From positions 18,980-82,979 of the forward strand of contig JAGNYI010000012.1 of NCBI GenBank assembly GCA_017985015.1: a DNA stretch of 64,000 nt. The letters are read 5' to 3'. This DNA comes from Giesbergeria sp. Its GTDB lineage: Bacteria > Pseudomonadota > Gammaproteobacteria > Burkholderiales > Burkholderiaceae_C. Position numbers and translations under genes: made by a program. The notes under the pieces were generated by a model. The model saw nothing but the letters and a program-made list of their open reading frames with translations, did not search any database and was not told the DNA's origin. This document shows positions 1 to 64,000 of this stretch, piece after piece. Numbering within the stretch: the first letter of the stretch is position 1; the number at the start of each line of letters is the position of its first letter.

Positions 1-1
1 C

Positions 2-340
2 AAGGCCATCGAGAGTGCCGAGCGCCGATTGGGCATGCGGGTGCCATTCTTGAACGTCGCCAAGGAAATGGCTTGCAGCCACCACGAGTGCTGGGACGGG
101 GCAGGCTACCCCGAAGGCCTGGCTGGTGACGCGATTCCAGTGCCGGCGCGGCTGATGGCGCTGGCCGACGTCTACGACGCCATCATCAGCCAGCGGGTGT
201 ACAAAAGCGCCGGCACGCACGAGCAGGCCTGCGTGGCCATTGTCAAAGGGCGGGGCACGCAGTTTGATCCCGACATGGTCGACGCCTTCATCGATATTGC
301 CGAAGAGTTTCGCAGCATTGCGCAGCGCTTTCCCGATTGA
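2..340 (+). CDS. HD-GYP domain protein, C-terminal fragment
   Basis: The reading frame is already open at the window edge, so only the last 112 residues are present. It carries the motif HHECWDGAGYP followed by PARLMALADVYDA, the second half of an HD-GYP phosphodiesterase domain, the family that hydrolyses cyclic di-GMP. In many such proteins an N-terminal receiver domain precedes this part, but it lies outside the window, so the signal input is unknown. The tail after the domain is short and ends in a TGA stop. The convergent suhB gene begins its 3' end 12 bases later. Confidence 0.85.
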   Translation, partial: KAIESAERRLGMRVPFLNVAKEMACSHHECWDGAGYPEGLAGDAIPVPARLMALADVYDAIISQRVYKSAGTHEQACVAIVKGRGTQFDPDMVDAFIDIAEEFRSIAQRFPD

Positions 341-352
341 GCTTCAGGACGG

Positions 353-1267
353 TCAGACCGGCGCGTCGTCTTGGGGCTGATCTGGAGCGTCGGCCGCGCC
401 TTCTTGCGGTGCCAGCGCTTGCTCGGCCTGGCGCACCGCGGCTTTTTCTCCCGCTGTGGCGAACTTGCTGTATTTGCCCAGAATCTGCACCAGTTGCCCG
501 TAGATGCGCGGTGTGCCTGCCAGGCATTCGCGTTGCTCCATGAAGTCGGCTTCGCCAGTGAAGTTGCCAATCAGGCCGCCGGCCTCGGTGACCAGCAGCG
601 AGCCCGCTGCCACGTCCCAGATCGACAGGCCGGTTTCAAAAAAACCTTCGGTATAACCAGCGGCCACGTAGGCCAGATCCAGCGCGGCAGAGCCGGGGCG
701 GCGCAGGCCGGCGGTGCGCTGCATCACGTCGCCCATCATGTTCAGGTAGCTCTTGAAGTTGTCGCCCGGGCGGAACGGGAAACCCGTGGACAGCAGCGAC
801 TCTTTGAGCTGCGTGCGCTTGGAGACACGAATGCGCCGCTCGTTCAGGAAGGCGCCGCGGCCCTTGGTCGATGTAAACAGATCGTTGCGGCTCGGGTCAT
901 AGATGACGGCTTGCTCCACCTTGCCGCGCACCGCCAGCGCAATGCTGACGCAGTACACCGGAAAGCCGTGAATGAAGTTGGTGGTGCCGTCCAGCGGATC
1001 GATGATCCAGACGTATTCCGAATCCTTGGCGCCATGTTCGCTGCCCGATTCTTCCGCAATGATGCCGTGGCCGGGATAGGCCGTGAGCAGCGTTTCAATG
1101 ATGACGCGCTCGCTGGCGTGGTCAACTTCGGTGACGAAGTCGTTGATCTGCTTTTGCGAGATGCGCACCGATTCCACGTCGAGCGCCGCGCGGTTGATGA
1201 TGGCGCCGGCGGCGCGGGCGGCCTTGATGGCCACGTTGAGCATGGGGTGCAGATTGGGGGACGACAT
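353..1267 (-). CDS. suhB: inositol-1-monophosphatase family protein SuhB
   Basis: 304 aa. The Mg-dependent phosphatase motifs are all present: the acidic AEESG element near residues 71-75, DPLDGTTNF near 90-98, and WDVAAG near 217-222, with [13 protein letters not shown] between. SuhB hydrolyses inositol monophosphate and in enterobacteria also acts in rRNA transcription antitermination complexes. The start chosen is the ATG reading [10 protein letters not shown]; the longer open frame upstream has no homology and runs into the divergent trmJ promoter region. Compared with the usual ~267 aa there is an additional C-terminal tail of about 35 residues rich in Ala, Gln, Asp and Pro, of unknown role. 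Confidence 0.93.
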
Positions 1268-1411
1268 GGAATTTTTAAGCGGGTGGGCGGCGTGCCAGAG
1301 CGGCGCGGCGCACAGGGTGCAGGAACGGGAAATCGCCGGCCGGCGATGCGGGCAGCGACAATAAGCCCCCGATTTTACGCGTCCGGCTCTTGAACCGGCC
1401 GGGACCGTCCC

Positions 1412-2227
1412 ATGAAAACCCGTTTTGTCCTGATCCACACCAGCCATGCCGGCAACGTGGGCGCCACCGCCCGCGCCATGAAAACCATGGGCTTCGGCGA
1501 TCTGGTGCTGGTGGCGCCGCGCTGGCCCAACGTATTGCGACGCGAGGAAACAATCCAGCGCGCCAGCGGCGCCCTCGACGTGCTGGAGAACGCGCGCATC
1601 GTCGCCACGCTCGATGAAGCGCTCGATGGCGTGAGCCACCTCTGCGCCACCGCCATGACGCCGCGCGACTTCGGCCCGCCCACGGTGGCGCCGCGTGCGC
1701 ATTTTGAATCGCTATTGAAAAGTGAGCTGCTTACGCATACAGAGCAAGCGATAGAGGCAAAAAATACTTCAAGTTTTGCGCCGGATGTGAGCGCGCCGGC
1801 TGCGTCCAGCGCCGAGGCAGGCATTGCCTTCCTGTTTGGCTCCGAACGCTTCGGCATGGCCAACGAAGACGTGTACCGCTGTCACGTGGCGCTCTCGATC
1901 CCCACCAACCCGCAGTTCAGCTCGCTCAACCTCGGCGCGGCGGTGCAGCTCATCGCCTACGAATGGCGCCAGGCGCTGGGGGGTTTTCCAGTGCATAGCA
2001 GCACGCCGCCGGCGCAGCAGGCCGACGCGCAGCAGGTGGCCGGCATGCTGGCGCACTGGGAGCAGGCGCTCGCTGCCATCGGTTTCCTGGATCCGGACGC
2101 ACCCAAAAAGCTGATGCCGCGCCTGAACCAGATGTTCAACCGCGCGCAGCCGACGCAGGAGGAAATCCACATCCTGCGCGGTGTCGCCAAGGCCATGCTG
2201 CAGACCGCCGCCCAGGCAAAGCATTAA
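1412..2227 (+). CDS. trmJ: tRNA (cytidine/uridine-2'-O-)-methyltransferase TrmJ
   Basis: 271 aa SPOUT-class methyltransferase that 2'-O-methylates position 32 in the tRNA anticodon loop. The N-terminus shows the family pattern [18 protein letters not shown]; the knotted SAM site is visible as [17 protein letters not shown] and [18 protein letters not shown]. It is divergent from suhB and followed by cysE, the usual trmJ-cysE pairing. Residues about 100-121 ([18 protein letters not shown]) are encoded by a copy of the dispersed 60-bp repeat. That copy lies just before the conserved GSERFG element, in a region that looks like a surface loop, and keeps the frame open. Confidence 0.92.
1711..1775 (+). 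repeat. dispersed 60-bp palindromic repeat, copy inside trmJ
   Basis: Matches the family pattern (TAGCTGCTAGCGCTTAT, short spacer, ATAAGCGCTAGAGGC, A-rich end) in diverged form: GAGCTGCTTACGCATAC then GCAAGCGATAGAGGCAAAAA. It is read through in frame by trmJ. Confidence 0.7.
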
Positions 2228-2390
2228 GGCAATGCTGAAAAAGTCCCTCGCGCGCAGCGCATCCGTGCTTCGGGCGGTCTGCGGCGTTGCAAATCCTCGC
2301 CATAGCTGCGGCTATGGCTGTGGTTTGCGCCTTGCATCCCATCCCGACGCACGGCGTGCATCATCGCGGTGACTCATTCAGCATTGCCCT
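2226..2390. repeat. REP-like palindromic element between trmJ and cysE
   Basis: The ends are inverted copies: AGGCAATGCTGAAAAAGTC at the left and the complement of AGGGCAATGCTGAATGAGTC at the right. The centre is a perfect hairpin, GCCATAGC-TGC-GGCTATGGC, flanked by GCGTTGCAAAT and GGTTTGCGCC. The core resembles the units at 10057-10244, where the equivalent hairpin is GTAGC-TGC-GCTAC, so the stem pairing is kept while its bases differ. It fills most of the gap between the two genes and may form an mRNA structure in the trmJ-cysE transcript. Confidence 0.75.
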
Positions 2391-2427
2391 AAACTGGCTA
2401 CCCGCCTGCTTCACTCTCTCGTTCCCC

Positions 2428-3207
2428 ATGTTCTCCCGCCTGCGCTCCGACATCCAATGCATCCTGGAGCGTGACCCGGCCGCGCGCAGCACGTTCGAGG
2501 TGCTCACCTGCTACCCCGGTCTGCACGCGCTGTGGCTGCACCGCCGCGCCCACTGGTGCTGGACGCACGGCCTCAAATGGCTGGGCCGCTTCATCTCGCA
2601 CCTGGCACGCTGGTTCACGGGCATTGAAATCCACCCCGGCGCCAAGATTGGCGAGCGCGTGTTCTTCGACCACGCGATGGGCGTGGTGGTGGGCGAAACC
2701 GCCGAAATCGGCGACGGCTGCACCATCTACCAGGGCGTGACGCTCGGCGGCACCTCGCTCTACAAAGGCACCAAGCGCCACCCGACGCTGGGACGCGACG
2801 TGGTGGTCAGCGCCGGCGCCAAGGTGCTGGGCGGCTTCGAGGTGGGCGATGGCGCAAAAATAGGCAGCAACGCCGTCGTCATCAAGCCCGTGCCCGCTGG
2901 CGCCACGGCGGTGGGCATCCCGGCGCGCATCATTCCGTCCAAGGCGGGCGAGAGCGCCGACGTCACCGAATCGCAGCCGGTGCGGCCGTTCACGGCCTAT
3001 GGCATCACCCAGGAAGACGACCCGCTCTCGCAGGCCATGCGCGGCCTGGTGGACAACGCCAGCTCGCAGGAGCACCAGATTGCGCTGCTCTGGAAAGCCA
3101 TTGAAAAGCTCTCGGCTGGCCAGCACACCCAGGGCTGCGTGCCGGGCGACGCGGCGCTGAAAGAGCAGTTCGAGGCGGGCAAGTTGAATGATCTGATCGG
3201 CAAATGA
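2428..3207 (+). CDS. cysE: serine O-acetyltransferase CysE
   Basis: 259 aa. Transfers acetyl from acetyl-CoA to L-serine, giving O-acetylserine for cysteine synthesis. The left-handed beta-helix signature is clear: [18 protein letters not shown] (catalytic Asp81-His82), then [18 protein letters not shown] and [20 protein letters not shown]. The start is the ATG reading [19 protein letters not shown]; an in-frame extension upstream falls in the palindromic element and is rejected. The C-terminal ~70 residues after the hexapeptide helix ([19 protein letters not shown] near the end) are longer than in the minimal SAT-type enzymes. It follows trmJ, probably in one transcript. Confidence 0.93.
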
Positions 3208-3209
3208 CT

Positions 3210-3267
3210 AGCTATTGAACTAATAGCTACTAGCGCTTATTGCATAAGCGGTAGAGCTATTTTTCTT
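3210..3267 (+). repeat. dispersed 60-bp palindromic repeat, copy after cysE
   Basis: Two hairpins are intact: AGCTATT-GAACT-AATAGCT and CGCTTAT-TGC-ATAAGCG. The copy then runs TAGAGCTATTTTTCTTT. Immediately after the cysE stop codon, the hairpins plus T-run could serve as a terminator. The remaining 160 bases to the next gene hold only a short tandem repeat (AGGCATCCTC twice) and no gene. Confidence 0.75.
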
Positions 3268-3429
3268 TAGAGATTCCAAAGGAGAAGCGTGCCTAACAGC
3301 CCGTCAGCCCTTCGCTGCGCTTGGGCGCGGCGTTGGTGAAGGCGCGTGCCCCCCAGGCATCCTCAGGCATCCTCAGGCCGCCATAGCGTGTTTCAGTGAT
3401 GGCGCTATTCGGGCCATCTCTTCGCTACT

Positions 3430-4446
3430 TCACACGGGCTGAAGAATCTCTTTCAGATACTTCGGTAGCGCGCCAAGGCTGAGGAAAGTCAGCTCATACA
3501 TAGCAGTCAGCCCCGCGGCTTGCTCATCGTCGAGATCGGTGGCGCAGATCACAAAGTGGCTGCGCGGCAGCCCGAGGCGCTTGCGCAGTCGCAGGTACTT
3601 GTCGATGTCGCGGCGGAATTCGCCCGACTTGCACTCGATGCAGAGCGGCGTGCCGCCTTGTGGCAGACACAACACGTCGAGCTCATGCAGGTCTTCGTTG
3701 GGGAAAACGACTTTCACGCCGCGTGCACAAGAGAACGGTCGACCCGCCTGGTTGGCACGCTCCAGTTGCAGCATGAAGACGTACCACTCCAGCCAGCCAC
3801 CGTCGAAAAACTGGCGCACCGCAGGCGCCGTTTGCAGTGTCAGGCGAACAATTTTTTCGGCCTTCTGGTAGTGGTAGCGAGCAAAAAACGTGTGGCTGTA
3901 GAGCTGGCGGCACAGGTTGTTGATGGCCTGCGCATCTTTTTGCGAGAGATTTGCCAGTTCCAGGTTGACCCAGCTGTGGCTCTTTCGGTAGGCGAACCGA
4001 ATGCGCTCCATCAGCTCGCCAAAGAGCGCGTATCCGTCGCCGATCAAGCGGGCGGCATCGTCGAAAAAACCGCTGGTGTCGATGAGTGAGTGATCAAAGC
4101 GCGCCTCAATCTGGCGCGCAGTGAACCAGGCTTGCAGGGGTGCGTGCTGCTCGGGCGTTGCCAGGGCGCTGGTGTTGTGGAGATCGCCACCCAGGTAGGG
4201 CGCAGTGCTTTCCTGGCCTGCCTGATCTTCTGACTGATCGGGCGGCGGCTCGGCATTTTCGCTGGCGCGCAGCGCCGCGAGTTCGCGCGTTGCAGCAAAG
4301 TAGCGCTCGACGAGTTTTTCGACGTAGTACACCGTGCCAAAGACGGTGCTGGGTGCGCCGCAGCGCGAGCACGGGGTTTGCGCGCCCACAGGAAGGAGGG
4401 CGCCTTCGGCCACGAGGCCACATTGGTTGCAGCGGTAGATCGGCAT
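3430..4446 (-). CDS. zinc-ribbon protein with C-terminal PD-(D/E)XK (DUF1887-like) nuclease fold
   Basis: 338 aa, function not known. Residues 5-30 hold two CxxC pairs (C6-C9 and C26-C29), a probable zinc ribbon. Residues 60-100 are low-complexity and acidic. From about 215 the sequence follows the DUF1887-type nuclease pattern: GGWLEWYVF, then HELDVL (D257) and CIECKSG (E271-x-K273), the three acidic/lysine positions of a PD-(D/E)XK metal site. DUF1887 domains are known from CRISPR ancillary nucleases of the Can2/Card1 type, where they are coupled to a CARF domain. No CARF domain is visible here and there is no CRISPR locus in the window. It stands alone between cysE and mog. Nuclease activity is inference from the motif. 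Confidence 0.7.
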   Translation of the reverse strand: MPIYRCNQCGLVAEGALLPVGAQTPCSRCGAPSTVFGTVYYVEKLVERYFAATRELAALRASENAEPPPDQSEDQAGQESTAPYLGGDLHNTSALATPEQHAPLQAWFTARQIEARFDHSLIDTSGFFDDAARLIGDGYALFGELMERIRFAYRKSHSWVNLELANLSQKDAQAINNLCRQLYSHTFFARYHYQKAEKIVRLTLQTAPAVRQFFDGGWLEWYVFMLQLERANQAGRPFSCARGVKVVFPNEDLHELDVLCLPQGGTPLCIECKSGEFRRDIDKYLRLRKRLGLPRSHFVICATDLDDEQAAGLTAMYELTFLSLGALPKYLKEILQPV

Positions 4447-4484
4447 CAGTCCAAATGGGGGAAATCAGAGAAAAGGACTGCGGT

Positions 4485-5093
4485 TTAGTCTCGCAGCGGC
4501 CGCTGCGCCGTCTTGGGCCGAAACGCCTTGCACACTGCTTCGCGCGTCTCCAGGTACGGCCCCCCAATCAAATCGATGCAATAGGGAACCGCAGCAAAAA
4601 TGCCTGCGGCCAGGAGGCTGCCGTCTGCGGCGCGGGCGCCTTCCAGGGTTTCGGCAATCGCCTTGGGCTGGCCGGGCAGGTTGATGATCAGGCTCTGGCT
4701 GCGAATCACCGCCACCTGGCGCGAGAGGATGGCCGTGGGCACGAAGCGCAGGCTGATGCTGCGCATCTGCTCGCCAAAGCCCGGCATCTCCTTGTGCGCA
4801 ATGGCCAGCGTGGCCTCGGGGGTCACGTCGCGCGGTGCGGGGCCGGTGCCGCCGGTGGTCAGCACCAGGCTGCAGCCGGCGTCCACCAGGGCCACCAGGG
4901 TGTCGCTGATGGTCTGCTGTTCGTCGGCAATCAGGCGCGGGACGAATTCGATGGGGTTGTGCAGCGCGCGCGCCAGCCAGTCCTGCAGCGCGGGCAGGCC
5001 CTTGTCTTCGTAAACGCCGCTGCTGGCGCGGTCGCTGATGGAAACAATGCCGATCTTCACCGACTCCGGCGGGGGCAGGGCGGGGTCAGTCAT
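4485..5093 (-). CDS. mog: molybdopterin adenylyltransferase (MogA/MoaB family)
   Basis: 202 aa. Activates molybdopterin by adenylylation for metal insertion into the molybdenum cofactor. The MoCF-binding signature is present: IGIVSISDRASSGVYEDKG at the N-terminus, LVLTTGGTGPAPRDVTPEA, then EMPGFGEQMR and a closing NLPGQPKAI segment. The start is the ATG reading MTDPALPPPES, which overlaps the end of darP by 8 bases; the longer frame upstream is the darP gene read out of frame. The product is needed by molybdoenzymes such as NasA encoded further along the window. Confidence 0.9.
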   Translation of the reverse strand: MTDPALPPPESVKIGIVSISDRASSGVYEDKGLPALQDWLARALHNPIEFVPRLIADEQQTISDTLVALVDAGCSLVLTTGGTGPAPRDVTPEATLAIAHKEMPGFGEQMRSISLRFVPTAILSRQVAVIRSQSLIINLPGQPKAIAETLEGARAADGSLLAAGIFAAVPYCIDLIGGPYLETREAVCKAFRPKTAQRPLRD

Positions 5094-5760
5094 TGGGTTC
5101 GTCTTCGTCGGGGGCCTCTGCCTCGTCGCCGGCATGGGCCGCGCCGCCCAGCGTGGTGCGCACCAGCGCAAACAAGTCGCGGTAGGCGCGGCCCTTGCGC
5201 GGGGCAAGGCCTGTGGATTCGGCAACTTTGGCGTCGTGGGCGCTCTGCGCGTCCTTGCGTGCCTGGCGGATCAGTGCGCGCAGCTGCTGGATGTCGGTGT
5301 CCGGGTGGTGGGCAATCCATTCGGCCTGCGCGGCGTCTTCGCCAATCAGCCGGTCGCGCCACTGCTCGGCCTGGTGCAGTGCCATCTTCTCTTGTGCCGA
5401 GCCACTGTGCTGCACCTCCAGCGCGGCGCGGGCGGCCTCTACCGTGGCCTCGTCGAGCTTGCGCATCAGCTTGCCGACAAACTGCATCTGCCGGCGTTTG
5501 CCCTCGAAGTTGGTGATGCGCCGTGCCTCTTGCATGGCGTCGCGCAGCTTGTCGGGCAGGTGCAGGGTGTCCAGCAGATCGGTGCGCAGCGTGAGCAGAT
5601 CTTTGCCCAGATCCTGCAGCGCATCGCTCTCGCGCTTCTGGTCGGTGCGGCTCGCATCGGGCGTGCCTTTGAGCTCGGCCTTGAGTTCGAGGTCCAGTTC
5701 GCTGCCTTCGGCAACGAACTGGCCGCGCACGTAGTAGCCTTTTTTGGGTTTGCGTGACAT
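5086..5760 (-). CDS. darP: ribosome-associated protein DarP/YjgA (DUF615)
   Basis: 224 aa. In E. coli the homologue assists late assembly of the 50S subunit. The conserved DUF615 core is seen as RESDALQDLGKDLL, DALHLP-like DTLHLPDKLRDA, and RRQMQFVGKLMRKLDE, with EWIAHHPDTDIQQLRALIRQ and KGRAYRDLFALVR near the C-terminus. The start chosen is MSRKPKKGYYV, 80 bases from the divergent pmbA start. The protein ends in an acidic tail (EAEAPDEDEPND). It is translationally linked to mog by the 8-base overlap. Confidence 0.9.
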   Translation of the reverse strand: MSRKPKKGYYVRGQFVAEGSELDLELKAELKGTPDASRTDQKRESDALQDLGKDLLTLRTDLLDTLHLPDKLRDAMQEARRITNFEGKRRQMQFVGKLMRKLDEATVEAARAALEVQHSGSAQEKMALHQAEQWRDRLIGEDAAQAEWIAHHPDTDIQQLRALIRQARKDAQSAHDAKVAESTGLAPRKGRAYRDLFALVRTTLGGAAHAGDEAEAPDEDEPND

Positions 5761-5839
5761 GTGGAAATGGGGTTGGGGCAGCACGGGCTGCCCGGGGCGC
5801 TCTCCTGATGGAGAAGCCGCAAGTATCATAGCCCTCGCC

Positions 5840-7228
5840 ATGAACCCAACCGAATCCCGCGCCGACACCGGCTTCAGCTATTCCCGTCCTTTCTTCGAGG
5901 AGCTGGTCGATCAGGCCTTGAAGCATGCCAAAAAGCTCGGTGCCACCGACGCCGCAGCCGAAGCCTCCGAAGGCAGCGGCCTGTCGGTGGGGGTGCGCAA
6001 GGGCGAGTTGGAGACCGTGGAGCGCAACCGCGACAAGTCGCTCGGCGTCACGGTCTACGTCGGCCAGCGCCGCGGCAACGCCAGCACGTCTGATTTTTCG
6101 CGCGCCGCCATCGAGCAGACGGTGCAGGCGGCCTACGACATTGCCCGCTTCACCGCCGCCGACCCCATGGCCGGCCTGCCCGACGAGGGCGACATCGCCC
6201 CACCCGCGACGCACCGCACCGATCTGGAGCTGTTCTACCCCTGGGCCTTGACCAGCGAGGAAGCGGCGCGCATTGCGCTTGAATGCGAGGCGGCGGCCTT
6301 TGCCACCAGCCGGCGCATCACCAACAGCGAAGGCGCGGGCGTGTCGGCGCAGCAAAGCCATTTCTTCACCGCCCACACACGCGGCTTTTGCGGCGGCTAC
6401 GCCACCTCGCGCCACAGCCTTTCCTGCGCGCCCATTGCCAAAAGTCCCGGCAAGCGCGGCGACATGCAGCGCGACGCCTGGTACACCTCCATGCGCGACG
6501 CGCAGGAACTTGCCGCGCCCGCTGCCGTGGGCCGCTACGCCGCCGAACGCGCGCTCAGCCGGTTGGGCAGCCGCAAGATGCCCACCACCGAATGCCCGGT
6601 GCTCTTCGAGTCGACCCTGGCTGCCGGCCTGCTCGGCGCCTTTGTGCAGGCCGTCAGCGGCGGCGCGCTGTACCGCAAGAGCAGCTTTTTGCTCGACTCG
6701 CTGGGCAAGCAGGTCTTTCCGAAGCACATCGATCTGCTCGAAGACCCCTTTGTCCGGCGCGGCAAGGGCAGCTCGCCCTTTGACGAAGAGGGCGTGCGCG
6801 TGCAGCCCCGCAAGGTGGTGGACGCCGGGCGCGTCCAGGGTTATTTCCTCAGCAGCTATTCGGCGCGCAAGCTGGGCATGAAGACCACCGGCAACGCAGG
6901 CGGCTCGCACAACCTGGTGCTGACATCGCGCCGCACCAAAAAAGGCGACGATCTGGACGCCATGCTGAAAAAGCTGGGGACCGGCCTCTTCGTCATCGAA
7001 CTCATGGGCCAGGGCGTGAACTACGTGACGGGCGACTACTCGCGCGGCGCCAGCGGTTTCTGGGTGGAGAACGGCGAAATTGCCTTTCCCGTGCACGAGA
7101 TCACCATCGCCGGCAACATGCGCGACATGCTCAAGGGCATCGAAGCCGTGGGCGCGGATGTGTACAACTACGGCGCCAAGACGGTGGGCTCGGTGCTGGT
7201 GAACCGGATGAAGGTGGCGGGGAGCTGA
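5840..7228 (+). CDS. pmbA: metalloprotease PmbA (TldE)
   Basis: 462 aa, the usual length. PmbA pairs with TldD as a zinc protease that degrades unfolded peptides and matures some peptide antibiotics; PmbA itself lacks the catalytic zinc site. Family features: SVGVRKGELETVERNRDKSLGV at the N-terminus (seen as adjacent short blocks), ITNSEGAGVS in the middle, and the C-terminal signature YVTGDYSRGASGFWVENGE followed by HEITIAGNM. The ATG reading MNPTESRADTG is preferred because the extension upstream overlaps the divergent darP start. TldD is not in the window. Confidence 0.93.
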   Translation: MNPTESRADTGFSYSRPFFEELVDQALKHAKKLGATDAAAEASEGSGLSVGVRKGELETVERNRDKSLGVTVYVGQRRGNASTSDFSRAAIEQTVQAAYDIARFTAADPMAGLPDEGDIAPPATHRTDLELFYPWALTSEEAARIALECEAAAFATSRRITNSEGAGVSAQQSHFFTAHTRGFCGGYATSRHSLSCAPIAKSPGKRGDMQRDAWYTSMRDAQELAAPAAVGRYAAERALSRLGSRKMPTTECPVLFESTLAAGLLGAFVQAVSGGALYRKSSFLLDSLGKQVFPKHIDLLEDPFVRRGKGSSPFDEEGVRVQPRKVVDAGRVQGYFLSSYSARKLGMKTTGNAGGSHNLVLTSRRTKKGDDLDAMLKKLGTGLFVIELMGQGVNYVTGDYSRGASGFWVENGEIAFPVHEITIAGNMRDMLKGIEAVGADVYNYGAKTVGSVLVNRMKVAGS

Positions 7229-7282
7229 GGGCTGCGGGGATGGCTGGCGAGTGACGAAGCAAAGCGCTGATTCGTTGTGGGT

Positions 7283-7459
7283 TCACTCTGGAGTGCGGAC
7301 ATCGCCATCGTCGCCTGGGGCGGATAGTGCCTGTCGCTCCAATTCTTCGTCAGACAGTTCGGGTGCCTCGTTGAGAGCCTTGAATTCTTCAACAAACTCG
7401 TCCGTGGGCTCTTGCCCTTCTCCGAGCACCTGTTGAATGGTTTGTGGCGCTGCTTTCAT
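7283..7459 (-). CDS. small acidic hypothetical protein, coupled to the dehydrogenase gene
   Basis: 58 aa, MKAAPQTIQQVLGEG at the start and many Glu/Asp throughout (for example EFVEEF and LSDEELE). The start ATG overlaps the stop of the upstream dehydrogenase gene as ATGA, the arrangement of translational coupling. No signal peptide, membrane segment or known domain is visible. The amphipathic acidic composition suggests a small soluble helical protein. It could be a chance ORF, but the coupled start and acidic, non-repetitive composition argue for a real gene. Confidence 0.5.
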   Translation of the reverse strand: MKAAPQTIQQVLGEGQEPTDEFVEEFKALNEAPELSDEELERQALSAPGDDGDVRTPE

Positions 7460-8556
7460 TTCTTGCGCTGGGCAACCATCGCCGCAATCGCCTCCCCCAC
7501 CTGCGTCGTATTCGCCGTCCCGCCCAGATCCGGCGTACGCGGCCCGTTTTTGATGACTTCTTCCATCGCCGCCACGATCGTATCGTGCGCAGCCCGGCCG
7601 GCGCCCTGGCCGTGGGTCAGAAAATCGAGCATCAGCGCACCTGACCAGATCATGGCGATGGGGTTGGCGATGTTCTGGCCGTAGATGTCGGGTGCCGAGC
7701 CGTGCACCGGCTCGAACAGGCTGGGGAACAGGCGCTCGGGGTTGAGGTTGGCGGACGGCGCCAGGCCGATGGTGCCGGTGGTGGCGGGGCCCAGGTCGCT
7801 GAGGATGTCGCCAAACAGGTTGGTGGCGGCCACCACGTCGAAGCGGCCGGGCTGCAGCACGAAGCGGGCGGTGAGGATGTCGATGTGCTGCTTGTCGAGC
7901 GTCACATCCGGGTAGCCCTGGGCGATGTGGTCGGCGCGCTGGTCCCACCAGGGCATGCTGATGGCGATGCCGTTGCTCTTGGTGGCCAGGGTGACGTGTT
8001 TGCGCGGGCGGCTCTGGGCCAGCTCGAAGGCGTATTTCAGCAAACGGTGGGCCCCGTGGCGCGAATAGACCGATTCCTGGATGACGATTTCGCGCTCGGT
8101 GCCCTCGTACATGATGCCGCCGAGCGAGGTGTATTCGCCCTCGGTGTTCTCGCGCACCACCAGGTAGTCGATGTCGCCGGGTTTGCGGCCCGCCAGCGGG
8201 CAGGGCACGCCTTCAAACAGGCGCACGGGGCGCAGGTTGATGTACTGGTCGAACTCGCGGCGAAACTTGAGCAGCGACCCCCACAGCGAGACATGGTCGG
8301 GCACGGTAGCGGGCCAGCCCACGGCGCCGAAGAAGATGGCGTCCATGCCCGAGAGCCGGGCCTTCCAGTCGTCCGGCATCATTTTTCCGTGGGCGGCGTA
8401 GTAGTCGCAGCTGGCCCAGTCGATGGGGGTGATGTCCAGCTGCAGGCCAAAGCGCTGTGCGGCGGCCTGCAGCACGCGCAGGCCCTCGGGCATGACTTCC
8501 TTGCCGATGCCGTCTCCGGCGATGGCGGCGATCTTGAACGCTGGGGTCTGGGTCAT
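7456..8556 (-). CDS. tartrate/D-malate dehydrogenase, isopropylmalate dehydrogenase family
   Basis: 366 aa beta-decarboxylating NAD-dependent dehydrogenase. IAAIAGDGIGKEVMPEGLRV opens the protein; the substrate arginines are in FRREFDQYINLRPVR; catalytic Tyr/Lys and metal Asp regions are VVRENTEGEYTS, ATKSNGIAISMPWWDQ and DVVAATNLFGDILSDLG; EPVHGSAPDIYGQNIANPIA is the NAD site. The SLGGIMYEGTEREI segment and the absence of leuB-specific neighbours fit tartrate dehydrogenase/decarboxylase or D-malate dehydrogenase (TtuC/DmlA) better than LeuB. The exact substrate cannot be read from sequence. It is followed by a coupled 58-aa ORF. Confidence 0.85.
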   Translation of the reverse strand: MTQTPAFKIAAIAGDGIGKEVMPEGLRVLQAAAQRFGLQLDITPIDWASCDYYAAHGKMMPDDWKARLSGMDAIFFGAVGWPATVPDHVSLWGSLLKFRREFDQYINLRPVRLFEGVPCPLAGRKPGDIDYLVVRENTEGEYTSLGGIMYEGTEREIVIQESVYSRHGAHRLLKYAFELAQSRPRKHVTLATKSNGIAISMPWWDQRADHIAQGYPDVTLDKQHIDILTARFVLQPGRFDVVAATNLFGDILSDLGPATTGTIGLAPSANLNPERLFPSLFEPVHGSAPDIYGQNIANPIAMIWSGALMLDFLTHGQGAGRAAHDTIVAAMEEVIKNGPRTPDLGGTANTTQVGEAIAAMVAQRKK

Positions 8557-8595
8557 GACAGGTCCTTCGTAGAGGGGGCAAGGCCTTGAGGCCGA

Positions 8596-8660
8596 AAATA
8601 GCAGTAAAAAATGCCTCTAGCGCACAACCAGAAAGCGTTTGTAGCTACTATTGTTATAGT
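8596..8660 (-). repeat. dispersed 60-bp palindromic repeat, between aldolase and dehydrogenase genes
   Basis: On the minus strand it reads AATAGTAGCTACAAACGCTT, a spacer, then GTGCGCTAGAGGCATTTTTT, a clear family member. It lies just upstream of the dehydrogenase gene and downstream of the aldolase gene. Confidence 0.75.
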
Positions 8661-8696
8661 GATCTACACGCTGCCGTGGGTGATGGGTACGAACGG

Positions 8697-9503
8697 TCAA
8701 TAGGCCGCGCTGGCCGCATTCCCCGCAGCGGGCGCTCGGTCAGCGCCAAAGCGCGCGCGCAACTGGCGCGCGGCATTGGCAAACACCAACACGTCCACGC
8801 CCACGGCCACGAAGGTGCAGCCGCGCTGCAGGTAGGCCTCGGCCAGCGCCGGGTCCGACGTGAGAATGCCGGCCGCCTTGCCGCTGGCCACGATGGTGTC
8901 GATGGCGTGGTTGATGGCCGCCTGCACCTCGGGGTGCGCCGGGTTGCTGCGGTGGCCCATGGAGGCCGACAGGTCCGCTGGGCCAATGAACACGCCGTGC
9001 ACCCCGTCCACGGCGCAGATGTCCGGCAGATTTTTCATGGCAGCCACGGTTTCGGCCTGCACCAGCAGGCAGATTTCGTCGTCGGCAACGTCCATGTAGT
9101 CGGCGCGGTCTGTCCACCGTGAGGAGCGCGCCACCGCGCTGCCCACACCGCGCACGCCCCGCGGCGGGTACTGCGTGGCGGCGGCGATGGCGCGGGCCTG
9201 CTCGGCCGTGTCCACCATGGGCACCAGCAGCGACTTGGCGCCGAGGTCGAGCACCTGTTTGATCAGGGCCGTGTCGCCCTGCGGCACACGCACCACGGGG
9301 TGCGAAGGGTAGGGTGCGATGGCCTGCAGGGCAGCGAGCGTGCTGCGCAGGTCGTTGGGGGCGTGTTCGCCGTCGATCAACAGCCAGTCGAAGTGGGCCG
9401 TGGCGGCCACTTCGGCGAGGTAGGCGTCCGCCATGGAGAGCCACAGGCCGATCTGGGGCTGGCCTGCGGCCAGGGCGGATTTGAAGGGGTTGTGGGCGGG
9501 CAT
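8697..9503 (-). CDS. HpcH/HpaI-family aldolase
   Basis: 268 aa class II, metal-dependent pyruvate aldolase of the HpcH/HpaI family. Key positions visible: IDGEHAPND (His47), VVRVP (Arg72), the metal ligands Glu151 in VQAETVAAM and Asp177 in [12 protein letters not shown]. Relatives cleave 4-hydroxy-2-oxoheptanedioate or 2-dehydro-3-deoxyglucarate to pyruvate and an aldehyde. No aromatic or sugar-acid operon surrounds it, so the physiological substrate is open. The next gene downstream, a tartrate/D-malate-type dehydrogenase, also produces or uses C3/C4 acids, so a joint role is possible but unproven. The C-terminus is Ala-rich. Confidence 0.85.
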
Positions 9504-9571
9504 GGCGGTGTGGCGGGTTCAAGCGGGGCGCTCAGACCACCATCGTAGCGCCAGCCCCTGCTGCCCAGGGT

Positions 9572-10030
9572 TCAGTGGGCGCTCAGACCCGCCAGTGCAG
9601 CCTTCACGGCGGCCGATACCTGGCCCATGTCGGCTTTACCGGCCAGGCGGGTCTTGACCACGCCCATGACCTTGCCCATATCGGCCTGGCCCTTGGCGCC
9701 CAGTTCAATGACGATGGCTTGCACGGCCACGGCGGTCTCTTCGGCCGACATGCGCTCGGGCAGGTAGCCTTGCAGCACAGCCATTTCGGATTTTTCCTTG
9801 TCGGCCAGGTCCTGTCGGCTCGCGCCCTCGAAGGCGGTGATGCTGTCCTTGCGCTGCTTGATCAGCTTGTCGACGATGGCCACCACGGCGGCGTCGTCGA
9901 GCACGATGCGCTCATCGACTTCGCGTTGCTTGCACGCGGCCAGCAGCAGGCGGATGGTGCCCAGGCGCTCGCTGTCCTTGGCGCGCATGGCGGTTTTCAT
10001 GTCTTCGGTGATCTGGTCTTTGAGGCTCAT
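9572..10030 (-). CDS. GatB/YqeY domain protein
   Basis: 152 aa. A stand-alone YqeY domain, related to the tail domain of the GatB amidotransferase subunit; the role of the free form is not settled. Recognisable pattern: SLKDQITEDMKTAMRAKDSE, RLGTIRLLLAACKQREVDER, VLQGYLPERMS and the closing ADMGKVMGVVKTRLAGKADM followed by VSAAVK. The start is MSLKDQI; the open frame further upstream is palindromic repeat sequence. In many proteobacteria yqeY follows rpsU and precedes dnaG or rpoD, and here too rpsU is directly upstream on the same strand. Confidence 0.9.
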   Translation of the reverse strand: MSLKDQITEDMKTAMRAKDSERLGTIRLLLAACKQREVDERIVLDDAAVVAIVDKLIKQRKDSITAFEGASRQDLADKEKSEMAVLQGYLPERMSAEETAVAVQAIVIELGAKGQADMGKVMGVVKTRLAGKADMGQVSAAVKAALAGLSAH

Positions 10031-10056
10031 GGCGATTACTTTCTTTTTGGGATGGG

Positions 10057-10140
10057 GTCTGCCAAAAGACGCTCTGGCGTCGTTGCAGTGCCTTGTCGTA
10101 GCGATGCTACTGCCTGCGGCGCTGCGCCTAGCCAGAACAC
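10057..10140. repeat. REP-like palindromic unit A
   Basis: First of two adjacent units between yqeY and rpsU. It shares with unit B the blocks GCTCTGGCGTCGTTGCA, GTAGC-GAT-GCTAC as central hairpin, and CTGCGGCGCTGCGCCTAGCC. Its outer arms are less complete than those of unit B. Confidence 0.75.
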
Positions 10141-10143
10141 TAA

Positions 10144-10244
10144 GGGTTTGCCAAAAAGCGCTCTGGCGTCGTTGCAACGCCTTGCCGTAGCTGCGCTACT
10201 GTCTGCGGCGCTGCGCCTAGCCAGAACGCTTTTTGGCAAACCCT
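10144..10244. repeat. REP-like palindromic unit B
   Basis: A complete palindrome: perfect 17-bp arms, GGGTTTGCCAAAAAGCG at the left and its complement at the right, continued inward by TCTGGC/GCCAGA, with the central hairpin GTAGC-TGC-GCTAC. A partial third arm (CCTTTTGGCAAACCCTGAAAC) follows at 10293-10313. Same family as unit A and, in its core, as the element at 2226-2390. Confidence 0.8.
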
Positions 10245-10316
10245 GAAACAGGGAAAACTCGATCTGGTGTGGTTTTGATGGACCAACCCCGAGCGCCTTT
10301 TGGCAAACCCTGAAAC

Positions 10317-10351
10317 GGAAAAACCCGCGCTGGGCGTCCCTGGCGCGGGTT
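10317..10351 (-). terminator. rho-independent terminator after rpsU
   Basis: On the minus strand the stem AACCCGCGC pairs with GCGCGGGTT across a 12-base loop and is followed by a run of T (GGGTTTTTCC). It lies 34 bases beyond the rpsU stop codon. It would separate rpsU from yqeY at least partly. Confidence 0.75.
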
Positions 10352-10384
10352 CTTGCAATCTGGAAGAAGCTTCCGATCGGCAGA

Positions 10385-10597
10385 TCAGTACATCTTCTTG
10401 GGCAGCTGCATGCTGCGCACGCGCTTGTAGTGGCGCTTGACGGCGGCCGCCTTCTTGCGCTTGCGCTCGGCGGTGGGTTTTTCGTAGAACTCACGGGCGC
10501 GCAGGTCGGTCAGCAGGCCGAGCTTTTCGATGGTGCGCTTGAAGCGGCGTAGCGCTACGTCAAAGGGTTCGTTCTCTTTTACACGGACGGTTGTCAT
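10385..10597 (-). CDS. rpsU: 30S ribosomal protein S21
   Basis: 70 aa, the standard length. Small, very basic protein of the 30S subunit that helps initiation on Shine-Dalgarno-containing mRNAs. Characteristic sequence: [40 protein letters not shown] and the C-terminal RMQ-like [11 protein letters not shown]. The gene has a 5' leader of roughly 120 bases with two potential hairpins and its own terminator, so it is probably a monocistronic unit with leader-level control. Confidence 0.97.
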
Positions 10598-10730
10598 CAG
10601 CTAATGTTTCCAATTTTTGGTGCTCCCAGAGGGTGCACGGGAGATCGGGCCCGGGCGCCATGTGAAGCGGTTTCCCCGTCTATAACTAGTATTGGCCGAC
10701 GGGGTATTGCCAGCAAAGCCAAGCATTATA
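10598..10730 (-). promoter_or_regulatory. probable rpsU promoter and structured leader
   Basis: On the minus strand a perfect TATAAT box lies at 10730-10725, just inside the 3' end of the ABM-domain gene; no good -35 box is seen at 17 bases. Downstream in the leader are an inverted repeat CCCCGTC...GACGGGG (arms 10698-10704 and 10674-10680) and a second stem CTCCC...GGGAG nearer to the start codon. The structures are seen directly; a regulatory role is inferred. Confidence 0.4.
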
Positions 10731-11079
10731 GCGAGTGGCCGTGTTGCATGCGTGAATCTTCCGGTGCCTCGGCGCGCTCGTTCAGTCCGTAATCGCGCAG
10801 CACCTGCGCCACGCGCAGGCGGTAGTCGGCAAACACCCCCGCGCGGCCCGCTGCCTGCGCCTTGCGATGTGCGGGCAGGGCACGCCAGCCGCTCACCGCC
10901 GCCTCATCGCGCCAGAACGAAAGCGAAAGCATTTTGCCGGGTTGGCTCAGGCTCTCAAAGCGCTCCACCGAGATGAAGCCGTCCATGGATTCGAGCCTGG
11001 CGCGCAGGGCGGCGGCAGTGTCCAGATAGGTCTGGCGCCCCGCAGCGCTGGGCAGGACTTCGAAGATCACCGCAATCAT
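10726..11079 (-). CDS. antibiotic biosynthesis monooxygenase (ABM) domain protein
   Basis: 117 aa. The ferredoxin-like ABM fold is indicated by [56 protein letters not shown] and [20 protein letters not shown]. Such proteins are cofactor-free monooxygenases, heme-degrading enzymes or stress proteins; the specific reaction cannot be told here. Its start overlaps the stop of the NIPSNAP-like gene as ATGA, so both are co-translated. A winged-helix regulator gene is divergent. The 3' end overlaps the probable rpsU -10 box. Confidence 0.8.
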
Positions 11080-11423
11080 GGCGTGGCACCCTCGGCCAGT
11101 GCGGCGCGGCCCAGGGTGCCGTCGACCACCTCGGTGAAGCTGCGCTCCTCGCGCAGGATGAAGCGCTGGCGCTGAGCGCGCTCGAAATTGGCGCGGCCTT
11201 CGGGGTCGGCGCGCAAACGCGTGCGGTAGGCTTCGTACGCGGCAAGGCTGTCGAAGGCGATCAGCCCCCAGGCTTCGTAGTTGCTGCCCTCGCAGGGCAG
11301 GAAGTAGCCCAGCAAGTGCCCGCCGCAGCGCGGGATGATGCGACCCCAGTGCTCGGCGTACTCGCGAAAGGCGTCTTTTTGGAAGGGGTCGATTTCGTAG
11401 CGAATGAAGCAGGTGAGGGTCAT
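11076..11423 (-). CDS. NIPSNAP-family protein
   Basis: 115 aa. Pattern of NIPSNAP proteins, another dimeric ferredoxin-like fold: [40 protein letters not shown], then [20 protein letters not shown]. Function unknown for bacterial members. The start reading MTLTCF is chosen because it lies 115 bases from the divergent regulator and has the typical family N-terminus; the long open frame beyond it is antisense to other genes. It is coupled by ATGA to the ABM gene. Confidence 0.8.
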
Positions 11424-11537
11424 GGGGCGTGCTCCGAAAGCTGGTGGTGAACAAGCCCTGATGGTGCGGTGCCGGCCTGCCGCCATGCTTCGCTCTGGAG
11501 CGAAGCGTTGCGCCGTCAATTCCCGCACACTGCCACC

Positions 11538-12254
11538 ATGAACACCAACCGCATCGCCTACGTCGCCGCCTTGGTTGGCGAACCGGCGCGCACCGCCATG
11601 CTGCTGGCGCTGATGGATGGGCGCGCGCTCACCGCCAGGGAGCTGGCCGAGGCCGCGCACATCACCCCGGCCACCGCCAGCCGCCATCTGGCCTTGTTGG
11701 TCGAGGCGGCCTTGCTGCAGGTGCAGCAGCAGGGTCGGCACCGCTACCACCGCCTGGCCTCTGCCGAAGTGGCGCGGATGCTGGAAGGCCTCATGCAACT
11801 GGCCGCCCCGCAGGCAACGCGCCGCGTGGCCACCGGGCCTGCGGACGCTGCGCTGCGCACTGCGCGCAGTTGCTACGACCACCTGGCTGGGCGCCTGGGC
11901 GTGGCCATCGCCAGCCATTTGCAGGAGCTGGGGGCGGTGCAGGTCGATGCCGAAGGTGCGTCGGCGCGGGTGACGCCCCGTGTGGAAGCGGCGCTGCGCC
12001 CCCTCGGCATCGCTGCCGATGCGCTGACGGGGCAGGGCGGCCACCGGCCGGCGTGCCGCCCCTGCCTCGATTGGAGCGAGCGGCGCATGCACCTGGCGGG
12101 GCGTATGGGTTCGCTGATCTGCCGCCACGCCCTGGACAGTGGCTGGTTGCTGCGCGGCGCTGGTACGCGCGCACTGGCCATCACCCCCGCCGGGGCCGTC
12201 GCCCTGCGCGACTGGCTGGGCCTGGCGCGCTGGCGTGAGGTGGCGGGCGATTGA
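11538..12254 (+). CDS. winged-helix (ArsR-type) transcriptional regulator
   Basis: 238 aa. An N-terminal ArsR-like winged helix spans about residues 5-80: [40 protein letters not shown] and [11 protein letters not shown] further ~150-residue domain follows that contains [19 protein letters not shown], a conserved element of this subfamily in proteobacteria. It is divergent from the NIPSNAP/ABM pair, 114 bases away, and so probably controls it. The ATG reading [16 protein letters not shown] fits the family start. The effector is unknown; the Cys pair in CRPC could bind metal or sense redox state, which is inference. Confidence 0.85.
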
Positions 12255-12261
12255 CGCCTGT

Positions 12262-13497
12262 TCAGCGCCCGGGCAGCGCCTGCGCGCAGGCCGCCGCGCT
12301 GGCCCAGGCCCACTGAAAGTTGTAGCCGCCCAGCCAACCGGTGACGTCCACCACCTCGCCAATGAAGTAGAGCCCCGGCTGCGCCTTGCACTCCATGGTT
12401 TGCTGCGACAGCGCGCGCGTGTCGACGCCGCCGAGCGTGACCTCGGCTTTTTTGTAGCCCTCGCTGCCGGTAGGAACCAACTCCCACCGCGCGAGCTGCT
12501 GCGCCAGCCGCACGAGCGCTTTGTCGGGTACTTCGGCCATGGGGCGCTGCCAGTCGCTGCTTTGCGCCACCCAGGCATCGGCGAGCCGGCTGGGCACCCA
12601 TTGGGCCAGTTCGTTGGCCAAGAGTTTGCGCGAGCGCAGCTTGGCCTCGGCCAGCGCTGCCGGCAGGTCCACGCCCGGCGCCAGGTGGATGGACAGGGGC
12701 GCACCTGGGTTCCAGTAGCTGGAGATCTGCAACACCGCCGGACCCGAGAGGCCGCGGTGGGTGAACAGCAGGTCTTCCTGGAAAGCCATGCGGTCCTTCT
12801 TGGCCCCCGTGCTGATCTCTACCGGCAAAGCCAGCCCAGAGAGCTGCGCATACGGCGCCCAGGCAGCGCCATCGAAAGTCAGCGGCACCAGGCCCGGCCG
12901 GCGCTCGATGAGCGGCACGCCGAACTGCTGCGCCAGGCGGTAGCCGAAATCGGTGGCGCCGATCTTGGGGATGGACAGACCGCCCGTGGCCACCACCAGG
13001 CTGCGCGCATTCACGGGGCCGCGATCGGTATTGATTTGATAGCCGCCAGCGCTAGTCCCATATGCGCTAGAGGCCGAAAAGGCTATATTTTTGACGCTGC
13101 AGGGCTGCCAGTGCGTCACGCCGCCCGCAGCACATTCGGCCAGCAGCATGGCGATGATGTCTTCGGCCGAGTGGTCGGCAAAGAGCTGGCCCTTGTGCTT
13201 CTCGTGCCAGGCAATGCCGTGGTGCTCCAGCAGGGCGATGAAGTCCTGCGGCGCGAACCGCGACAGCGCCGAGCGGCAGAACTGCGGGTTCTGGCCGACG
13301 AAGTGCTTGTGCGGCGCGCGCGGATCGAGATCGCGATTGGTGAAGTTGCAGCGCCCGCCGCCCGAGATGCGGATTTTTTCGGCCACCTTGTCGGCGTGGT
13401 CGATCAGCAGCACGCGCAGCCCGCGCTGGCCAGCCTGGCCGGCGCAGAACAGGCCGGCGGCGCCGGCACCGATCACGACGGCGTCAAATATTTCCAT
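12262..13497 (-). CDS. NAD(P)/FAD-dependent oxidoreductase, HI0933/YhiN (BaiN-like) family
   Basis: 411 aa flavoprotein of the HI0933-like family; biochemical role not established for most members. Dinucleotide-binding motif [20 protein letters not shown] near residues 8-27, the family signature [14 protein letters not shown], and the C-terminal [21 protein letters not shown] copy of the dispersed repeat at 13031-13093 is translated within it ([20 protein letters not shown]) and adds a short surface segment between conserved blocks without breaking the frame. The gene is convergent with the regulator gene upstream in coordinates. Confidence 0.88.
13031..13093 (+). repeat. dispersed 60-bp palindromic repeat, copy inside the HI0933-family gene
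   Basis: Reads TTTGATAGCCGCCAGCGCTA, then CATATGCGCTAGAGGCCGAA and AAGGCTATATTTT. The opposite strand is translated in frame as part of the flavoprotein. Confidence 0.8.
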
Positions 13498-13514
13498 GAA
13501 AAGAGGGTGCCAGC

Positions 13515-13558
13515 GTTTGTTCTGTAAGCGCTAGATGCTACGAAAAAGAAAGCTTAAA
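13515..13558 (+). repeat. partial copy of the dispersed repeat
   Basis: Only the right half is recognisable: GTAAGCGCTAGATGCTACGA followed by an A-rich end. It lies in the 74-base gap between cobA and the flavoprotein gene. Confidence 0.5.
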
Positions 13559-13571
13559 GACTGGCGCCGGT

Positions 13572-14411
13572 TCAGCCCTGCGCCGCGAAGGGCGAGTGTA
13601 GTGCCGGGGCCTGTTGCCCCGCGGCCGCAGCGACGCCCTGCAGCACGTCGCCCACGACGATGATGCACGGGCTGGCCAGGCCTTCGCTGCGGGCGGTGGC
13701 GTGCAGGCTCGCCAGCGTGCACCTGGCCACGCGCTGCTCCGGCAGGCTGACGCGCTCGACGATGGCGGCCGGCGTGTGGGCGGGCAGGCCGGCAAGCAGG
13801 CCTTGCTCGATGTTGGCCAGGCGGCTGACGCCCATGTAGATCACCAGCGTCAGGCGTGCGGCATGGGCGGTGCCGGCAATCAGGGCCCAGTCGGTTTCGC
13901 GCCCCGGGTGGGCATGGCCGGTGATGAAAAGCACCCCGTGGGCCTGCTCGCGGTGCGTCAGCGCCGTCCCCAGCGCCGCGCTGCAGGCGATGCCTGCGGT
14001 CACGCCGTTCACCACCTCCACCGCGATGCCGGCGGCGCGCAGGTGCGCTACCTCCTCGCCACCGCGGCCGAACACCATGGGGTCGCCGCCCTTGAGGCGC
14101 ACCACGTTCTCGCCTTCCAGCACGGCCATCTGCATCAGGCGTTCGATGAACCCTTGGGGCGTGCTCTTGCAGCCGCCGCGTTTGCCCACGTGCACCACGC
14201 GGGCCATGGGGCGGGCGAGCGCCAGCACGCCAGGGCTGACCAGGTCGTCCACCAGCAGCACGCTGGCGGCCTGGATGGCGCGCACCGCCTTGAGCGTGAG
14301 CAGCTCGGGGTCGCCCGGCCCTGCGCCCACCAGGGTGCAGCGGCCGCGCAGCAGGGGGACGTCGGCTGCGGAGTGGGCGGGGGAGGTCAGGGCTGATGGG
14401 GGTGGTTTCAC
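13572..14411 (-). CDS. cobA: uroporphyrinogen-III C-methyltransferase (SUMT)
   Basis: 279 aa single-domain SUMT that methylates uroporphyrinogen III twice to precorrin-2, the precursor of siroheme and cobalamin. Motifs: LVGAGPGDPELLTLKAVRA, VVRLKGGDPMVFGRGGEE, TAGIACSAALG and VIYMGVSRLANI. There is no CysG dehydrogenase/ferrochelatase part. The start codon is GTG and overlaps the stop of the upstream trpD2-family gene as GTGA. Its place at the end of the nirB-nirD-nasA unit says that its job is siroheme supply for NirB. Confidence 0.93.
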   Translation of the reverse strand: MKPPPSALTSPAHSAADVPLLRGRCTLVGAGPGDPELLTLKAVRAIQAASVLLVDDLVSPGVLALARPMARVVHVGKRGGCKSTPQGFIERLMQMAVLEGENVVRLKGGDPMVFGRGGEEVAHLRAAGIAVEVVNGVTAGIACSAALGTALTHREQAHGVLFITGHAHPGRETDWALIAGTAHAARLTLVIYMGVSRLANIEQGLLAGLPAHTPAAIVERVSLPEQRVARCTLASLHATARSEGLASPCIIVVGDVLQGVAAAAGQQAPALHSPFAAQG

Positions 14412-15343
14412 GGTGCTGGCCTTGCAGATTCAATCTGCAGGGCCAGACGCAAGATGTGTTCCACCTGCCGTGCGATGGGGGCCGGCACGGGCAGGTGGCC
14501 GTCCAGCATGGCGCGTATGAGGGCGGCGGTGCCCTCGGCGTCGGCGCCGGTCGGCAGCTCGGGCAGGGTGGTGAGCGGGCCACCCTGGGCGTCTTCCAGG
14601 CGGGTGACCGCACCCGCCACAAAACCATCCATCTGCGGCACGCGCCGCGCGTCGGCCACCGGCTCGCCCTCGGTGCCGCGCAGCAACAGCGCATCGGCGC
14701 CGGTCAGCGCAAAGGTGGCGGCCATGGACTGCGCGTATTCCGGGTGCGTGTAGCTGCCCACCACCAGGGCGCGCGCGCCCACAGGCGCCAGCGGGTTCAT
14801 CAGCTTGACCAGGCTGTGCGCGCTGTTGCGCAACCCCAGCGTGCGCCGCACGGCCAGCAGGCGCGCCAGGCCCGGCAGCAGCAGGGCGGTGGGCACGAAC
14901 GCGACGCTCCCAGGTGCTATGGTTTGAATAGCTTGAAGCACCGGTACATCAAGCGCTGCAAGCACATTTTGGCTAAAAATTCGGCTGTCTTCGGTGGCGG
15001 TGCCGTGCACCAGCACCGGCAAGCCCTCCCGCGCCAGCAGCAGCGCCAGCAAGGGCGTGAGCACCGGCAGCTTGCGCGCGCCGTTGTAGCTGGGCAGCAC
15101 CACCAGCGTGCGCGTGCTGGCGGGCAGGGGCGCCAGGCGGGCGTGGACGGCGTCGAGAAAGCCGGCCATTTCCTCGGGCGTTTCGCCTTTGACGCGCATG
15201 GCGATGCAAAACGCCCCCACCTCCAGATCGCTGATGCTGCCATCGAGCACCTGGCCGAACAGGTCGCAGGCGTGCTCCCGCGACAGGTGGCGGGCGCCCT
15301 GGGCGCCGCGGGCGATGATTTTGAGGTAGTGGCTGATGGGCAT
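14408..15343 (-). CDS. ybiB: YbiB/TrpD2-family protein (anthranilate phosphoribosyltransferase-like)
   Basis: 311 aa. Related in fold to anthranilate phosphoribosyltransferase, but the TrpD GTGGD phosphate loop is replaced by the YbiB-type segment LPSYNGARKLPVLTPLLALL. E. coli YbiB binds nucleic acid and shows no TrpD activity; that is family knowledge and not demonstrated for this copy. Other recognisable blocks: LGLRNSAHSLVKLMNP and RGTEGEPVADARR. It overlaps cobA by 4 bases and lies 48 bases after nasA, so it is part of the nitrate assimilation transcript; why is unclear. A dispersed repeat copy encodes residues about 122-143. Confidence 0.8.
   Translation of the reverse strand: MPISHYLKIIARGAQGARHLSREHACDLFGQVLDGSISDLEVGAFCIAMRVKGETPEEMAGFLDAVHARLAPLPASTRTLVVLPSYNGARKLPVLTPLLALLLAREGLPVLVHGTATEDSRIFSQNVLAALDVPVLQAIQTIAPGSVAFVPTALLLPGLARLLAVRRTLGLRNSAHSLVKLMNPLAPVGARALVVGSYTHPEYAQSMAATFALTGADALLLRGTEGEPVADARRVPQMDGFVAGAVTRLEDAQGGPLTTLPELPTGADAEGTAALIRAMLDGHLPVPAPIARQVEHILRLALQIESARPAP
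14914..14980 (+). repeat. dispersed 60-bp palindromic repeat, diverged copy inside ybiB
   Basis: Blocks GGTGCTATGGTTTGAATAGC and TCAAGCGCTGCAAGCACATT followed by GGCTAAAAAT correspond to the family ends and centre. More diverged than the other copies, and in frame. Confidence 0.5.
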
Positions 15344-15391
15344 GCACGCGTTCTCAGAAGAGGTGTGCCGGGATTGTTGCGCAGATGGCCG

Positions 15392-18241
15392 TCAGGCCGC
15401 GCTTGCCTGCGCCGGCGTGCCCTGCACCAGGCGGCGCAGCTCGGGCACGCAGGAGCCGCATTGCGTGCCACAGCGCAACTGGGCCTGCAGGGCGCTTAGC
15501 CGGGCTGCGGCGTCGCCCACCAGGCGCGTGAGCGCGTCCGCAATGGCGCCTTCGCTCACCCCGAGGCAGCTGCACACCTGGCGTGCCCCTGCTGCGGCGC
15601 CCAGGGTGCCGCGCGGCGGCTTGGCGCCGGGCGCCAGCAGCATGCGGCCATAGGGGTTGGTCGGCAGCTCGTGCTGGAGCACACCGGTGAGCCAGTGCTG
15701 CGCCTCGGTGTCGCCGGCCAGCAGCAGGGCGCCCAGGGTGTTGTGCGCTGCGCCGGGCACGAGGCGTGCAGCGCGCCGCTGGCCCCGGCGCCGGTCGGCG
15801 TAGCGCAGGGTGCCCTCGCTGGCCAGGCCCAGCAGCGCTTCGATGCGTTCGAGCAGGGCATCGGGCGCGGCGTAGTGCCCGGCGGCCGTGAGGCAGACGC
15901 CGGTGCGTGCGGGCGTGCCGGAAGTGGAGGGCGCTGCAAACAGTGTGCAGCTGGCGAAGGCGAACGCGTCCATCAGCCCGGCCAGCGCGGTGCGGGCGCG
16001 CAGCGCCTCGTCCTCGGGGAACCAGGCCATGGCGCAGAGCTGCCAGGGCAGGTCGACTTTGAGGATCTTGACGGCGGTGTGCTTGAGCGCGGGCTGCTGC
16101 GAGATGGGGCAGCGCACCTGCGTGGTAAGGGCATTCACCCCGGCCAGCGAGCGCCCGGCCGCCGACTGCCCGCCCAGCCATTCGCTGCCCCAGTGCATGG
16201 CGATGAAGGCCTGGCCGGGTGCTATTTCAGCGCTGGCGTGCGCTGGCAGCACGATGCTGGCGCGCGCGCTGGTGACGCAGGCGAGCGCACCCTCCTGCAG
16301 GCCCTGGCGCGCCATGTCGCCCGCATGCATTTGCACGCAGGGCGTGCCCGCGTGGCCCGAGAGGCGCGCCACGGTGCCGGTGCGGCTCATGCCGTGCCAC
16401 TGGTCGCGCAGTCGCCCGGTGGTCAGCAGAAAGGGGTAGCGCAGGCCCGGCGACTCGGCCAGGCCCTGGGCCGCCAGCACGGCAAAGCGCGCCCGGCCGT
16501 CGGGCGTGGGGAACACGCCGTCCTCGTACAGGCGCTTGCGCCCGTGCGTCGCCCCGTCTGGCAGGGGCCACTGCTGCGGGCCGGCGGCGTCCAGCCTGGC
16601 GTAGGAGAGGCCGGTGATGTCCAGATCGCGCCCGCGCGTGCTCTCGCGGTGCTCGTTCCAGATGGCCTCGGTCGCGGCTTCGGCGCTGGCCAGGTGGTCG
16701 GCGTAGGGGAACAGGGTGGGTGCGCCAGGGCGCAGGCGCTGCTCAAGGCGCTGCGCGAATTGCAGTGCGATCTGCCAGTCGTGCCGGGCCTCTCCCGCAG
16801 CGGGCACGGCACTGCGGACACGGGAGATGCAGCGCTCGCTGTTGGTCACCGTGCCGGTTTTTTCGCCCCAGGTGCTGGCGGGCAGGAGCAGGTCGGCATA
16901 GGCGGCGGTGGCGGTGTGGGCAAACGCCTCCTGCAAGACGACGAATTCGGCACGCTCCAGCGCGCGGCGCACCGCGCTCTGGTGGGGCAGGCTCTGCGCC
17001 GGGTTGGTGCAGGCGATCCACAGCGCACGGATTTCGCCATCGGCCGCGGCCTCGAACATCTCTACCGCCGTCTTGCCTGGCCGGGCGGGAACCTCGCTCA
17101 ATCCCCACAGCGCGGCCACTTCCGCACGGTGCTCCGGGTTGGCCATGTCGCGGTGGCCCGAGAGCAAATTCGACATGCCGCCGACCTCGCGCCCGCCCAT
17201 GGCGTTGGCCTGGCCGGTGAGTGAGAGCGGCCCGGCGCCGGGCTTGCCGATCTGCCCGGTGGCCAGGTGCAGGTGCACCAGCGCGGCGTTGTTGGCGGTG
17301 CCAGCGCTGCTCTGGTTCAGGCCTTGGCAGTACAGGCTGAGCGTGCGCCCGCGCGGCGCGGTGGTGTCGCCTACGCCGGCAAACCAGCGCGCCGCCTGCA
17401 CCAGGTCGGCCAGCGCAATGCCGCATTCGCGTGCCACGCGCTCGGGCGTGCAGGCGGCCAGTTGCGGCTGCAGTGCGGCAAAACCGCTGGTGTGCGCGGC
17501 GATGTAGTCGGTATCGAGCCAGGCCTGGCGCTGCATGAGGTGCAGCATGCCGGCCATGAGCACGGCGTCGCTGCCGGGCTGGATCTGCAGGAACAGGTCG
17601 GCGCAGGCGGCGGTGTCGGTGCGGCGCGGGTCGACCACGATGACCTTCATGTCCGGCCGTGCGGCGCGTGCGTCCTCGATGCGCCGGAACAGCACCGGGT
17701 GCGCCCAGGCGGTGTTGCTGCCGATGATGAACAGGCAGTCGGCGTGCTGCAGGTCGCCGTAGCAGGCCGGCGGCGCGTCGGCGCCCAGCGTGGCCTTGTA
17801 GCCGGCGGCGGCGCTGCTCATGCACAGGCGCGAGTTGGTGTCGATGTTGTTGGTGCCCACCAGGCCTTTGGCGAGCTTGTTGAAGACGTAATAGTCCTCG
17901 GTAAGCAATTGGCCCGAGACGTAAAAACCCACCGCATCCGGCCCGTGCGCGGCGATGGTGCCGGCGAAGCGGTTGGCGGCGAGGTCGAGCGCGCTGTCCC
18001 AGGCGATGGGTGCAGGCGCTTGGGTGCGCGTGGCACGCACCAGCGGCTGCAGCAAGCGCATCTGGCGGGTCACGCTGGGGCTGGCGCTCAGGTGCAGGGT
18101 GGCGCCTTTGGTGCACAGCCGCCCGAAATTGGCCGGGTGGTCGGGGTCGCCGCGCACGCCGGTGATGGCGTTGCCCTCGGTCTCGATGACCACGCCGCAG
18201 CCTACGCCGCAGTAGGGGCAGGTGGATTTGGTTTGTTGCAT
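15392..18241 (-). CDS. nasA: assimilatory nitrate reductase, catalytic subunit with C-terminal [2Fe-2S] domain
   Basis: 949 aa molybdoenzyme reducing nitrate to nitrite in the cytoplasm. The N-terminal [4Fe-4S] cysteines are C8, C11, C15 and C43 (CPYCGVGCG and RLCTKG). The Mo-bis-MGD domains follow, with typical blocks such as TNNIDTNSRLCMSSAAAGYK, NAMGGREVGGMSNLL and WGEKTGTVTNSERCISR. After residue ~880 a BFD-like [2Fe-2S] domain is fused (VCSCLGVSEGAI, CGTQCGSCVPEL), the usual long NasA form that takes electrons without a separate small ferredoxin. It follows nirD after a long non-coding palindromic block. The start MQQTKSTCPYC is the only sensible one. Confidence 0.96.
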   Translation of the reverse strand: MQQTKSTCPYCGVGCGVVIETEGNAITGVRGDPDHPANFGRLCTKGATLHLSASPSVTRQMRLLQPLVRATRTQAPAPIAWDSALDLAANRFAGTIAAHGPDAVGFYVSGQLLTEDYYVFNKLAKGLVGTNNIDTNSRLCMSSAAAGYKATLGADAPPACYGDLQHADCLFIIGSNTAWAHPVLFRRIEDARAARPDMKVIVVDPRRTDTAACADLFLQIQPGSDAVLMAGMLHLMQRQAWLDTDYIAAHTSGFAALQPQLAACTPERVARECGIALADLVQAARWFAGVGDTTAPRGRTLSLYCQGLNQSSAGTANNAALVHLHLATGQIGKPGAGPLSLTGQANAMGGREVGGMSNLLSGHRDMANPEHRAEVAALWGLSEVPARPGKTAVEMFEAAADGEIRALWIACTNPAQSLPHQSAVRRALERAEFVVLQEAFAHTATAAYADLLLPASTWGEKTGTVTNSERCISRVRSAVPAAGEARHDWQIALQFAQRLEQRLRPGAPTLFPYADHLASAEAATEAIWNEHRESTRGRDLDITGLSYARLDAAGPQQWPLPDGATHGRKRLYEDGVFPTPDGRARFAVLAAQGLAESPGLRYPFLLTTGRLRDQWHGMSRTGTVARLSGHAGTPCVQMHAGDMARQGLQEGALACVTSARASIVLPAHASAEIAPGQAFIAMHWGSEWLGGQSAAGRSLAGVNALTTQVRCPISQQPALKHTAVKILKVDLPWQLCAMAWFPEDEALRARTALAGLMDAFAFASCTLFAAPSTSGTPARTGVCLTAAGHYAAPDALLERIEALLGLASEGTLRYADRRRGQRRAARLVPGAAHNTLGALLLAGDTEAQHWLTGVLQHELPTNPYGRMLLAPGAKPPRGTLGAAAGARQVCSCLGVSEGAIADALTRLVGDAAARLSALQAQLRCGTQCGSCVPELRRLVQGTPAQASAA

Positions 18242-18393
18242 GGCGTGGGTTTGGGGTGTTTTTTGGTTCTATCGCTTATCTATAAAGCGCCGGTAGCTAT
18301 TGTTTTGGTAGCTTCGATTTCCCGCTGTCTGTTCGGGCTGAGCTTGTCGAAGCCGGGGCGTGCTTGTTTGAAAGGCGTGCCTTTGTTGAGGGT
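18242..18393. other. non-coding gap upstream of nasA
   Basis: Gap between the nasA start codon and the left arm of the large palindrome. It holds a dispersed-repeat copy (18259-18306) and otherwise only short unremarkable sequence. I see no convincing sigma-54 or sigma-70 promoter here, so nasA is probably read through from nirB. Confidence 0.5.
18259..18306 (-). repeat. dispersed 60-bp palindromic repeat, copy upstream of nasA
   Basis: Minus strand: ACAATAGCTACCGGCGCTTT, then ATAGATAAGCGATAGAACCA and an A-run, which fits the family. Confidence 0.7.
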
Positions 18394-19069
18394 GGAGGCC
18401 GGGAGTCGCCCGGCATGCGAGTAACTTTCTTTCGCTTCGCCGAAAGAAAGTCACCAAAGAAAGGGCGACCCTACTGCGCGCGTCCCTTCGCTGCGCTACG
18501 GGCAACCTGCGATGCTCGGTCAGGGTGTGCGCCGCAGAACTCACTGCGCGCTGCGCGCTCCGTTCAAACAACTGCGGCAAGTCAGTGCACGAAGTGCGTG
18601 TGTCCTGCGGCACACGCACGCACACCCTGCCCTGCGCTTCTCGGCACGCGCAGAAGGGACCCCGCAGCCGGACATCCATTCGGGCCATTGCTGCGCTCGG
18701 CCGCGCCTGCGCGGCGCGAGGCGCTTGCGCACGGAAGATCGGGCCGAGCGAAGCAAAGGCCCGTGTGGCTGTTCGGCTGTTTGGATGTTCGGCTGTCCAC
18801 CCCCTGCTGGCTGCGCCTGCGGCGGGGCAGTTGCGGGGTGAGCATGGGCGCCCGCGCGCCCATGCCTCGTCATCTGACTCGCCGTGGCTGTCCGAGCGGC
18901 GCGCGCCAGCGCAAAGCGAGTTCCACGGCGCACCCCGCAACCGCTCCGACGCAGGTTTGCCCCGTAGCGAAGCGATGGGGTCGCAGACTGGGGGTCGCCC
19001 TTTCTTTGGTGACTTTCTTTCGGCGAAGCGAAAGAAAGTTACTCGCATGCCGGGCGACTCCCGGCCTCC
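18394..19069. repeat. 676-bp nested inverted repeat, non-coding
   Basis: The ends are perfect 78-bp inverted copies, 18394-18471 and 18992-19069, starting GGAGGCCGGGAGTCGCCCGG. Each arm contains its own hairpin (CTTTCTTTCGC...GCGAAAGAAAG). Inside, further imperfect arms pair: CGCTACGGGCAACCTGCG near 18494 with its like near 18953; CGCTCGG/CCGAGCG around 18695-18750; and GCATGGGCG-CCCGCG-CGCCCATGC at 18843-18866. All six frames are interrupted or of nonsense composition, so no gene is called. It has no transposase and no obvious target duplication. It lies between nirD and nasA, which would otherwise be adjacent in the operon. Confidence 0.9.
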
Positions 19070-19111
19070 GCCCTGAAACGAAGCACATCTCGCCAACAAG
19101 ACAACCAGCAT

Positions 19112-19495
19112 TCAAGCAACCACCAATCGCCCCACCGGCCCCGCCACCGGCCGCGTCTCGGTGGTGGCGTGGCGCGCCAACTCATCGGCGTCGAGGAAGA
19201 CCTGGCCGTTTTCCACCTTCACCGCAAACTTCGGCGTGCACCCCTCATCGGGTGCGGCGGCCTGGCCGGTGCACAGGCCAATGGTCCAGTTGTGCAGCGG
19301 GCAGGCGACGCTGGTGCCAAAGACGATGCCTTGCGACAGCGGCCCGCCCTTGTGCGGGCAGGAGTCGAGCAGGGCAAAGATCTGGTCGTCGGCGCTGCGG
19401 AAGATGGCCACATCCAGGCCCTGCGCCCGCGCCACGCGGCGGGCGCCCAGGCGGGGAATGTCGTCCACACGGCAAATGGGGGTCCAAGTGGTCAT
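19112..19495 (-). CDS. nirD: nitrite reductase small subunit NirD
   Basis: 127 aa Rieske-like protein, partner of NirB in NADH-dependent reduction of nitrite to ammonium. Here both ligand pairs of a real Rieske [2Fe-2S] centre are present: C46-x-H48 in SCPHKGGPLSQG and C65-x-x-H68 in VACPLHNW. Many NirD proteins (for example that of E. coli) have lost these residues, so this one may bind a cluster. It lies 84 bases after nirB; the gap is mostly a dispersed repeat copy. The start is MTTWTPICRVDDIP. Confidence 0.94.
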   Translation of the reverse strand: MTTWTPICRVDDIPRLGARRVARAQGLDVAIFRSADDQIFALLDSCPHKGGPLSQGIVFGTSVACPLHNWTIGLCTGQAAAPDEGCTPKFAVKVENGQVFLDADELARHATTETRPVAGPVGRLVVA

Positions 19496-19505
19496 TGCTA
19501 TTCCT

Positions 19506-19555
19506 TTAGTAGCTGGTTGCGCTTATGGGATAAGCGCTAGAGGCTGTTTTTGCTT
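19506..19555 (+). repeat. dispersed 60-bp palindromic repeat, best-preserved copy
   Basis: Contains TAGTAGCTGGTTGC and the perfect hairpin GCGCTTAT-GGG-ATAAGCGC, then TAGAGGCTGTTTTTGC. It fills most of the nirB-nirD intergenic space. Confidence 0.85.
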
Positions 19556-19579
19556 GAAGTTTCGTGAAATCAGGGGGTA

Positions 19580-22027
19580 TCAGGCGATGGCAATCGGGAT
19601 GAACTGGCGTTCGTCCACCTGCGCCCGCTGGCTCTCGAACCACGGGTCGGGCTCGCCCGCCAGCGCGTGCTGCAGCCGCGCCCACAGCGCCTTGCGGCCC
19701 GCCGGGTCGCCAAGGATTTTTTTCTTCACATGGTCCAGCCCGACACGCGCCACGTAGTGCACCGTGCGCTCCAGGTACCAGCCTTCCTCGCGGTAGAGCT
19801 GCATGAAGGCGCCGGTGTGCTCCATCACTTCTTCGGCGGTCTTGAGCTTGACGAAGAACTGCGCCACCTCGGTCTTGATGCCGCCGTTGCCGGCGATGAC
19901 CATCTCCCAGCCGCTGTCCACGCCGATGATGCCCACGTCCTTGATGCCGCTCTCGGCGCAGTTGCGGGGGCAGCCGCTGACGGCGAACTTGACCTTGTGC
20001 GGTGCCTGCATGCCGAAGAAGGCGTGCTCGAGGTCCTTGCCCATCTGCGTGCTGTCCTGCGTGCCCATGCGGCACCACTCCTTGCCGACGCAGGTTTTCA
20101 CGGTGCGCAGCGCCTTGGCGTAGGCGTGGCCGCTGGGCATGCCGATGTCGCGCCAGACGGCCTGCAGGTCTTCCTTCTTGACCCCCAGCAGGTCGATGCG
20201 CTGGCCACCCGTCACCTTGACGGTGGGGATCTGGTACTTGTCCACCACGTCGGCGATGCGGCGCAGCTCGGCGGCGCTGGTCTCGCCGCCCCACATGCGC
20301 GGCACCACGGAATACGTGCCGTCTTTCTGGATATTGGCGTGGCTGCGCTCGTTGATGAAGCGGCTTTGCGGGTCGTCCTGGGCCTCGTGCGGCCAGCTCG
20401 ATAGCCGGTAGTAGTTGATGGCCGGGCGGCAGGTGGGGCAGCCGTCGGGCGTCTTCCACTCCATGAAGCGAAACACGGCGTCGCTCGTCAGCAGGTGGTG
20501 CACCGCGATGGCGTCCCGCACCGCCTGGTGGCCGTGGTCGGTGCAGGCGCACACCGGCTTGGTTTTGGGCGTGGCGGAATAGTCGCCGCCGGCCGTAGCC
20601 ATGAGGATCTGCTCGACCAGGCCGGTGCAGGAGCCGCAACTGGCGCTGGCCTTGGTGTGCTTGCGCACTTCGTCCAGCGTAAACAGGCCTTTCTCCTGGA
20701 TGGCCTTGCAGATCTGGCCCTTGGTCACGCCGTTGCAGCCGCAGACCTCGTCGGTGTCCAGCATGGCGGCGGCCTTGTTCTGGCCCTGGTGGCCGGCGTC
20801 GCCCATGTTGGATTCGCCAAACATCAGCTTGTCGCGCAGGTCGCCCACGGCGCGGCCGTCGCGCAGCAGCTTGAAGTACCAACTGCCGTCCACGGTGTCG
20901 CCATACAGGCAGGCGCCGACCAGCTTGTCGTCCTTGATGACGAGCTTTTTGTACACGCCCGAATACGGGTCGGAGAGCACGATTTCTTCCGTTCCTTCGC
21001 CGCCCTGGAAGTTGCCGGCCGAGAACAGGTCGATGCCCGTGACCTTGAGCTTGGTGGACGTGAGCGAACCCACGTAGCGGCCAATGCCGAACTCGGCCAG
21101 GTGGTTGGCCAGCACCTTGCCCTGCTCGAACAAGGGCGCTACCAAGCCGTAGGCAATGCCGCGGTGCGCCGCGCATTCGCCCACGGCGTAAATGCGCGCG
21201 TCGGTGGTGGTCTGCAGCGTGTCGTTGACGACAATGCCGCGGTCGACGTGCAGGCGCATTTTTTCGGCCAGCTGCGTGTTGGGGCGGATGCCTACGGCCA
21301 TCACCACCAGGTCGGCCGGCAGTTCGCTGCCGTCCTTGAACTTGACCGCACGGACGCGGGCCGCATCGTTCCCCAGCAGCTCGGCGGTCTGCGCCTGCAT
21401 CAAGAACTGCATGCCGCGCTCGGTGAGCGATTTTTGCAGCAGCTTGCCGGCCACGCTGTCGAGCTGGCGTTCCATCAGCCATTCGGCGGCATGCACCACG
21501 GTGACCTGCATGCCGCGTTTCATCAGGCCGTTGGCGGCTTCCAGCCCGAGCAGGCCGCCGCCGATCACCACTGCGTGGCGGTAGCGCGTGGCGGCCTCGA
21601 TCATGGCTTGGGTGTCGGCGATGTCGCGGTAGGCCAGCACGCCGTGCAGGTCCTTGCCCGGAACCGGCAGGATGAAGGCATTGGAGCCGGTGGCCATGAT
21701 CAGCCGGTCGTAGCCGGCAGTGAGTGTTTCGCCCGCTGCGCTGGTGGCGCTTACCGTGCGCTGCGTGCGGTTCACGTCGGTGACGGTAAAGCCGGTATGC
21801 AGGCTGATGCCGTGTTCCTGGTACCACGCGTGGTCGTTGAGGATGATCTCGTCCACCGTCTGCTCGCCGGCCAGCACCGGCGAGAGCAGGATGCGGTTGT
21901 AGTTGGGGTGCGGCTCGGTGCCGAAGACGGTGATGTCGTACAGATCGGGGGCGATCTTCAGCAGCTCTTCGAGCGTACGCACCCCGGCCATACCGTTGCC
22001 CACCATGACCAGCCTGGGTTTTTTCAT
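19580..22027 (-). CDS. nirB: nitrite reductase [NAD(P)H] large subunit NirB
   Basis: 815 aa, usual length. Cytoplasmic siroheme enzyme reducing nitrite to ammonium with NADH. Domains in order: FAD/NAD oxidoreductase (VMVGNGMAGVRTLEEL at residues 7-22 and VVIGGGLLGLEAANGL), BFD-like [2Fe-2S] region with DEVCGCNGVTKGQICKAI and CGSCTGLVEQIL, ferredoxin-type half domain, and the siroheme/[4Fe-4S] domain with TCVGKEWCRMGTQD near 645 and VSGCPRNCAESGIKD near 685. The start MKKPRLVMVGNG is set by the FAD motif; the frame upstream covers promoter elements. First gene of nirB-nirD-nasA-ybiB-cobA. Confidence 0.96.
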   Translation of the reverse strand: MKKPRLVMVGNGMAGVRTLEELLKIAPDLYDITVFGTEPHPNYNRILLSPVLAGEQTVDEIILNDHAWYQEHGISLHTGFTVTDVNRTQRTVSATSAAGETLTAGYDRLIMATGSNAFILPVPGKDLHGVLAYRDIADTQAMIEAATRYRHAVVIGGGLLGLEAANGLMKRGMQVTVVHAAEWLMERQLDSVAGKLLQKSLTERGMQFLMQAQTAELLGNDAARVRAVKFKDGSELPADLVVMAVGIRPNTQLAEKMRLHVDRGIVVNDTLQTTTDARIYAVGECAAHRGIAYGLVAPLFEQGKVLANHLAEFGIGRYVGSLTSTKLKVTGIDLFSAGNFQGGEGTEEIVLSDPYSGVYKKLVIKDDKLVGACLYGDTVDGSWYFKLLRDGRAVGDLRDKLMFGESNMGDAGHQGQNKAAAMLDTDEVCGCNGVTKGQICKAIQEKGLFTLDEVRKHTKASASCGSCTGLVEQILMATAGGDYSATPKTKPVCACTDHGHQAVRDAIAVHHLLTSDAVFRFMEWKTPDGCPTCRPAINYYRLSSWPHEAQDDPQSRFINERSHANIQKDGTYSVVPRMWGGETSAAELRRIADVVDKYQIPTVKVTGGQRIDLLGVKKEDLQAVWRDIGMPSGHAYAKALRTVKTCVGKEWCRMGTQDSTQMGKDLEHAFFGMQAPHKVKFAVSGCPRNCAESGIKDVGIIGVDSGWEMVIAGNGGIKTEVAQFFVKLKTAEEVMEHTGAFMQLYREEGWYLERTVHYVARVGLDHVKKKILGDPAGRKALWARLQHALAGEPDPWFESQRAQVDERQFIPIAIA

Positions 22028-22096
22028 CGAAGCACTCCTTGGGCAAACAAACTGCAAAACATTGGCGCCCTGGGTTTGCGCCGACAAGCAATGCAA

Positions 22097-22113
22097 TGCA
22101 ATGACCGTGCCAG
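22097..22113 (-). promoter_or_regulatory. sigma-54 promoter of nirB
   Basis: On the minus strand CTGGCAC-GGTCA-TTGCA matches the sigma-54 consensus TGGCAC-N5-TTGCA at every conserved position. The start site would be about 60 bases before the nirB ATG. Two more TTGCA copies follow in tandem. Confidence 0.85.
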
Positions 22114-22153
22114 TGATGAAGACCGTGTGCCAGCCGGTGGGAACGGTTTCTGA

Positions 22154-22168
22154 GCACCATGGCGGTGC
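22154..22168. promoter_or_regulatory. NtrC-type binding site upstream of nirB
   Basis: GCAC-CATGGCG-GTGC fits the NtrC palindrome GCAC-N7-GTGC exactly. It is centred about 50 bases upstream of the -24 element, in enhancer position. A weaker second half-match (TGCACCATGCTGG) lies near 22203. Confidence 0.7.
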
Positions 22169-22274
22169 GCCAGGCCCTGACCGTGGGGTGTATGCGGTGC
22201 CATGCACCATGCTGGGGGGGCGTCGCCCCGAGGGCGGTTCTTCGCAGGGCGGGCCTGTGCCATTGCGGCGCACA

Positions 22275-22311
22275 TAAAAAAGGCCCGCACCGTTTGCACG
22301 GTGCGGGCCTT
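22275..22311 (-). terminator. rho-independent terminator of the DUF4148 gene
   Basis: Minus strand: a 14-bp perfect stem AAGGCCCGCACCGT pairs with its complement across a 4-base loop (GCAA) and is followed by T-rich sequence (TTTTTTATG). It lies 35 bases after the DUF4148 stop codon and shields nirB from read-through. Confidence 0.9.
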
Positions 22312-22346
22312 GTGAGACGGCGGCGCCTGGCGCCCGGGCGCAGGTT

Positions 22347-22643
22347 TTAGCTGCGTTCGCCGGTGGCGATCTGGTGGGCACGGGCAGCGATCACGGCGTC
22401 CGAACGGACGGCGGTGCGCTCCAAGGTGCTGGTGGCGCGCGCAGCGTAGTCTGCCACGGGACCCTTGGCAAAGTTGGGCAGTGCCTGTTGGCCTTCGGCG
22501 CGCACGTCGGCGCGGTTGCGGATGGACTGCGCGTGGGCTTCAAAGTCCGTGCCGTACAGGTTGCCGTTCAGTTCGCCGGCTTGGGCGCCGATGGAGGCGA
22601 AAGCGGCGACAGCGGCGATGGAGAGGATGCGTGCGGTATTCAT
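22347..22643 (-). CDS. DUF4148 domain-containing secreted protein
   Basis: 98 aa. N-terminal signal peptide MNTARILSIAAVAAFASIGAQAG (cleavage likely after AQA), then a short charged region ending RAHQIATGERS, typical of the DUF4148 family that is abundant in Burkholderiales. Function unknown; probably periplasmic. The start MNTARIL is preferred over an in-frame ATG ten codons upstream because it begins the signal peptide and has AAGGAAAC before it. It is followed by a strong terminator and appears to be a single-gene unit inserted between the two nitrate units. Confidence 0.8.
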   Translation of the reverse strand: MNTARILSIAAVAAFASIGAQAGELNGNLYGTDFEAHAQSIRNRADVRAEGQQALPNFAKGPVADYAARATSTLERTAVRSDAVIAARAHQIATGERS

Positions 22644-22971
22644 GATGGTTTCCTTAGGTTCAAACGTACTCAAATGGACCCGCTGCCTGAAGCCTTTTGC
22701 CAGGCCTGCCTGGAAGCGGTTTCGGTGAGTCGCCTTGTTGTGTTCGGCTCATCGATGGGTTGAACTGTAAGCCTGATCAGACCACATGAAAACTACTCGG
22801 TCACGAATTGACTGTTCCAGTATTGGGAATAATTGACGCGCTTGTCTTTCTGGTTTCTGGCGCGGCTTACGGGTTTTGTTGCTCCTGCTCACAAACCCTG
22901 AGCAAGTCCTGTTGCGCTTCGCAGCGCGATCGGCTGAAATGCTTGTGTCGATTTATTCAGGGAGCCAGAAG
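22644..22971. other. divergent intergenic region, no gene
   Basis: Lies between the divergent DUF4148 and CBS genes. It contains a TTGACT box (22808-22813) without a well-spaced -10, AT-rich sequence around 22790-22835, and the small hairpin GCGC-TTCGCA-GCGC near 22915. Nothing else is supported. Confidence 0.4.
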
Positions 22972-23412
22972 ATGACGGTTGTTGCAGAAATACTCAAAGC
23001 CAAGCCGGACGCCACCGTTCAAACGATCGCCCCCGACGCCTCGGTGCTCGAAGCCTTGCGCACCATGGCCGACAAGCACATCGGCGCGCTGTTGGTGGTA
23101 CAGAACGGCCACATAGAAGGCATCTTCACCGAGCGCGACTACGCGCGCAAGATCGCGCTGATGGGGCGCAGTTCGGCCGATACCCCGATGCGCGAGGTCA
23201 TGACCCGCTCGGTGATGTTTGTGCATCCCACCCAGACCAGCGAAGCGTGCATGCAGCTCATGACCGACAAGCGCCTGCGCCACCTGCCGGTAATGGACGG
23301 TGAGCAACTGGTGGGCATGATCTCTATCGGCGACTTGGTGGCCGACATCATTTCCGAGCAGAAATTCATCATCGAGCAGATGACGCACTACATCGGCGGC
23401 AACGTGCGCTAA
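22972..23412 (+). CDS. CBS-domain protein
   Basis: 146 aa consisting of two CBS domains in tandem (a Bateman module): first about residues 8-65 (DASVLEALRTMADKHIGALL, GIFTERDYARKIALMG), second about 75-135 (MTRSVMFVHPTQTSEACMQL, LRHLPVMDGEQLVGMISIGD). Such modules bind adenosine nucleotides or SAM and act as energy-state sensors. No catalytic domain is attached and the partner is unknown. The ATG follows GGGAGCCAGAAG; the longer frame upstream has no CBS-like sequence. Confidence 0.9.
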   Translation: MTVVAEILKAKPDATVQTIAPDASVLEALRTMADKHIGALLVVQNGHIEGIFTERDYARKIALMGRSSADTPMREVMTRSVMFVHPTQTSEACMQLMTDKRLRHLPVMDGEQLVGMISIGDLVADIISEQKFIIEQMTHYIGGNVR

Positions 23413-23431
23413 GCACATTTCTCGGCAGCTT

Positions 23432-24367
23432 TCAGGTGCTGCTGCGGACCGTAAGCTCAAATCCCAGGTCGACGCAGTTGCGCGCCACGGGTTCACCGCG
23501 CATCAGCGAAAGCAGCATGCGCGCGCTGGCTTCGCCGATGCTGCTGCGCGGCGTGCGCACCGTGGTGAGGGCGGGCAGCATTTGCTCGCTGCCTGCCAGA
23601 TCGTTGAAACCGGCGATGGCCACCCGATCTGGTACGGCCACGCCGAGCCTCGGGGCTGCCAGCAAGGCGCCCTGCGCCAGGTCGTCGTTGCAGAAAAATA
23701 CGGCGTCCACGTCTGGATGCGCGCGCAGCAATTGCGCAAACAGTTCGCCCCCCACGCGCAGCGAAGACGCCTCGGGGCGGAGCAGTTCAAGGCTGGGGTC
23801 GTACCGGCCTGTTGCCCGCAGGCTGCGCCGATAGCCTTCGGCGCGCTGCAGGGTGCGCGGGTCGAGTTGCGCGGCCACAAAGGCGATGCGGCGGTAGCCG
23901 CGCCCAAGCAAATGCTGCGTCATGCACTCGCCTGCATCCTGCTGCGAAAAGCCCACGCAATAGACGTCGTTGGCGCGCGTGGTTTCCATCAGGTGCACGC
24001 AGGGCACGCCGCTGGCCGCCACGCGCTGGCGTGCGTCCGGGGTGCGGTCAAAACCGGTGAGCAACAGGCCTGCGGGCCGCATGGCGAAGTAGGACGCCAG
24101 CAGCTTTTCTTCTTCCTTAGGGTCGTAGTGCGTCACGCCGATGAGCATCTGGTAGCCCTCGGGCGCCAGTTGGCGCTGCACGGCTTCGAGCACGTCGACG
24201 AACAGCGCGTTGGACAGCAGCGGCACCAGCACCGGCACCAGCACACTGCGCTGCGACGCCAGGGCGCGCGCAGCGGGGTCGGGCACATAGCCGAGGGCGT
24301 CGGCCGCCTGCCGGACCCGCTCGACCAGCTCGGCCGCCACTGCGCGCTCGCCGCGCAGGGCACGCGA
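23432..24367 (-). pseudogene. LacI-family regulator (GntR-like), N-terminally truncated
   Basis: 311 codons from Ser-Arg-Ala-Leu to the stop. The sugar-binding core is complete: VAAELVERVRQAADALGYVP hinge region, PVLVPLLSNALFVDVLEAVQ, VFFCNDDLAQGALLAA, VAIAGFNDLAGSEQM and TVRTPRSSIGEASARMLL. The helix-turn-helix is missing except for its very end (SRAL, normally within the VSRALRG recognition helix). Homology stops at 24367, where sequence belonging to the TRAP-side gene begins, and no start codon stands at a proper place. Without the DNA-binding helices it cannot work as a repressor. Its location divergent from a TRAP operon suggests it once controlled that operon, perhaps for gluconate. Confidence 0.8.
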
Positions 24368-24471
24368 ACCCCCAGGGCGAGCCCGGTGTGCTGGTGCTCG
24401 ATGCCACCCGCCCACTGCCCGAGCTTTGCGATGCCGTGTACGCCTGGCTGGCTGCATCGGTGGAGGCCTGA
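24367..24471 (+). pseudogene. C-terminal remnant of a gluconokinase-like gene
   Basis: 34 codons ending in TGA, 4 bases before the TRAP small-subunit ATG: NPQGEPGVLVLDATRPLPEL followed by CDAVYAWLAASVEA. The pattern GEPGVLVLDAT...AWL resembles the C-terminus of GntK-type gluconokinases (inference from memory; shikimate-kinase-like tails are similar). Everything upstream is lost: the sequence joins directly to the truncated LacI-type gene on the other strand at about 24364-24372. Confidence 0.6.
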
Positions 24472-24475
24472 CGCC

Positions 24476-24955
24476 ATGCCGACACCCAAATTCTTTCAGC
24501 GGGCTGTGGAAGCCTTGATGGCGCTCAGCTTGCTGGTCATGGTGATTGCCGTGTTTGGCAACGTGGTGCAGCGCTACCTTTGGGGCACGGGCTGGGTGGT
24601 GTCCGAGGAGCTCTCGCGCCTGCTGTTTGTCTGGCTGGTCAGCCTGGCCGCCACGCTTGCTTACAGCGAGGGGCAGCACCTGGGGTTTGATCTGGTCACT
24701 GCGCGCTTGCATGGGCGCCGGGCGGCTGCGGCGCGCTGGCTTGCGCGCGGGCTCATCGCCGTTTCGCTGTATTACCTGATCGTCGGCGCCTGGCAGCAGG
24801 TGCTGGTCGGTATGGACAGCCGCAGCCCGGTGATGAACTACCCGCTGGCGCTGGGCGCGGGCGGCATTCTGTTCATGGGTGTGTGCATGGCGGTGATTTT
24901 GGTGGCCGAGTGCTGGACAGAACTGCGCGGTCAGCGCACGGGGGACGCAGCATGA
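24476..24955 (+). CDS. TRAP transporter small permease subunit (DctQ family)
   Basis: 159 aa with four hydrophobic helices (around residues 15-35, 50-68, 90-110 and 130-150) and the DctQ pattern GNVVQRYLWGTGWVVSEELS, RLLFVWLVSLAATLAYSEGQ, H(L)GFDL. It is the small membrane subunit of a tripartite ATP-independent periplasmic transporter driven by ion gradients. The stop overlaps the large-subunit start as ATGA. Substrate is probably a sugar acid or other carboxylate, judged only by the truncated regulator and kinase next to it. Confidence 0.9.
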   Translation: MPTPKFFQRAVEALMALSLLVMVIAVFGNVVQRYLWGTGWVVSEELSRLLFVWLVSLAATLAYSEGQHLGFDLVTARLHGRRAAAARWLARGLIAVSLYYLIVGAWQQVLVGMDSRSPVMNYPLALGAGGILFMGVCMAVILVAECWTELRGQRTGDAA

Positions 24956-26229
24956 CCATCGCCCTGTTTCTTGGCGTGCTCTTTGCCACCATGGTGGTGG
25001 GCGTACCGATTGCCTTTTCACTGCTGCTGACGGCGCTGGCGCTCATGGTGCAGCTCGATTTTTTCGACGCACAGTTGCTGGCCCAGAACACCCAGGCCGG
25101 GTTCGACAGCTTTCCGTTGCTGGCCGTGCCTTTCTTCATCCTGGCCGGCGAACTGATGAATGCTGGCGGCCTGAGCCGGCGCATCATCGATCTGGCGCGC
25201 ACCTTTGTCGGCCATGTGGAGGGCGGCCTGGGCTACGTGGCGATTGCCGCCTCGCTCATGCTGGCCTCGATGAGCGGCTCGGCCATTGCCGATACCGCCG
25301 CGCTCGCCACGCTGCTGCTGCCCATGATGCGGCGCCAGAATTACCCGGATGGGTCGAGTGCCGGCCTGATTGGTGCGGGCGGCATCATCGCACCCATCGT
25401 GCCGCCGTCCATGCCCATGGTGATCTACGGCGTGACGACCAACACCTCCATCAGCAAGCTGTTTCTCGCCGGCATCGTGCCGGGCATCCTGATGGCGGTG
25501 GCCCTGGTATTCGTCTGGCGCGGCGTGGCCAAATCCAAGGCCTTGCCGGTGGCCGAAAAGGCATCGTGGGCCGAGCGCCGGCGCGCCCTGGTCACCAGTG
25601 CCTGGGCGCTGGGTTTGCCGGTGATCATCATCGGCGGGCTGCGCGCCGGACTGTTCACGCCGACCGAAGCGGCCGTGGTGGCGGCGGTCTATGCGCTGCT
25701 GGTGGCCACGCTGGTGTACCGCGAACTGAATTTGGCCGGCATTTATCGTGTGTTTGTGGCTGCGTCGCGCACCACGGGTGTGGTCATGTTTTTGTGCGGC
25801 GCGGCTACCGCAGCGTCGTACATGATCACGCTGGCGGACCTGCCCAGCCAGCTGGCGCAGAGCATGGGTCCGTTGCTGCACAGCCCGCTGCTGTTCATGA
25901 CGGTGGTGTGCCTGTTTCTGCTCGCCGTGGGCATGGTGATGGACCTGACTCCCACCATTCTCATTCTCGGCCCGGTGCTGGCGCCCTTGGCGGCACGCGC
26001 CGGTATCGACCCGGTGTACTTCGGCTTCATCTTCATCTTCGTCGGCTGCCTGGGCTTGTTGACGCCGCCCGTGGGCACGGTGCTCAACGTGGTGGCCGGC
26101 GTCGGCCAGCTGCGCATGGAGCCGGTGATCCGCGGCGTGATGCCGTTTCTGGCGGTGTACCTCGTCACTCTGGTGCTGCTCATCGTGTTCCCGCAGATCG
26201 TGCTCTGGCCTCTCCAACTGATGTTCTGA
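24952..26229 (+). CDS. TRAP transporter large permease subunit (DctM family)
   Basis: 425 aa, about 12 transmembrane segments. Typical family blocks: FFILAGELMNAGGLSRRIID, MSGSAIADTAALATLLLPMM, GGIIAPIVPPSMPMVIYGV, and near the end MDLTPTILILGPVLAPLA and FVGCLGLLTPPVGTVLNV. The start MTIALFLGVLFATM overlaps the dctQ stop, so both are co-translated. It forms the transport channel with the small subunit and receives substrate from the binding protein encoded next. Confidence 0.94.
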   Translation: MTIALFLGVLFATMVVGVPIAFSLLLTALALMVQLDFFDAQLLAQNTQAGFDSFPLLAVPFFILAGELMNAGGLSRRIIDLARTFVGHVEGGLGYVAIAASLMLASMSGSAIADTAALATLLLPMMRRQNYPDGSSAGLIGAGGIIAPIVPPSMPMVIYGVTTNTSISKLFLAGIVPGILMAVALVFVWRGVAKSKALPVAEKASWAERRRALVTSAWALGLPVIIIGGLRAGLFTPTEAAVVAAVYALLVATLVYRELNLAGIYRVFVAASRTTGVVMFLCGAATAASYMITLADLPSQLAQSMGPLLHSPLLFMTVVCLFLLAVGMVMDLTPTILILGPVLAPLAARAGIDPVYFGFIFIFVGCLGLLTPPVGTVLNVVAGVGQLRMEPVIRGVMPFLAVYLVTLVLLIVFPQIVLWPLQLMF

Positions 26230-26275
26230 GGCCGCGCGGTTTTCTTTTGTCTGCCCCGTTCCCAAGGAGATTTCC

Positions 26276-27307
26276 ATGAAATTCAAGCCACTTGCACATG
26301 TCGCCGGTCTTGCCGCGAGCCTCGCCCTCGCTGCCACGCTGGGCGCGGGCGCCGCCCACGCGCAGGACGCGAAGAACCGCATCATCCGTTTTGGCTACGG
26401 CCTGAACGAAATGTCCAACCAGGGCCGCGCCACGAAGCTGTTTGCCGAGGAAGTCGAGAAAAACTCCGGCGGCAAGATGAAGCTGCGCGCCATTGGTGCG
26501 GCCGCCCTGGGCTCCGACGTGCAGATGCAGCAGGCATTGATCGGCGGCGCGCAGGAGATGATGGTCGGCTCGACGGCCACACTGGTCGGTATCACCAAGG
26601 AAATGGCGATATGGGACACCCCCTTCCTGTTCAACAACGGCAAGGAAGCCGACGCCGTGCTCGATGGCCCCGTCGGCCAGAAGATCATGGACAAGCTGCA
26701 GGAAAAGGGCCTGGTCGGCCTCGTGTACTGGGAGAACGGGTTTCGCAACCTGACCAACAACAAGCGCGCCGTCACCAAGCTTGAAGACCTCGACGGCATC
26801 AAGCTGCGCGTGATGCAGAACAACGTCTTCATCGACAGCTTCAAAACGCTGGGCGCCAACGCCGTGCCGCTGCCGTTTTCCGAGCTGTTCACCGCCCTGG
26901 AAACCAAGACCGTCGACGGCCAGGAAAACCCCTTCAACACCATCCTGTCGAGCAAGTTCTATGAGGTGCAAAAGTACCTCACGGTGACCAACCACGTCTA
27001 CAGCCCCTGGATCGTGCTGGTGAGCAAGAAATACTGGGATGGCCTGTCCAAGAGCGAGCAAAAAGTGCTGATGGACGCCGCCAGGAAGAGCCGCGATTTC
27101 GAGCGCCAGGACACCCGCGCCGAAGCCGACAAGGCGCTGGCCGATCTGAAGGCCAAGGGCATGGAGATCAACCAGCTGCCGCCCGCCGAGGCCAACCGCA
27201 TGCGCGAGAAGCTGAGCACGGTGAACGCCGGCATCGCCGCCAACGTGGGCCAGCCGCTGTGGGACGAAGTGCAGGCCGCGGTGAAGAAAGCACGCGCCGC
27301 GCAGTAA
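26276..27307 (+). CDS. TRAP transporter substrate-binding protein (DctP family)
   Basis: 343 aa periplasmic protein. Signal peptide of ~29 residues ending AAHAQ. The DctP fold shows RFGYGLNEMSNQGRATKLFA, WDTPFLFNNGKEADAVLDG, LEDLDGIKLRVMQNNVFIDS (the arginine in KLRVMQ is the usual carboxylate anchor), and PFSELFTALETKTVDGQENP. It is the third gene of the operon, 46 bases after dctM, with AAGGAGA before the ATG. The conserved Arg supports an acidic substrate. Confidence 0.94.
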   Translation: MKFKPLAHVAGLAASLALAATLGAGAAHAQDAKNRIIRFGYGLNEMSNQGRATKLFAEEVEKNSGGKMKLRAIGAAALGSDVQMQQALIGGAQEMMVGSTATLVGITKEMAIWDTPFLFNNGKEADAVLDGPVGQKIMDKLQEKGLVGLVYWENGFRNLTNNKRAVTKLEDLDGIKLRVMQNNVFIDSFKTLGANAVPLPFSELFTALETKTVDGQENPFNTILSSKFYEVQKYLTVTNHVYSPWIVLVSKKYWDGLSKSEQKVLMDAARKSRDFERQDTRAEADKALADLKAKGMEINQLPPAEANRMREKLSTVNAGIAANVGQPLWDEVQAAVKKARAAQ

Positions 27308-27330
27308 GCGCACGGTGCTTGTCCGAAACC

Positions 27331-27354
27331 AAGGCTGCCGAGGCCGCCTTTTTT
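27331..27354 (+). terminator. probable terminator after the TRAP operon
   Basis: AAGGC and GCCTT arms around a 10-base loop, followed by TTTTTT. It sits between the convergent TRAP operon and nrtD. The stem is short, so strength is uncertain. Confidence 0.45.
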
Positions 27355-27366
27355 CCAGGCCCGCGC

Positions 27367-28218
27367 TCAGGCCGCCTTTTCCACGTGCGCCTGCCGGGTG
27401 TACAAAAAATCCAGCACCGCTTTGCGGCAGCGCAGGTAGACCGGGTCTTCGGCCAGCACCACGCGCTGGCGTGGGCGCGCAAGGGGTACGTGCAGCACCT
27501 CGCCAATGGTGGCTGCGGGGCCGTTGGTCAGCATGACGATCTTGTCGGCCAGCAGCACGGCTTCGTCCACGTCGTGCGTCACCATCACCACGGTGCTGCG
27601 CGTGCGCAGGACGATTTCCAGCAGTTCGTCCTGCAGCCTGGCGCGGGTGAGGGCGTCGAGCGCGCCGAAGGGCTCGTCCATCAACAGCACCTGCGGCTCC
27701 ATGGACAGCGCGCGGGCGATGCCCACGCGCTGCTTCATGCCGCCCGAGATTTCGCCTGGGCGTTTGCCGGCGGCGTGCGACAGCCCCACCAGCGCCAGCG
27801 CCGCCTGCGTGCGCTCGCGCAACTGGGCGCGGCTCTCGGTGGTGCCGAAAACCCGTTCCACCGCCAGGTAGACGTTGTCGTGGCAGCTCATCCAGGGCAG
27901 CAGCGAATGGTTCTGGAACACCACCGCGCGCTCCGGGCCGGGGCCTTTGATCTCGCGGTTGGCGCACAGCAGCACGCCGCTGGTGGGCGTGGTGAGCCCG
28001 GCCATCAGATTGAGCAGCGTCGATTTGCCGCAGCCCGAATGCCCGATCAGAGCGACGAATTCGCCCTGCGCGATCTGCAGGTTGATGTTTTGCAGCGCAG
28101 TGAACGGGCCTTTGGCCGTCTTGAAGGTTTGCCCCACCTGCTGGATGTCGAGGTAGCGTGCAGCCTGTGGCGCAGAGCGGGCGGGCAGGGCGGCGGTGGT
28201 GTCGCTGTGGGTGGTCAT
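27367..28218 (-). CDS. nrtD: nitrate ABC transporter, ATP-binding protein
   Basis: 283 aa. Walker A GHSGCGKST at residues 59-67, signature EISGGMKQRVGIARAL, Walker B VLLMDEPFGALDALTR and H-loop MVTHDVDEAV. Closest by pattern to the NrtD/SsuB/TauB group; the neighbours nrtA and nrtB fix nitrate (possibly nitrite or cyanate) as substrate. The start overlaps the nrtB stop as ATGA. It is the last gene of the nrt unit; the next nitrate gene, nirB, is 5.3 kb further on. Confidence 0.93.
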   Translation of the reverse strand: MTTHSDTTAALPARSAPQAARYLDIQQVGQTFKTAKGPFTALQNINLQIAQGEFVALIGHSGCGKSTLLNLMAGLTTPTSGVLLCANREIKGPGPERAVVFQNHSLLPWMSCHDNVYLAVERVFGTTESRAQLRERTQAALALVGLSHAAGKRPGEISGGMKQRVGIARALSMEPQVLLMDEPFGALDALTRARLQDELLEIVLRTRSTVVMVTHDVDEAVLLADKIVMLTNGPAATIGEVLHVPLARPRQRVVLAEDPVYLRCRKAVLDFLYTRQAHVEKAA

Positions 28219-29144
28219 GTGCGTGTCTCCTCAAAAGTGAAGGCCGATGCGATGCGCACCAGGGCGAATTCCAGTGCGTAGCCGACCACGCCGATGATGA
28301 AGATGGCGATCAGGATGTGGGCCACGTTCAGGTTGTTCCACTCGTCCCACACCCAAAAGCCAATGCCGACGCCGCCGGTCAGCATCTCGGCCGCCACGAT
28401 CACCAGCCAGGCGGTGCTGACCGCCAGCCGCACGCCGGTCAGCATGTAGGGCAGCACGGCGGGGAACAGGATGCGCGTGGCGATCTTCCATTCCGACAGG
28501 TTCAGCACGCGCGCCACGTTCATGTAGTCCTGCGGCACGCGCTGCACGCCGGTGGCGGTGTTGATGACCATGGGCCAGATCGAGCAGATGAAGATCGTCC
28601 AGATGGCCGCCGGGTTGGCGCCCTTGAACACCAGCAGGCCAATTGGCAGCCAGGCCAGGGGCGAGACCGGCCGCAGCAGGCTGATGAGCGGCCCGAACAT
28701 GCGCGAGAGGAAGGTGAAGCGCCCGATGGCAAAGCCCGCCGGAATCCCCACCGCCGCCGCCAGCCCAAAGCCCACGGCCACGCGTTCGAGCGAGGCCAGC
28801 ACGTTCCAGCCCACGCCCTGGTCGTTGGGGCCGTTGCGGTAGAACGGGTCGGCAAACAGCTCGCGCGCCTGCTGCCAGGTAGCGGCCGGGCCGGGAATGC
28901 TGGCGCCCGTGCCGGCCGAGACCAGCGCCCACACGCCCAGCAGCAGCGCAAAGCCGCACAGCGGCGGCAGCACCGCCAGCCAGAAGGCGCGTGTCGGCAG
29001 CGGGCCACGCGGGGTATTTTCAAGGTCTTTTGGGCCTCTAGCGCTTGTGCTGATTGCGCTAACAGCTATATTTTTAATAGCCCCGGAGTGCGCAGGCACG
29101 CCTGCGGTGGCTTCGGGCGGGGAATGGAAAACGGCGGCAACCAT
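28215..29144 (-). CDS. nrtB: nitrate ABC transporter, permease
   Basis: 309 aa, six transmembrane segments, with the permease EAA-type loop ARVLNLSEWKIATRILFPAV and typical NrtB blocks LLRPVSPLAWLPIGLLVFKG, ICSIWPMVINTATGVQRVPQ and GGVGIGFWVWDEWNNLN. The ~50-residue cytoplasmic N-terminus ahead of the first helix contains the translation of a dispersed repeat copy (AIKNIAVSAISTSARGPKDL), so it was extended by the repeat. Start MVAAVFHSPPEATA lies 17 bases after nrtA. Confidence 0.93.
   Translation of the reverse strand: MVAAVFHSPPEATAGVPAHSGAIKNIAVSAISTSARGPKDLENTPRGPLPTRAFWLAVLPPLCGFALLLGVWALVSAGTGASIPGPAATWQQARELFADPFYRNGPNDQGVGWNVLASLERVAVGFGLAAAVGIPAGFAIGRFTFLSRMFGPLISLLRPVSPLAWLPIGLLVFKGANPAAIWTIFICSIWPMVINTATGVQRVPQDYMNVARVLNLSEWKIATRILFPAVLPYMLTGVRLAVSTAWLVIVAAEMLTGGVGIGFWVWDEWNNLNVAHILIAIFIIGVVGYALEFALVRIASAFTFEETRT
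29015..29082 (-). repeat. dispersed 60-bp palindromic repeat, copy inside nrtB
   Basis: Minus strand: AAAATATAGCTGTTAGCGCA, spacer, CACAAGCGCTAGAGGCCCAA, then an A-rich end; a well-preserved copy, translated in frame. Confidence 0.85.
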
Positions 29145-29161
29145 GGGGGAGCTCCTAAGGG

Positions 29162-30406
29162 TCAGGCGTGAATCTTGAAACCGTCGGCGTACTTGGCGGG
29201 GTCTTTGCCGTCCCACACCACGCCGTCGATCAGTGTGCTGCTGCGCACCTCGCTCCTGGGCAGCGGCGTGCCGCTGGCCGCGGCGGCCTCCTTGTAGAGG
29301 TCGATGCGGTTGATGGCGCGCGCCACGCCGGCGTAATCGGGGTGGTCTTTGAGCAGGCCCCAGCGCTTGTGCTGCGTCAGGAACCACATGCCGTCCGACA
29401 GGTAGGGGAAGTTGACCGCACCGCCGTCATAGAACTTCATGTGGTTGGGGTCGTCCCAGGTCTTGCCCAGGCCGTTGTCGTAGCGTCCGAGGATGCGCGG
29501 GGCAATCGTGTTCACCGAGGTGTTCACGTACGACTTGGCGGCAATGGTCTGCGCCATGCGCGTCTTGTTGGCGGCGCTCTCGTCGATCCAGCGGCTGGCC
29601 TCCAGAATGGCCGCCGTCACCGCGCGGGCGGTGTTGGGGTACTTCTGGGCAAATTCGGCGGTGGTGCCCAGCACTTTTTCGGGGTGGTCCTTCCACACAT
29701 CCTGCGAGGTGGCGGCCGTGATGCCCACGCCATCGGCAATGGCGCGCGCGTTCCAGGGCTCGCCCACGCTGAAGCCGTCCATGTTGCCCACGCGCATGTT
29801 GGCCACCATCTGCGGCGGCGGCACGACGATGCACTTGACATCCTTGAACGGGTCAATGCCGGCAGACGCCAGCCAGTAGTACAGCCACATGGCGTGCGTG
29901 CCGGTCGGGAAGGTCTGTGCAAAGGTGTACTCGCGCGGCTCTTTCTTCATCAGCGCCGCCAGGCCGGCCAGGTGGGTCGCGCCCTTGTCGGCCAGCGCTT
30001 TGGAGAGCGTCAGCCCCTGGCCGTTGCGGTTGAGGGTCATCAGCACCGCCATGTCCTTTTTAGGGCCGGCCAGCCCGAGGTGCACGCCGTAGACCAGGCC
30101 GTACAGCACATGGGCGAAGTCCAGTTCGCCGTTGACCAGCTTGTCGCGCACGCCGGCCCAGCTTGCCTCTTTGCTGGGCACGATGGTGACGCCGTGCTTC
30201 TTGTCGAAACCCAGCACCGAGGCCATCACCACGCTGGCGCAATCGGTCAGCGGGATGAAGCCAATCTTCACCTCCTTCTTCTCGGGGGCGTCCGAGCCCT
30301 GGGCGTGGACCAGCGCGCGCAGCGCGGGGCAGATCCCCACGGCGCCCACGGCGGCGGCCTGCAGCACGGTGCGGCGGGGCAAGCGGGTTGTCAGAAGATC
30401 GGTCAT
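29162..30406 (-). CDS. nrtA: nitrate ABC transporter, substrate-binding protein
   Basis: 414 aa. A twin-arginine-type leader (RLPRRTVLQAAAVGAVG, R11-R12) points to export by the Tat system. The NrtA/CmpA fold follows: VKIGFIPLTDCASVVMASVL, LVNGELDFAHVLYGLVYGVH, PPPQMVANMRVGNMDGFSVG and GEPWNARAIADGVG. It captures nitrate in the periplasm. First gene of the nrt unit; its mRNA leader holds an attenuator and its promoter is of sigma-54 type. A NasS-type sensor gene, the usual partner of NasT, is not seen in the window. Confidence 0.94.
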   Translation of the reverse strand: MTDLLTTRLPRRTVLQAAAVGAVGICPALRALVHAQGSDAPEKKEVKIGFIPLTDCASVVMASVLGFDKKHGVTIVPSKEASWAGVRDKLVNGELDFAHVLYGLVYGVHLGLAGPKKDMAVLMTLNRNGQGLTLSKALADKGATHLAGLAALMKKEPREYTFAQTFPTGTHAMWLYYWLASAGIDPFKDVKCIVVPPPQMVANMRVGNMDGFSVGEPWNARAIADGVGITAATSQDVWKDHPEKVLGTTAEFAQKYPNTARAVTAAILEASRWIDESAANKTRMAQTIAAKSYVNTSVNTIAPRILGRYDNGLGKTWDDPNHMKFYDGGAVNFPYLSDGMWFLTQHKRWGLLKDHPDYAGVARAINRIDLYKEAAAASGTPLPRSEVRSSTLIDGVVWDGKDPAKYADGFKIHA

Positions 30407-30433
30407 GGGGTTCCTCTTTGCGTTGGGGCAATG

Positions 30434-30499
30434 AAAAAAGGCGTCCTCACGCTGCGCAGCGCCGCTAGGGGCGGCAGATGCGCAGGGTGGGGACGCCTT
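30434..30499 (-). terminator. attenuator terminator in the nrtA leader
   Basis: Minus strand: AAAGGCGTCCCCACCCTGCG pairs with CGCAGCGTGAGGACGCCTTT around a loop that is itself partly paired (GCCGC...GCGGC), followed by TTTTTTC. It ends only 28 bases before the nrtA start codon, so by default it would stop transcription before the operon. This is the position and form expected for a terminator relieved by an ANTAR antiterminator. Confidence 0.85.
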
Positions 30500-30519
30500 T
30501 GTCCGTTGAGCGGCAGCCT

Positions 30520-30563
30520 CCACCCGCCATTGGGTGGTGCCGCCGTGTGGACCCCGAAGGGTC
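30520..30563 (-). promoter_or_regulatory. putative NasT (ANTAR) binding hairpins in the nrtA leader
   Basis: Two hairpins precede the attenuator. The second, CCACCC-AATGGC-GGGTGG, has a six-base loop with A at position 1 and G at position 4, the pattern known for ANTAR targets. The first, 12 bases upstream, is GACCC-TTCG-GGGTC, which does not show that loop pattern. The nasT gene lies 1.1 kb upstream. Assignment is inference from structure and neighbours. Confidence 0.6.
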
Positions 30564-30574
30564 TGCAAGGATCA

Positions 30575-30592
30575 ATGCAAGGCTTGTGCCAA
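30575..30592 (-). promoter_or_regulatory. sigma-54 promoter of nrtABD
   Basis: Minus strand TTGGCAC-AAGCC-TTGCAT, a full match to the sigma-54 consensus with correct GG/GC spacing. Transcription would begin about 12 bases downstream, right at the first leader hairpin. Confidence 0.88.
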
Positions 30593-30689
30593 CTTGTGGG
30601 CGGAGTGCTTGCCAGGGGAAGAGGAGCGCGAGACTCTTGGCTCTAGAGCGCTGGGGCGAGGGTTTTTGTGACCCGCGGTGCGTGGGAAT

Positions 30690-30722
30690 GCACCGGGGTT
30701 GTGCGCCGCACCATGGGAGCGC
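30690..30722. promoter_or_regulatory. NtrC-type sites upstream of nrtA
   Basis: GCAC-CGGGGTT-GTGC (30690-30704) matches the NtrC palindrome; GCAC-CATGGGA-GCGC (30708-30722) is a second site with one mismatch, 18 bases away centre to centre. They lie 100-130 bases upstream of the sigma-54 -24 element, typical enhancer distance. The rest of 30407-30768 holds no gene. Confidence 0.7.
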
Positions 30723-30768
30723 GGGAGAGACGAAGATCGGAAATGGCCCGCCTGAACCGGTGGGCCGG

Positions 30769-31311
30769 CTAAACGCCCGGTGGCAGCTTGGAGGCCATCA
30801 TCTTCTTTCGGTCGATCTTGTCCCCATCGACGATGAACGTTCCGTCACCCACGGCGTGAACCGTGCGCTTTTCCGTGCGGCCGGTATCGAGGTAGGCGGC
30901 CACCGCCTTCAGCACGACAATGTGGTGCTTCGGGATGAGGTCGACGACTTGGCACTCGATGTTGGCGAGGCATTCCCTGATCAAGGGCGGCCTGACGTGC
31001 TTGGCCGGCACGGGCGTGAGCCCGAATCTGGAAAACTTGTCCGTGTCCGCCCCGGAGCATGTCCCTATGCCGACCACCTTGTCCAGGAGGTCAACGGTGG
31101 GGATCGCAATCACGCATTCCCGGGTTTTTCGCAACGCCGCGAAAGAGTGGTTCCATTCCCCGGTGGTGATGGCGAACATCGGAGTGAAATCCAGCACCAT
31201 GGTCCAGGAAATGGTCATGACGTTGGGTTTCTCCCCATCATGGGTGGTCACGAGGACCACGGGCCCCGATTCCATCAGAGTGAAAGCCTTGCCCAGGTCA
31301 AACCGCTTCAT
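30769..31311 (-). CDS. flavin reductase-like domain protein
   Basis: 180 aa. FMN-binding split-barrel of the flavin reductase (DIM6/NTAB) family: FTLMESGPVVLVTTHDGEKP, VMTISWTMVLDFTPMFAITT, HSFAALRKTRECVIAIPTVD and IGTCSGADTDKFSRFGL. Could reduce flavin or be a small flavoprotein; substrate unknown. The start MKRFDLGKAF is preferred to an upstream ATG. Its codon choice differs from the neighbours: frequent GGG, TCC, CTC and an AGA, less of the GGC/CTG bias seen elsewhere. It lies between nasT and the nrtA enhancer sites. Together these suggest acquisition from outside (inference). Confidence 0.85.
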   Translation of the reverse strand: MKRFDLGKAFTLMESGPVVLVTTHDGEKPNVMTISWTMVLDFTPMFAITTGEWNHSFAALRKTRECVIAIPTVDLLDKVVGIGTCSGADTDKFSRFGLTPVPAKHVRPPLIRECLANIECQVVDLIPKHHIVVLKAVAAYLDTGRTEKRTVHAVGDGTFIVDGDKIDRKKMMASKLPPGV

Positions 31312-31525
31312 GAGAGCACCTCCGTGCGCGTTCGATGTTAGAGCCTGTTCATGCAAAGTTCATGTCCAGGCTCTGGCCCGTGGAATTCCAAGGAGCCTCT
31401 GCGGCATGTTTGCACCCAGCCCCGGTCGGCCGCAGCGCAGTTCGGGCGGTGCGTACAGCCACCTCCTCCATCGGGCATGTGGGGGCGCATGCAAAGGCAT
31501 GGCGGCCCCTTCGCCAGGATGGTTC

Positions 31526-32152
31526 TCACCCCAGCAAATCCACCATCTCCAGCATCCGCCGCGCTACCTCGCCCAGCTTCAGCCCCTTTTGCATGGCCGT
31601 CTTGCGCAGCTTCTCGTAGGCGGCGTGTTCGCTCAGCCCCTGGCGCTGCATCAGCAGGCCTTTGGCGCGGTCGATGGTTTTGCGGTCTTTCAACTCGCTT
31701 TTGGCATCGGCCAGTTCGCTGCGCAGGGCTTGCTCATGGGCGAAGCGGGCCAGGGCGACATCGAGGATGGGGCGGATGCGCTGGGGCGCCAGGCCCGCCA
31801 CGATGTAGGCGCACACGCCCGCGGCCACGGCGTCGCGCACGTGGGTGGTGTCTTCGTCGTTGGTGAACAGCACGATGGGGCGGGGCGCATCGCGCGTGGC
31901 CATCACCACGTGTTCGAGCGCGTCGCGGGCTTCGCTTTCGGCGTCCACGATGACCAGATCGGGCTGGAGCTGCGCCAGGCGTTCGCTCAGGAAGGCGTCG
32001 GCCGGCAGCACGGCGACGAGGTTGAGGTTGTTTTCCAGCAGGCCGATGCGCAGCATGCGCGAGCGCTCGGCCAGCCGCAGGGCGTGCCGGTCTCGCAGGT
32101 CGGCCACAGCCAACTCGGGGGCCACCACCACGATGCGCAAAGCTTCTTTCAT
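31526..32152 (-). CDS. nasT: ANTAR-domain response regulator NasT
   Basis: 208 aa. N-terminal receiver-like domain (about residues 1-135, with LVIVDAESEARDALEHVV around the usual phosphoacceptor region) and C-terminal ANTAR RNA-binding domain (about 147-208: ELKDRKTIDRAKGLLMQRQG, SEHAAYEKLRKTAMQKG, LGEVARRMLEMV). NasT proteins bind hairpins in the leader of nitrate assimilation mRNAs and prevent termination; in known systems NasS holds NasT inactive until nitrate or nitrite binds. The nrtA leader downstream has a fitting terminator. NasT itself starts 258 bases from the divergent binding-lipoprotein gene. Confidence 0.92.
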   Translation of the reverse strand: MKEALRIVVVAPELAVADLRDRHALRLAERSRMLRIGLLENNLNLVAVLPADAFLSERLAQLQPDLVIVDAESEARDALEHVVMATRDAPRPIVLFTNDEDTTHVRDAVAAGVCAYIVAGLAPQRIRPILDVALARFAHEQALRSELADAKSELKDRKTIDRAKGLLMQRQGLSEHAAYEKLRKTAMQKGLKLGEVARRMLEMVDLLG

Positions 32153-32410
32153 GGCGGTGAGCGATGCAATTTCCGTGCCTCAACTCTTGGTTCGGGGCAG
32201 GGCCTGCGCAGGCCAAGCGGTGCGGGTATGTGGGTATTCGCGTTGCCACACCCATAGGGCCGTGACAATGCAGCCGTGCTGGCCTGTCAAGGGGTTTTCC
32301 TTGCCACCCTTGAAACTTGCTAATGGCAGGGCTTTCCCGCTATTGCATCCGATAGAGGTCTTATATACCTCTGGTCACAAACATTACCTCTAACTGACGG
32401 AGTTGCCCGC

Positions 32411-33571
32411 ATGACCCAATTTTTGAACCGACGCCGATTTACCGCGGGGGTGGCACTGGCTCCCCTGGCCGCAGGCGGGCTGCTAGCCGGTTGCAGTGGC
32501 ATGCCCGACACCGTGCGCATTGGCGTGGCGCAGCCGCTCAGTGGCCCGCTGGCCGCACTGGGCCAGGATTTGCTCAACGGCGTGATGCTGGCGGTCAAGG
32601 AACTCAATGCCAACAATTTCAGCGTGGATGGCAAGCGCGTTGCGCTGGAAGTGGTGACGGTGGATGACAAGGCGGATGCCGAAGTCGGCAAACAAGTGGC
32701 GCAGCAACTGGTTGATGGAGGCATCTGCGCCGTCATCGGCCACCTCAATTCGGGCGTCAGTATTGCCGCCGCGCCCATCTATGCGGGCAAAGGCATTGCG
32801 CAGATCGCCATTTCCACCAACCCCAAGTACACCGACCTCGGTTTTCCGACCACGCTGCGCATGGTGGCCAATGACAAGCTGCAAGGTGCGGCCCTGGCGT
32901 CGTTTGGCGCCGAGCAACTGGGGGGCAAGCGCTACGCGGCGCTGGACGACGGCACGCCGTATGGCAAGGATTTGTCGGAAGGCGCAGCCCAGCGCCTGGA
33001 AGCAGCAAAGAAGAGCGTGGTGCTGCGCCAGTCGTTTGACGACAAGACCGTGGCTTTTGACGAACTGGCCGCGAAATTGAAAGCCGAGAACGTCGACGTA
33101 GCCATCTCCACGCTGAACGATTTCCAGGCTTTGGCGCTGCTTGCGGCACTCAAGAAGATCAACTACACCTCACTGCGCCTGCTGGGCGGTGACACGGTCA
33201 AGACCACCGACATGCAAAAGGGCGCAGGCATCATCGATGGCATTTATGCCACCTCGCCGGTGCTCGAAGCCAAGGAGTTTGTCTCTGGCGCGGCATTTTT
33301 GGAGAAATACCAAGCCGCCTTCAAGATGGCGCCGGCCTACGGCGGCCACTACACCTACGACAGCATGTACGTGCTCTCGCAAGCGCTGCAACTGGCCAAG
33401 TCGGCCAAGCCTGCAGACATCACAGCCGCGCTGCACAAGATCAACGGCTACGCCCCCGTCACCGGCACCATGAAGTGGGACGAAAAAGGCGAACAGCGCT
33501 ACGCCGCCGTCGGCGTGTACGAGCTGCGCCGCGGCAACTGGGAACTGCGCATGCGCTCCGACCGCTGGTAA
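32411..33571 (+). CDS. branched-chain amino-acid ABC transporter-type substrate-binding lipoprotein
   Basis: 386 aa. Leader [18 protein letters not shown] with consecutive arginines and a lipobox LLAGC (C28), so probably a Tat-exported lipoprotein. The type I periplasmic-binding fold follows: [59 protein letters not shown] and [20 protein letters not shown]. The family binds Leu/Ile/Val or other small ligands. No permease or ATPase gene is adjacent, so it is an orphan here; it could serve a transporter elsewhere or act as a sensor. Ends with the Arg/Trp-rich MRSDRW. Confidence 0.9.
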
Positions 33572-33723
33572 TAGCGCACGCGCGCCGAATCGCTACAGCG
33601 CCCCTCCCGGGCGCTGTTTGCTTTGTAGGGACGCGAACGTTGAACATCAGCCCAATGCTTGAGGCGGGCGCTAAAAAAACCAGCAACCACCGCGCAAGGG
33701 CCGCCCCGCCGCGCTGGTGGTGT

Positions 33724-33785
33724 CCCCCTTCCGCAGCGCGCAGCGATGCAAGAGAAGGGGGAAGGCGCGAAGCGCCTCAGGGGGG
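33724..33785. repeat. inverted repeat downstream of sdaA
   Basis: CCCCCTTC and GAAGGGGG arms flank a 22-base centre, followed by the hairpin GGCGC-GAA-GCGCC and CTCAGGGGG. It lies between the convergent ends of the lipoprotein gene and sdaA; a termination function is possible, though no clear T-run follows. Confidence 0.4.
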
Positions 33786-33795
33786 AGTACCGAAT

Positions 33796-35214
33796 TCAAC
33801 ACTCGATGACATTCACCGCCAGCCCGCCGCGCGAGGTTTCCTTGTAGCGGCTCTTCATGTCGGCGCCGGTCTGCACCATGGTGCGGATCACCTGGTCGAG
33901 CGACACCTCGTGCCGGCCATCGCCGCGCAGCGCCAGCCGCGCGGCGTTGATGGCCTTGATGGCGCCCATGGCGTTGCGCTCGATGCACGGAATCTGCACC
34001 AGGCCGCCCACGGGGTCGCAGGTCATGCCCAGGTTGTGTTCCATGCCGATTTCGGCAGCGTTTTCCACCTGCGCCGGGCTGCCGCCCAGCACCGCAGCGA
34101 GCGCGCCCGCCGCCATGCTGCAGGCCACGCCCACTTCGCCCTGGCAGCCCACTTCGGCGCCTGAGAGCGAGGCGTTCTTTTTGTACAGGATGCCGATGGC
34201 GCCTGCAGTGAGCAGGAAATCGAGCACGCCCTGCTCGTTCGCGTCGGGCACAAAGTTGCGGTAGTAGTGCAGCACCGCCGGAATCACCCCGGCCGCCCCG
34301 TTGGTGGGCGCGGTGACCACGCGGCCGCCGGCGGCGTTTTCTTCGTTCACCGCCATGGCGTAGAGGTTGACCCAATCGAGCATGGCCAGCGGGTCGCGCA
34401 GCGCGGCCTCGGGGTGGCTGCACAGGCTTTTGTGCAGCTCGGCCGCACGGCGGCGCAGTTGCATGCGCCCGGGCAGGTGGCCGCTGGCTGCGCAGCCGCG
34501 CGTGACCGAGCCCTCCATGACGGCCCAGATGGCGAGCAAGCGGCTGCGCACCGCCTCAGGGCTTTGCCGCTGCGCCTCGTTGGCCGCCATGAGCTGCGCT
34601 ACCGAGAGGCCGCTGGCGCTGCACTGCGCCAGCAGGTCGGCGCCGCTGGCAAAGGGGTACAGCGCGGGCGCCGTGCTGGGCGCGGCGGTGTCGGCGCTGG
34701 CGTTGACCACGCGCTGGCCCGCCGCGTCGACGACAAAGCCGCCGCCAATCGAATAGAAGTCGCTGGCCAGTAGCTCTTCGCCCGCCGGGCCCAGCGCGGC
34801 AAAGCGCATGCCATTGGGGTGTAGCGGCAGGCTTTTGCGGCGCATCAGCAAATGCTCCTTTTCGACGAAGCGCACCGGGTGCTGGCCCAGCAGCGAGAGG
34901 CTTTGTGAACTGCGAATGGCTTCGATGGCAGGGGCGATGGCCTCGGGGTCGACGCGGTCGGGCTCGTGGCCGGCCAGGCCCAGCAGCACCGCGCGGTCGG
35001 TGCCGTGGCCGATGCCGGTGGCCGAGAGCGAGCCAAACAGCTCGACGCGCACGCCGTGCACGGGTGCCAGCCCCAAGGCCGATTGCAGTTGGCAGACAAA
35101 CTGGCGCGCGGCAATCATGGGCCCGACGGTGTGCGAGCTGGACGGCCCGATGCCAATCTTGAACAGATCAAAGACGCTGACAAAGCTGTCTGCGGGCGCG
35201 CAATCGTGGGTCAT
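33796..35214 (-). CDS. sdaA: L-serine ammonia-lyase
   Basis: 472 aa single-chain, iron-sulfur type L-serine dehydratase giving pyruvate and ammonia. Conserved blocks: [20 protein letters not shown] at the N-terminus, SGHLPGRM-like [54 protein letters not shown] and, with cluster cysteines, [37 protein letters not shown]. The start [11 protein letters not shown] is 18 residues before the first conserved block. It is a single gene; the long upstream region carries a dispersed repeat copy. Confidence 0.95.
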
Positions 35215-35353
35215 GAAGCGAACGGGCCAGAAGCTGGCCTGTGAAAAAGTGGCAGTGCGCGCACAGTACGCACGGCGCCGTCGCCGGGCATGCGCGCTTA
35301 CCCTGAGGCACTGCGCTGGGCGCGCCCCAACGGCCGATGCGGGCAAAAAGGAA

Positions 35354-35420
35354 TGCTATATAAAAACTAGCTGCTAACGCATATGGGATAAGCGCTAGAG
35401 GCCAGTTACATTCAAAATTG
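35354..35420 (+). repeat. dispersed 60-bp palindromic repeat, copy between sdaA and hpnC
   Basis: TAGCTGCTAACGCATATGGG then ATAAGCGCTAGAGGCCAGTT, very close to the family consensus. Confidence 0.85.
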
Positions 35421-35460
35421 TTGCGGCAAACAGCGTCTGCTTGTTGCCCATGAAACTTGC

Positions 35461-36348
35461 TTACATCGCCATGGCGCGTACCAGCAGCAGGGGCGCGTCC
35501 CAGGCGCGGATGCGTGGGCGCTGGGTGAGGCAAGCGCCTTGCAGCGCGTCGATTTTGTCGAGCACGCGCAGGCCGCCCTGGACGACGAGGCGCAGCTCCC
35601 AGCCCGCGCGGCCGGGCAGGCGGTGCACCAGCGGCGCGCCGCCTTCCATGCAGTGCCGCGCCCAACGGGCCAGGTCGGCCACCAGGCGGTCGCTGGCGGG
35701 GGTGCGCGGCTGCGCCAGCAGGTCTTGCGCCCGCAGCGCCTGCGCGGCGGCGTCGGCTTGCGGCACGTACCAGCGCCGGCGCGGCAGGTCCACGCTGAGG
35801 TCTTGCCAGAAGTTGATCAGTTGCAGCGCCGTGCAGATGGCGTCGCTCTGCGCCAGCGCCGGGGCGTCGTTCACACCGTACAGGTGCAGCAGCAGCCGCC
35901 CCACGGGGTTGGCCGAGCGGCGGCAGTAGTCCAGCAAAGCTGCACGGTCGGCGTAGGGCTGCGCGGACTGCGTTCGCTCCACGTCCTGGCGGAAGGCGCT
36001 GAGCAGGTCGGTCAGCAGGGGCAGGGGCAGGGCGTGGCGTTCGATCATCGCCGCGAGCGGCCCAAACACCTCGCGCCAACGCGTGCCTGGCGCCGCGCCA
36101 CTGGCAACGGCCAGCAGCTCGGTTTCGAAGTCGTTCAGGTCCGCCAGGCGCTGGCTTGGCGCGGCATCGCCTTCGTCGGCGATGTCGTCGGCGGTCCGGG
36201 CAAACGCGTAAATCGCCGCAATGGGAGCGCGCAGCGCCGGCGGGCACAGCCAGGAGGCGACAGGGAAGTTCTCGTAGTGCGTCACCGGCAGCGGCGCTGC
36301 GGGCTTGGGCGGAACGGGGGCGGGGTTTGGGCTGGGGTCGGACGGCAC
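35461..36348 (-). CDS. hpnC: squalene synthase-type protein HpnC
   Basis: 295 aa trans-isoprenyl diphosphate synthase of the HpnC group, which with HpnD and HpnE makes squalene from farnesyl diphosphate for hopanoids. The two aspartate-rich motifs are AFARTADDIADEGD (around residues 48-61) and LINFWQDLSVDLPRRRWYVP (around 177-196). The first ~20 residues are Pro/Ala-rich and not conserved. Other hpn genes are not in the window, so partners must be elsewhere if the pathway exists. It is divergent from the RND efflux operon, 96 bases away. Confidence 0.88.
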   Translation of the reverse strand: MPSDPSPNPAPVPPKPAAPLPVTHYENFPVASWLCPPALRAPIAAIYAFARTADDIADEGDAAPSQRLADLNDFETELLAVASGAAPGTRWREVFGPLAAMIERHALPLPLLTDLLSAFRQDVERTQSAQPYADRAALLDYCRRSANPVGRLLLHLYGVNDAPALAQSDAICTALQLINFWQDLSVDLPRRRWYVPQADAAAQALRAQDLLAQPRTPASDRLVADLARWARHCMEGGAPLVHRLPGRAGWELRLVVQGGLRVLDKIDALQGACLTQRPRIRAWDAPLLLVRAMAM

Positions 36349-36384
36349 CCGGCGATTGTCGCCTGCAGTTTTTGCGCAAAGGTA

Positions 36385-36414
36385 TTGATAACTAACCAGT
36401 CAGTCAGTAATAAT
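36385..36414 (+). promoter_or_regulatory. sigma-70 promoter of the RND operon with operator-like spacer
   Basis: TTGATA, a 17-base spacer and TAATAA(T) form a good promoter. The spacer ACTAACCAGTCAGTCAG carries overlapping ACCAGTCAGT/CAGTCAGT repeats, of the kind bound by TetR-type repressors of efflux pumps. No tetR gene is adjacent. Confidence 0.55.
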
Positions 36415-36444
36415 GCGCACCTCAAACAACACGCATTCCCATCC

Positions 36445-37632
36445 ATGTCGCATCCGCACGCCACCAACCGTGGGCGCTTTTCGGCGCTTTTGCTCTTCTC
36501 GTCGGTGCTGGCGCTGGGTGCCTGCTCGCGCAGCGAGCCACCGCCCGAGCCGATTCGTGCCGTCAAGCTGTTGACCGTAGGGGTCAGCCCGCTGACTGCA
36601 CAGGTGGAATATGCCGGCGAGGTGCGGGCGCGCACCGAGTCGCGCCTGGGGTTTCGCGTGCCCGGCAAGATCCTGCAGCGCCAGGCCGAGCTGGGCCAAC
36701 GGGTGCGCGCCGGGCAGCTGCTGGCGCAGCTCGACCCGCGCGATTTCGAGCTCGCCGCCACGGCGGCGCGCGCACTGGTGAGCGCGGCACAGACGCAGCG
36801 CGATCTGGCCGCGGCCGACGCCAGGCGCTACGGGGCGCTCAAGGCGCAGAACTTCATCAGCGGCGCCGAGCTTGAGCGCCGCGAGGCGTCGCTCAAGGCC
36901 GCGCAGGCCTCGCTGCAGCAGGCACAGGCCCAGGCCGCGTCACAAGGCAACCAGGCGGCGTACACCCGGCTGGTGGCCGACGCCGATGGCGTGGTTACCG
37001 GCATCGATGCTGAGCCCGGCCAGGTGGTGGCCGCTGGCGCCAGCGTGGTGCGCCTGGCGCGCGACGGCGCCCGCGACGTGGTGTTTTCCGTGCCCGAGGA
37101 CAAGGTGGGGCGCCTGGCGGTCGGCCAGGCACTGGCCGTGCACAGCTGGTCGGGCGGCGCGCCGCTGGTCGCCACGGTGCGCGAGGTGGCGGCCAGTGCC
37201 GACCCGGCCACGCGCACTTTTGCCGTCAAGGCGGCCATTGAAGGCGATGCAGCGCCGCAGCTCGGTGCCACCGTCAATGTGGTTGCGCCTGCGCTCTCGG
37301 CACAAGGGGCGCAGGCCATTTTGCTGCCCACCACCGCGCTCATGCAAAGCGGCGGCGGCACGGCGGTGTGGGTGTTCGATGCCTCCACCAGCACGGTGCG
37401 CGCGCAGCCGGTGCAGGTGGCCACAGCCGATGGCAACCAGGCGGTGATCGCCAGCGGCCTGGCGCCGGGCATGCAGGTGGTGGCCACGGGTGTGCATGTG
37501 CTCTCGCCCGGACAGAAAGTGACGATTTATCAGGAAAAATATGCTCCAGCGCAAGGACAGCAAGCGAAAGCAGCTACTGAAGTGATAGCAAATCAACCCC
37601 TGCCCGCAGCTTCGGCTGCCGCTGCGCAATGA
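36445..37632 (+). CDS. RND efflux transporter, periplasmic adaptor lipoprotein
   Basis: 395 aa membrane fusion protein. Lipobox ALGAC gives a lipidated Cys27. The lipoyl and hairpin halves are RVPGKILQRQAELGQRVRAG, QLLAQLDPRDFELAA and the coiled-coil segment ~105-160 rich in Ala/Gln, then ADGVVTGIDAEPGQVVAAG. It bridges the inner membrane pump to an outer membrane channel; no tolC-like gene follows. The final ~30 residues contain a dispersed repeat copy. Start MSHPHATNRGRF follows a good promoter; its stop overlaps the permease start. Confidence 0.92.
   Translation: MSHPHATNRGRFSALLLFSSVLALGACSRSEPPPEPIRAVKLLTVGVSPLTAQVEYAGEVRARTESRLGFRVPGKILQRQAELGQRVRAGQLLAQLDPRDFELAATAARALVSAAQTQRDLAAADARRYGALKAQNFISGAELERREASLKAAQASLQQAQAQAASQGNQAAYTRLVADADGVVTGIDAEPGQVVAAGASVVRLARDGARDVVFSVPEDKVGRLAVGQALAVHSWSGGAPLVATVREVAASADPATRTFAVKAAIEGDAAPQLGATVNVVAPALSAQGAQAILLPTTALMQSGGGTAVWVFDASTSTVRAQPVQVATADGNQAVIASGLAPGMQVVATGVHVLSPGQKVTIYQEKYAPAQGQQAKAATEVIANQPLPAASAAAAQ
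37533..37594 (-). repeat. dispersed 60-bp palindromic repeat, diverged copy at the end of the adaptor gene
   Basis: Minus strand: TCAGTAGCTGCTTTCGCTTG, then CCTTGCGCTGGAGCATATTT. Translated as the variable C-terminal tail of the adaptor (YAPAQGQQAKAATEVIANQ). Confidence 0.6.
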
Positions 37633-40600
37633 GCGCCGGCATACCCTCAGGCGAGCCCGCAGCCGGGTTCAACCTCTCGAAGTGGGCGCTGGACCACCCG
37701 GCGCTGACCCGCTACCTGATGGTGGTGCTGCTGCTGATGGGTGTTCTGGCCTACTTTCAGCTCGGGCAGGACGAAGACCCGCCCTTCACTTTCCGTGCCA
37801 TGGTGGTGCGCACCTACTGGCCGGGCGCCACGGCGCAGCAGGTGGCCGAGCAGGTGACCGACAAGATCGAGCGCACGCTGCAAGAAGTGCAGTACGCCGA
37901 CAAGATCCGCAGCTATTCGAAGCCGGGCGAGTCGCAGATCATTTTCCAGATCAAGGATTCGTCCAAACCGAACGAGGTGGCGGGCGTCTGGTACGCCGTG
38001 CGCAAGAAGATCGGCGATATGCGGCTCACCTTGCCGCAGGGCGTGCAGGGGCCGTTCTTCAACGACGATTTTGGCGATGTCTATGGCGTGATCTACGCGC
38101 TGGAGGCCGAAGGCTTCAGCCTGGCCGAATCCAAGGCCTTTGCCGACGACGTGCGCCAGCAGTTGCTGCGCGTGCCCGACGTGGCCAAGGTGGAGCTCTT
38201 TGGCGTGCAGGATGAAAAGCTGTACATCGAAGTCTCGCAGCAGCGCCTGGCACAGCTCGGCCTCGACATGAACCAGGTGCTGGCGCAGCTCGGCCAGCAG
38301 AACGCGGTGGAGAGTGCCGGCGTGGTGCAGACGCCGACCGACCAGCTGCAGGTGCGCGTGCAAGGGCAGTTCCACGCCATTGAAGACTTGCGCGCCATGC
38401 CGATTCGCGCCGCATCGGGCCGGCAATTGCGCCTGGCCGACATTGCCGAGGTGCGGCGCGGCTATGTGGACCCGCCCACCGTCAAGGTGCGGCACGACGG
38501 CCAGCAGGTGATTGCGGTTGGCATTTCGATGGCCAAGGGGGGCGACATCATTGCGCTGGGCAAGGCCTTGCACGCCACCGTGGCCCGCATCGACACGCAG
38601 TTGCCCGCCGGCGTGCGCCTGGTGAACGTGCAGGACCAGCCCAAGTCGGTTGCCAGTTCGGTGAACGAGTTTGTCGGCGTGCTGGTCGAGGCTGTGGTGA
38701 TCGTGCTGATCGTCAGCTTTATCAGCCTGGGTCTGCACCAACGCAGCGGCGCGCAGCGCTGGTGGCGCCGCTGGTACGTGGACCCGCGGCCGGGGCTGGT
38801 GGTGGGCATCACGATTCCGCTGGTGCTGGCGGTCACCTTCCTCGCCATGCGCTACTGGGACATCGGCCTGCACAAAATCTCGCTGGGCTCGCTCATCATC
38901 GCTCTGGGCCTCCTGGTGGACGACGCCATCATTGCCGTCGAGATGATGGTGCGCAAGCTGGAAGAGGGCTACGACAAGGTACGCGCCGCCACCTTCGCCT
39001 ACGAGATCACCGCCATGCCCATGCTGACGGGGACCTTGATCACCGCCGCCGGTTTTCTGCCCATTGGCCTGGCCAAGTCGATGACCGGCGAGTACACCTT
39101 CGCCATTTTTGCCGTGACCGTCATTGCGCTGGTGATCTCGTGGGTGGTGTCGGTGTACTTCGTGCCTTATTTGGGAACCTTGCTGCTCAAGACACCGGAG
39201 CATGTGCAGCCCCGCCCCGCCGACGGGGAAATATCCCCGGACCCTCACGAGGTGTTTGACAGTCCCTTCTACAACGCCTTTCGCCGCGCAGTGCACTGGT
39301 GCGTGGCGCACCGCTGGATCACCATCGGCGCGACGCTGGCGATCTTTGCGCTGGGCATCGTGGGCATGGGCCGGGTGCAGCAGCAGTTCTTCCCCGATTC
39401 GAGCCGACCGGAAATCATCGTTGACGTCTGGTTCCCAGAAGGCACCTCGCTGGCCGGCAATGAGGCCGTCACCAAGCGCGTGGAAGCGCGGCTGCGGTCC
39501 GAGCCGGGGGTGGCCAGCGTCAGTACCTGGGTGGGCTCGGGCGTGCCGCGCTTCTATCTGCCGCTGGACCAGGTGTTTCCGCAGACCAATGTGTCGCAGT
39601 TCATCGTGGTCGCGCGCGACCTGAAGGTGCGCGAGCAGCTGCGTGTCGCCTTCCCTACGCTCTTGGCCACCGAGTTCCCCGAGGTGCGTGGCCGCGTCAA
39701 GCTGCTGCCCAACGGCCCGCCCGTACCCTACCCGGTGCAGTTCCGTGTCATTGGCCCAGACCCAGCGCAGTTGCGCGTGCGCGCCGACGAGGTGAAGGCC
39801 GCATTGCGCGCCTCGCCCCAGATGCGCGGCGTGAACGACAACTGGAACGAATCGATCAAGGTTATGCGGCTTGACGTGGACCAGGCCAAGGCGCGGGCGC
39901 TGGGCGTCACCAGCCAGTCCATCGCCCAGGCGTCGCGTGTGATGCAGTCGGGCATGCCGGTGGGGCAGTACCGCGAGGGCGACAAGTTGATCGACATCGT
40001 CTTGCGCCAGCCTGCGGACGAGCGCAGCGCCATCACCGACATTGCCAACGCCTATTTGCCGACGGCCTCGGGCCAGTCGATTGCCTTGACCCAGATCGCC
40101 AAGCCCCGCTTCACCTGGGAACCCGGCGTGATGTGGCGCGAGAACCGCGACTACGCCATTACCGTGCAAGGTGACGTGATGGAAGGCCTGCAAGGCGCCA
40201 CGGTGACCAAAGCGCTGCTGCCCGGCCTGCGCAAGATCGAGAGCGGCTGGCACGCCGCCGGCCAGAACGCCTACCGCATCGAGGTGGCGGGCGCTGTCGA
40301 AGAAAGCGCCAAGGGGTCCGATTCGATTGCCGCCGGCCTGCCGGTGATGCTGTTCATCACCTTCACGCTGCTCATGCTGCAACTGCACAGCTTCAGCCGC
40401 GCCATGCTGGTGTTCCTGACCGGGCCGCTCGGGATTGCCGGCGTGGCCGGAGCGCTGCTGCTGTTGGGGCGGCCGTTCGGCTTTGTCGCGCTGCTGGGGG
40501 TGATTGCGCTCATGGGCATGATCCAGCGCAACTCGGTGATCCTCATCGACCAGATCGAGCAAGACCGCGCCCGCGGTGTGCCGGCGTGGGACGCCATCGT

Positions 40601-40817
40601 CGAATCGGCCGTGCGGCGCCTGCGCCCCATCGTGCTGACGGCCGCCGCAGCGGTGCTGGCGATGATTCCGCTGTCCCGCAGTGTGTTCTGGGGGCCGATG
40701 GCGGTGGCCATCATGGGCGGGCTGATCGTCGCCACCGTGCTCACTTTGCTGGCGCTGCCAGCCATGTACGCAGCGTGGTTTCGCGTGCGCCGCCCCGAGC
40801 CTGAGGTGCCTGCGTGA
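37629..40817 (+). CDS. RND efflux transporter, inner membrane permease
   Basis: 1062 aa, full RND length with 12 helices and two large periplasmic loops. The proton-relay helix 4 reads GLLVDDAIIAVEMMVRKLEE with the two adjacent aspartates; further blocks are LAYFQLGQDEDPPFTFRAMV, YWPGATAQQVAEQVTDKIER and, in helices 11-12, GVIALMGMIQRNSVILIDQI. By pattern it belongs to the group of single-adaptor RND pumps near AcrB/MexB relatives with the EDPPF motif; substrates are unknown. It overlaps the adaptor gene by 4 bases (ATGA). Confidence 0.94.
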   Translation: MSAGIPSGEPAAGFNLSKWALDHPALTRYLMVVLLLMGVLAYFQLGQDEDPPFTFRAMVVRTYWPGATAQQVAEQVTDKIERTLQEVQYADKIRSYSKPGESQIIFQIKDSSKPNEVAGVWYAVRKKIGDMRLTLPQGVQGPFFNDDFGDVYGVIYALEAEGFSLAESKAFADDVRQQLLRVPDVAKVELFGVQDEKLYIEVSQQRLAQLGLDMNQVLAQLGQQNAVESAGVVQTPTDQLQVRVQGQFHAIEDLRAMPIRAASGRQLRLADIAEVRRGYVDPPTVKVRHDGQQVIAVGISMAKGGDIIALGKALHATVARIDTQLPAGVRLVNVQDQPKSVASSVNEFVGVLVEAVVIVLIVSFISLGLHQRSGAQRWWRRWYVDPRPGLVVGITIPLVLAVTFLAMRYWDIGLHKISLGSLIIALGLLVDDAIIAVEMMVRKLEEGYDKVRAATFAYEITAMPMLTGTLITAAGFLPIGLAKSMTGEYTFAIFAVTVIALVISWVVSVYFVPYLGTLLLKTPEHVQPRPADGEISPDPHEVFDSPFYNAFRRAVHWCVAHRWITIGATLAIFALGIVGMGRVQQQFFPDSSRPEIIVDVWFPEGTSLAGNEAVTKRVEARLRSEPGVASVSTWVGSGVPRFYLPLDQVFPQTNVSQFIVVARDLKVREQLRVAFPTLLATEFPEVRGRVKLLPNGPPVPYPVQFRVIGPDPAQLRVRADEVKAALRASPQMRGVNDNWNESIKVMRLDVDQAKARALGVTSQSIAQASRVMQSGMPVGQYREGDKLIDIVLRQPADERSAITDIANAYLPTASGQSIALTQIAKPRFTWEPGVMWRENRDYAITVQGDVMEGLQGATVTKALLPGLRKIESGWHAAGQNAYRIEVAGAVEESAKGSDSIAAGLPVMLFITFTLLMLQLHSFSRAMLVFLTGPLGIAGVAGALLLLGRPFGFVALLGVIALMGMIQRNSVILIDQIEQDRARGVPAWDAIVESAVRRLRPIVLTAAAAVLAMIPLSRSVFWGPMAVAIMGGLIVATVLTLLALPAMYAAWFRVRRPEPEVPA

Positions 40818-40906
40818 AAAGGACGGGCCCGCGCAGGGTAAAATCGCGGGCTAACCAGTTTCAAGCGGGCGCCGGAAACATTTTTCGGCGCCTGTCTGTT
40901 TGAAGT

Positions 40907-40993
40907 GCGCGGGTGGCGAAATTGGTAGACGCACCAGGTTTAGGTCCTGACGCCTTCACGGGCGTGCCGGTTCGAGTCCGGCTCCGCGCACCA
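40907..40993 (+). tRNA. tRNA-Leu (anticodon TAG)
   Basis: Acceptor GCGCGGG pairs with TCCGCGC; D-arm TGGCGAAATTGGTAGACGCA; anticodon loop TTTAGGT (TAG, reading CUA/CUN); long variable arm ACGCCTTCACGGGCGT; T-arm GCCGGTTCGAGTCCGGC; encoded CCA. It precedes tig. A hairpin GGCGCCG...CGGCGCC lies 15 bases upstream. Confidence 0.97.
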
Positions 40994-41071
40994 TCTTTGA
41001 AAACTTTGCGCACGAGCGCAATACGCGCCGGCTGACGTCGGCGCACGAACGAAATTCCTACAGGAGCAGCC

Positions 41072-42385
41072 ATGGCAGTCACCGTTGAAACCCTCGACAA
41101 GCTCGAACGCAAGATCACCCTCAATCTGCCCTTGTCGGCCATCCAGGGCGAGGTGGAAACTCGCCTCAAGCGTCTGGCACGCACCGTCAAGATGGACGGT
41201 TTTCGTCCCGGCAAGGTGCCGATGAACGTGGTTTCTCAGCGTTATGGCTATTCGGTGCAGTACGAAGTGCTCAACGACAAGGTGGGCGAGGCTTTTGCCC
41301 AGGCGGCCAACGAAGCGCAACTGCGTGTGGCGGGCCAGCCGCGGATCACTGAAAAGCAGGATGCGCCCGAAGGCGAAGTGTCCTTTGACGCCATCTTCGA
41401 GGTCTACCCCGAAGTGAAAATTGGCGACCTGGCCGACGCCGAAGTGGAAAAACTCTCGACCGAAGTGACCGACAGTGCGATTGACAAGACGGTAGACATT
41501 CTGCGCAAGCAGCGCCGCAGCTTCGCACAGCGCGCGCTGGACGCCGCCGCCCAGGACGGCGACCGCGTGACGGTGGACTTCGAAGGCAAGATCGACGGTG
41601 AAGTCTTCCAGGGCGGCAAGGCCGAAGACTTCCAGTTCCTGGTTGGCGAAGGCCAGATGCTCAAGGAATTCGAAGACGCCGTGCGCGGAATGAAGCCGGG
41701 TGAGAGCAAGACCTTCCCGCTGGCCTTCCCCGAGCAGTACCACGGCAAGGATGTGGCCGGCAAGACAGCCGATTTCCTGGTCACGGTCAAGAAGATCGAA
41801 GCGGCTCACCTGCCGGAAGTCAACGACGCTCTCGCCAAATCGCTCGGCATCGCCGACGGCACGGTCGCCGGCCTGCGCGCCGACATCAAGACCAACCTGG
41901 AGCGCGAGGTGAAGTTCCGCCTGCTGGCACGCAACAAGCAAGCCGCCATGGACGCGCTGCTGTCCAAGGCCGAGCTCGACCTGCCCAATGCCAGCGTGGA
42001 AGCCGAGATCGACCGCCTGCGCGAGGCTGCGCGCGCCGACCTCAAGCAGCGCGGCATGAAGGATGCTGACAAGGCCGAAATCCCTGCCGACGTCTTTCGC
42101 CCGCAGGCCGAGCGCCGCGTTCGCCTGGGCCTGGTGGTGGCCGAACTGGTCAAGGCCAACAGCCTGCACGCCAAGCCCGAGCAGCTCAAAGCCCATATCG
42201 ACGAACTGGCTGCCAGCTATGAGAAGCCAGAAGATGTCGTGCGCTGGTACTTTGGCGATCGCCAGCGCCTGGCCGAAGTCGAAGCGGTGGTGATCGAAAC
42301 CAACGTGGCCGACTATGTGATGGGCAAGGCCAAGGTCAACGACAAGTCCGTCAGCTTCGAAGAGTTGATGGGCCAGCAGGGCTGA
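41072..42385 (+). CDS. tig: trigger factor
   Basis: 437 aa ribosome-bound chaperone and prolyl isomerase. N-terminal ribosome-binding domain with [20 protein letters not shown] (the GFRxGKxP signature); FKBP-type domain about residues 160-245 ([40 protein letters not shown]); helical C-terminal domain to residue 437. The ATG follows an AGGAG. It heads the classical tig-clpP-clpX-lon order, each with its own intergenic signals. Confidence 0.97.
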
Positions 42386-42435
42386 TCTCTGCCGGTTTTT
42401 GGGCGCTCGAACGCGAGCGCCAGAATAAACAGGGG

Positions 42436-42463
42436 CTTGTGCTTTCGGGCATGAGCCCCAACT
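42436..42463 (+). promoter_or_regulatory. possible sigma-32 promoter of clpP
   Basis: CTTGTGC, 13 bases, CCCCAACT resembles the heat-shock consensus CTTGAAA-N13-15-CCCCATNT, with mismatches in both boxes. 38 bases upstream of the clpP start codon. Upstream, after tig, is a perfect hairpin GGCGCTCG-AACG-CGAGCGCC without a T-run. Confidence 0.4.
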
Positions 42464-42501
42464 CGTTTCTGGGTACAGTACCCGCCTGATCTGGAGAAAA
42501 A

Positions 42502-43110
42502 ATGAGCGCACTGGAAACACAAGCCTTGGGCATGGTCCCCATGGTGATCGAGCAGTCGGGCCGCGGCGAGCGGTCTTACGACATTTATTCGCGCCTGTTG
42601 AAAGAGCGCGTTATCTTTCTGGTGGGCGAGGTCAACGACCAAACGGCCAACCTGGTGGTGGCGCAGCTGCTGTTTCTGGAGAGCGAAAACCCGGAGAAGG
42701 ACATTTCGTTCTATATCAACTCCCCGGGTGGCAGCGTGACGGCAGGCATGGCTATCTTTGACACCATGAATTTCATCAAGCCCGATGTCTCGACGCTTTG
42801 CTGCGGTTTTGCAGCCAGCATGGGGGCCTTTCTGCTAGCGGCTGGTGCCAAGGGCAAGCGTTTGTCGTTGCCGAACTCGAAAATCATGATCCACCAGGTG
42901 CTGGGCGGCGCCCGCGGCCAGGCGACGGATATTGAAATTCACGCGCGCGACATTCTGCGCACCAAGGACCAGATGAACCGCATCCTGGCTGAGCGCACGG
43001 GCCAGACGTTGGAAAAAATCAAGCAGGACACCGAACGCGACTACTTCCTCACGGCAGACGAAGCCAAGGACTATGGGCTGATTGATCAAGTGATCTCCAA
43101 GCGCGCCTGA
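42502..43110 (+). CDS. clpP: ATP-dependent Clp protease proteolytic subunit
   Basis: 202 aa serine protease of the 14-mer ClpP chamber. Catalytic triad Ser106 (GFAASMGAF), His131 (IMIHQVLGG) and Asp180 (DTERDYF), with the spacing of E. coli ClpP. Substrate-binding YINSPGGSV is also intact. Works with ClpX, encoded next. The start [17 protein letters not shown] includes the short propeptide region. Confidence 0.98.
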
Positions 43111-43130
43111 ACGCTTTTCCCTGTTGCTAG

Positions 43131-43162
43131 AACGGCGTTTCCCGGCGCGGGAAGCGCCGTTT
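43131..43162 (+). terminator. hairpin between clpP and clpX (partial terminator)
   Basis: AACGGCGTTTCCC pairs with GGGAAGCGCCGTTT across a GGCGC loop; it is followed by only a short T-rich stretch. It may attenuate clpP transcription or protect the mRNA end. Confidence 0.5.
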
Positions 43163-43214
43163 GCATTTCGTTATCATTCCTTTCACTTTTCACCGAATAC
43201 AAGGCAACGTTCCC

Positions 43215-44480
43215 ATGGCCGAGAAAAAAGGCTCCTCCAGCGAAAAAACGCTTTACTGCTCGTTCTGCGGCAAGAGCCAGCATGAGGTGAAGAAGTTGAT
43301 CGCCGGACCATCGGTCTTTATCTGCGAAGAATGCATTGACCTGTGTAACGAGATCATCCGTGACGAGCTGCCTGCGGCGGACACCGAGCGACTGGCGCGC
43401 AGCGAACTGCCCACCCCTGCCGATATCAAGGCCAATCTCGACAATTACGTCATCGGGCAGGAGGTCGCCAAGCGCACGCTGGCGGTGGCGGTGTACAACC
43501 ACTACAAGCGCCTGCGCTACAAAGACAAGGCGGGCAAGGACGACGTTGAACTCTCCAAAAGCAATATTTTGCTGATCGGCCCGACGGGTTCGGGCAAGAC
43601 GCTGCTGGCCCAGACCCTGGCGCGCATGCTCGACGTGCCCTTCGTGATGGCGGACGCCACCACGCTGACCGAGGCGGGCTACGTTGGCGAAGACGTCGAA
43701 AACATCGTGCAAAAGTTGCTGCAGAGCTGCAACTACGAGGTGGAGCGCGCCCAGCGTGGCATCGTCTACATCGACGAGATCGACAAAATCTCGCGCAAAT
43801 CCGACAACCCCAGCATCACGCGCGACGTCTCAGGCGAAGGCGTGCAGCAGGCCTTGCTCAAGTTGATTGAAGGCACCATGGCCAGCGTGCCGCCCCAAGG
43901 CGGGCGCAAGCACCCGAACCAGGATTTTCTGCAGATCGACACGACCAACATCCTGTTTATCTGTGGCGGGGCCTTTGCGGGCCTGGAAAAGGTCATTGAA
44001 AACCGCACCGAGGCTTCGGGCATCGGTTTTGGCGCCGCAGTGAAAAGCAAGAAACAGCGGGCACTGTCGGAAGTGTTCCAGGACATCGAGCCGGAAGACT
44101 TGATCAAGTTTGGTCTGATTCCCGAGCTGGTGGGGCGCATGCCGGTGGTGACGGCTTTGGCCGAGCTGCATGAAGAAGCTTTGGTGCAAATCCTCACCGA
44201 GCCCAAAAACGCGCTGGTCAAGCAGTACAGCAAGCTGCTCGCCATGGAAGGCGCGGAGCTGGAGATTCGCCCGGCCGCGCTCAAGGCCATTGCCCGCAAG
44301 GCGCTGGCCCGCAAAACGGGTGCGCGCGGCCTGCGCTCCATCTTGGAGCAGACCTTGATCGGCACCATGTTCGACCTGCCCAACAGCAGCAATGTGGAAA
44401 AAGTGGTGGTGGACGAGTCAACCGTCGAAGAAAACAAGCCCCCACTGCTGGTCTACCGCGAAGCGGCCAAAAAGGCCTGA
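43215..44480 (+). CDS. clpX: ATP-dependent Clp protease ATP-binding subunit ClpX
   Basis: 421 aa AAA+ unfoldase delivering substrates to ClpP. Zinc-binding domain with C15, C18, C37 and C40 ([16 protein letters not shown]). Walker A GPTGSGKT near residue 121, Walker [10 protein letters not shown], the pore-loop GYVGEDVEN and sensor region GKKH-like [28 protein letters not shown] is seen as [15 protein letters not shown]. Start [12 protein letters not shown] follows the clpP gap of 104 bases. Confidence 0.98.
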
Positions 44481-44511
44481 GCGGCCGGGCCGCATTGCTT
44501 TGCGAGTGCGG

Positions 44512-44541
44512 CTTGAAAATTCCTGTCTTCGGACCATATTT
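44512..44541 (+). promoter_or_regulatory. sigma-32 (heat-shock) promoter of lon
   Basis: A perfect -35 CTTGAAA (44512-44518) is followed 13 bases later by GACCATATTT (44532-44541), close to the -10 consensus CCCCATNT. It lies 25 bases upstream of the lon start codon. lon is heat-shock controlled in many proteobacteria, which supports the call. Confidence 0.8.
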
Positions 44542-44565
44542 CCAGGACCCTCATTAAGGAACCCG

Positions 44566-46995
<2,430 letters not shown>

Positions 46996-47079
46996 TCTGC
47001 TCTGCAGATGAGTCCAAAAATTGCGCTACAATTTCAGCCTGCCAGCACAATTGTTCTAGAATAGTAGGCTGCAGACATC

Positions 47080-47155
47080 GCGGGAATAGCTCAGTTGGTA
47101 GAGCGCAACCTTGCCAAGGTTGAGGTCGAGAGTTCGAGACTCTTTTCCCGCTCCA
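47080..47155 (+). tRNA. tRNA-Gly (anticodon GCC), copy 1
   Basis: 76 bases including CCA. Acceptor GCGGGAA/TTCCCGC, anticodon loop TTGCCAA, T-arm AGAGTTCGAGACTCT. Identical to copy 2 at 47399-47474. AT-rich sequence with TAGAAT (47057-47062) lies upstream as a possible -10. Confidence 0.97.
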
Positions 47156-47166
47156 GATTTTTGAGA

Positions 47167-47193
47167 AAAGGGAAGCGCAAGCTTCCCTTTTTT
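47167..47193 (+). terminator. rho-independent terminator between tRNA-Gly and tRNA-Cys
   Basis: AAAGGGAAGC-GCAA-GCTTCCCTTT followed by TTT. A perfect 10-bp stem, 11 bases after tRNA-Gly copy 1. Confidence 0.85.
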
Positions 47194-47209
47194 GCGAAAC
47201 AGGGCTTTG

Positions 47210-47283
47210 GGCGCGGTAGCAAAGCGGTTATGCCCCGGATTGCAAATCCGGTTAGCGCGGTTCGACTCCGCGCCGCGCCTCCA
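47210..47283 (+). tRNA. tRNA-Cys (anticodon GCA)
   Basis: 74 bases including CCA. Acceptor GGCGCGG/CCGCGCC, anticodon loop TTGCAAA (GCA), T-arm GCGGTTCGACTCCGC. The 115 bases after it hold no gene; TTGATGTAGAATTT inside that gap may be part of a promoter for tRNA-Gly copy 2. Confidence 0.97.
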
Positions 47284-47398
47284 GATTTTCTGCAAGCGGC
47301 CTTCACTGTTTGTGGAGATCAGCGAAAAGTTGATGTAGAATTTAGGGCTTGTCGATACGCTGCTTTTCTGATGTCAAGCGGCGAATAGCCAAGCCAAT

Positions 47399-47474
47399 GC
47401 GGGAATAGCTCAGTTGGTAGAGCGCAACCTTGCCAAGGTTGAGGTCGAGAGTTCGAGACTCTTTTCCCGCTCCA
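47399..47474 (+). tRNA. tRNA-Gly (anticodon GCC), copy 2
   Basis: Identical in all 76 positions to copy 1, and likewise followed by an AAGGGAAGC hairpin terminator. Confidence 0.97.
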
Positions 47475-47480
47475 GTTCAA

Positions 47481-47507
47481 AAAAGGGAAGCTTCGGCTTC
47501 CCTTTTT
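47481..47507 (+). terminator. rho-independent terminator after tRNA-Gly copy 2
   Basis: AAAAGGGAAGC-TTCG-GCTTCCCTTTT with one further T; same stem as the terminator after copy 1 but with a TTCG loop. Confidence 0.85.
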
Positions 47508-47601
47508 CGTTGGTCGCCGCAGAATGTTGGCTCCTGTGCCGCGCGTGCGTTGCACGGCCGCTTGTGCAAGGTTACGCTGCAGGTCGGCCCGGCTTTCGAG
47601 T

Positions 47602-47693
47602 GCCCCGATGGTGAAATTGGTAGACACTGCGGACTTAAAATCCGCCGCTTCTCGAAAGAGGGCGTGCCGGTTCGACCCCGGCTCGGGGCACCA
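47602..47693 (+). tRNA. tRNA-Leu (anticodon TAA)
   Basis: Acceptor GCCCCGA/TCGGGGC, anticodon loop CTTAAAA (TAA), long variable arm, T-arm GCCGGTTCGACCCCGGC, encoded CCA. It ends 13 bases before the following coding sequence. Confidence 0.97.
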
Positions 47694-47706
47694 CCAAGAA
47701 TCAATC

Positions 47707-48351
47707 ATGTCAAATTTCAACGCTCCCTTCGAAATCCATCTGCACGGCGATGTCCCGCTGCGACCTGAAGTCGCCTATGAGCAGTTGCAGGAAGCACTCA
47801 AGCCGCTCTGGAAGTATTCGGGTGCGCGCTCCCTGGCCGATGGCGCAGCCAGTGCCTATGAGGAAGAGCCCGGCATTGAGTTTGATGCCAAGCGCCATGT
47901 TCTGCAGATGTGCTGGACGGTGCGCGGCGACGAGGATTTCCGCCAGTCGCTCGACGAAATGTGCATGAACCTCAATGACCTGGCCGATCAGGGTGCGGCC
48001 ATCGAGGTCACTTTCTACGACGTCGAATTTGACGAAGACGACGAAGAGGAAGAGGGCGACTCGCGCGACGATTTCACCATCGTCTTCGTTGGACCCACGC
48101 CCGCCGCCATCATGCAGGTGCAGCGCGATCTATTGGTGCAGGATGTCGTCAACATGATGGAGCGCCATTTCGATGGCGCCGAATTGGGCGGCGTGGTGGC
48201 CGAGATCGACAAGCTCTTCACCCAGCGCTTCGACGCGCTGGTCAACTCCCTTGAAATCGGCCGGCCCCCGCGCGGTCCTGGTGGTTCGGGGGGCGCTGGT
48301 GGCAGCCACGGTGGTGGTGGGGGTGGCCGCCGCCCACGCCACCTGCACTGA
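47707..48351 (+). CDS. conserved acidic protein of unknown function (DUF6806-like) with Gly-rich tail
   Basis: 214 aa. I do not know a function. It starts MSNFNAPFEIHLHGDVPLRP, has a soluble alpha/beta-looking core (residues 1-185) with the very acidic stretch FDEDDEEEEGDSRDD around residues 114-128, and ends in a low-complexity tail of Gly, Arg and His (PPRGPGGSGGAGGSHGGGGG then RRPRHLH). The core pattern looks like a family restricted to Burkholderiales, which I associate with DUF6806, without certainty. The start lies right after tRNA-Leu, so it may share the tRNA transcript. Confidence 0.7.
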   Translation: MSNFNAPFEIHLHGDVPLRPEVAYEQLQEALKPLWKYSGARSLADGAASAYEEEPGIEFDAKRHVLQMCWTVRGDEDFRQSLDEMCMNLNDLADQGAAIEVTFYDVEFDEDDEEEEGDSRDDFTIVFVGPTPAAIMQVQRDLLVQDVVNMMERHFDGAELGGVVAEIDKLFTQRFDALVNSLEIGRPPRGPGGSGGAGGSHGGGGGGRRPRHLH

Positions 48352-48595
48352 GACTAGAAACGGCAATTGATCGCTTGTTATCGTTTGGAAAGCCGCATGG
48401 TGATTGGTATGGTTGGCGGTGCGGGCGCTCACCTGTGGGCTGAACAGCGCTATGCACCCACCAGTACCACGCTGGCCGCACCATGCGGCGTTGCTCGTCC
48501 TTGCGCACAGGAGTGCGCTGCGTCCTCGCGCCTTGCCTGGCACGCCCATCGCGGCACTGGCAGGCGCATCCAACCGCCGTTTCTAGGCTGAGCCG
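48352..48595. other. intergenic region, no supported gene
   Basis: 244 bases with several short overlapping frames on both strands, none with family-like sequence. A frame ending at 48591 has an initial MVIGMVGGAGAHLWAEQR but turns into a Cys/Arg-rich sequence and is not called. Confidence 0.4.
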
Positions 48596-49159
48596 TTGAA
48601 CGCCAAGCTACCGCTGCTTTCCCGCTTGCTGGGGGCCTATCCGGCGTCACTGCAGGGCCAGGTTGGGCAATTGCTGGCCGGCGAAGGCGAGGCGTTGGCC
48701 GGTGTGCTGCTGCGCAAATACCCCGAAGTGCACCGGGTACGCAGCGACAAAGCTTTGTTCGACTACGTGGCGGATCTCAAGGCGCGCTATTTGCGCAGCA
48801 CGCCGCCGCTGCACAAGGTGCTGTTCGACAACAAACTGCATGTGCTTCGCCATGCGCTCGGCCTGCATGTCAGCACGGCCCGCGTCCAGGGAAATCGGCT
48901 CAGTACCCGGCGCGAAATCCGCATTGCTTCGCTGTTTCGGCAAGTACCGGAAGACTTTTTGCACATGATCGTGGTACATGAGTTGGCGCACCTGCGCGAA
49001 TCTGAGCACGACAAGGCGTTCTATCAGCTGTGCGAGCACATGGAGCCGCGCTACCACCAGCTTGAATTCGATCTGCGGACCTACCTGGTGTACTGCGAGC
49101 ACAGTGGCAAGCGTCTATGGATGCAGGATACTCCTGAAAAGATAGCTGGAAACGATTGA
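48596..49159 (+). CDS. YgjP-like (M48-type) metallopeptidase
   Basis: 187 aa. The zinc motif HELAHLRESEHDKAF (His128-Glu129...His132) followed by FYQLCEHMEPRYHQLEFDLR matches the YgjP/WLM group of small cytoplasmic metallopeptidase-like proteins, whose substrates are unknown. The start is a TTG (MNAKLPLLSRLLGA), because no ATG or GTG stands at a suitable place. The 3' end enters a dispersed repeat copy that supplies the last residues and the stop. Confidence 0.82.
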   Translation: MNAKLPLLSRLLGAYPASLQGQVGQLLAGEGEALAGVLLRKYPEVHRVRSDKALFDYVADLKARYLRSTPPLHKVLFDNKLHVLRHALGLHVSTARVQGNRLSTRREIRIASLFRQVPEDFLHMIVVHELAHLRESEHDKAFYQLCEHMEPRYHQLEFDLRTYLVYCEHSGKRLWMQDTPEKIAGND

Positions 49160-49184
49160 TGCGTAAGCGCTAGATGGTGATTTG
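49134..49184 (+). repeat. dispersed 60-bp palindromic repeat, copy between the metallopeptidase gene and murI
   Basis: GATAGCTGGAAACGATTGAT then GCGTAAGCGCTAGATGGTGA; it overlaps the 3' ends of both convergent genes. Confidence 0.7.
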
Positions 49185-50081
49185 ACTCAATTTTTTGCCG
49201 TGCGCGGCCAGCGTGCGTGCACGAGCGCTCAGGCCCAGCCAGCGCAGCACAGCCATGTCGAGCGGCGCTGCTGAGCCGGTGGTCAGGAGGCAAACGTCTG
49301 CGTGCTTGGGGAGGGTGTCCAGCGGTTGCAGGCAGCCAGCATTGGCTAGCAGGCGGCGCGTCTGGCGGGCCACCGGCTCGCCGGTGCTCAGAATCTGTAC
49401 CTTGGGCCCCAGCAGTTGCTGCAGCACTTCCTGCGCAAACACATAGTGGGTGCAGCCCAGAACCAGCGTATCGGTCTCGCCCGCCTTTTCGCCCCAGGGG
49501 CCCAGGGCCTTCACGTAGCGGCGGCACAGCTCCAGCGTCTTTGCCGCATCAGCGGCAGAGTCTTGCGGGGCGCAGGCCGCCTGGGCTTCGATGGCGCTGG
49601 CCAGGCCGTCGCAGGCCTGTATCCGGCACTGTACCTGCGGCGGCAAGGCAGCGATCAACCGCTCAAACCGTGCGCTGGAGACGGTTCCGCGGGTGGCCAT
49701 GACGGCGATATGCCCTGTATGCGTGGCGCTGGCGGCGGGTTTGAGGGCGGGTTCCACGCCTACCAGCGGTAACCGCGGGTAGCGCTGGCGCAAGCTGTCC
49801 ATGGCGGCGGCCGTGGCCGTATTGCAGGCCACCACCAAGGCCTTGGCGCCATGCTGTTGCACGAGGTAGCGGGCGACGGTATGGGTGCGCCGCGCCACGA
49901 ACGCATCGCCTCGCTCGCCGTAGGGCGCGTGGCCGGTGTCGGCCAGATAGACGAAGCGCTCGGCGGGCAACTCGGCGCGCAGCGCCTGCAGCACGCTCAG
50001 GCCGCCAATGCCGCTGTCGAACACGCCGATGGGCGCATCGGACGCAGAGGCTACAGAGGAGGGCGCAGACACGCCGGGCAA
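49170..50081 (-). CDS. murI: glutamate racemase
   Basis: 303 aa. Converts L- to D-glutamate for peptidoglycan. The two catalytic cysteines are C86 (VVACNTATA) and C210 (LVLGCTHY); IGVFDSGIGGLSVLQAL and YLADTGHAPYGER are the other family blocks. The frame opens with TTG (MPGVSAPSS); a GTG three codons later (VSAPSS) is an alternative, so the exact start is uncertain. It is only 7 bases after fumA and is probably co-transcribed with it. Confidence 0.93.
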   Translation of the reverse strand: MPGVSAPSSVASASDAPIGVFDSGIGGLSVLQALRAELPAERFVYLADTGHAPYGERGDAFVARRTHTVARYLVQQHGAKALVVACNTATAAAMDSLRQRYPRLPLVGVEPALKPAASATHTGHIAVMATRGTVSSARFERLIAALPPQVQCRIQACDGLASAIEAQAACAPQDSAADAAKTLELCRRYVKALGPWGEKAGETDTLVLGCTHYVFAQEVLQQLLGPKVQILSTGEPVARQTRRLLANAGCLQPLDTLPKHADVCLLTTGSAAPLDMAVLRWLGLSARARTLAAHGKKLSQITI

Positions 50082-50088
50082 ACCCCGT

Positions 50089-51636
50089 TCAGGCGCTCGT
50101 CAGCTCGATGAACTCACCGGCAGCGATGCGCTTTTGCCATGCGGCCGGGCCGGTGGTATGGACGCTGGTGCCGCCCGCATCGACGGCGACGGTGACGGGC
50201 ATGTCGACCACGTCGAACTCGTAGATGGCTTCCATGCCCAGGTCTTCAAAGCCCACCACCTTCGCGTGCTTGATGGCCTTCGAGACCAGGTAGGCGGCGC
50301 CGCCCACGGCCATCAGGTAGGCCGACTTGTGATTTTTGATGGCTTCGATGGCCACCGGGCCGCGCTCGGACTTGCCGATCATGGCGATCAGGCCGGTTTG
50401 CGACAGCATCATCTCGGTGAACTTGTCCATGCGCGTGGCCGTGGTGGGGCCGGCAGGGCCGACGACTTCGTCACGCACGGGGTCCACCGGGCCAACGTAG
50501 TAGATGGCGCGGTTGGTGAAGTCGACGGGGAGCTTCTCGCCCTTGGCCAGCATCTCCTGAATGCGTTTGTGCGCGGCATCACGCCCCGTGAGCATCTTGC
50601 CGTTGAGCAGCAGCGTTTCGCCGGGCTTCCAGCTTGCCACCTCGGCGGGGGTCAGCGCATTGAGGTCGATGCGCCGGCTCTTTTGCGTGTCGGGCAACCA
50701 TTGCACCTTGGGCCAGAGGTCGAGCGAGGGCGGGTCGAGGTAGACCGGGCCCGAGCCGTCCATGACGAAATGCGCATGGCGCGTGGCGGCGCAGTTGGGG
50801 ATCATGGCCACGGGCTTGCTGGCGGCGTGCGTGGGGTACATCTTGATTTTCACGTCGAGCACGGTGGTCAGGCCGCCCAGGCCTTGCGCGCCAATGCCCA
50901 GCGCGTTGACCTTGGTGAACAGCTCCAGGCGCAGCTCCTCGGTTTGCGTCAGCGGCTCGCCGCGCGAGGACTTGGCCTGCAGCTCGTACATGTCCAGGTC
51001 GTCCATCAGGCTTTGCTTGGCCATCAGCACGGCCTTTTCTGCCGTGCCGCCGATGCCGATGCCCAGCATGCCCGGCGGGCACCAGCCGGCGCCCATGGTG
51101 GGCACGGTTTTCAGCACCCAGTCGATCACGCTGTCGCTGGGGTTGAGCATGATCATCTTGCTCTTGTTTTCCGAGCCGCCGCCTTTGGCTGCAACGGTGA
51201 TGTCGAGTTTGCCGCCCGGCACAATCTCGGTCACGATGACGGCCGGCGTGTTGTCCTTGGTGTTCTTGCGGGCAAACAGCGGGTCGGCCACGATGCTGGC
51301 GCGCAAGGTGTTGTCCGGGTGGTTGTAGCCGCGGCGCACGCCTTCGTTGATGGCGTCGTCCAGGCTGCCGGTAAAGCCTTCCCAGCGCACGTCCATGCCC
51401 ACCTTGAGGAAGACGTTGACGATGCCCGTGTCCTGGCAGATCGGCCGGTGCCCGGTGGCGCTCATCTTGCTGTTCGTCAAAATCTGCGCCATCGCGTCCT
51501 TGGCGGCCGGGCTTTGTTCGCGCTCGTAGGCACGGGCCAAATGGGCGATGTAGTCTGCCGGGTGGTAATAGCTGATGTATTGCAACGCAGCAGCGACGGA
51601 TTCAATCAGGTCTTCTTGGCGAATGAGGGTGGTCAT
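50089..51636 (-). CDS. fumA: class I fumarate hydratase
   Basis: 515 aa. Oxygen-sensitive [4Fe-4S] fumarase interconverting fumarate and malate. Cluster-binding and substrate blocks: [57 protein letters not shown] and, in the C-terminal beta domain, [20 protein letters not shown] and [20 protein letters not shown]. Start [15 protein letters not shown]. Divergent from fumC, the oxygen-stable class II enzyme, with 170 bases between. Confidence 0.96.
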
Positions 51637-51806
51637 GGCGGGGAATGCTGTGGGAGGGGCGCGAAAGATGGAATTATCGCGCCGCTGCCTTGCGCAGGGC
51701 TGTCGCTGTCCTTTCTGGAGCCGCCTCTGCAAACGGCATTGCCTCGCGCGCGCTATGCTGGTGGGGGGCCGCCGTGCCGGCCTTTGCACCGCCAAGGAAC
51801 TCTGCC

Positions 51807-53204
51807 ATGCCCAATTTTCGTCCCCCCGCCACGCGCACCGAGCGCGACACCTTTGGTCCGATCGAGGTGCCGGCAGACCGCCTGTGGGGCGCGCAGACCC
51901 AGCGCTCGCTGCAGCACTTCGACATCTCGGGCGAGCGCATGGCCCCCGAGTTGTTGCGCGCGCTGGCGCAGGTCAAGCGGGCCAGCGCCTATGTGAATCG
52001 GTCGCTGGGGCTGCTGGACGCCGCCAAGACCACGGCCATCGTCGCGGCGGCCGATGAGGTCATTGCCGGGTGCCACGCGGACGAGTTTCCGCTGGTGGTT
52101 TGGCAGACCGGCTCGGGTACGCAGACCAATATGAACATGAACGAAGTGCTGGCCAACCGCGCCAGCCAGTTGCTCGGTGGTGCCCGCGGTGAAACGCGGT
52201 TGGTGCACCCCAACGACGAGGTGAACAAAAGCCAGTCGAGCAACGATGTGTTCCCCACCGCCATGCATGTGGCCGCGGTGGATGCGCTGGTGCGCAGGCT
52301 TTTGCCCGCGCTCCAGGCCTTGCGCACCACGCTGGGAAACAAAGCCGAGGCGTTTTCCGATATCGTAAAAATTGGCCGCACCCACCTGCAGGACGCCACG
52401 CCGATCACGCTGGGTCAGGAGATTTCGGGCTGGGTGGCGCAGTTGCACCATGCCGAGCAGCATGTGCGTGCGGCCTTGCCGCACTTGGGCGAACTGGCGC
52501 TGGGCGGCACCGCCGTGGGCACCGGCCTGAACGCGCCGCAGGGCTATGCCGTGGCGGTGGCACAAGAGCTGGCGGACCTGACCGGCCTGCCGCTGTGCAC
52601 CGCGCCCAACAAGTTCGAGGCGCTGGCCAGTTGCGATGCGTTGGTGCAGGCGCATGGCGCGCTCAAGGGGCTGGCCGCCAGCCTGATGAAAATCGCCAAC
52701 GATGTGCGCTGGCTGGCCAGCGGCCCACGCAGCGGCCTGGGCGAAATTGCGATCCCCGAGAACGAGCCGGGCTCCTCCATCATGCCCGGCAAGGTCAACC
52801 CCACGCAGTGCGAGGCGCTGACCATGCTGTGCTGCCAGGTGCTGGGCAACGACGTGGCCATCAATATCGGCGGCGCGTCGGGCAACTTCGAGCTCAATGT
52901 GTTTCGCCCCATGGTGATCCACAACTTTTTGCAAAGTGTGCGCCTGCTGGCGGACGGCATGGCCAGCTTTGACCACCACTGCGCGCAGGGCATTGAGCCG
53001 CGCCGCGAACGCATTACTGAGCTGCTGGAGCGTTCGCTGATGCTGGTGACGGCCTTGAACCCCCACATCGGCTACGACAAGGCCGCCCAAATCGCCAAGG
53101 CGGCGCACAAAGGGGGCTTGAGCTTGCGTGAAGCCGCGGTGGCCAGCGGACACCTGACGGCGGAGGAATTCGACGCCTGGGTACGGCCGGAAGAAATGGT
53201 CTAG
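51807..53204 (+). CDS. fumC: class II fumarate hydratase
   Basis: 465 aa. Iron-independent fumarase of the aspartase/fumarase superfamily. Signature [17 protein letters not shown], substrate regions [17 protein letters not shown] and [15 protein letters not shown], and [18 protein letters not shown]. Start [20 protein letters not shown] is right before the conserved [15 protein letters not shown]. Having both fumarase classes side by side would keep the TCA step running under oxidative stress or iron shortage (inference). Confidence 0.96.
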
Positions 53205-53281
53205 TGGTTCCCCCGCGATCCCAGCTGGTGGCCCCGATGGCGTCAGGGCCAATGGCGCAGCCGCCGCGTGCCGCGTTACAC

Positions 53282-53308
53282 TAAAGATTCCTTTTTCATG
53301 AATCTTTA
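53282..53308. promoter_or_regulatory. NsrR-like operator
   Basis: Perfect 9-bp palindrome arms TAAAGATTC and GAATCTTTA with 9 bases between. The 23-base core AAGAT-N13-ATCTT has the architecture of NsrR sites (AAGATGCATTT...). It lies 13 bases upstream of the DUF2249 start codon, in position to block transcription. NsrR senses nitric oxide. Confidence 0.6.
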
Positions 53309-53320
53309 AATTCCTGCACC

Positions 53321-53575
53321 ATGAACGCCCACGTCCACACCTCGCCCGACGCCATTTACCCCTTCGATGCACGCGGCGTCGCCAAGCGTTTTCGCCATGC
53401 CGCCATCTTTGGCGCGCTCGATTCACTGCACCCGGGTGAGACCATGCGCTTCGTCAACGACCACGACCCGCTGCCGCTGCTGCAGCAACTGCAGGCGCGC
53501 TACGGCGACGCGGTGCAAATCACCTACCAGCAGCGCGATCCGGGCGCCATCGTGATTGATTTCGTGCGGGTATAG
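53321..53575 (+). CDS. DUF2249 domain protein
   Basis: 84 aa small soluble protein. The DUF2249 pattern is DARGVAKRFRHAAIFGALDS, GETMRFVNDHDPLPLLQQLQ and RDPGAIVIDFVRV. In other bacteria such genes accompany nitric-oxide or denitrification functions and hemerythrin-like proteins; the molecular role is not known. The palindrome directly upstream fits control by NsrR. It stands alone and is followed after 80 bases by a dispersed repeat copy. Confidence 0.85.
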   Translation: MNAHVHTSPDAIYPFDARGVAKRFRHAAIFGALDSLHPGETMRFVNDHDPLPLLQQLQARYGDAVQITYQQRDPGAIVIDFVRV

Positions 53576-53655
53576 GCCCGAACTTGGGCGCGTCCAAGCC
53601 GATTGGGTGCGCCTGGGTGAGCGGTTTTTGCCGCCTTGCCTGAGTGCATCGCCAT

Positions 53656-53714
53656 TTGCTATACAAAAAATAGCTGCTCGCGGTTTACCAGTATGCGCTG
53701 AAGGCCAATTTCTC
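53656..53714 (+). repeat. dispersed 60-bp palindromic repeat, copy after the DUF2249 gene
   Basis: AAAAAATAGCTGCTCGCGGT then GTATGCGCTGAAGGCCAATT; lies between the DUF2249 gene and the mnmH stop. Confidence 0.75.
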
Positions 53715-54814
53715 TATAAATTCTTGCCTGAATCGGGCAATGGTGATTCAGCGTTCAGACCGTTCCAAGGCAGGGCCATCACCGCATTGGCCAGGCGCTC
53801 GATGTCTGCTGGCGTAAGCGCTTGCGCAGCGACGCTCTGGCGCTGCTCCCATTGCTGCAAGTTGGTGCCTTGCGAGCGTGCGTACAGCGGATCGTAGTGC
53901 CGGGCCATCAGTTCACCAAACAATGCAGCCAGGTTGCGTTCACGCGCCCAGGCTTGCCAGCGCGCAATGACCTCGCCGCCATGCAGTTCCCGCAAGTGAT
54001 GCAGCTGCTGCGCCAGTAGCTGCGGGTCGTCGCCGAGGTTGGCGTAGTCGCGCAGCAGAAAATCAAGCCGCGCCGCGGGGCTGACCACAATCTCCACGCA
54101 GGGGCTGGCGCGCAGGCGCTGGATCAACGCGGGTGGCACGCTGATTTTTCCGATGCGGCTGCTCTCCGCTTCCACGTACACCGGCTGCGTTTCATCGAAG
54201 GCTTCGATCGCATCGGCCAGCGCCGTCTCGAACGCGGTTTGCGATGGCTGTGCCACGCCCGGCCAGGCGCCCAGCACCGAGCCCCGGTGGCGTGCCAGGC
54301 CTTCCAGGTCCAGGGTCTGCGCGCGCTGTTCTGCCAGCGCCTGCAGGACGCGCGTCTTGGCACTGCCCGTTGGCCCGCAGAGCACGCGAAGATGCAGTTG
54401 CGGCGCCAGCGCATCGATCAGCGTGATCACATGGCGCCGCCAGGCCTTGTAGCCGCCCGACAGTTGCTGCGCGTTCCAGCCCACCATGCGCAGCCAGGTC
54501 ACCATGGAGCCGCTGCGCATGCCGCCCCGCCAGCAATAAACCAGCGGGCGCCAAACGGCGGGCTGCTCGGCAAAGCGCCCCTGCAGATGGCGCGCCAGGT
54601 TGGCTGCAACAAAAGCGCCCCCCACGCGCCGTGCCTCGAACGCCCCTTGCTGCTTGTAGAGCGTGCCGACGATGCGCCGCTCTTCATCGTCCAGCACCGG
54701 GCAGTTGATGGCGCCGGGCAGATGGTCGATAGCGAACTCGGCCGGCGAGCGCGCGTCGATCACGGTGTCGAACGCATGGCGTTCTTCGATGCGAACCGGA
54801 CCCCGGTGGTTCAT
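53714..54814 (-). CDS. mnmH: tRNA 2-selenouridine synthase
   Basis: 366 aa. Replaces sulfur by selenium in 2-thiouridine at tRNA position 34, using selenophosphate. N-terminal rhodanese domain with catalytic Cys94 (VYCWRGGMRSG) and C-terminal P-loop domain with CGPTGSAKT (residues 146-154). The usual glycine before the P-loop lysine is alanine here, as in GPTGSAKT; whether that matters is unknown. selD is not in the window. Start MNHRGPVRIEERHAFD is 82 bases after ribE. Confidence 0.92.
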   Translation of the reverse strand: MNHRGPVRIEERHAFDTVIDARSPAEFAIDHLPGAINCPVLDDEERRIVGTLYKQQGAFEARRVGGAFVAANLARHLQGRFAEQPAVWRPLVYCWRGGMRSGSMVTWLRMVGWNAQQLSGGYKAWRRHVITLIDALAPQLHLRVLCGPTGSAKTRVLQALAEQRAQTLDLEGLARHRGSVLGAWPGVAQPSQTAFETALADAIEAFDETQPVYVEAESSRIGKISVPPALIQRLRASPCVEIVVSPAARLDFLLRDYANLGDDPQLLAQQLHHLRELHGGEVIARWQAWARERNLAALFGELMARHYDPLYARSQGTNLQQWEQRQSVAAQALTPADIERLANAVMALPWNGLNAESPLPDSGKNL

Positions 54815-54896
54815 GGAAGATTCCGGCCGGCGCGCGGCAAAAGAGGGCAGGGAAGCAGTCGGGGCACGGCAGTGGCGGCAAAAATACCGGGTGAGC

Positions 54897-55532
54897 TCAG
54901 GAAGCTTGGGACGGCGCGGGGGCGTCCATCATGCGGGCCACGTAGCGTGCGATCAAATCGACTTCCAGGTTGACCGGCGAGCCCGCGGCAAGCCTGCCCA
55001 GCGCCGTGTTTTCCACGGTGTGCGGAATCAGGTTGATGCTGGCTTCGCAACCCTCTGCGCGATCTGCAATGCGGTTCACCGTGAGGCTGACGCCATTGAC
55101 CGTGATCGAGCCCTTGTAAGCCAGGTAGCGCGCCAGATCGGGTGGCGCCAGCACGCGCAGCTCCCAACTCTCGCCAACGGGGGCAAAGTGGGTGACCCGG
55201 CCCACCGCATCCACATGGCCGGAAACCAGGTGGCCGCCGAGCCGGTCGTTGGCGCGCAGGGCTTTTTCAAGGTTTACGGCGCCCGGCTCTGCGAGACCTG
55301 CCGTCTTGCCCAGCGATTCGGCAGAGATGTCGATGGTGAAGCGCCCGTCCTTTGGCAGCACACTGGTGACAGTCATGCAGGCGCCATTGAGCGCAATGCT
55401 GTCGCCCAGGCCTACATCGTTGAGAAAATCGGGCTCGCAGTGCAGCGTCAGGCGTTTGCCGTGGGCACTGGTGGCGCCGAGCGGCGCGATTTGGGTAATC
55501 TGGCCGACTTGGGTGATGATTCCGGTAAACAT
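54897..55532 (-). CDS. ribE: riboflavin synthase, alpha subunit
   Basis: 211 aa. Dismutates two 6,7-dimethyl-8-ribityllumazines to riboflavin. Two homologous lumazine-binding halves: MFTGIITQVGQITQIAPLGA with NGACMTVTSV, and NDRLGGHLVSGHVDAVGRV with KGSITVNGVSLTVN and IPHTVENTAL. Start MFTGIITQVG is the universal start of the family. Follows ribD after 41 bases. No FMN riboswitch is visible upstream of ribD or ribE. Confidence 0.95.
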   Translation of the reverse strand: MFTGIITQVGQITQIAPLGATSAHGKRLTLHCEPDFLNDVGLGDSIALNGACMTVTSVLPKDGRFTIDISAESLGKTAGLAEPGAVNLEKALRANDRLGGHLVSGHVDAVGRVTHFAPVGESWELRVLAPPDLARYLAYKGSITVNGVSLTVNRIADRAEGCEASINLIPHTVENTALGRLAAGSPVNLEVDLIARYVARMMDAPAPSQAS

Positions 55533-55573
55533 GGGGCGATTGTCGCAGGGCAGGCGCGGTGTGCGGCCGGGAC

Positions 55574-56692
55574 TCAAAACCGGTCGCGCCCTGCCACCCG
55601 GGCCAGCACGCGCAGGTCGGGGCCGATACGCTGGACATCGCGCCACTCCAGCGCGACGCCTTCGCTCAAGGCATGCAGCGGCCCGATGTCGGCCATGCCG
55701 CGCCCCGGCCCGAGCAGTTTGGGCGCGAGGTACAGCAGCAGCTCGTCCACCAGCCCCGCGCGCAGCAGCGCCCCGTTCAGCCGGTGCCCGGCTTCGACAT
55801 GCAGCTCGTTGATGCCGCGCGCCCCGAGCGCGCGCAGCAGGGCGGGCAGATCGACCCTGTCGTCCGCACCACGCAGCTGCAGCACGGTGGCGCCGCGCGC
55901 TTCGAGCACAGCCTGCCGGGCAGAAAATTCAGTATCAAAATGGCCGCCAGCGCAGATGGTTGTAGGGCGATCAGCTACAAATAGTTGAGCATTGGGTGGA
56001 GTGCGCAAGCGGCTGTCGAGCACTACCAACTGCGGCTGGCGCGGAGTGGAAACATCGCGCACGTCCAGGCGCGGGTTGTCTGCCAGCACGGTTCCAATGC
56101 CCGTCAGCACCGCGCAGGCTCGCGCGCGCCAGGCCTGGCCATCGGCGCGCGCCTCGGGCGAGGTGATCCACTGGCTGGCGCCATTGGCCAAGGCAGTGGT
56201 GCCGTCGAGCGACGCCGCCACCTTGAGCCGCACCCACGGCGTGCCGCGCACCATGCGGCTGAAGAACCCGATATTGAGTTCGCGCGATTCGGCGGCGCCA
56301 AGCCCCACTTCCACGGCCACGCCCGCAGCCCGCAGACGGGCAAAGCCCTGGCCGGCTACCAGGGGGTTCGGGTCTTCGAGCGAGGCGACGACTTTGGCCA
56401 CACCTGCGGCGATCAGCGCATCACAGCACGGCCCCGTGCGGCCCTGGTGCGCGCAGGGCTCAAGCGTGACATACGCCGTGGCGCCACGCACATCCGCGCC
56501 GGCCGCCGCCGCATCGCGCAGCGCCATGACTTCCGCATGGGGGCCGCCCGCCTGCTGGGTGAAGCCGTGGCCGATCACCCGGCCGTCTGGCGTCACCAGT
56601 ACGCAGCCGACACGCGGGTTGGGGCTGGAAAGAAAAAGCGCCTGGGCGGCGAGCCCAAGCGCTTGGTTCATGAAGGGCGCTGTGGTGGTCAT
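55574..56692 (-). CDS. ribD: bifunctional riboflavin deaminase/reductase RibD
   Basis: 372 aa. N-terminal deaminase with zinc ligands H52-x-E54 (GGPHAEVMAL) and C80, C89 (LEPCAHQGRTGPC), C-terminal reductase with RLKVAASLDGTTALANG, ITSPEARADGQAWRARA and GIGTVLADNPRLDVR. Converts the pyrimidine intermediate in two steps. A dispersed repeat copy is translated in the reductase half (residues about 235-254). Start MTTTAPFMNQAL; a second ATG at residue 8 is possible. 26 bases after pilE. Confidence 0.94.
   Translation of the reverse strand: MTTTAPFMNQALGLAAQALFLSSPNPRVGCVLVTPDGRVIGHGFTQQAGGPHAEVMALRDAAAAGADVRGATAYVTLEPCAHQGRTGPCCDALIAAGVAKVVASLEDPNPLVAGQGFARLRAAGVAVEVGLGAAESRELNIGFFSRMVRGTPWVRLKVAASLDGTTALANGASQWITSPEARADGQAWRARACAVLTGIGTVLADNPRLDVRDVSTPRQPQLVVLDSRLRTPPNAQLFVADRPTTICAGGHFDTEFSARQAVLEARGATVLQLRGADDRVDLPALLRALGARGINELHVEAGHRLNGALLRAGLVDELLLYLAPKLLGPGRGMADIGPLHALSEGVALEWRDVQRIGPDLRVLARVAGRDRF
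55933..55988 (-). repeat. dispersed 60-bp palindromic repeat, diverged copy inside ribD
   Basis: Minus strand: CTATTTGTAGCTGATCGCCC, then ATCTGCGCTGGCGGCCATTT; in frame with ribD, coding for part of PNAQLFVADRPTTICAGGHF. Confidence 0.6.
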
Positions 56693-56718
56693 GGCACCCT
56701 GGATGGTAGTGTGGGTTG

Positions 56719-57177
56719 CTATCTTCCCCAGCACTCTTCGGCGGTGGTGCCCGAAGCAAGATTGTTGGCGCTGCGCACGCCCGTATTGGTCAAGGTGAAA
56801 TCACCACATCTGTCGGCCGCTTGAGGGCCGGGAGTTTTGCGCGTGGCGACGAGGGTGAAGGCGGCATTGGTGTTGCCCGCTGCGAAGCCGATCGTGTAGC
56901 GCTTTGTCGGGTCTGGAGTGCCGCCAGAATCTTTCCATTGGATGGCATTGGGCAGGGCGGTGGGGTACACCCCAGTCGCCGTAGCGGCACGCTCAAGCCA
57001 CTGCTGCGCCTGCAACAGTCCGGCGCGGGCGTCCGCCCTATGCCCGCGACGGATGTACTCGGCGTAGCTGGGGATCGCAATGGCAGTAAGAATGCCCACC
57101 ACGGCCACCACAATCATCAGCTCGATGAGGGTAAAGCCCTTTTGCCGTGTGGAATGCGTGCAGTTGATTCTTTGCAT
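56719..57177 (-). CDS. pilE: type IV pilus minor pilin PilE
   Basis: 152 aa. Type III prepilin signal cleaved by PilD between Gly14 and Phe15 ([20 protein letters not shown]), with the conserved Glu at mature position 5. After the hydrophobic helix comes a globular domain with a C-terminal cysteine pair (ADRCGDF and EECWGR) that probably forms the D-loop disulfide. It is the last gene of the minor pilin operon, 14 bases after pilY1, and closely followed by ribD. Confidence 0.92.
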
Positions 57178-57191
57178 AGAGCGGTTCTTGG

Positions 57192-60100
57192 TTATTGGAT
57201 CTGGCGCCAGCTTGGGCGCAAGGATTCTTCGGGCATGGCGGCGAGATTTTCCTTGTTGTTCTTGGCGTCGACGTCGACATTCTCGAACTTGTTCTTGCGG
57301 ATAACGCTGTGCGGACCCTTGGCAACTTTCGCCCGCGAGACGCCTTTGTCGCCCGCTGCGTTGTACACGCCATCGGTGTTCATGTCCACGATCTGAACGG
57401 TGGGTTTTCTACCATCCATGATATTGACGAAGGTACGGTATTGGCGCTCTCCATCGACAGAGGTTGAATCGCAGCTTTCCACGTTCGGGTCGACTTTGGA
57501 GCCCTTGGCCGGTACTTGGGACCATACCGTTAGGAGATTGCTGGCATCGTAGAACTCCATGGGTTTGAGGAGACGCTCGCCCACGGCTGGCAAGTCGAGA
57601 TACCAGCCGTTGAAGTTCGCCCACGTTTCCTTCTTCAGATCGTCAACGATATCGACGGTGGCGAAGTCACCGCCGCTAAGTTCGGTGAATTTTTGCTGGG
57701 CCAGCTTGGCTGTCGTAACGCCAGTGCCGAGTGCCGCAGGCGTGGGGACGCACGTCGGGCCCAAGGGGCAGGAACCCGCGCCGGGATGCACTTCCAGACG
57801 CTTGCCGAGAGTGGTAGTCACCTGGCGGTAACGCGTGTTGTCCAACACCGAATACACAGTCTGCACGTCGACGCTTTCTGCATCTGTCTTCGTGATATTG
57901 CGCCCTGTACCAAAGGCCACCATCATGCCGCCCACGGGCACCGTCTTTGCAGTGGGCCCCGTGCCAACCTGCATCGTGCGATCGTTGGCGCGCACGCTGG
58001 GGGGCGCGCTGATAGGCTGAATCTTGGTGCGCGCAGTGGCGCCCAAGGCAGCCGGACCTCGAGTTGTGAACAGCGGGCTTCCGCCAAAGGCGATCTTCCA
58101 GTTGGTGCTGTCGATGTCTGTGAGATCGAACTTCCACAGGTTGCCCAGGTTGTCGCCCGCGTACACCACATCGGTGCGGTTGTCGCCATTGAGGTCCACC
58201 AGACGCGGTGCAGCCAAGCCGTTGTCATTGGCATTGCCGGTGCCTGCTGCTTCGCTGGTGACGGGGATGCGTACGAGTTCCTTCGCACCGTCAAGGTACT
58301 GCACCAGCAACACCGGGCGTTGATTCGCACTGTTGTAGCCATTGCCCAGTACCACCGCCCAGCGGTTGTTGTTCATGCGCGTAATTTGCGTGCTACGCAT
58401 TGAGTCAACGTCATCGCGGACGGGCCGGGCCGTGATGTGACCGATGTCCTTGTCCTCATCCACTGCTTTCGTGCAAGCGGTTTTTTCAGTGCCTGACAAT
58501 ACCGCGCAATTGGGCGCGGGTTCACCAGTACCGCGCGTGCGGTCGAACATGACCAGTTGCGCAGCGTTGCTCTCGGCAAACCCCGGTGGGCCACTCGGGG
58601 CAGTGGCGGCGGCGGGATTGGTAACGTCAAGGACGTAATAGCCCTTGCCACCCAGCCCCAGGGTGCCAACCAAAAGCGTGCGCCAAGCGGGTGTGTACGT
58701 AGTGGTGTAGCTTGGATCGTCAGGGTCTTGAATGCCGATGCCCAAGTCCACATCACCCGTCATGGGTGACCCATCGACGTAGTACTTGTGCTTGTTGTTG
58801 TATTGGGGATCGGTGAGTAGGTTGAGGCCTGATATCACGCCCCTCGGAACGTAGGCGATTTTTTCCGCACCATCAGCGGCCGCGAAACCATGCAACATGC
58901 CATCGTTGCCGCCCACATAGAGCATGGCCGCGCGCGATTTGTTACTGCGAACAAAAGCAGCATAGCCTTTGAGTAAGGAATTTCCGGCCGGCGCGCCAGT
59001 GTACCACACGTCGGAGTTAATGATGTCACCCTGTCGGCTCTGGCGCTCGCGGTAGGGTTTAGAGGGGGTATAGCCAGCGCTTTCAGACCCCTCCAGGCTG
59101 CGATCGCCACGGATGTAGTCAAGGCGCTGTTCGCCCTTGGTGGCACCCTCGTCAGTGCCGCCAACACTCATTTGCAACCAAAGCTTTTGTGCGGTGCTGA
59201 GGTTGCTTTCATCGGATGCCCACTTGAAGGGAACGCCTCCTTTGGGTTTGGTGGTGCCCCAAACATCGCTCCAACTGAGGATCAGGCGACTCGAGACGTC
59301 GCTGATGGCGTCAAGTTTATCGGCGGTGTTCTTGCCACCCCAGGCAGCGTCGATCGCGGTGGTGCCATCGGTCTTCACTTTCTCCGAAATGACAAAACCC
59401 TTCCACGCGTTGTTCGGCTCGTACGCTGCTGTGTATTTGCCCACATCGCTGCGTGAAATGTTGGCGCCACTGGTGGCACTGGAGGTGAGGTCGGGATCGG
59501 TTTGTGTACTGATCTGGCCAAAGATCTCCCGGAAGGCTTTGGCCAAGTCTTCGCCCTTGGTCACGGCATAGAAGCGGCCGCGGCCATTCAGAGCCGCGTG
59601 CCACAAATCGAGGGCACGTACATTTTCTGAGCCCATTGCCGGCCAGGTTTTGGTGCCAGTCACGAAATCTAGAAAACTCCCGTCGTAGCCAAAAGGTACT
59701 TTGCTGGTGGGAGCCATGATGGAGGGAGCCGCGGGCCACTCGGTGGATACGTTGCTGAATCCAATGGTGTAAGTCACCATATGTGGCCAGGTGGCAGGGT
59801 CGTACCGTGGATTCCAATAGCGCTCAAGAATCGCGTCTTTGTTGGCGGTGTCTTTGCCAAAATTCTCGGTAGCCGGGGCCTTGCGGTAGTCGGCCGCAGG
59901 CTGAACAGTGCCGGTCAGCCCGGTAGTTTGCAAAGGCGTGGCCCAGCTATAAAACGCCCAGTCGGCCAGATTCTTGGGGTCGGTATCACGATAGAGTGCC
60001 GATTTCGCACGCTCTGCCGCCGTGCCGCCGCCGTAAACGACCCCATCGGGCAAAGCCAAGTTGGTCGCGTCATCGCGCCTGCTAGTATCCGGGACGTCGT

Positions 60101-60773
60101 AGTCGGTCCCATTCCACCGTCCGTCCGTCATCATGATATGGTAGTTGCGGCGGCACCCTAAATAAGGTTCTCCGGTGGTGCCAGGCTCTGACGCCCACGG
60201 GCCGTTTGAACTCAAGCCACGCCTCATGTACGCATCGGCCTGTCTGAACATCAAATGAGATGGAGTCCCGTTATTGGCCTTGAGGCCGCCTACAAAATTC
60301 AGAAAGTTCGTTCGATGGGTGGTTTGCAATACCTTCATGGAGTTCGTATTCAAACTTCCACTATCCACACTCAATGCGTCCGGTGCGTTGCCGTTATTGT
60401 GCATGACTTGCCATGAAAGCCTAATCTTTTTGTCAGGCAGCAGACTAGCGTCATAAAGCGGATGAAGAGGATTAAAAATGGAATCCAGCGTATATTTCAG
60501 TACATTAATGCGTTTGGCCGACATGGGCCAGGTACCGTCCATATCCGGTGTAGTTTGATTGTTTGATGTACTGTCCTCCCTATCCAGGCGAAAGGCCATA
60601 CTTCCAGAGTCGTCAATAGAAACAATAACATTTGGCCGGACATACGGCTCTACCGTGCCCGGCGGCGACTCGGCAAGATCAAGAGCCAAAACACCGCAAG
60701 GAGCAAGGACAGCGCCGCCTGCAGCCAGGGCAATGAGAGATTTTCGAAAACGGCGTGGGTAATGATTGGGCAT
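57192..60773 (-). CDS. pilY1: type IV pilus tip adhesin/biogenesis factor PilY1
   Basis: 1193 aa secreted protein. Signal peptide ends around residue 30 (GVLALDLA). A von Willebrand A-like region carries the MIDAS-type [16 protein letters not shown] (DDSGS at 54-58). The C-terminal PilC/PilY1 beta-propeller begins around residue 600 with [19 protein letters not shown] and holds the calcium loop [19 protein letters not shown] (about 855-873) followed by WKFDL. PilY1 acts at the pilus tip in adhesion, twitching and surface sensing. Codon use in the N-terminal third is more AT-rich than its neighbours, as is common for surface adhesins. Confidence 0.94.
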
Positions 60774-60863
60774 GGCATGCCTCCTTTAAGCAAGGCGATG
60801 ATTAGAGATGTGTCGCATGAGCGCCATGAACAAAATCTAGCGCGCTATTTGTTATCAGGAAAG

Positions 60864-61646
60864 CTAGTTTTTGCGGATTTGTCGGGCATAGGTCTGCTGC
60901 AGCACCGCCATCGTGCCCGGCTTTCGGCCAAAAGCGAGTGCAGTAATGCGGTACACCACATTGGGCTTAACATTGAGTGGTAGAAAATTGCTCGGACCGC
61001 CGACAATCAGGCCGGTGTTCTTGCTACTCTCGTCATAGGTCAGTAATTCGATCCAGTACCACCCGCCGCGGTTCGCGGCGCTCGTATCGGCCAAGATGGG
61101 ATTCGCAGGACTGGTGGCGTTGCCCGGGAGGGCGCCTGTGTATTGACCGTAGCGCGCGCCGACGGTGTTCACGGTCATGTCTTCGAGCTTGACCTCGCCG
61201 GGTTGCAGGCTGGTAGGCACAGGGGTGGTGGCGCTGGTGTAGTTCCAGAAATCCTGCCTTCCAGTGCGCTTGGTGCACAAGCCACTGCGGCATTTGGTGG
61301 TCTGGGTGTCCAGGTCGGCAAGGAGCGGGACGACTTCTTGCGGGTCTAGCGGAATCTTGTCAGCGCCGCTGATTTTGTCCCGGCAGCCAGTGGCGGTGCA
61401 GGCGCCGCCATCTGGGGTTTCGCCCCGGATGTCAAGCTCAGCGTCCTGCAGTAGCGCCTGAGCAGCCTCGAAGGCCCGTTGGTAATCGGCGTCGTTGCCC
61501 ACCAACATTTCATTGAACAGCGAAGTGCGCGATGCCCATAACGCCAGCAACATCGACAGCATGACGAAGACTATGACGACAAACAGCGCCACGCCGCGCT
61601 GCCTCTGGCGAGACTGCCGGTAGAAAGAAAGAGGCATGCTTTGCAT
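60864..61646 (-). CDS. pilX: type IV pilus assembly protein PilX
   Basis: 260 aa. Prepilin-like leader ending QRQRG/VALFVVIVFVMLSM, typical for PilX in having no Glu at mature position 5. The globular part includes two cysteine pairs (ACTATGCRDK and KCRSGLCTKR). The ATG reading MQSMPLSFYR is chosen; an in-frame TTG six codons earlier, directly after pilW, is an alternative. Fourth gene of the fimT-pilV-pilW-pilX-pilY1-pilE operon. Confidence 0.88.
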   Translation of the reverse strand: MQSMPLSFYRQSRQRQRGVALFVVIVFVMLSMLLALWASRTSLFNEMLVGNDADYQRAFEAAQALLQDAELDIRGETPDGGACTATGCRDKISGADKIPLDPQEVVPLLADLDTQTTKCRSGLCTKRTGRQDFWNYTSATTPVPTSLQPGEVKLEDMTVNTVGARYGQYTGALPGNATSPANPILADTSAANRGGWYWIELLTYDESSKNTGLIVGGPSNFLPLNVKPNVVYRITALAFGRKPGTMAVLQQTYARQIRKN

Positions 61647-61667
61647 GTTGGTTTTTCTGGTCAAGGT

Positions 61668-62603
61668 TTAAAGCACAGAGCCGATCAGCCCCTGGCTGCG
61701 CAACTGAAAAGTGTTGCGGAACGTGACGTGCATGCGCCGCGCACGCGCTCCAGTGAGCGTGCTCATGTCCACCGCAGCTCCGTCGCAGTCCGTGTAGTTG
61801 CTGCCTGTTGGAAGATCGATGCGCTCCGTGCCGTAGAGCACCAGGCACACGTCCACGCCCTGTACTTTGGCCCAATCCACCCCCACGCCAGCAGCGTCTA
61901 CGGATTTGAGCGTGGATGAACCCGGAGTGCTTGTGTTGTCTTGCAGAAGGTAGCGCACCTGGAAGTTGGCGACGTTTTGCACCAAAGGCTGGGCGGCGAT
62001 GCTGCCGGCGCTGGCGCACACCAATTCTGGTACGTTGGTGACTGGGTTAACTCTTAAACTGAATTTGCTCTCGAGTAAATTCGGGTCAGGATTGGCGCCC
62101 AGGCAATCGCGGGCCTGCGATTGGGTGCCACCTACAAACAGTGGCTCGGTGTAGCTGCTATAGCGCACATCAAGCTTGAATTCAGTCGCCCCGGGGCTGT
62201 CCTTCCCCTCGAGAATGCCAGTGGGAGTGGTGGGGTCAAACTGACCCGCTTTGGTTTCGAATGCCGCGGGTGCCAAGTAGGGTTCAGCCGCCGTGACGAT
62301 GCCAGGGTTGAGATTCAGGCGCAGGGAGCCCGTCTGGCGCAGCTGCAGCCCGATGGTGCGCATTGCGAAGGCGCCTTGCTGCTGAATGCTGCTGGCATCG
62401 CTCACGGTGCCCGAGACGCCGCGTGACACCATCAGCGAGCCCATGGCCACGGCGATGGTGAGCAGGCCGATGGCGATGCCAATCATGAGCTCGATGAGCG
62501 TGACACCGCGCTGGCTGCGCGCAAGTGCCACCGAGGCCGTTCGTGGATATTTTCCCCAACGGTTCGATCCGCAAGCGAGGGCGATGGTGGTTCGCGAGAT
62601 CAT
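61668..62603 (-). CDS. pilW: type IV pilus assembly protein PilW
   Basis: 311 aa. Prepilin site at Gly33/Val34 (SQRG/VTLIELMIGIAIGLL) with Glu38 as the conserved mature E5. The leader is longer than usual (33 residues), so the true start may be internal, though no later ATG precedes the site. Globular part with cysteines in QARDCLGANP, LVCASAG, DVCLVLYG and TDCDGA. The start follows the pilV stop by one base. Confidence 0.88.
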   Translation of the reverse strand: MISRTTIALACGSNRWGKYPRTASVALARSQRGVTLIELMIGIAIGLLTIAVAMGSLMVSRGVSGTVSDASSIQQQGAFAMRTIGLQLRQTGSLRLNLNPGIVTAAEPYLAPAAFETKAGQFDPTTPTGILEGKDSPGATEFKLDVRYSSYTEPLFVGGTQSQARDCLGANPDPNLLESKFSLRVNPVTNVPELVCASAGSIAAQPLVQNVANFQVRYLLQDNTSTPGSSTLKSVDAAGVGVDWAKVQGVDVCLVLYGTERIDLPTGSNYTDCDGAAVDMSTLTGARARRMHVTFRNTFQLRSQGLIGSVL

Positions 62604-62604
62604 G

Positions 62605-63261
62605 TCAAGACCCTGGGCAGTAGTACGTGGCGGCGTTGCCGCCGGGAATGTAGGGCGCGCAGCGGCCGGCGATTGGTATGTACTGCAGATGACAGGTGCT
62701 GTTGGCAGGGCAGGCTGCAACAGCGCCCGCGCCGGCGCTCAGACTTCCGTCGTTGGCGCGCACTTTGGTGGCATCGATGTCGTCCTTGTAGTTCGCACTC
62801 GTGTTGCGCTCGTTTTCGCGCCATGCAATCATTACGCCCAATTGGCGTCCTTGGCCGGCTGCGGCAGCGGTTTCGGCAGGTGGAACAAAAATACTGGCCT
62901 GACCCAGTGGAAGCATTTCCCGAACAGACCTTTTCCATACAGCAAGGTCATAGTCGGCCAGTTGCGTATGGGTGCAGCCCGCCGCGCAACTGCCTACGGA
63001 CGGCGCCGCGCTGAACGTAGTGGCATAGCGGCTAATGTCGGCCAGTGCGTTGGGATTGACGCGCATGCGCTCCCCAAGGTCTTCAATCAACCGAATGGCC
63101 TGTGCACGACGCACCGTGGTCGAGGTGTCGGAAAGAGTGCGCATTTGGACGCCCAGAATGCCCATGATGCCCAGCGCAGTGACCACTATGGCAATTAGCG
63201 ATTCGACCAAGGTAACGCCGCGCTGCACGCGCCGTGTGGCAAAGGATTGCTTGGAGGTCAT
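62605..63261 (-). CDS. pilV: type IV pilus modification protein PilV
   Basis: 218 aa. Prepilin site Gly15/Val16 (RRVQRG/VTLVESLIAIVVTAL) with Glu20 as mature E5, followed by the PilV-like sequence GIMGILGVQMRTLSDTSTTV, RRAQAIRLIEDLGERMRVNP. The C-terminal part is cysteine-rich (SCAAGCTH, AACPANSTCHLQ, GRCAPY, YYCPGS), suggesting disulfides. Start MTSKQSFATRRVQR, 4 bases after fimT. Confidence 0.9.
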   Translation of the reverse strand: MTSKQSFATRRVQRGVTLVESLIAIVVTALGIMGILGVQMRTLSDTSTTVRRAQAIRLIEDLGERMRVNPNALADISRYATTFSAAPSVGSCAAGCTHTQLADYDLAVWKRSVREMLPLGQASIFVPPAETAAAAGQGRQLGVMIAWRENERNTSANYKDDIDATKVRANDGSLSAGAGAVAACPANSTCHLQYIPIAGRCAPYIPGGNAATYYCPGS

Positions 63262-63265
63262 GGCT

Positions 63266-63850
63266 TTAACCGTTGCATGGCATATCAGCAGGTGGAATAA
63301 TGCGAACCCGGCCGCCCGAACTCATACATACCCCGCGAGCGGCAGCATTTGTGATGGATTTATTTAATGGCACGAGACTGAAGCCCAGAAACGCACCCGC
63401 CACTAGACCCCATCGATTGAGCTGAATGGTGGCGCCACCCGAAGTGCGCGTCACTTGGGTGTTTGTGGGGGGGGCGAACCGCTGCAAAATCTCACTGTTT
63501 TCGCATGCGCCATTAAGGTTGGCATCAGCGCAGACATGCCAGCCGCAACCCCAATCACCCACGCCGGGCGCAAGCGAACAACCATTGGTGTTGTTGGGAT
63601 TTTTCTGAATGATCACGTTGCCACCGCGTTTGATCGCCTCTGAGCGGGCGTAATACAAAGTGGATTGCAACCCTTCCGCCATTTGCCGCGTGCGCCAGTT
63701 ATCGATCAATGGCGTAAAGCTGGGGCCCGCCAGCGCCGCCAAGATGGCGACGATGGCCACGACCACCATCAGTTCGATGGCTGTGAATCCTCTGCTGAGG
63801 AGCCGCACGCGGGCCCGGAAGGCTTGGGTCGAAGGTGAACAAACTGGCAT
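63266..63850 (-). CDS. fimT: minor pilin FimT/GspH family
   Basis: 194 aa. Prepilin site Gly21/Phe22 (LLSRG/FTAIELMVVVAIVAIL), Glu26 as mature E5. The GspH/FimT pattern DNWRTRQMAEGLQSTLYYAR, SEAIKRGGNV follows. In other species FimT binds DNA during natural transformation or is a minor pilin primer subunit; which applies here is unknown. First gene of the minor pilin operon. Confidence 0.9.
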   Translation of the reverse strand: MPVCSPSTQAFRARVRLLSRGFTAIELMVVVAIVAILAALAGPSFTPLIDNWRTRQMAEGLQSTLYYARSEAIKRGGNVIIQKNPNNTNGCSLAPGVGDWGCGWHVCADANLNGACENSEILQRFAPPTNTQVTRTSGGATIQLNRWGLVAGAFLGFSLVPLNKSITNAAARGVCMSSGGRVRIIPPADMPCNG

Positions 63851-64000
63851 GAGTACATCCTAAGCACGCTGGCCGAAATGTTTGATGGCTCCCGGACCAG
63901 TGGCAGTCCGGCGGGGATGAGCGGCACTGTCAGCGTGTGTACCCCTTGCAGGCCCCCGCGTTGTGCATTCCTTTGCACTCGCGAGACAGGCGCCGCTCGC
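63851..64000. other. region upstream of the minor pilin operon
   Basis: No gene is visible. An inverted repeat GTGCA-TTCCTT-TGCAC (63963-63978) lies about 115 bases upstream of fimT and could be a regulator site; a promoter cannot be assigned with confidence. Confidence 0.35.

Follow-up and report, generated by a model that had tools for sequence, protein, structure and literature searches.

Structure of the element between nirD and nasA

The window, by which we mean the whole stretch of 64,000 nt of Giesbergeria sp. DNA that was analyzed, contains a 676-nt inverted repeat between nirD and a nasA-like gene. Upstream of this element lie nirD and nirB, which score over the cut-offs of TIGR02378 and TIGR02374, respectively, and downstream lies a gene for a nasA-like molybdopterin oxidoreductase with a BFD domain, whose scores with the nitrate reductase models of NCBIfam stay below cut-off. 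Since all three genes are on the minus strand, the order of transcription would be nirB, nirD, element, nasA. Near the left end of the element, at window positions 18332-18351, lies TTCGGGCTGAGCTTGTCGAA, probably a repeat that is common among bacteria of this family. The following parts of the element were distinguished:

18394..19069, no strand: whole element, 676 nt, with bounds as aligned among copies
18394..18471, plus strand: left inverted arm, fully complementary to the right arm; 96.9 bits with arm model R1, in whose building set it was included
18992..19069, minus strand: right inverted arm, perfect complement of the left arm; 93.2 bits with arm model R1, in whose building set it was included
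18421..18454, plus strand: left-arm hairpin, 34 nt, with double changes in 7 of 12 helix pairs (32 arms)
19009..19042, minus strand: right-arm hairpin, 34 nt, counterpart of the left-arm hairpin
18394..18702, plus strand: left half-unit, a module of about 310 nt, from the half-unit alignment and HMM
18742..19069, minus strand: right half-unit, which repeats the left half-unit in inverted and diverged form
18538..18570, plus strand: AACTC-hairpin-TTCAAACA motif of the left half
18889..18922, minus strand: AACTC-hairpin motif of the right half, as read on the minus strand
18594..18619, plus strand: inner hairpin with compensatory changes among copies
18842..18865, plus strand: inner hairpin GCATGGGCG...CGCCCATGC
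18681..18763, plus strand: central hairpin linking the halves, in which 18681-18702 pairs with 18742-18763

The preliminary description of this locus had proposed a 676-bp element with perfect 78-bp inverted ends, a hairpin inside each end and two particular inner arm pairs, and all of these were recovered. The complementarity of the ends (18394-18471 and 18992-19069) extends over exactly 78 nt, each end contains a 34-nt hairpin, the GCGCTCGG/CCGAGCG pair falls within the two strands of the central hairpin, and the GCATGGGCG...CGCCCATGC pair is present as well. The whole element is 72% identical to its own reverse complement, and in some other copies a weaker inverted similarity, judged by eye, reaches about 65 nt beyond the element bounds. 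The strong folding that had been proposed was also found: the predicted RNA fold of the plus strand has an energy of −506.4 kcal/mol, as compared to a mean of −319.97 (sd 5.25) in 20 dinucleotide shuffles (z = −35.5), and that of the other strand −509.9 kcal/mol.

The element was said to contain no credible ORF, and our data agree with this. Several ORFs overlap it, and the four that were scanned (130, 183, 280 and 381 aa) have no match in Pfam, nor do those of 183 and 280 aa in NCBIfam. In addition, 352 of the 378 indel runs that separate 27 relatives from the window copy are not multiples of three. A coding function was rejected on the absence of family matches in the scanned ORFs together with the frame-breaking indels. 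A known RNA family was likewise rejected, as in positions 18000-19500 no match attained the gathering score of an Rfam family and the best ones were to microRNA models far below threshold. Between positions 18200 and 19200 there is one terminator-like site (1.4 in shuffles), and no promoter-like site was found.

The junction of nirD and nasA, which had been regarded as part of an operon that should be continuous, is not uniform in relatives. Among the 13 nirD loci that were read, the element is present in two, namely the window and G007, where its arms are other than those of the window copy, and one locus (G024) contains a piece of about 30 nt that resembles the element end. In four loci nasA is close by and the element is lacking, and in six another coding sequence takes the place of nasA after nirD in the stretch read.

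Copies in the genome and the genus

The element is a member of a family with many copies, as had been anticipated. The window's own genome contains seven full-length copies and several one-sided or partial ones, and 18 of the 25 other members of the genus have matches, two of these being single and weak. The arm model detected 7-22 arms per genome in six element-bearing members of the genus and no arm in five others (G002, G005, G006, G010 and G015), which fits with either loss or non-acquisition. Internal deletions differ among the copies. One copy in the window's own genome (L008, contig C33) has a 267-nt palindrome with inverted ends inside it (L008:444-710), and a one-sided copy in the same genome is immediately followed by an IS110-family transposase gene (L014:2011-3081; PF02371 and PF01548 over cut-off). 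The phage collection contained no match to the element, and two plasmid records match it in part, with no annotated feature beneath the match.

Conservation of base pairing

The RNAalifold structure of 28 full copies comprises 154 pairs, with 97.5% of the cells paired, as compared to 37-49% in slid controls. Both sides had changed in 56 of the 154 pairs (33.6 in shuffles), so that compensatory changes, which the preliminary description had proposed to look for in the inner stems, do occur. The alignment of 32 arms gave 16 pairs with 98.4% of the cells paired, double changes in 10 of the 16 (7.4 in shuffles) and a covariation of 0.439 versus 0.05-0.14 in slid controls. The covariation in full copies and in arms alike is in line with a conserved fold and shows that the hairpins of the element are kept. 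Compensatory changes of this kind can be produced by selection or by template-switch repair, the latter without selection. Neither of the findings that the preliminary description had named as pointing to a local duplication was made: the arm is not confined to this locus, and the pairing is conserved among copies.

Module architecture

In each module of about 310 nt, the outer arm carries two hairpins and is followed by an AACTC-hairpin-CTCAAACA motif and additional hairpins, and the central hairpin is formed by the inner end. The other half of the element mirrors this arrangement. The AACTC-hairpin motif lies at a median distance of 145 nt from the element end. In 42 full copies it was found in both halves of 31 and in one half of 11, with none lacking it; the pattern was written after the copies had been seen, and it matches once in the rest of the window.

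At least 118 stretches from named genomes, each of at most 8 kb, were selected by the inner-end motif. Among the 118 listed, at least 113 hold a module, with a single module in 42. Neighboring modules at most 3 kb apart in these listed stretches are mostly inverted (62 of 68 pairs, the other 6 being direct), and the inverted pairs face each other with their inner ends in 50 cases and with their outer ends in 12. The genera among the stretch titles listed include Acidovorax, Paracidovorax, Giesbergeria, Pseudorhodoferax, Ottowia, Variovorax, Ramlibacter and Vandammella.

Genomic setting of the copies

The copies adjoin genes, and they do so at 3′ ends more often than expected. By orientation calls from a small codon model, 27 of 47 copies lie between convergent genes, 11 between co-directional and 3 between divergent ones, with 6 not called. 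Counted as 22 independent sites, these are 13 convergent, 5 co-directional, 2 divergent, 1 mixed and 1 uncalled, and the proportion of convergent pairs (13 of 20 called sites) exceeds that among the gene pairs of the window (8 of 41; Fisher p about 0.001). In 41 of the 47 copies a distance of 7-234 nt separates the element from the closest called coding segment, according to rough gene calls. Copies that occupy the same site are on average more similar within the element (0.753, gaps counted) than in the adjacent 40 nt (0.638; shuffled 0.498), and the element was the better kept part in 22 of 27 same-site pairs, which are non-independent.

History of individual sites

Species differ as to whether a copy is present and which way round its interior lies. 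Comparison of flanks showed that many sites are occupied in several species and one also in another genus, which indicates that movement is slow or old. Empty sites, which the preliminary description had suggested searching for, were also seen. At site C62 none of 20 loci of other species has the element, so that the window genome alone is occupied among those compared (one of the loci, L307, ends at a contig end); both flanking genes were found in 11 of the 20, one of which has a flank that is 94.9% identical. Site C38 is occupied in two other species, and one species with both flanks lacks the element. No excision was seen. In four of eight empty sites that were written out, a different short palindrome fills the gap, from which it appears that repeats from more than one family accumulate at the same gene ends. 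By eye, a short palindrome of the ATTGGGGTC...GACCCCAAT type is present in the element-free loci L288, L291, L292 and L296 (C62) and L265 (C38). As several empty sites hold other inserts, no target-site duplication was readable.

In 9 of 38 same-site pairs, from three sites, the interior matches better when reversed, and this holds for all three scorings and for other bounds too. The reversal is clear-cut for L101/L102 (identity 0.93 versus 0.80), while at the other two sites the identities differ little, e.g. 0.83 versus 0.84. Two independent insertions at one site could also give rise to reversed interiors. Copies at different sites within one genome reach up to 0.97 identity over the aligned columns. 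When 42 copies were placed on a tree, 21 changes were needed to account for the site labels (in 200 shuffles, 29.3 on average and never below 26) and likewise 21 for the genome labels (25.6 on average, minimum 21). The tree thus carries a clear signal of site and a weak one of genome. Neither purely vertical nor purely concerted evolution by itself fits these signals.

Perfect arms of the window copy

The perfect 78-bp ends had been taken as a feature of the element as such, and proved to be peculiar to the window copy. With bounds wide enough to include both arms, the longest perfect inverted matches are 78 nt in the window copy, followed by 67, 55, 55, 53 (L107), 48 and 40 nt, and the match is 9-30 nt in the other 36 of the 43 copies. 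Perfect arms of at least 40 nt thus occur in seven copies at five sites. When arms were compared across different copies of the same genome, the longest match was 36 nt (n = 128), shorter than any of these, which makes it most likely that the window arms were made alike within their own copy, one arm probably having been copied from the other. A general homogenization of both arms in every copy was rejected, since two arms from one copy do not as a rule resemble each other more than arms taken from separate copies, and long identical arms are confined to a minority of the copies.

Nature of the element

We consider it likely that the element is a copy of a dispersed, non-coding, non-autonomous repeat composed of two inverted modules of about 310 nt. 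It is best read as a two-fold symmetric and very large repeat that resembles BIMEs and MITEs in kind and is moved by an enzyme in trans, and by kind it is grouped with extragenic palindromic repeats and MITEs. The number of copies, the conserved pairing and the presence or absence between species favor the non-autonomous mobile element that the preliminary description had already considered. The copies would owe their spread to a trans-acting enzyme, whose substrate may be hairpins of single-stranded DNA; no mobilizing enzyme for the element was found. Recombination between the two arms would turn the interior round, and replication or repair that templates one arm on the other would make the arms identical, which could explain the perfect 78-bp ends of the window copy. 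Transcripts of the nitrate operon would contain the element as a structured spacer of high stability, and this spacer may lower the expression of nasA or uncouple it from nirBD. Among the open-licence papers listed, we recognized none as describing this 676-nt element.

The element may yet have a role as a functional RNA, as was raised in the preliminary description. That it is an RNA or 3′-end element kept by selection, with its mobility being incidental, appears unlikely to us; an example would be a bidirectional transcription barrier or a protector of mRNA 3′ ends between convergent genes. Such a role would agree with the enrichment of sites between convergent genes, with a conserved structure that is about equally stable on both strands, and with the better conservation of the element than of the adjacent 40 nt, although the 27 same-site pairs behind this last comparison are not independent. 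It agrees less well with the variation among copies in presence, orientation and internal deletions, with the five members of the genus that have no arm at all, and with the single terminator-like site and lack of promoter-like sites in positions 18200-19200. Large ornate RNAs such as GOLLD, ROOL and OLE, as far as partial accounts of them go, resemble the element in their length of hundreds of nucleotides and their elaborate fold, but the element differs in being nearly strand-symmetric and dispersed, and in having no Rfam family at gathering score.

The element shares terminal inverted repeats, the lack of coding capacity and multiple copies with MITEs. The intergenic repeats R0 and R2 of Pseudomonas fluorescens SBW25, which the parts of that paper drawn on here propose as MITEs, measure 89 and 110 bp, occur in 612 and 516 copies and have ends like those of a resident insertion sequence (PMC2718517). 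According to the same parts, R0 and R2 are like the element intergenic and hairpin-forming, with inverted ends around a core (PMC2718517); the element exceeds them greatly in size, and in the loci read we met neither a parent insertion sequence nor any insertion sequence sharing the element ends. A classical MITE, i.e. an insertion sequence reduced by deletion, with arms of about 80 bp that the transposase of the parent recognizes, seems improbable, even though there are multiple copies and no gene, and although among the listed matches outside the family the arms are conserved and the interior differs. Conservation and symmetry extend to the interior within the genus, arms also occur singly, and no target duplication was read at the empty sites, several of which hold other inserts. 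To call the element a MITE with confidence would take both a parent insertion sequence and a target duplication. Moreover, no transposase was met between arm pairs in the loci read; the 3.1-kb pair in L344 encloses ORFs, one of which is PAAR-protein-like by eye.

REPs, of 20-40 bp, are high-copy repeats according to the portion of the source consulted (PMC3733652). Like REPs and BIMEs, the element is extragenic, palindromic and non-coding with units in opposite orientation, and 22 of 26 genomes of the genus have a Y1_Tnp match, so that a giant REP/BIME moved by a resident RAYT (TnpA_REP-like) transposase could be envisaged. This is nonetheless very improbable. At about 310 nt the module is larger than a REP, and the 7-22 arms counted per genome in six species fall short of a high copy number. 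Element sequence, in the form of an arm, was found at 1 of 20 Y1_Tnp loci (L142). Y1_Tnp matches are also present in the element-free G002, G005, G006, G010 and G015, whereas G003 has no such match and yet 16 element matches. By eye, the RAYT genes of L136 and L142 are adjoined by a different repeat, around GGGGTC...GACCCC. The distribution of Y1_Tnp, the single locus with an arm and the different adjoining repeat speak against a resident RAYT as the mobilizer. Finally, that the repeat at nirD-nasA arose as an artefact of assembly or by local duplication, as the rarity of such long perfect arms in the family might suggest, is refuted with near certainty by the element at the same junction in G007 and the many copies elsewhere.

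Taxonomic reach

With the element as query, matches were found in 137 of 399 genomes of the order, representing 76 of 159 genera; outside the family, the matches listed mostly cover just the arm of about 80 nt. In a sample of 398 genomes from the whole phylum, the arm covariance model matched 51, of which 11 belong to the family (the window's own genome included), 7 to the rest of the order and 28 to other orders of the class, the 5 matches outside the class being weak. Twenty distant regions were fetched, 14 of which (L329-L340, L343 and L344) had been chosen for having two nearby arms. Among the six chosen for a single arm (L341, L342 and L345-L348), an inverted partner was strong in two, weak in two and absent in two. 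The AACTC-hairpin motif is present in both halves of 7, one half of 1 and neither half of 3 of 11 elements of other genera; in four elements outside the order the corresponding numbers are 1, 1 and 2.

We tentatively raise the possibility that the arms are the hallmark of a single ancient superfamily, spread over the class, of two-fold symmetric elements of about 450-700 bp, whose mirrored hairpin modules would be recognized by an enzyme or nucleoid protein and whose normal life cycle would consist of interior reversal and arm copying. These would then be a mobile or architectural kind of element that has so far escaped description. As regards its scope, the arm is widespread, and the mirrored motif was found outside the order in one of three genomes read for it. 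The fold kept by compensatory changes and the recurrence of the arm in distant genera suggest that a common enzyme or binding protein may exist. Long intergenic palindromes of this type are easily overlooked, and same-site copies that are reversed or have newly identical arms provide a natural record of how long palindromes are repaired and turned in bacterial chromosomes.

Similarity to the Beta-proteobacterial repeat element

The excerpts of Hot et al. 2011 used here describe the Beta-proteobacterial repeat element (BRE) as a mostly intergenic repeat of 75-91 bp (PMC3110155), with hosts including Bordetella, Delftia, Polaromonas, Acidovorax and others (PMC3110155). The size and hosts of BRE are near those of the element arm, and tandem arms occur here as well, but in these excerpts BRE figures as single or tandem repeats and not as a two-fold symmetric 676-bp element (PMC3110155). 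Going by these partial descriptions, the published BRE may be the same repeat as the element arm. The tandem arms, two in number and about 100 nt apart, are located at L229:6860-7048 and resemble BRE tandem arrays.
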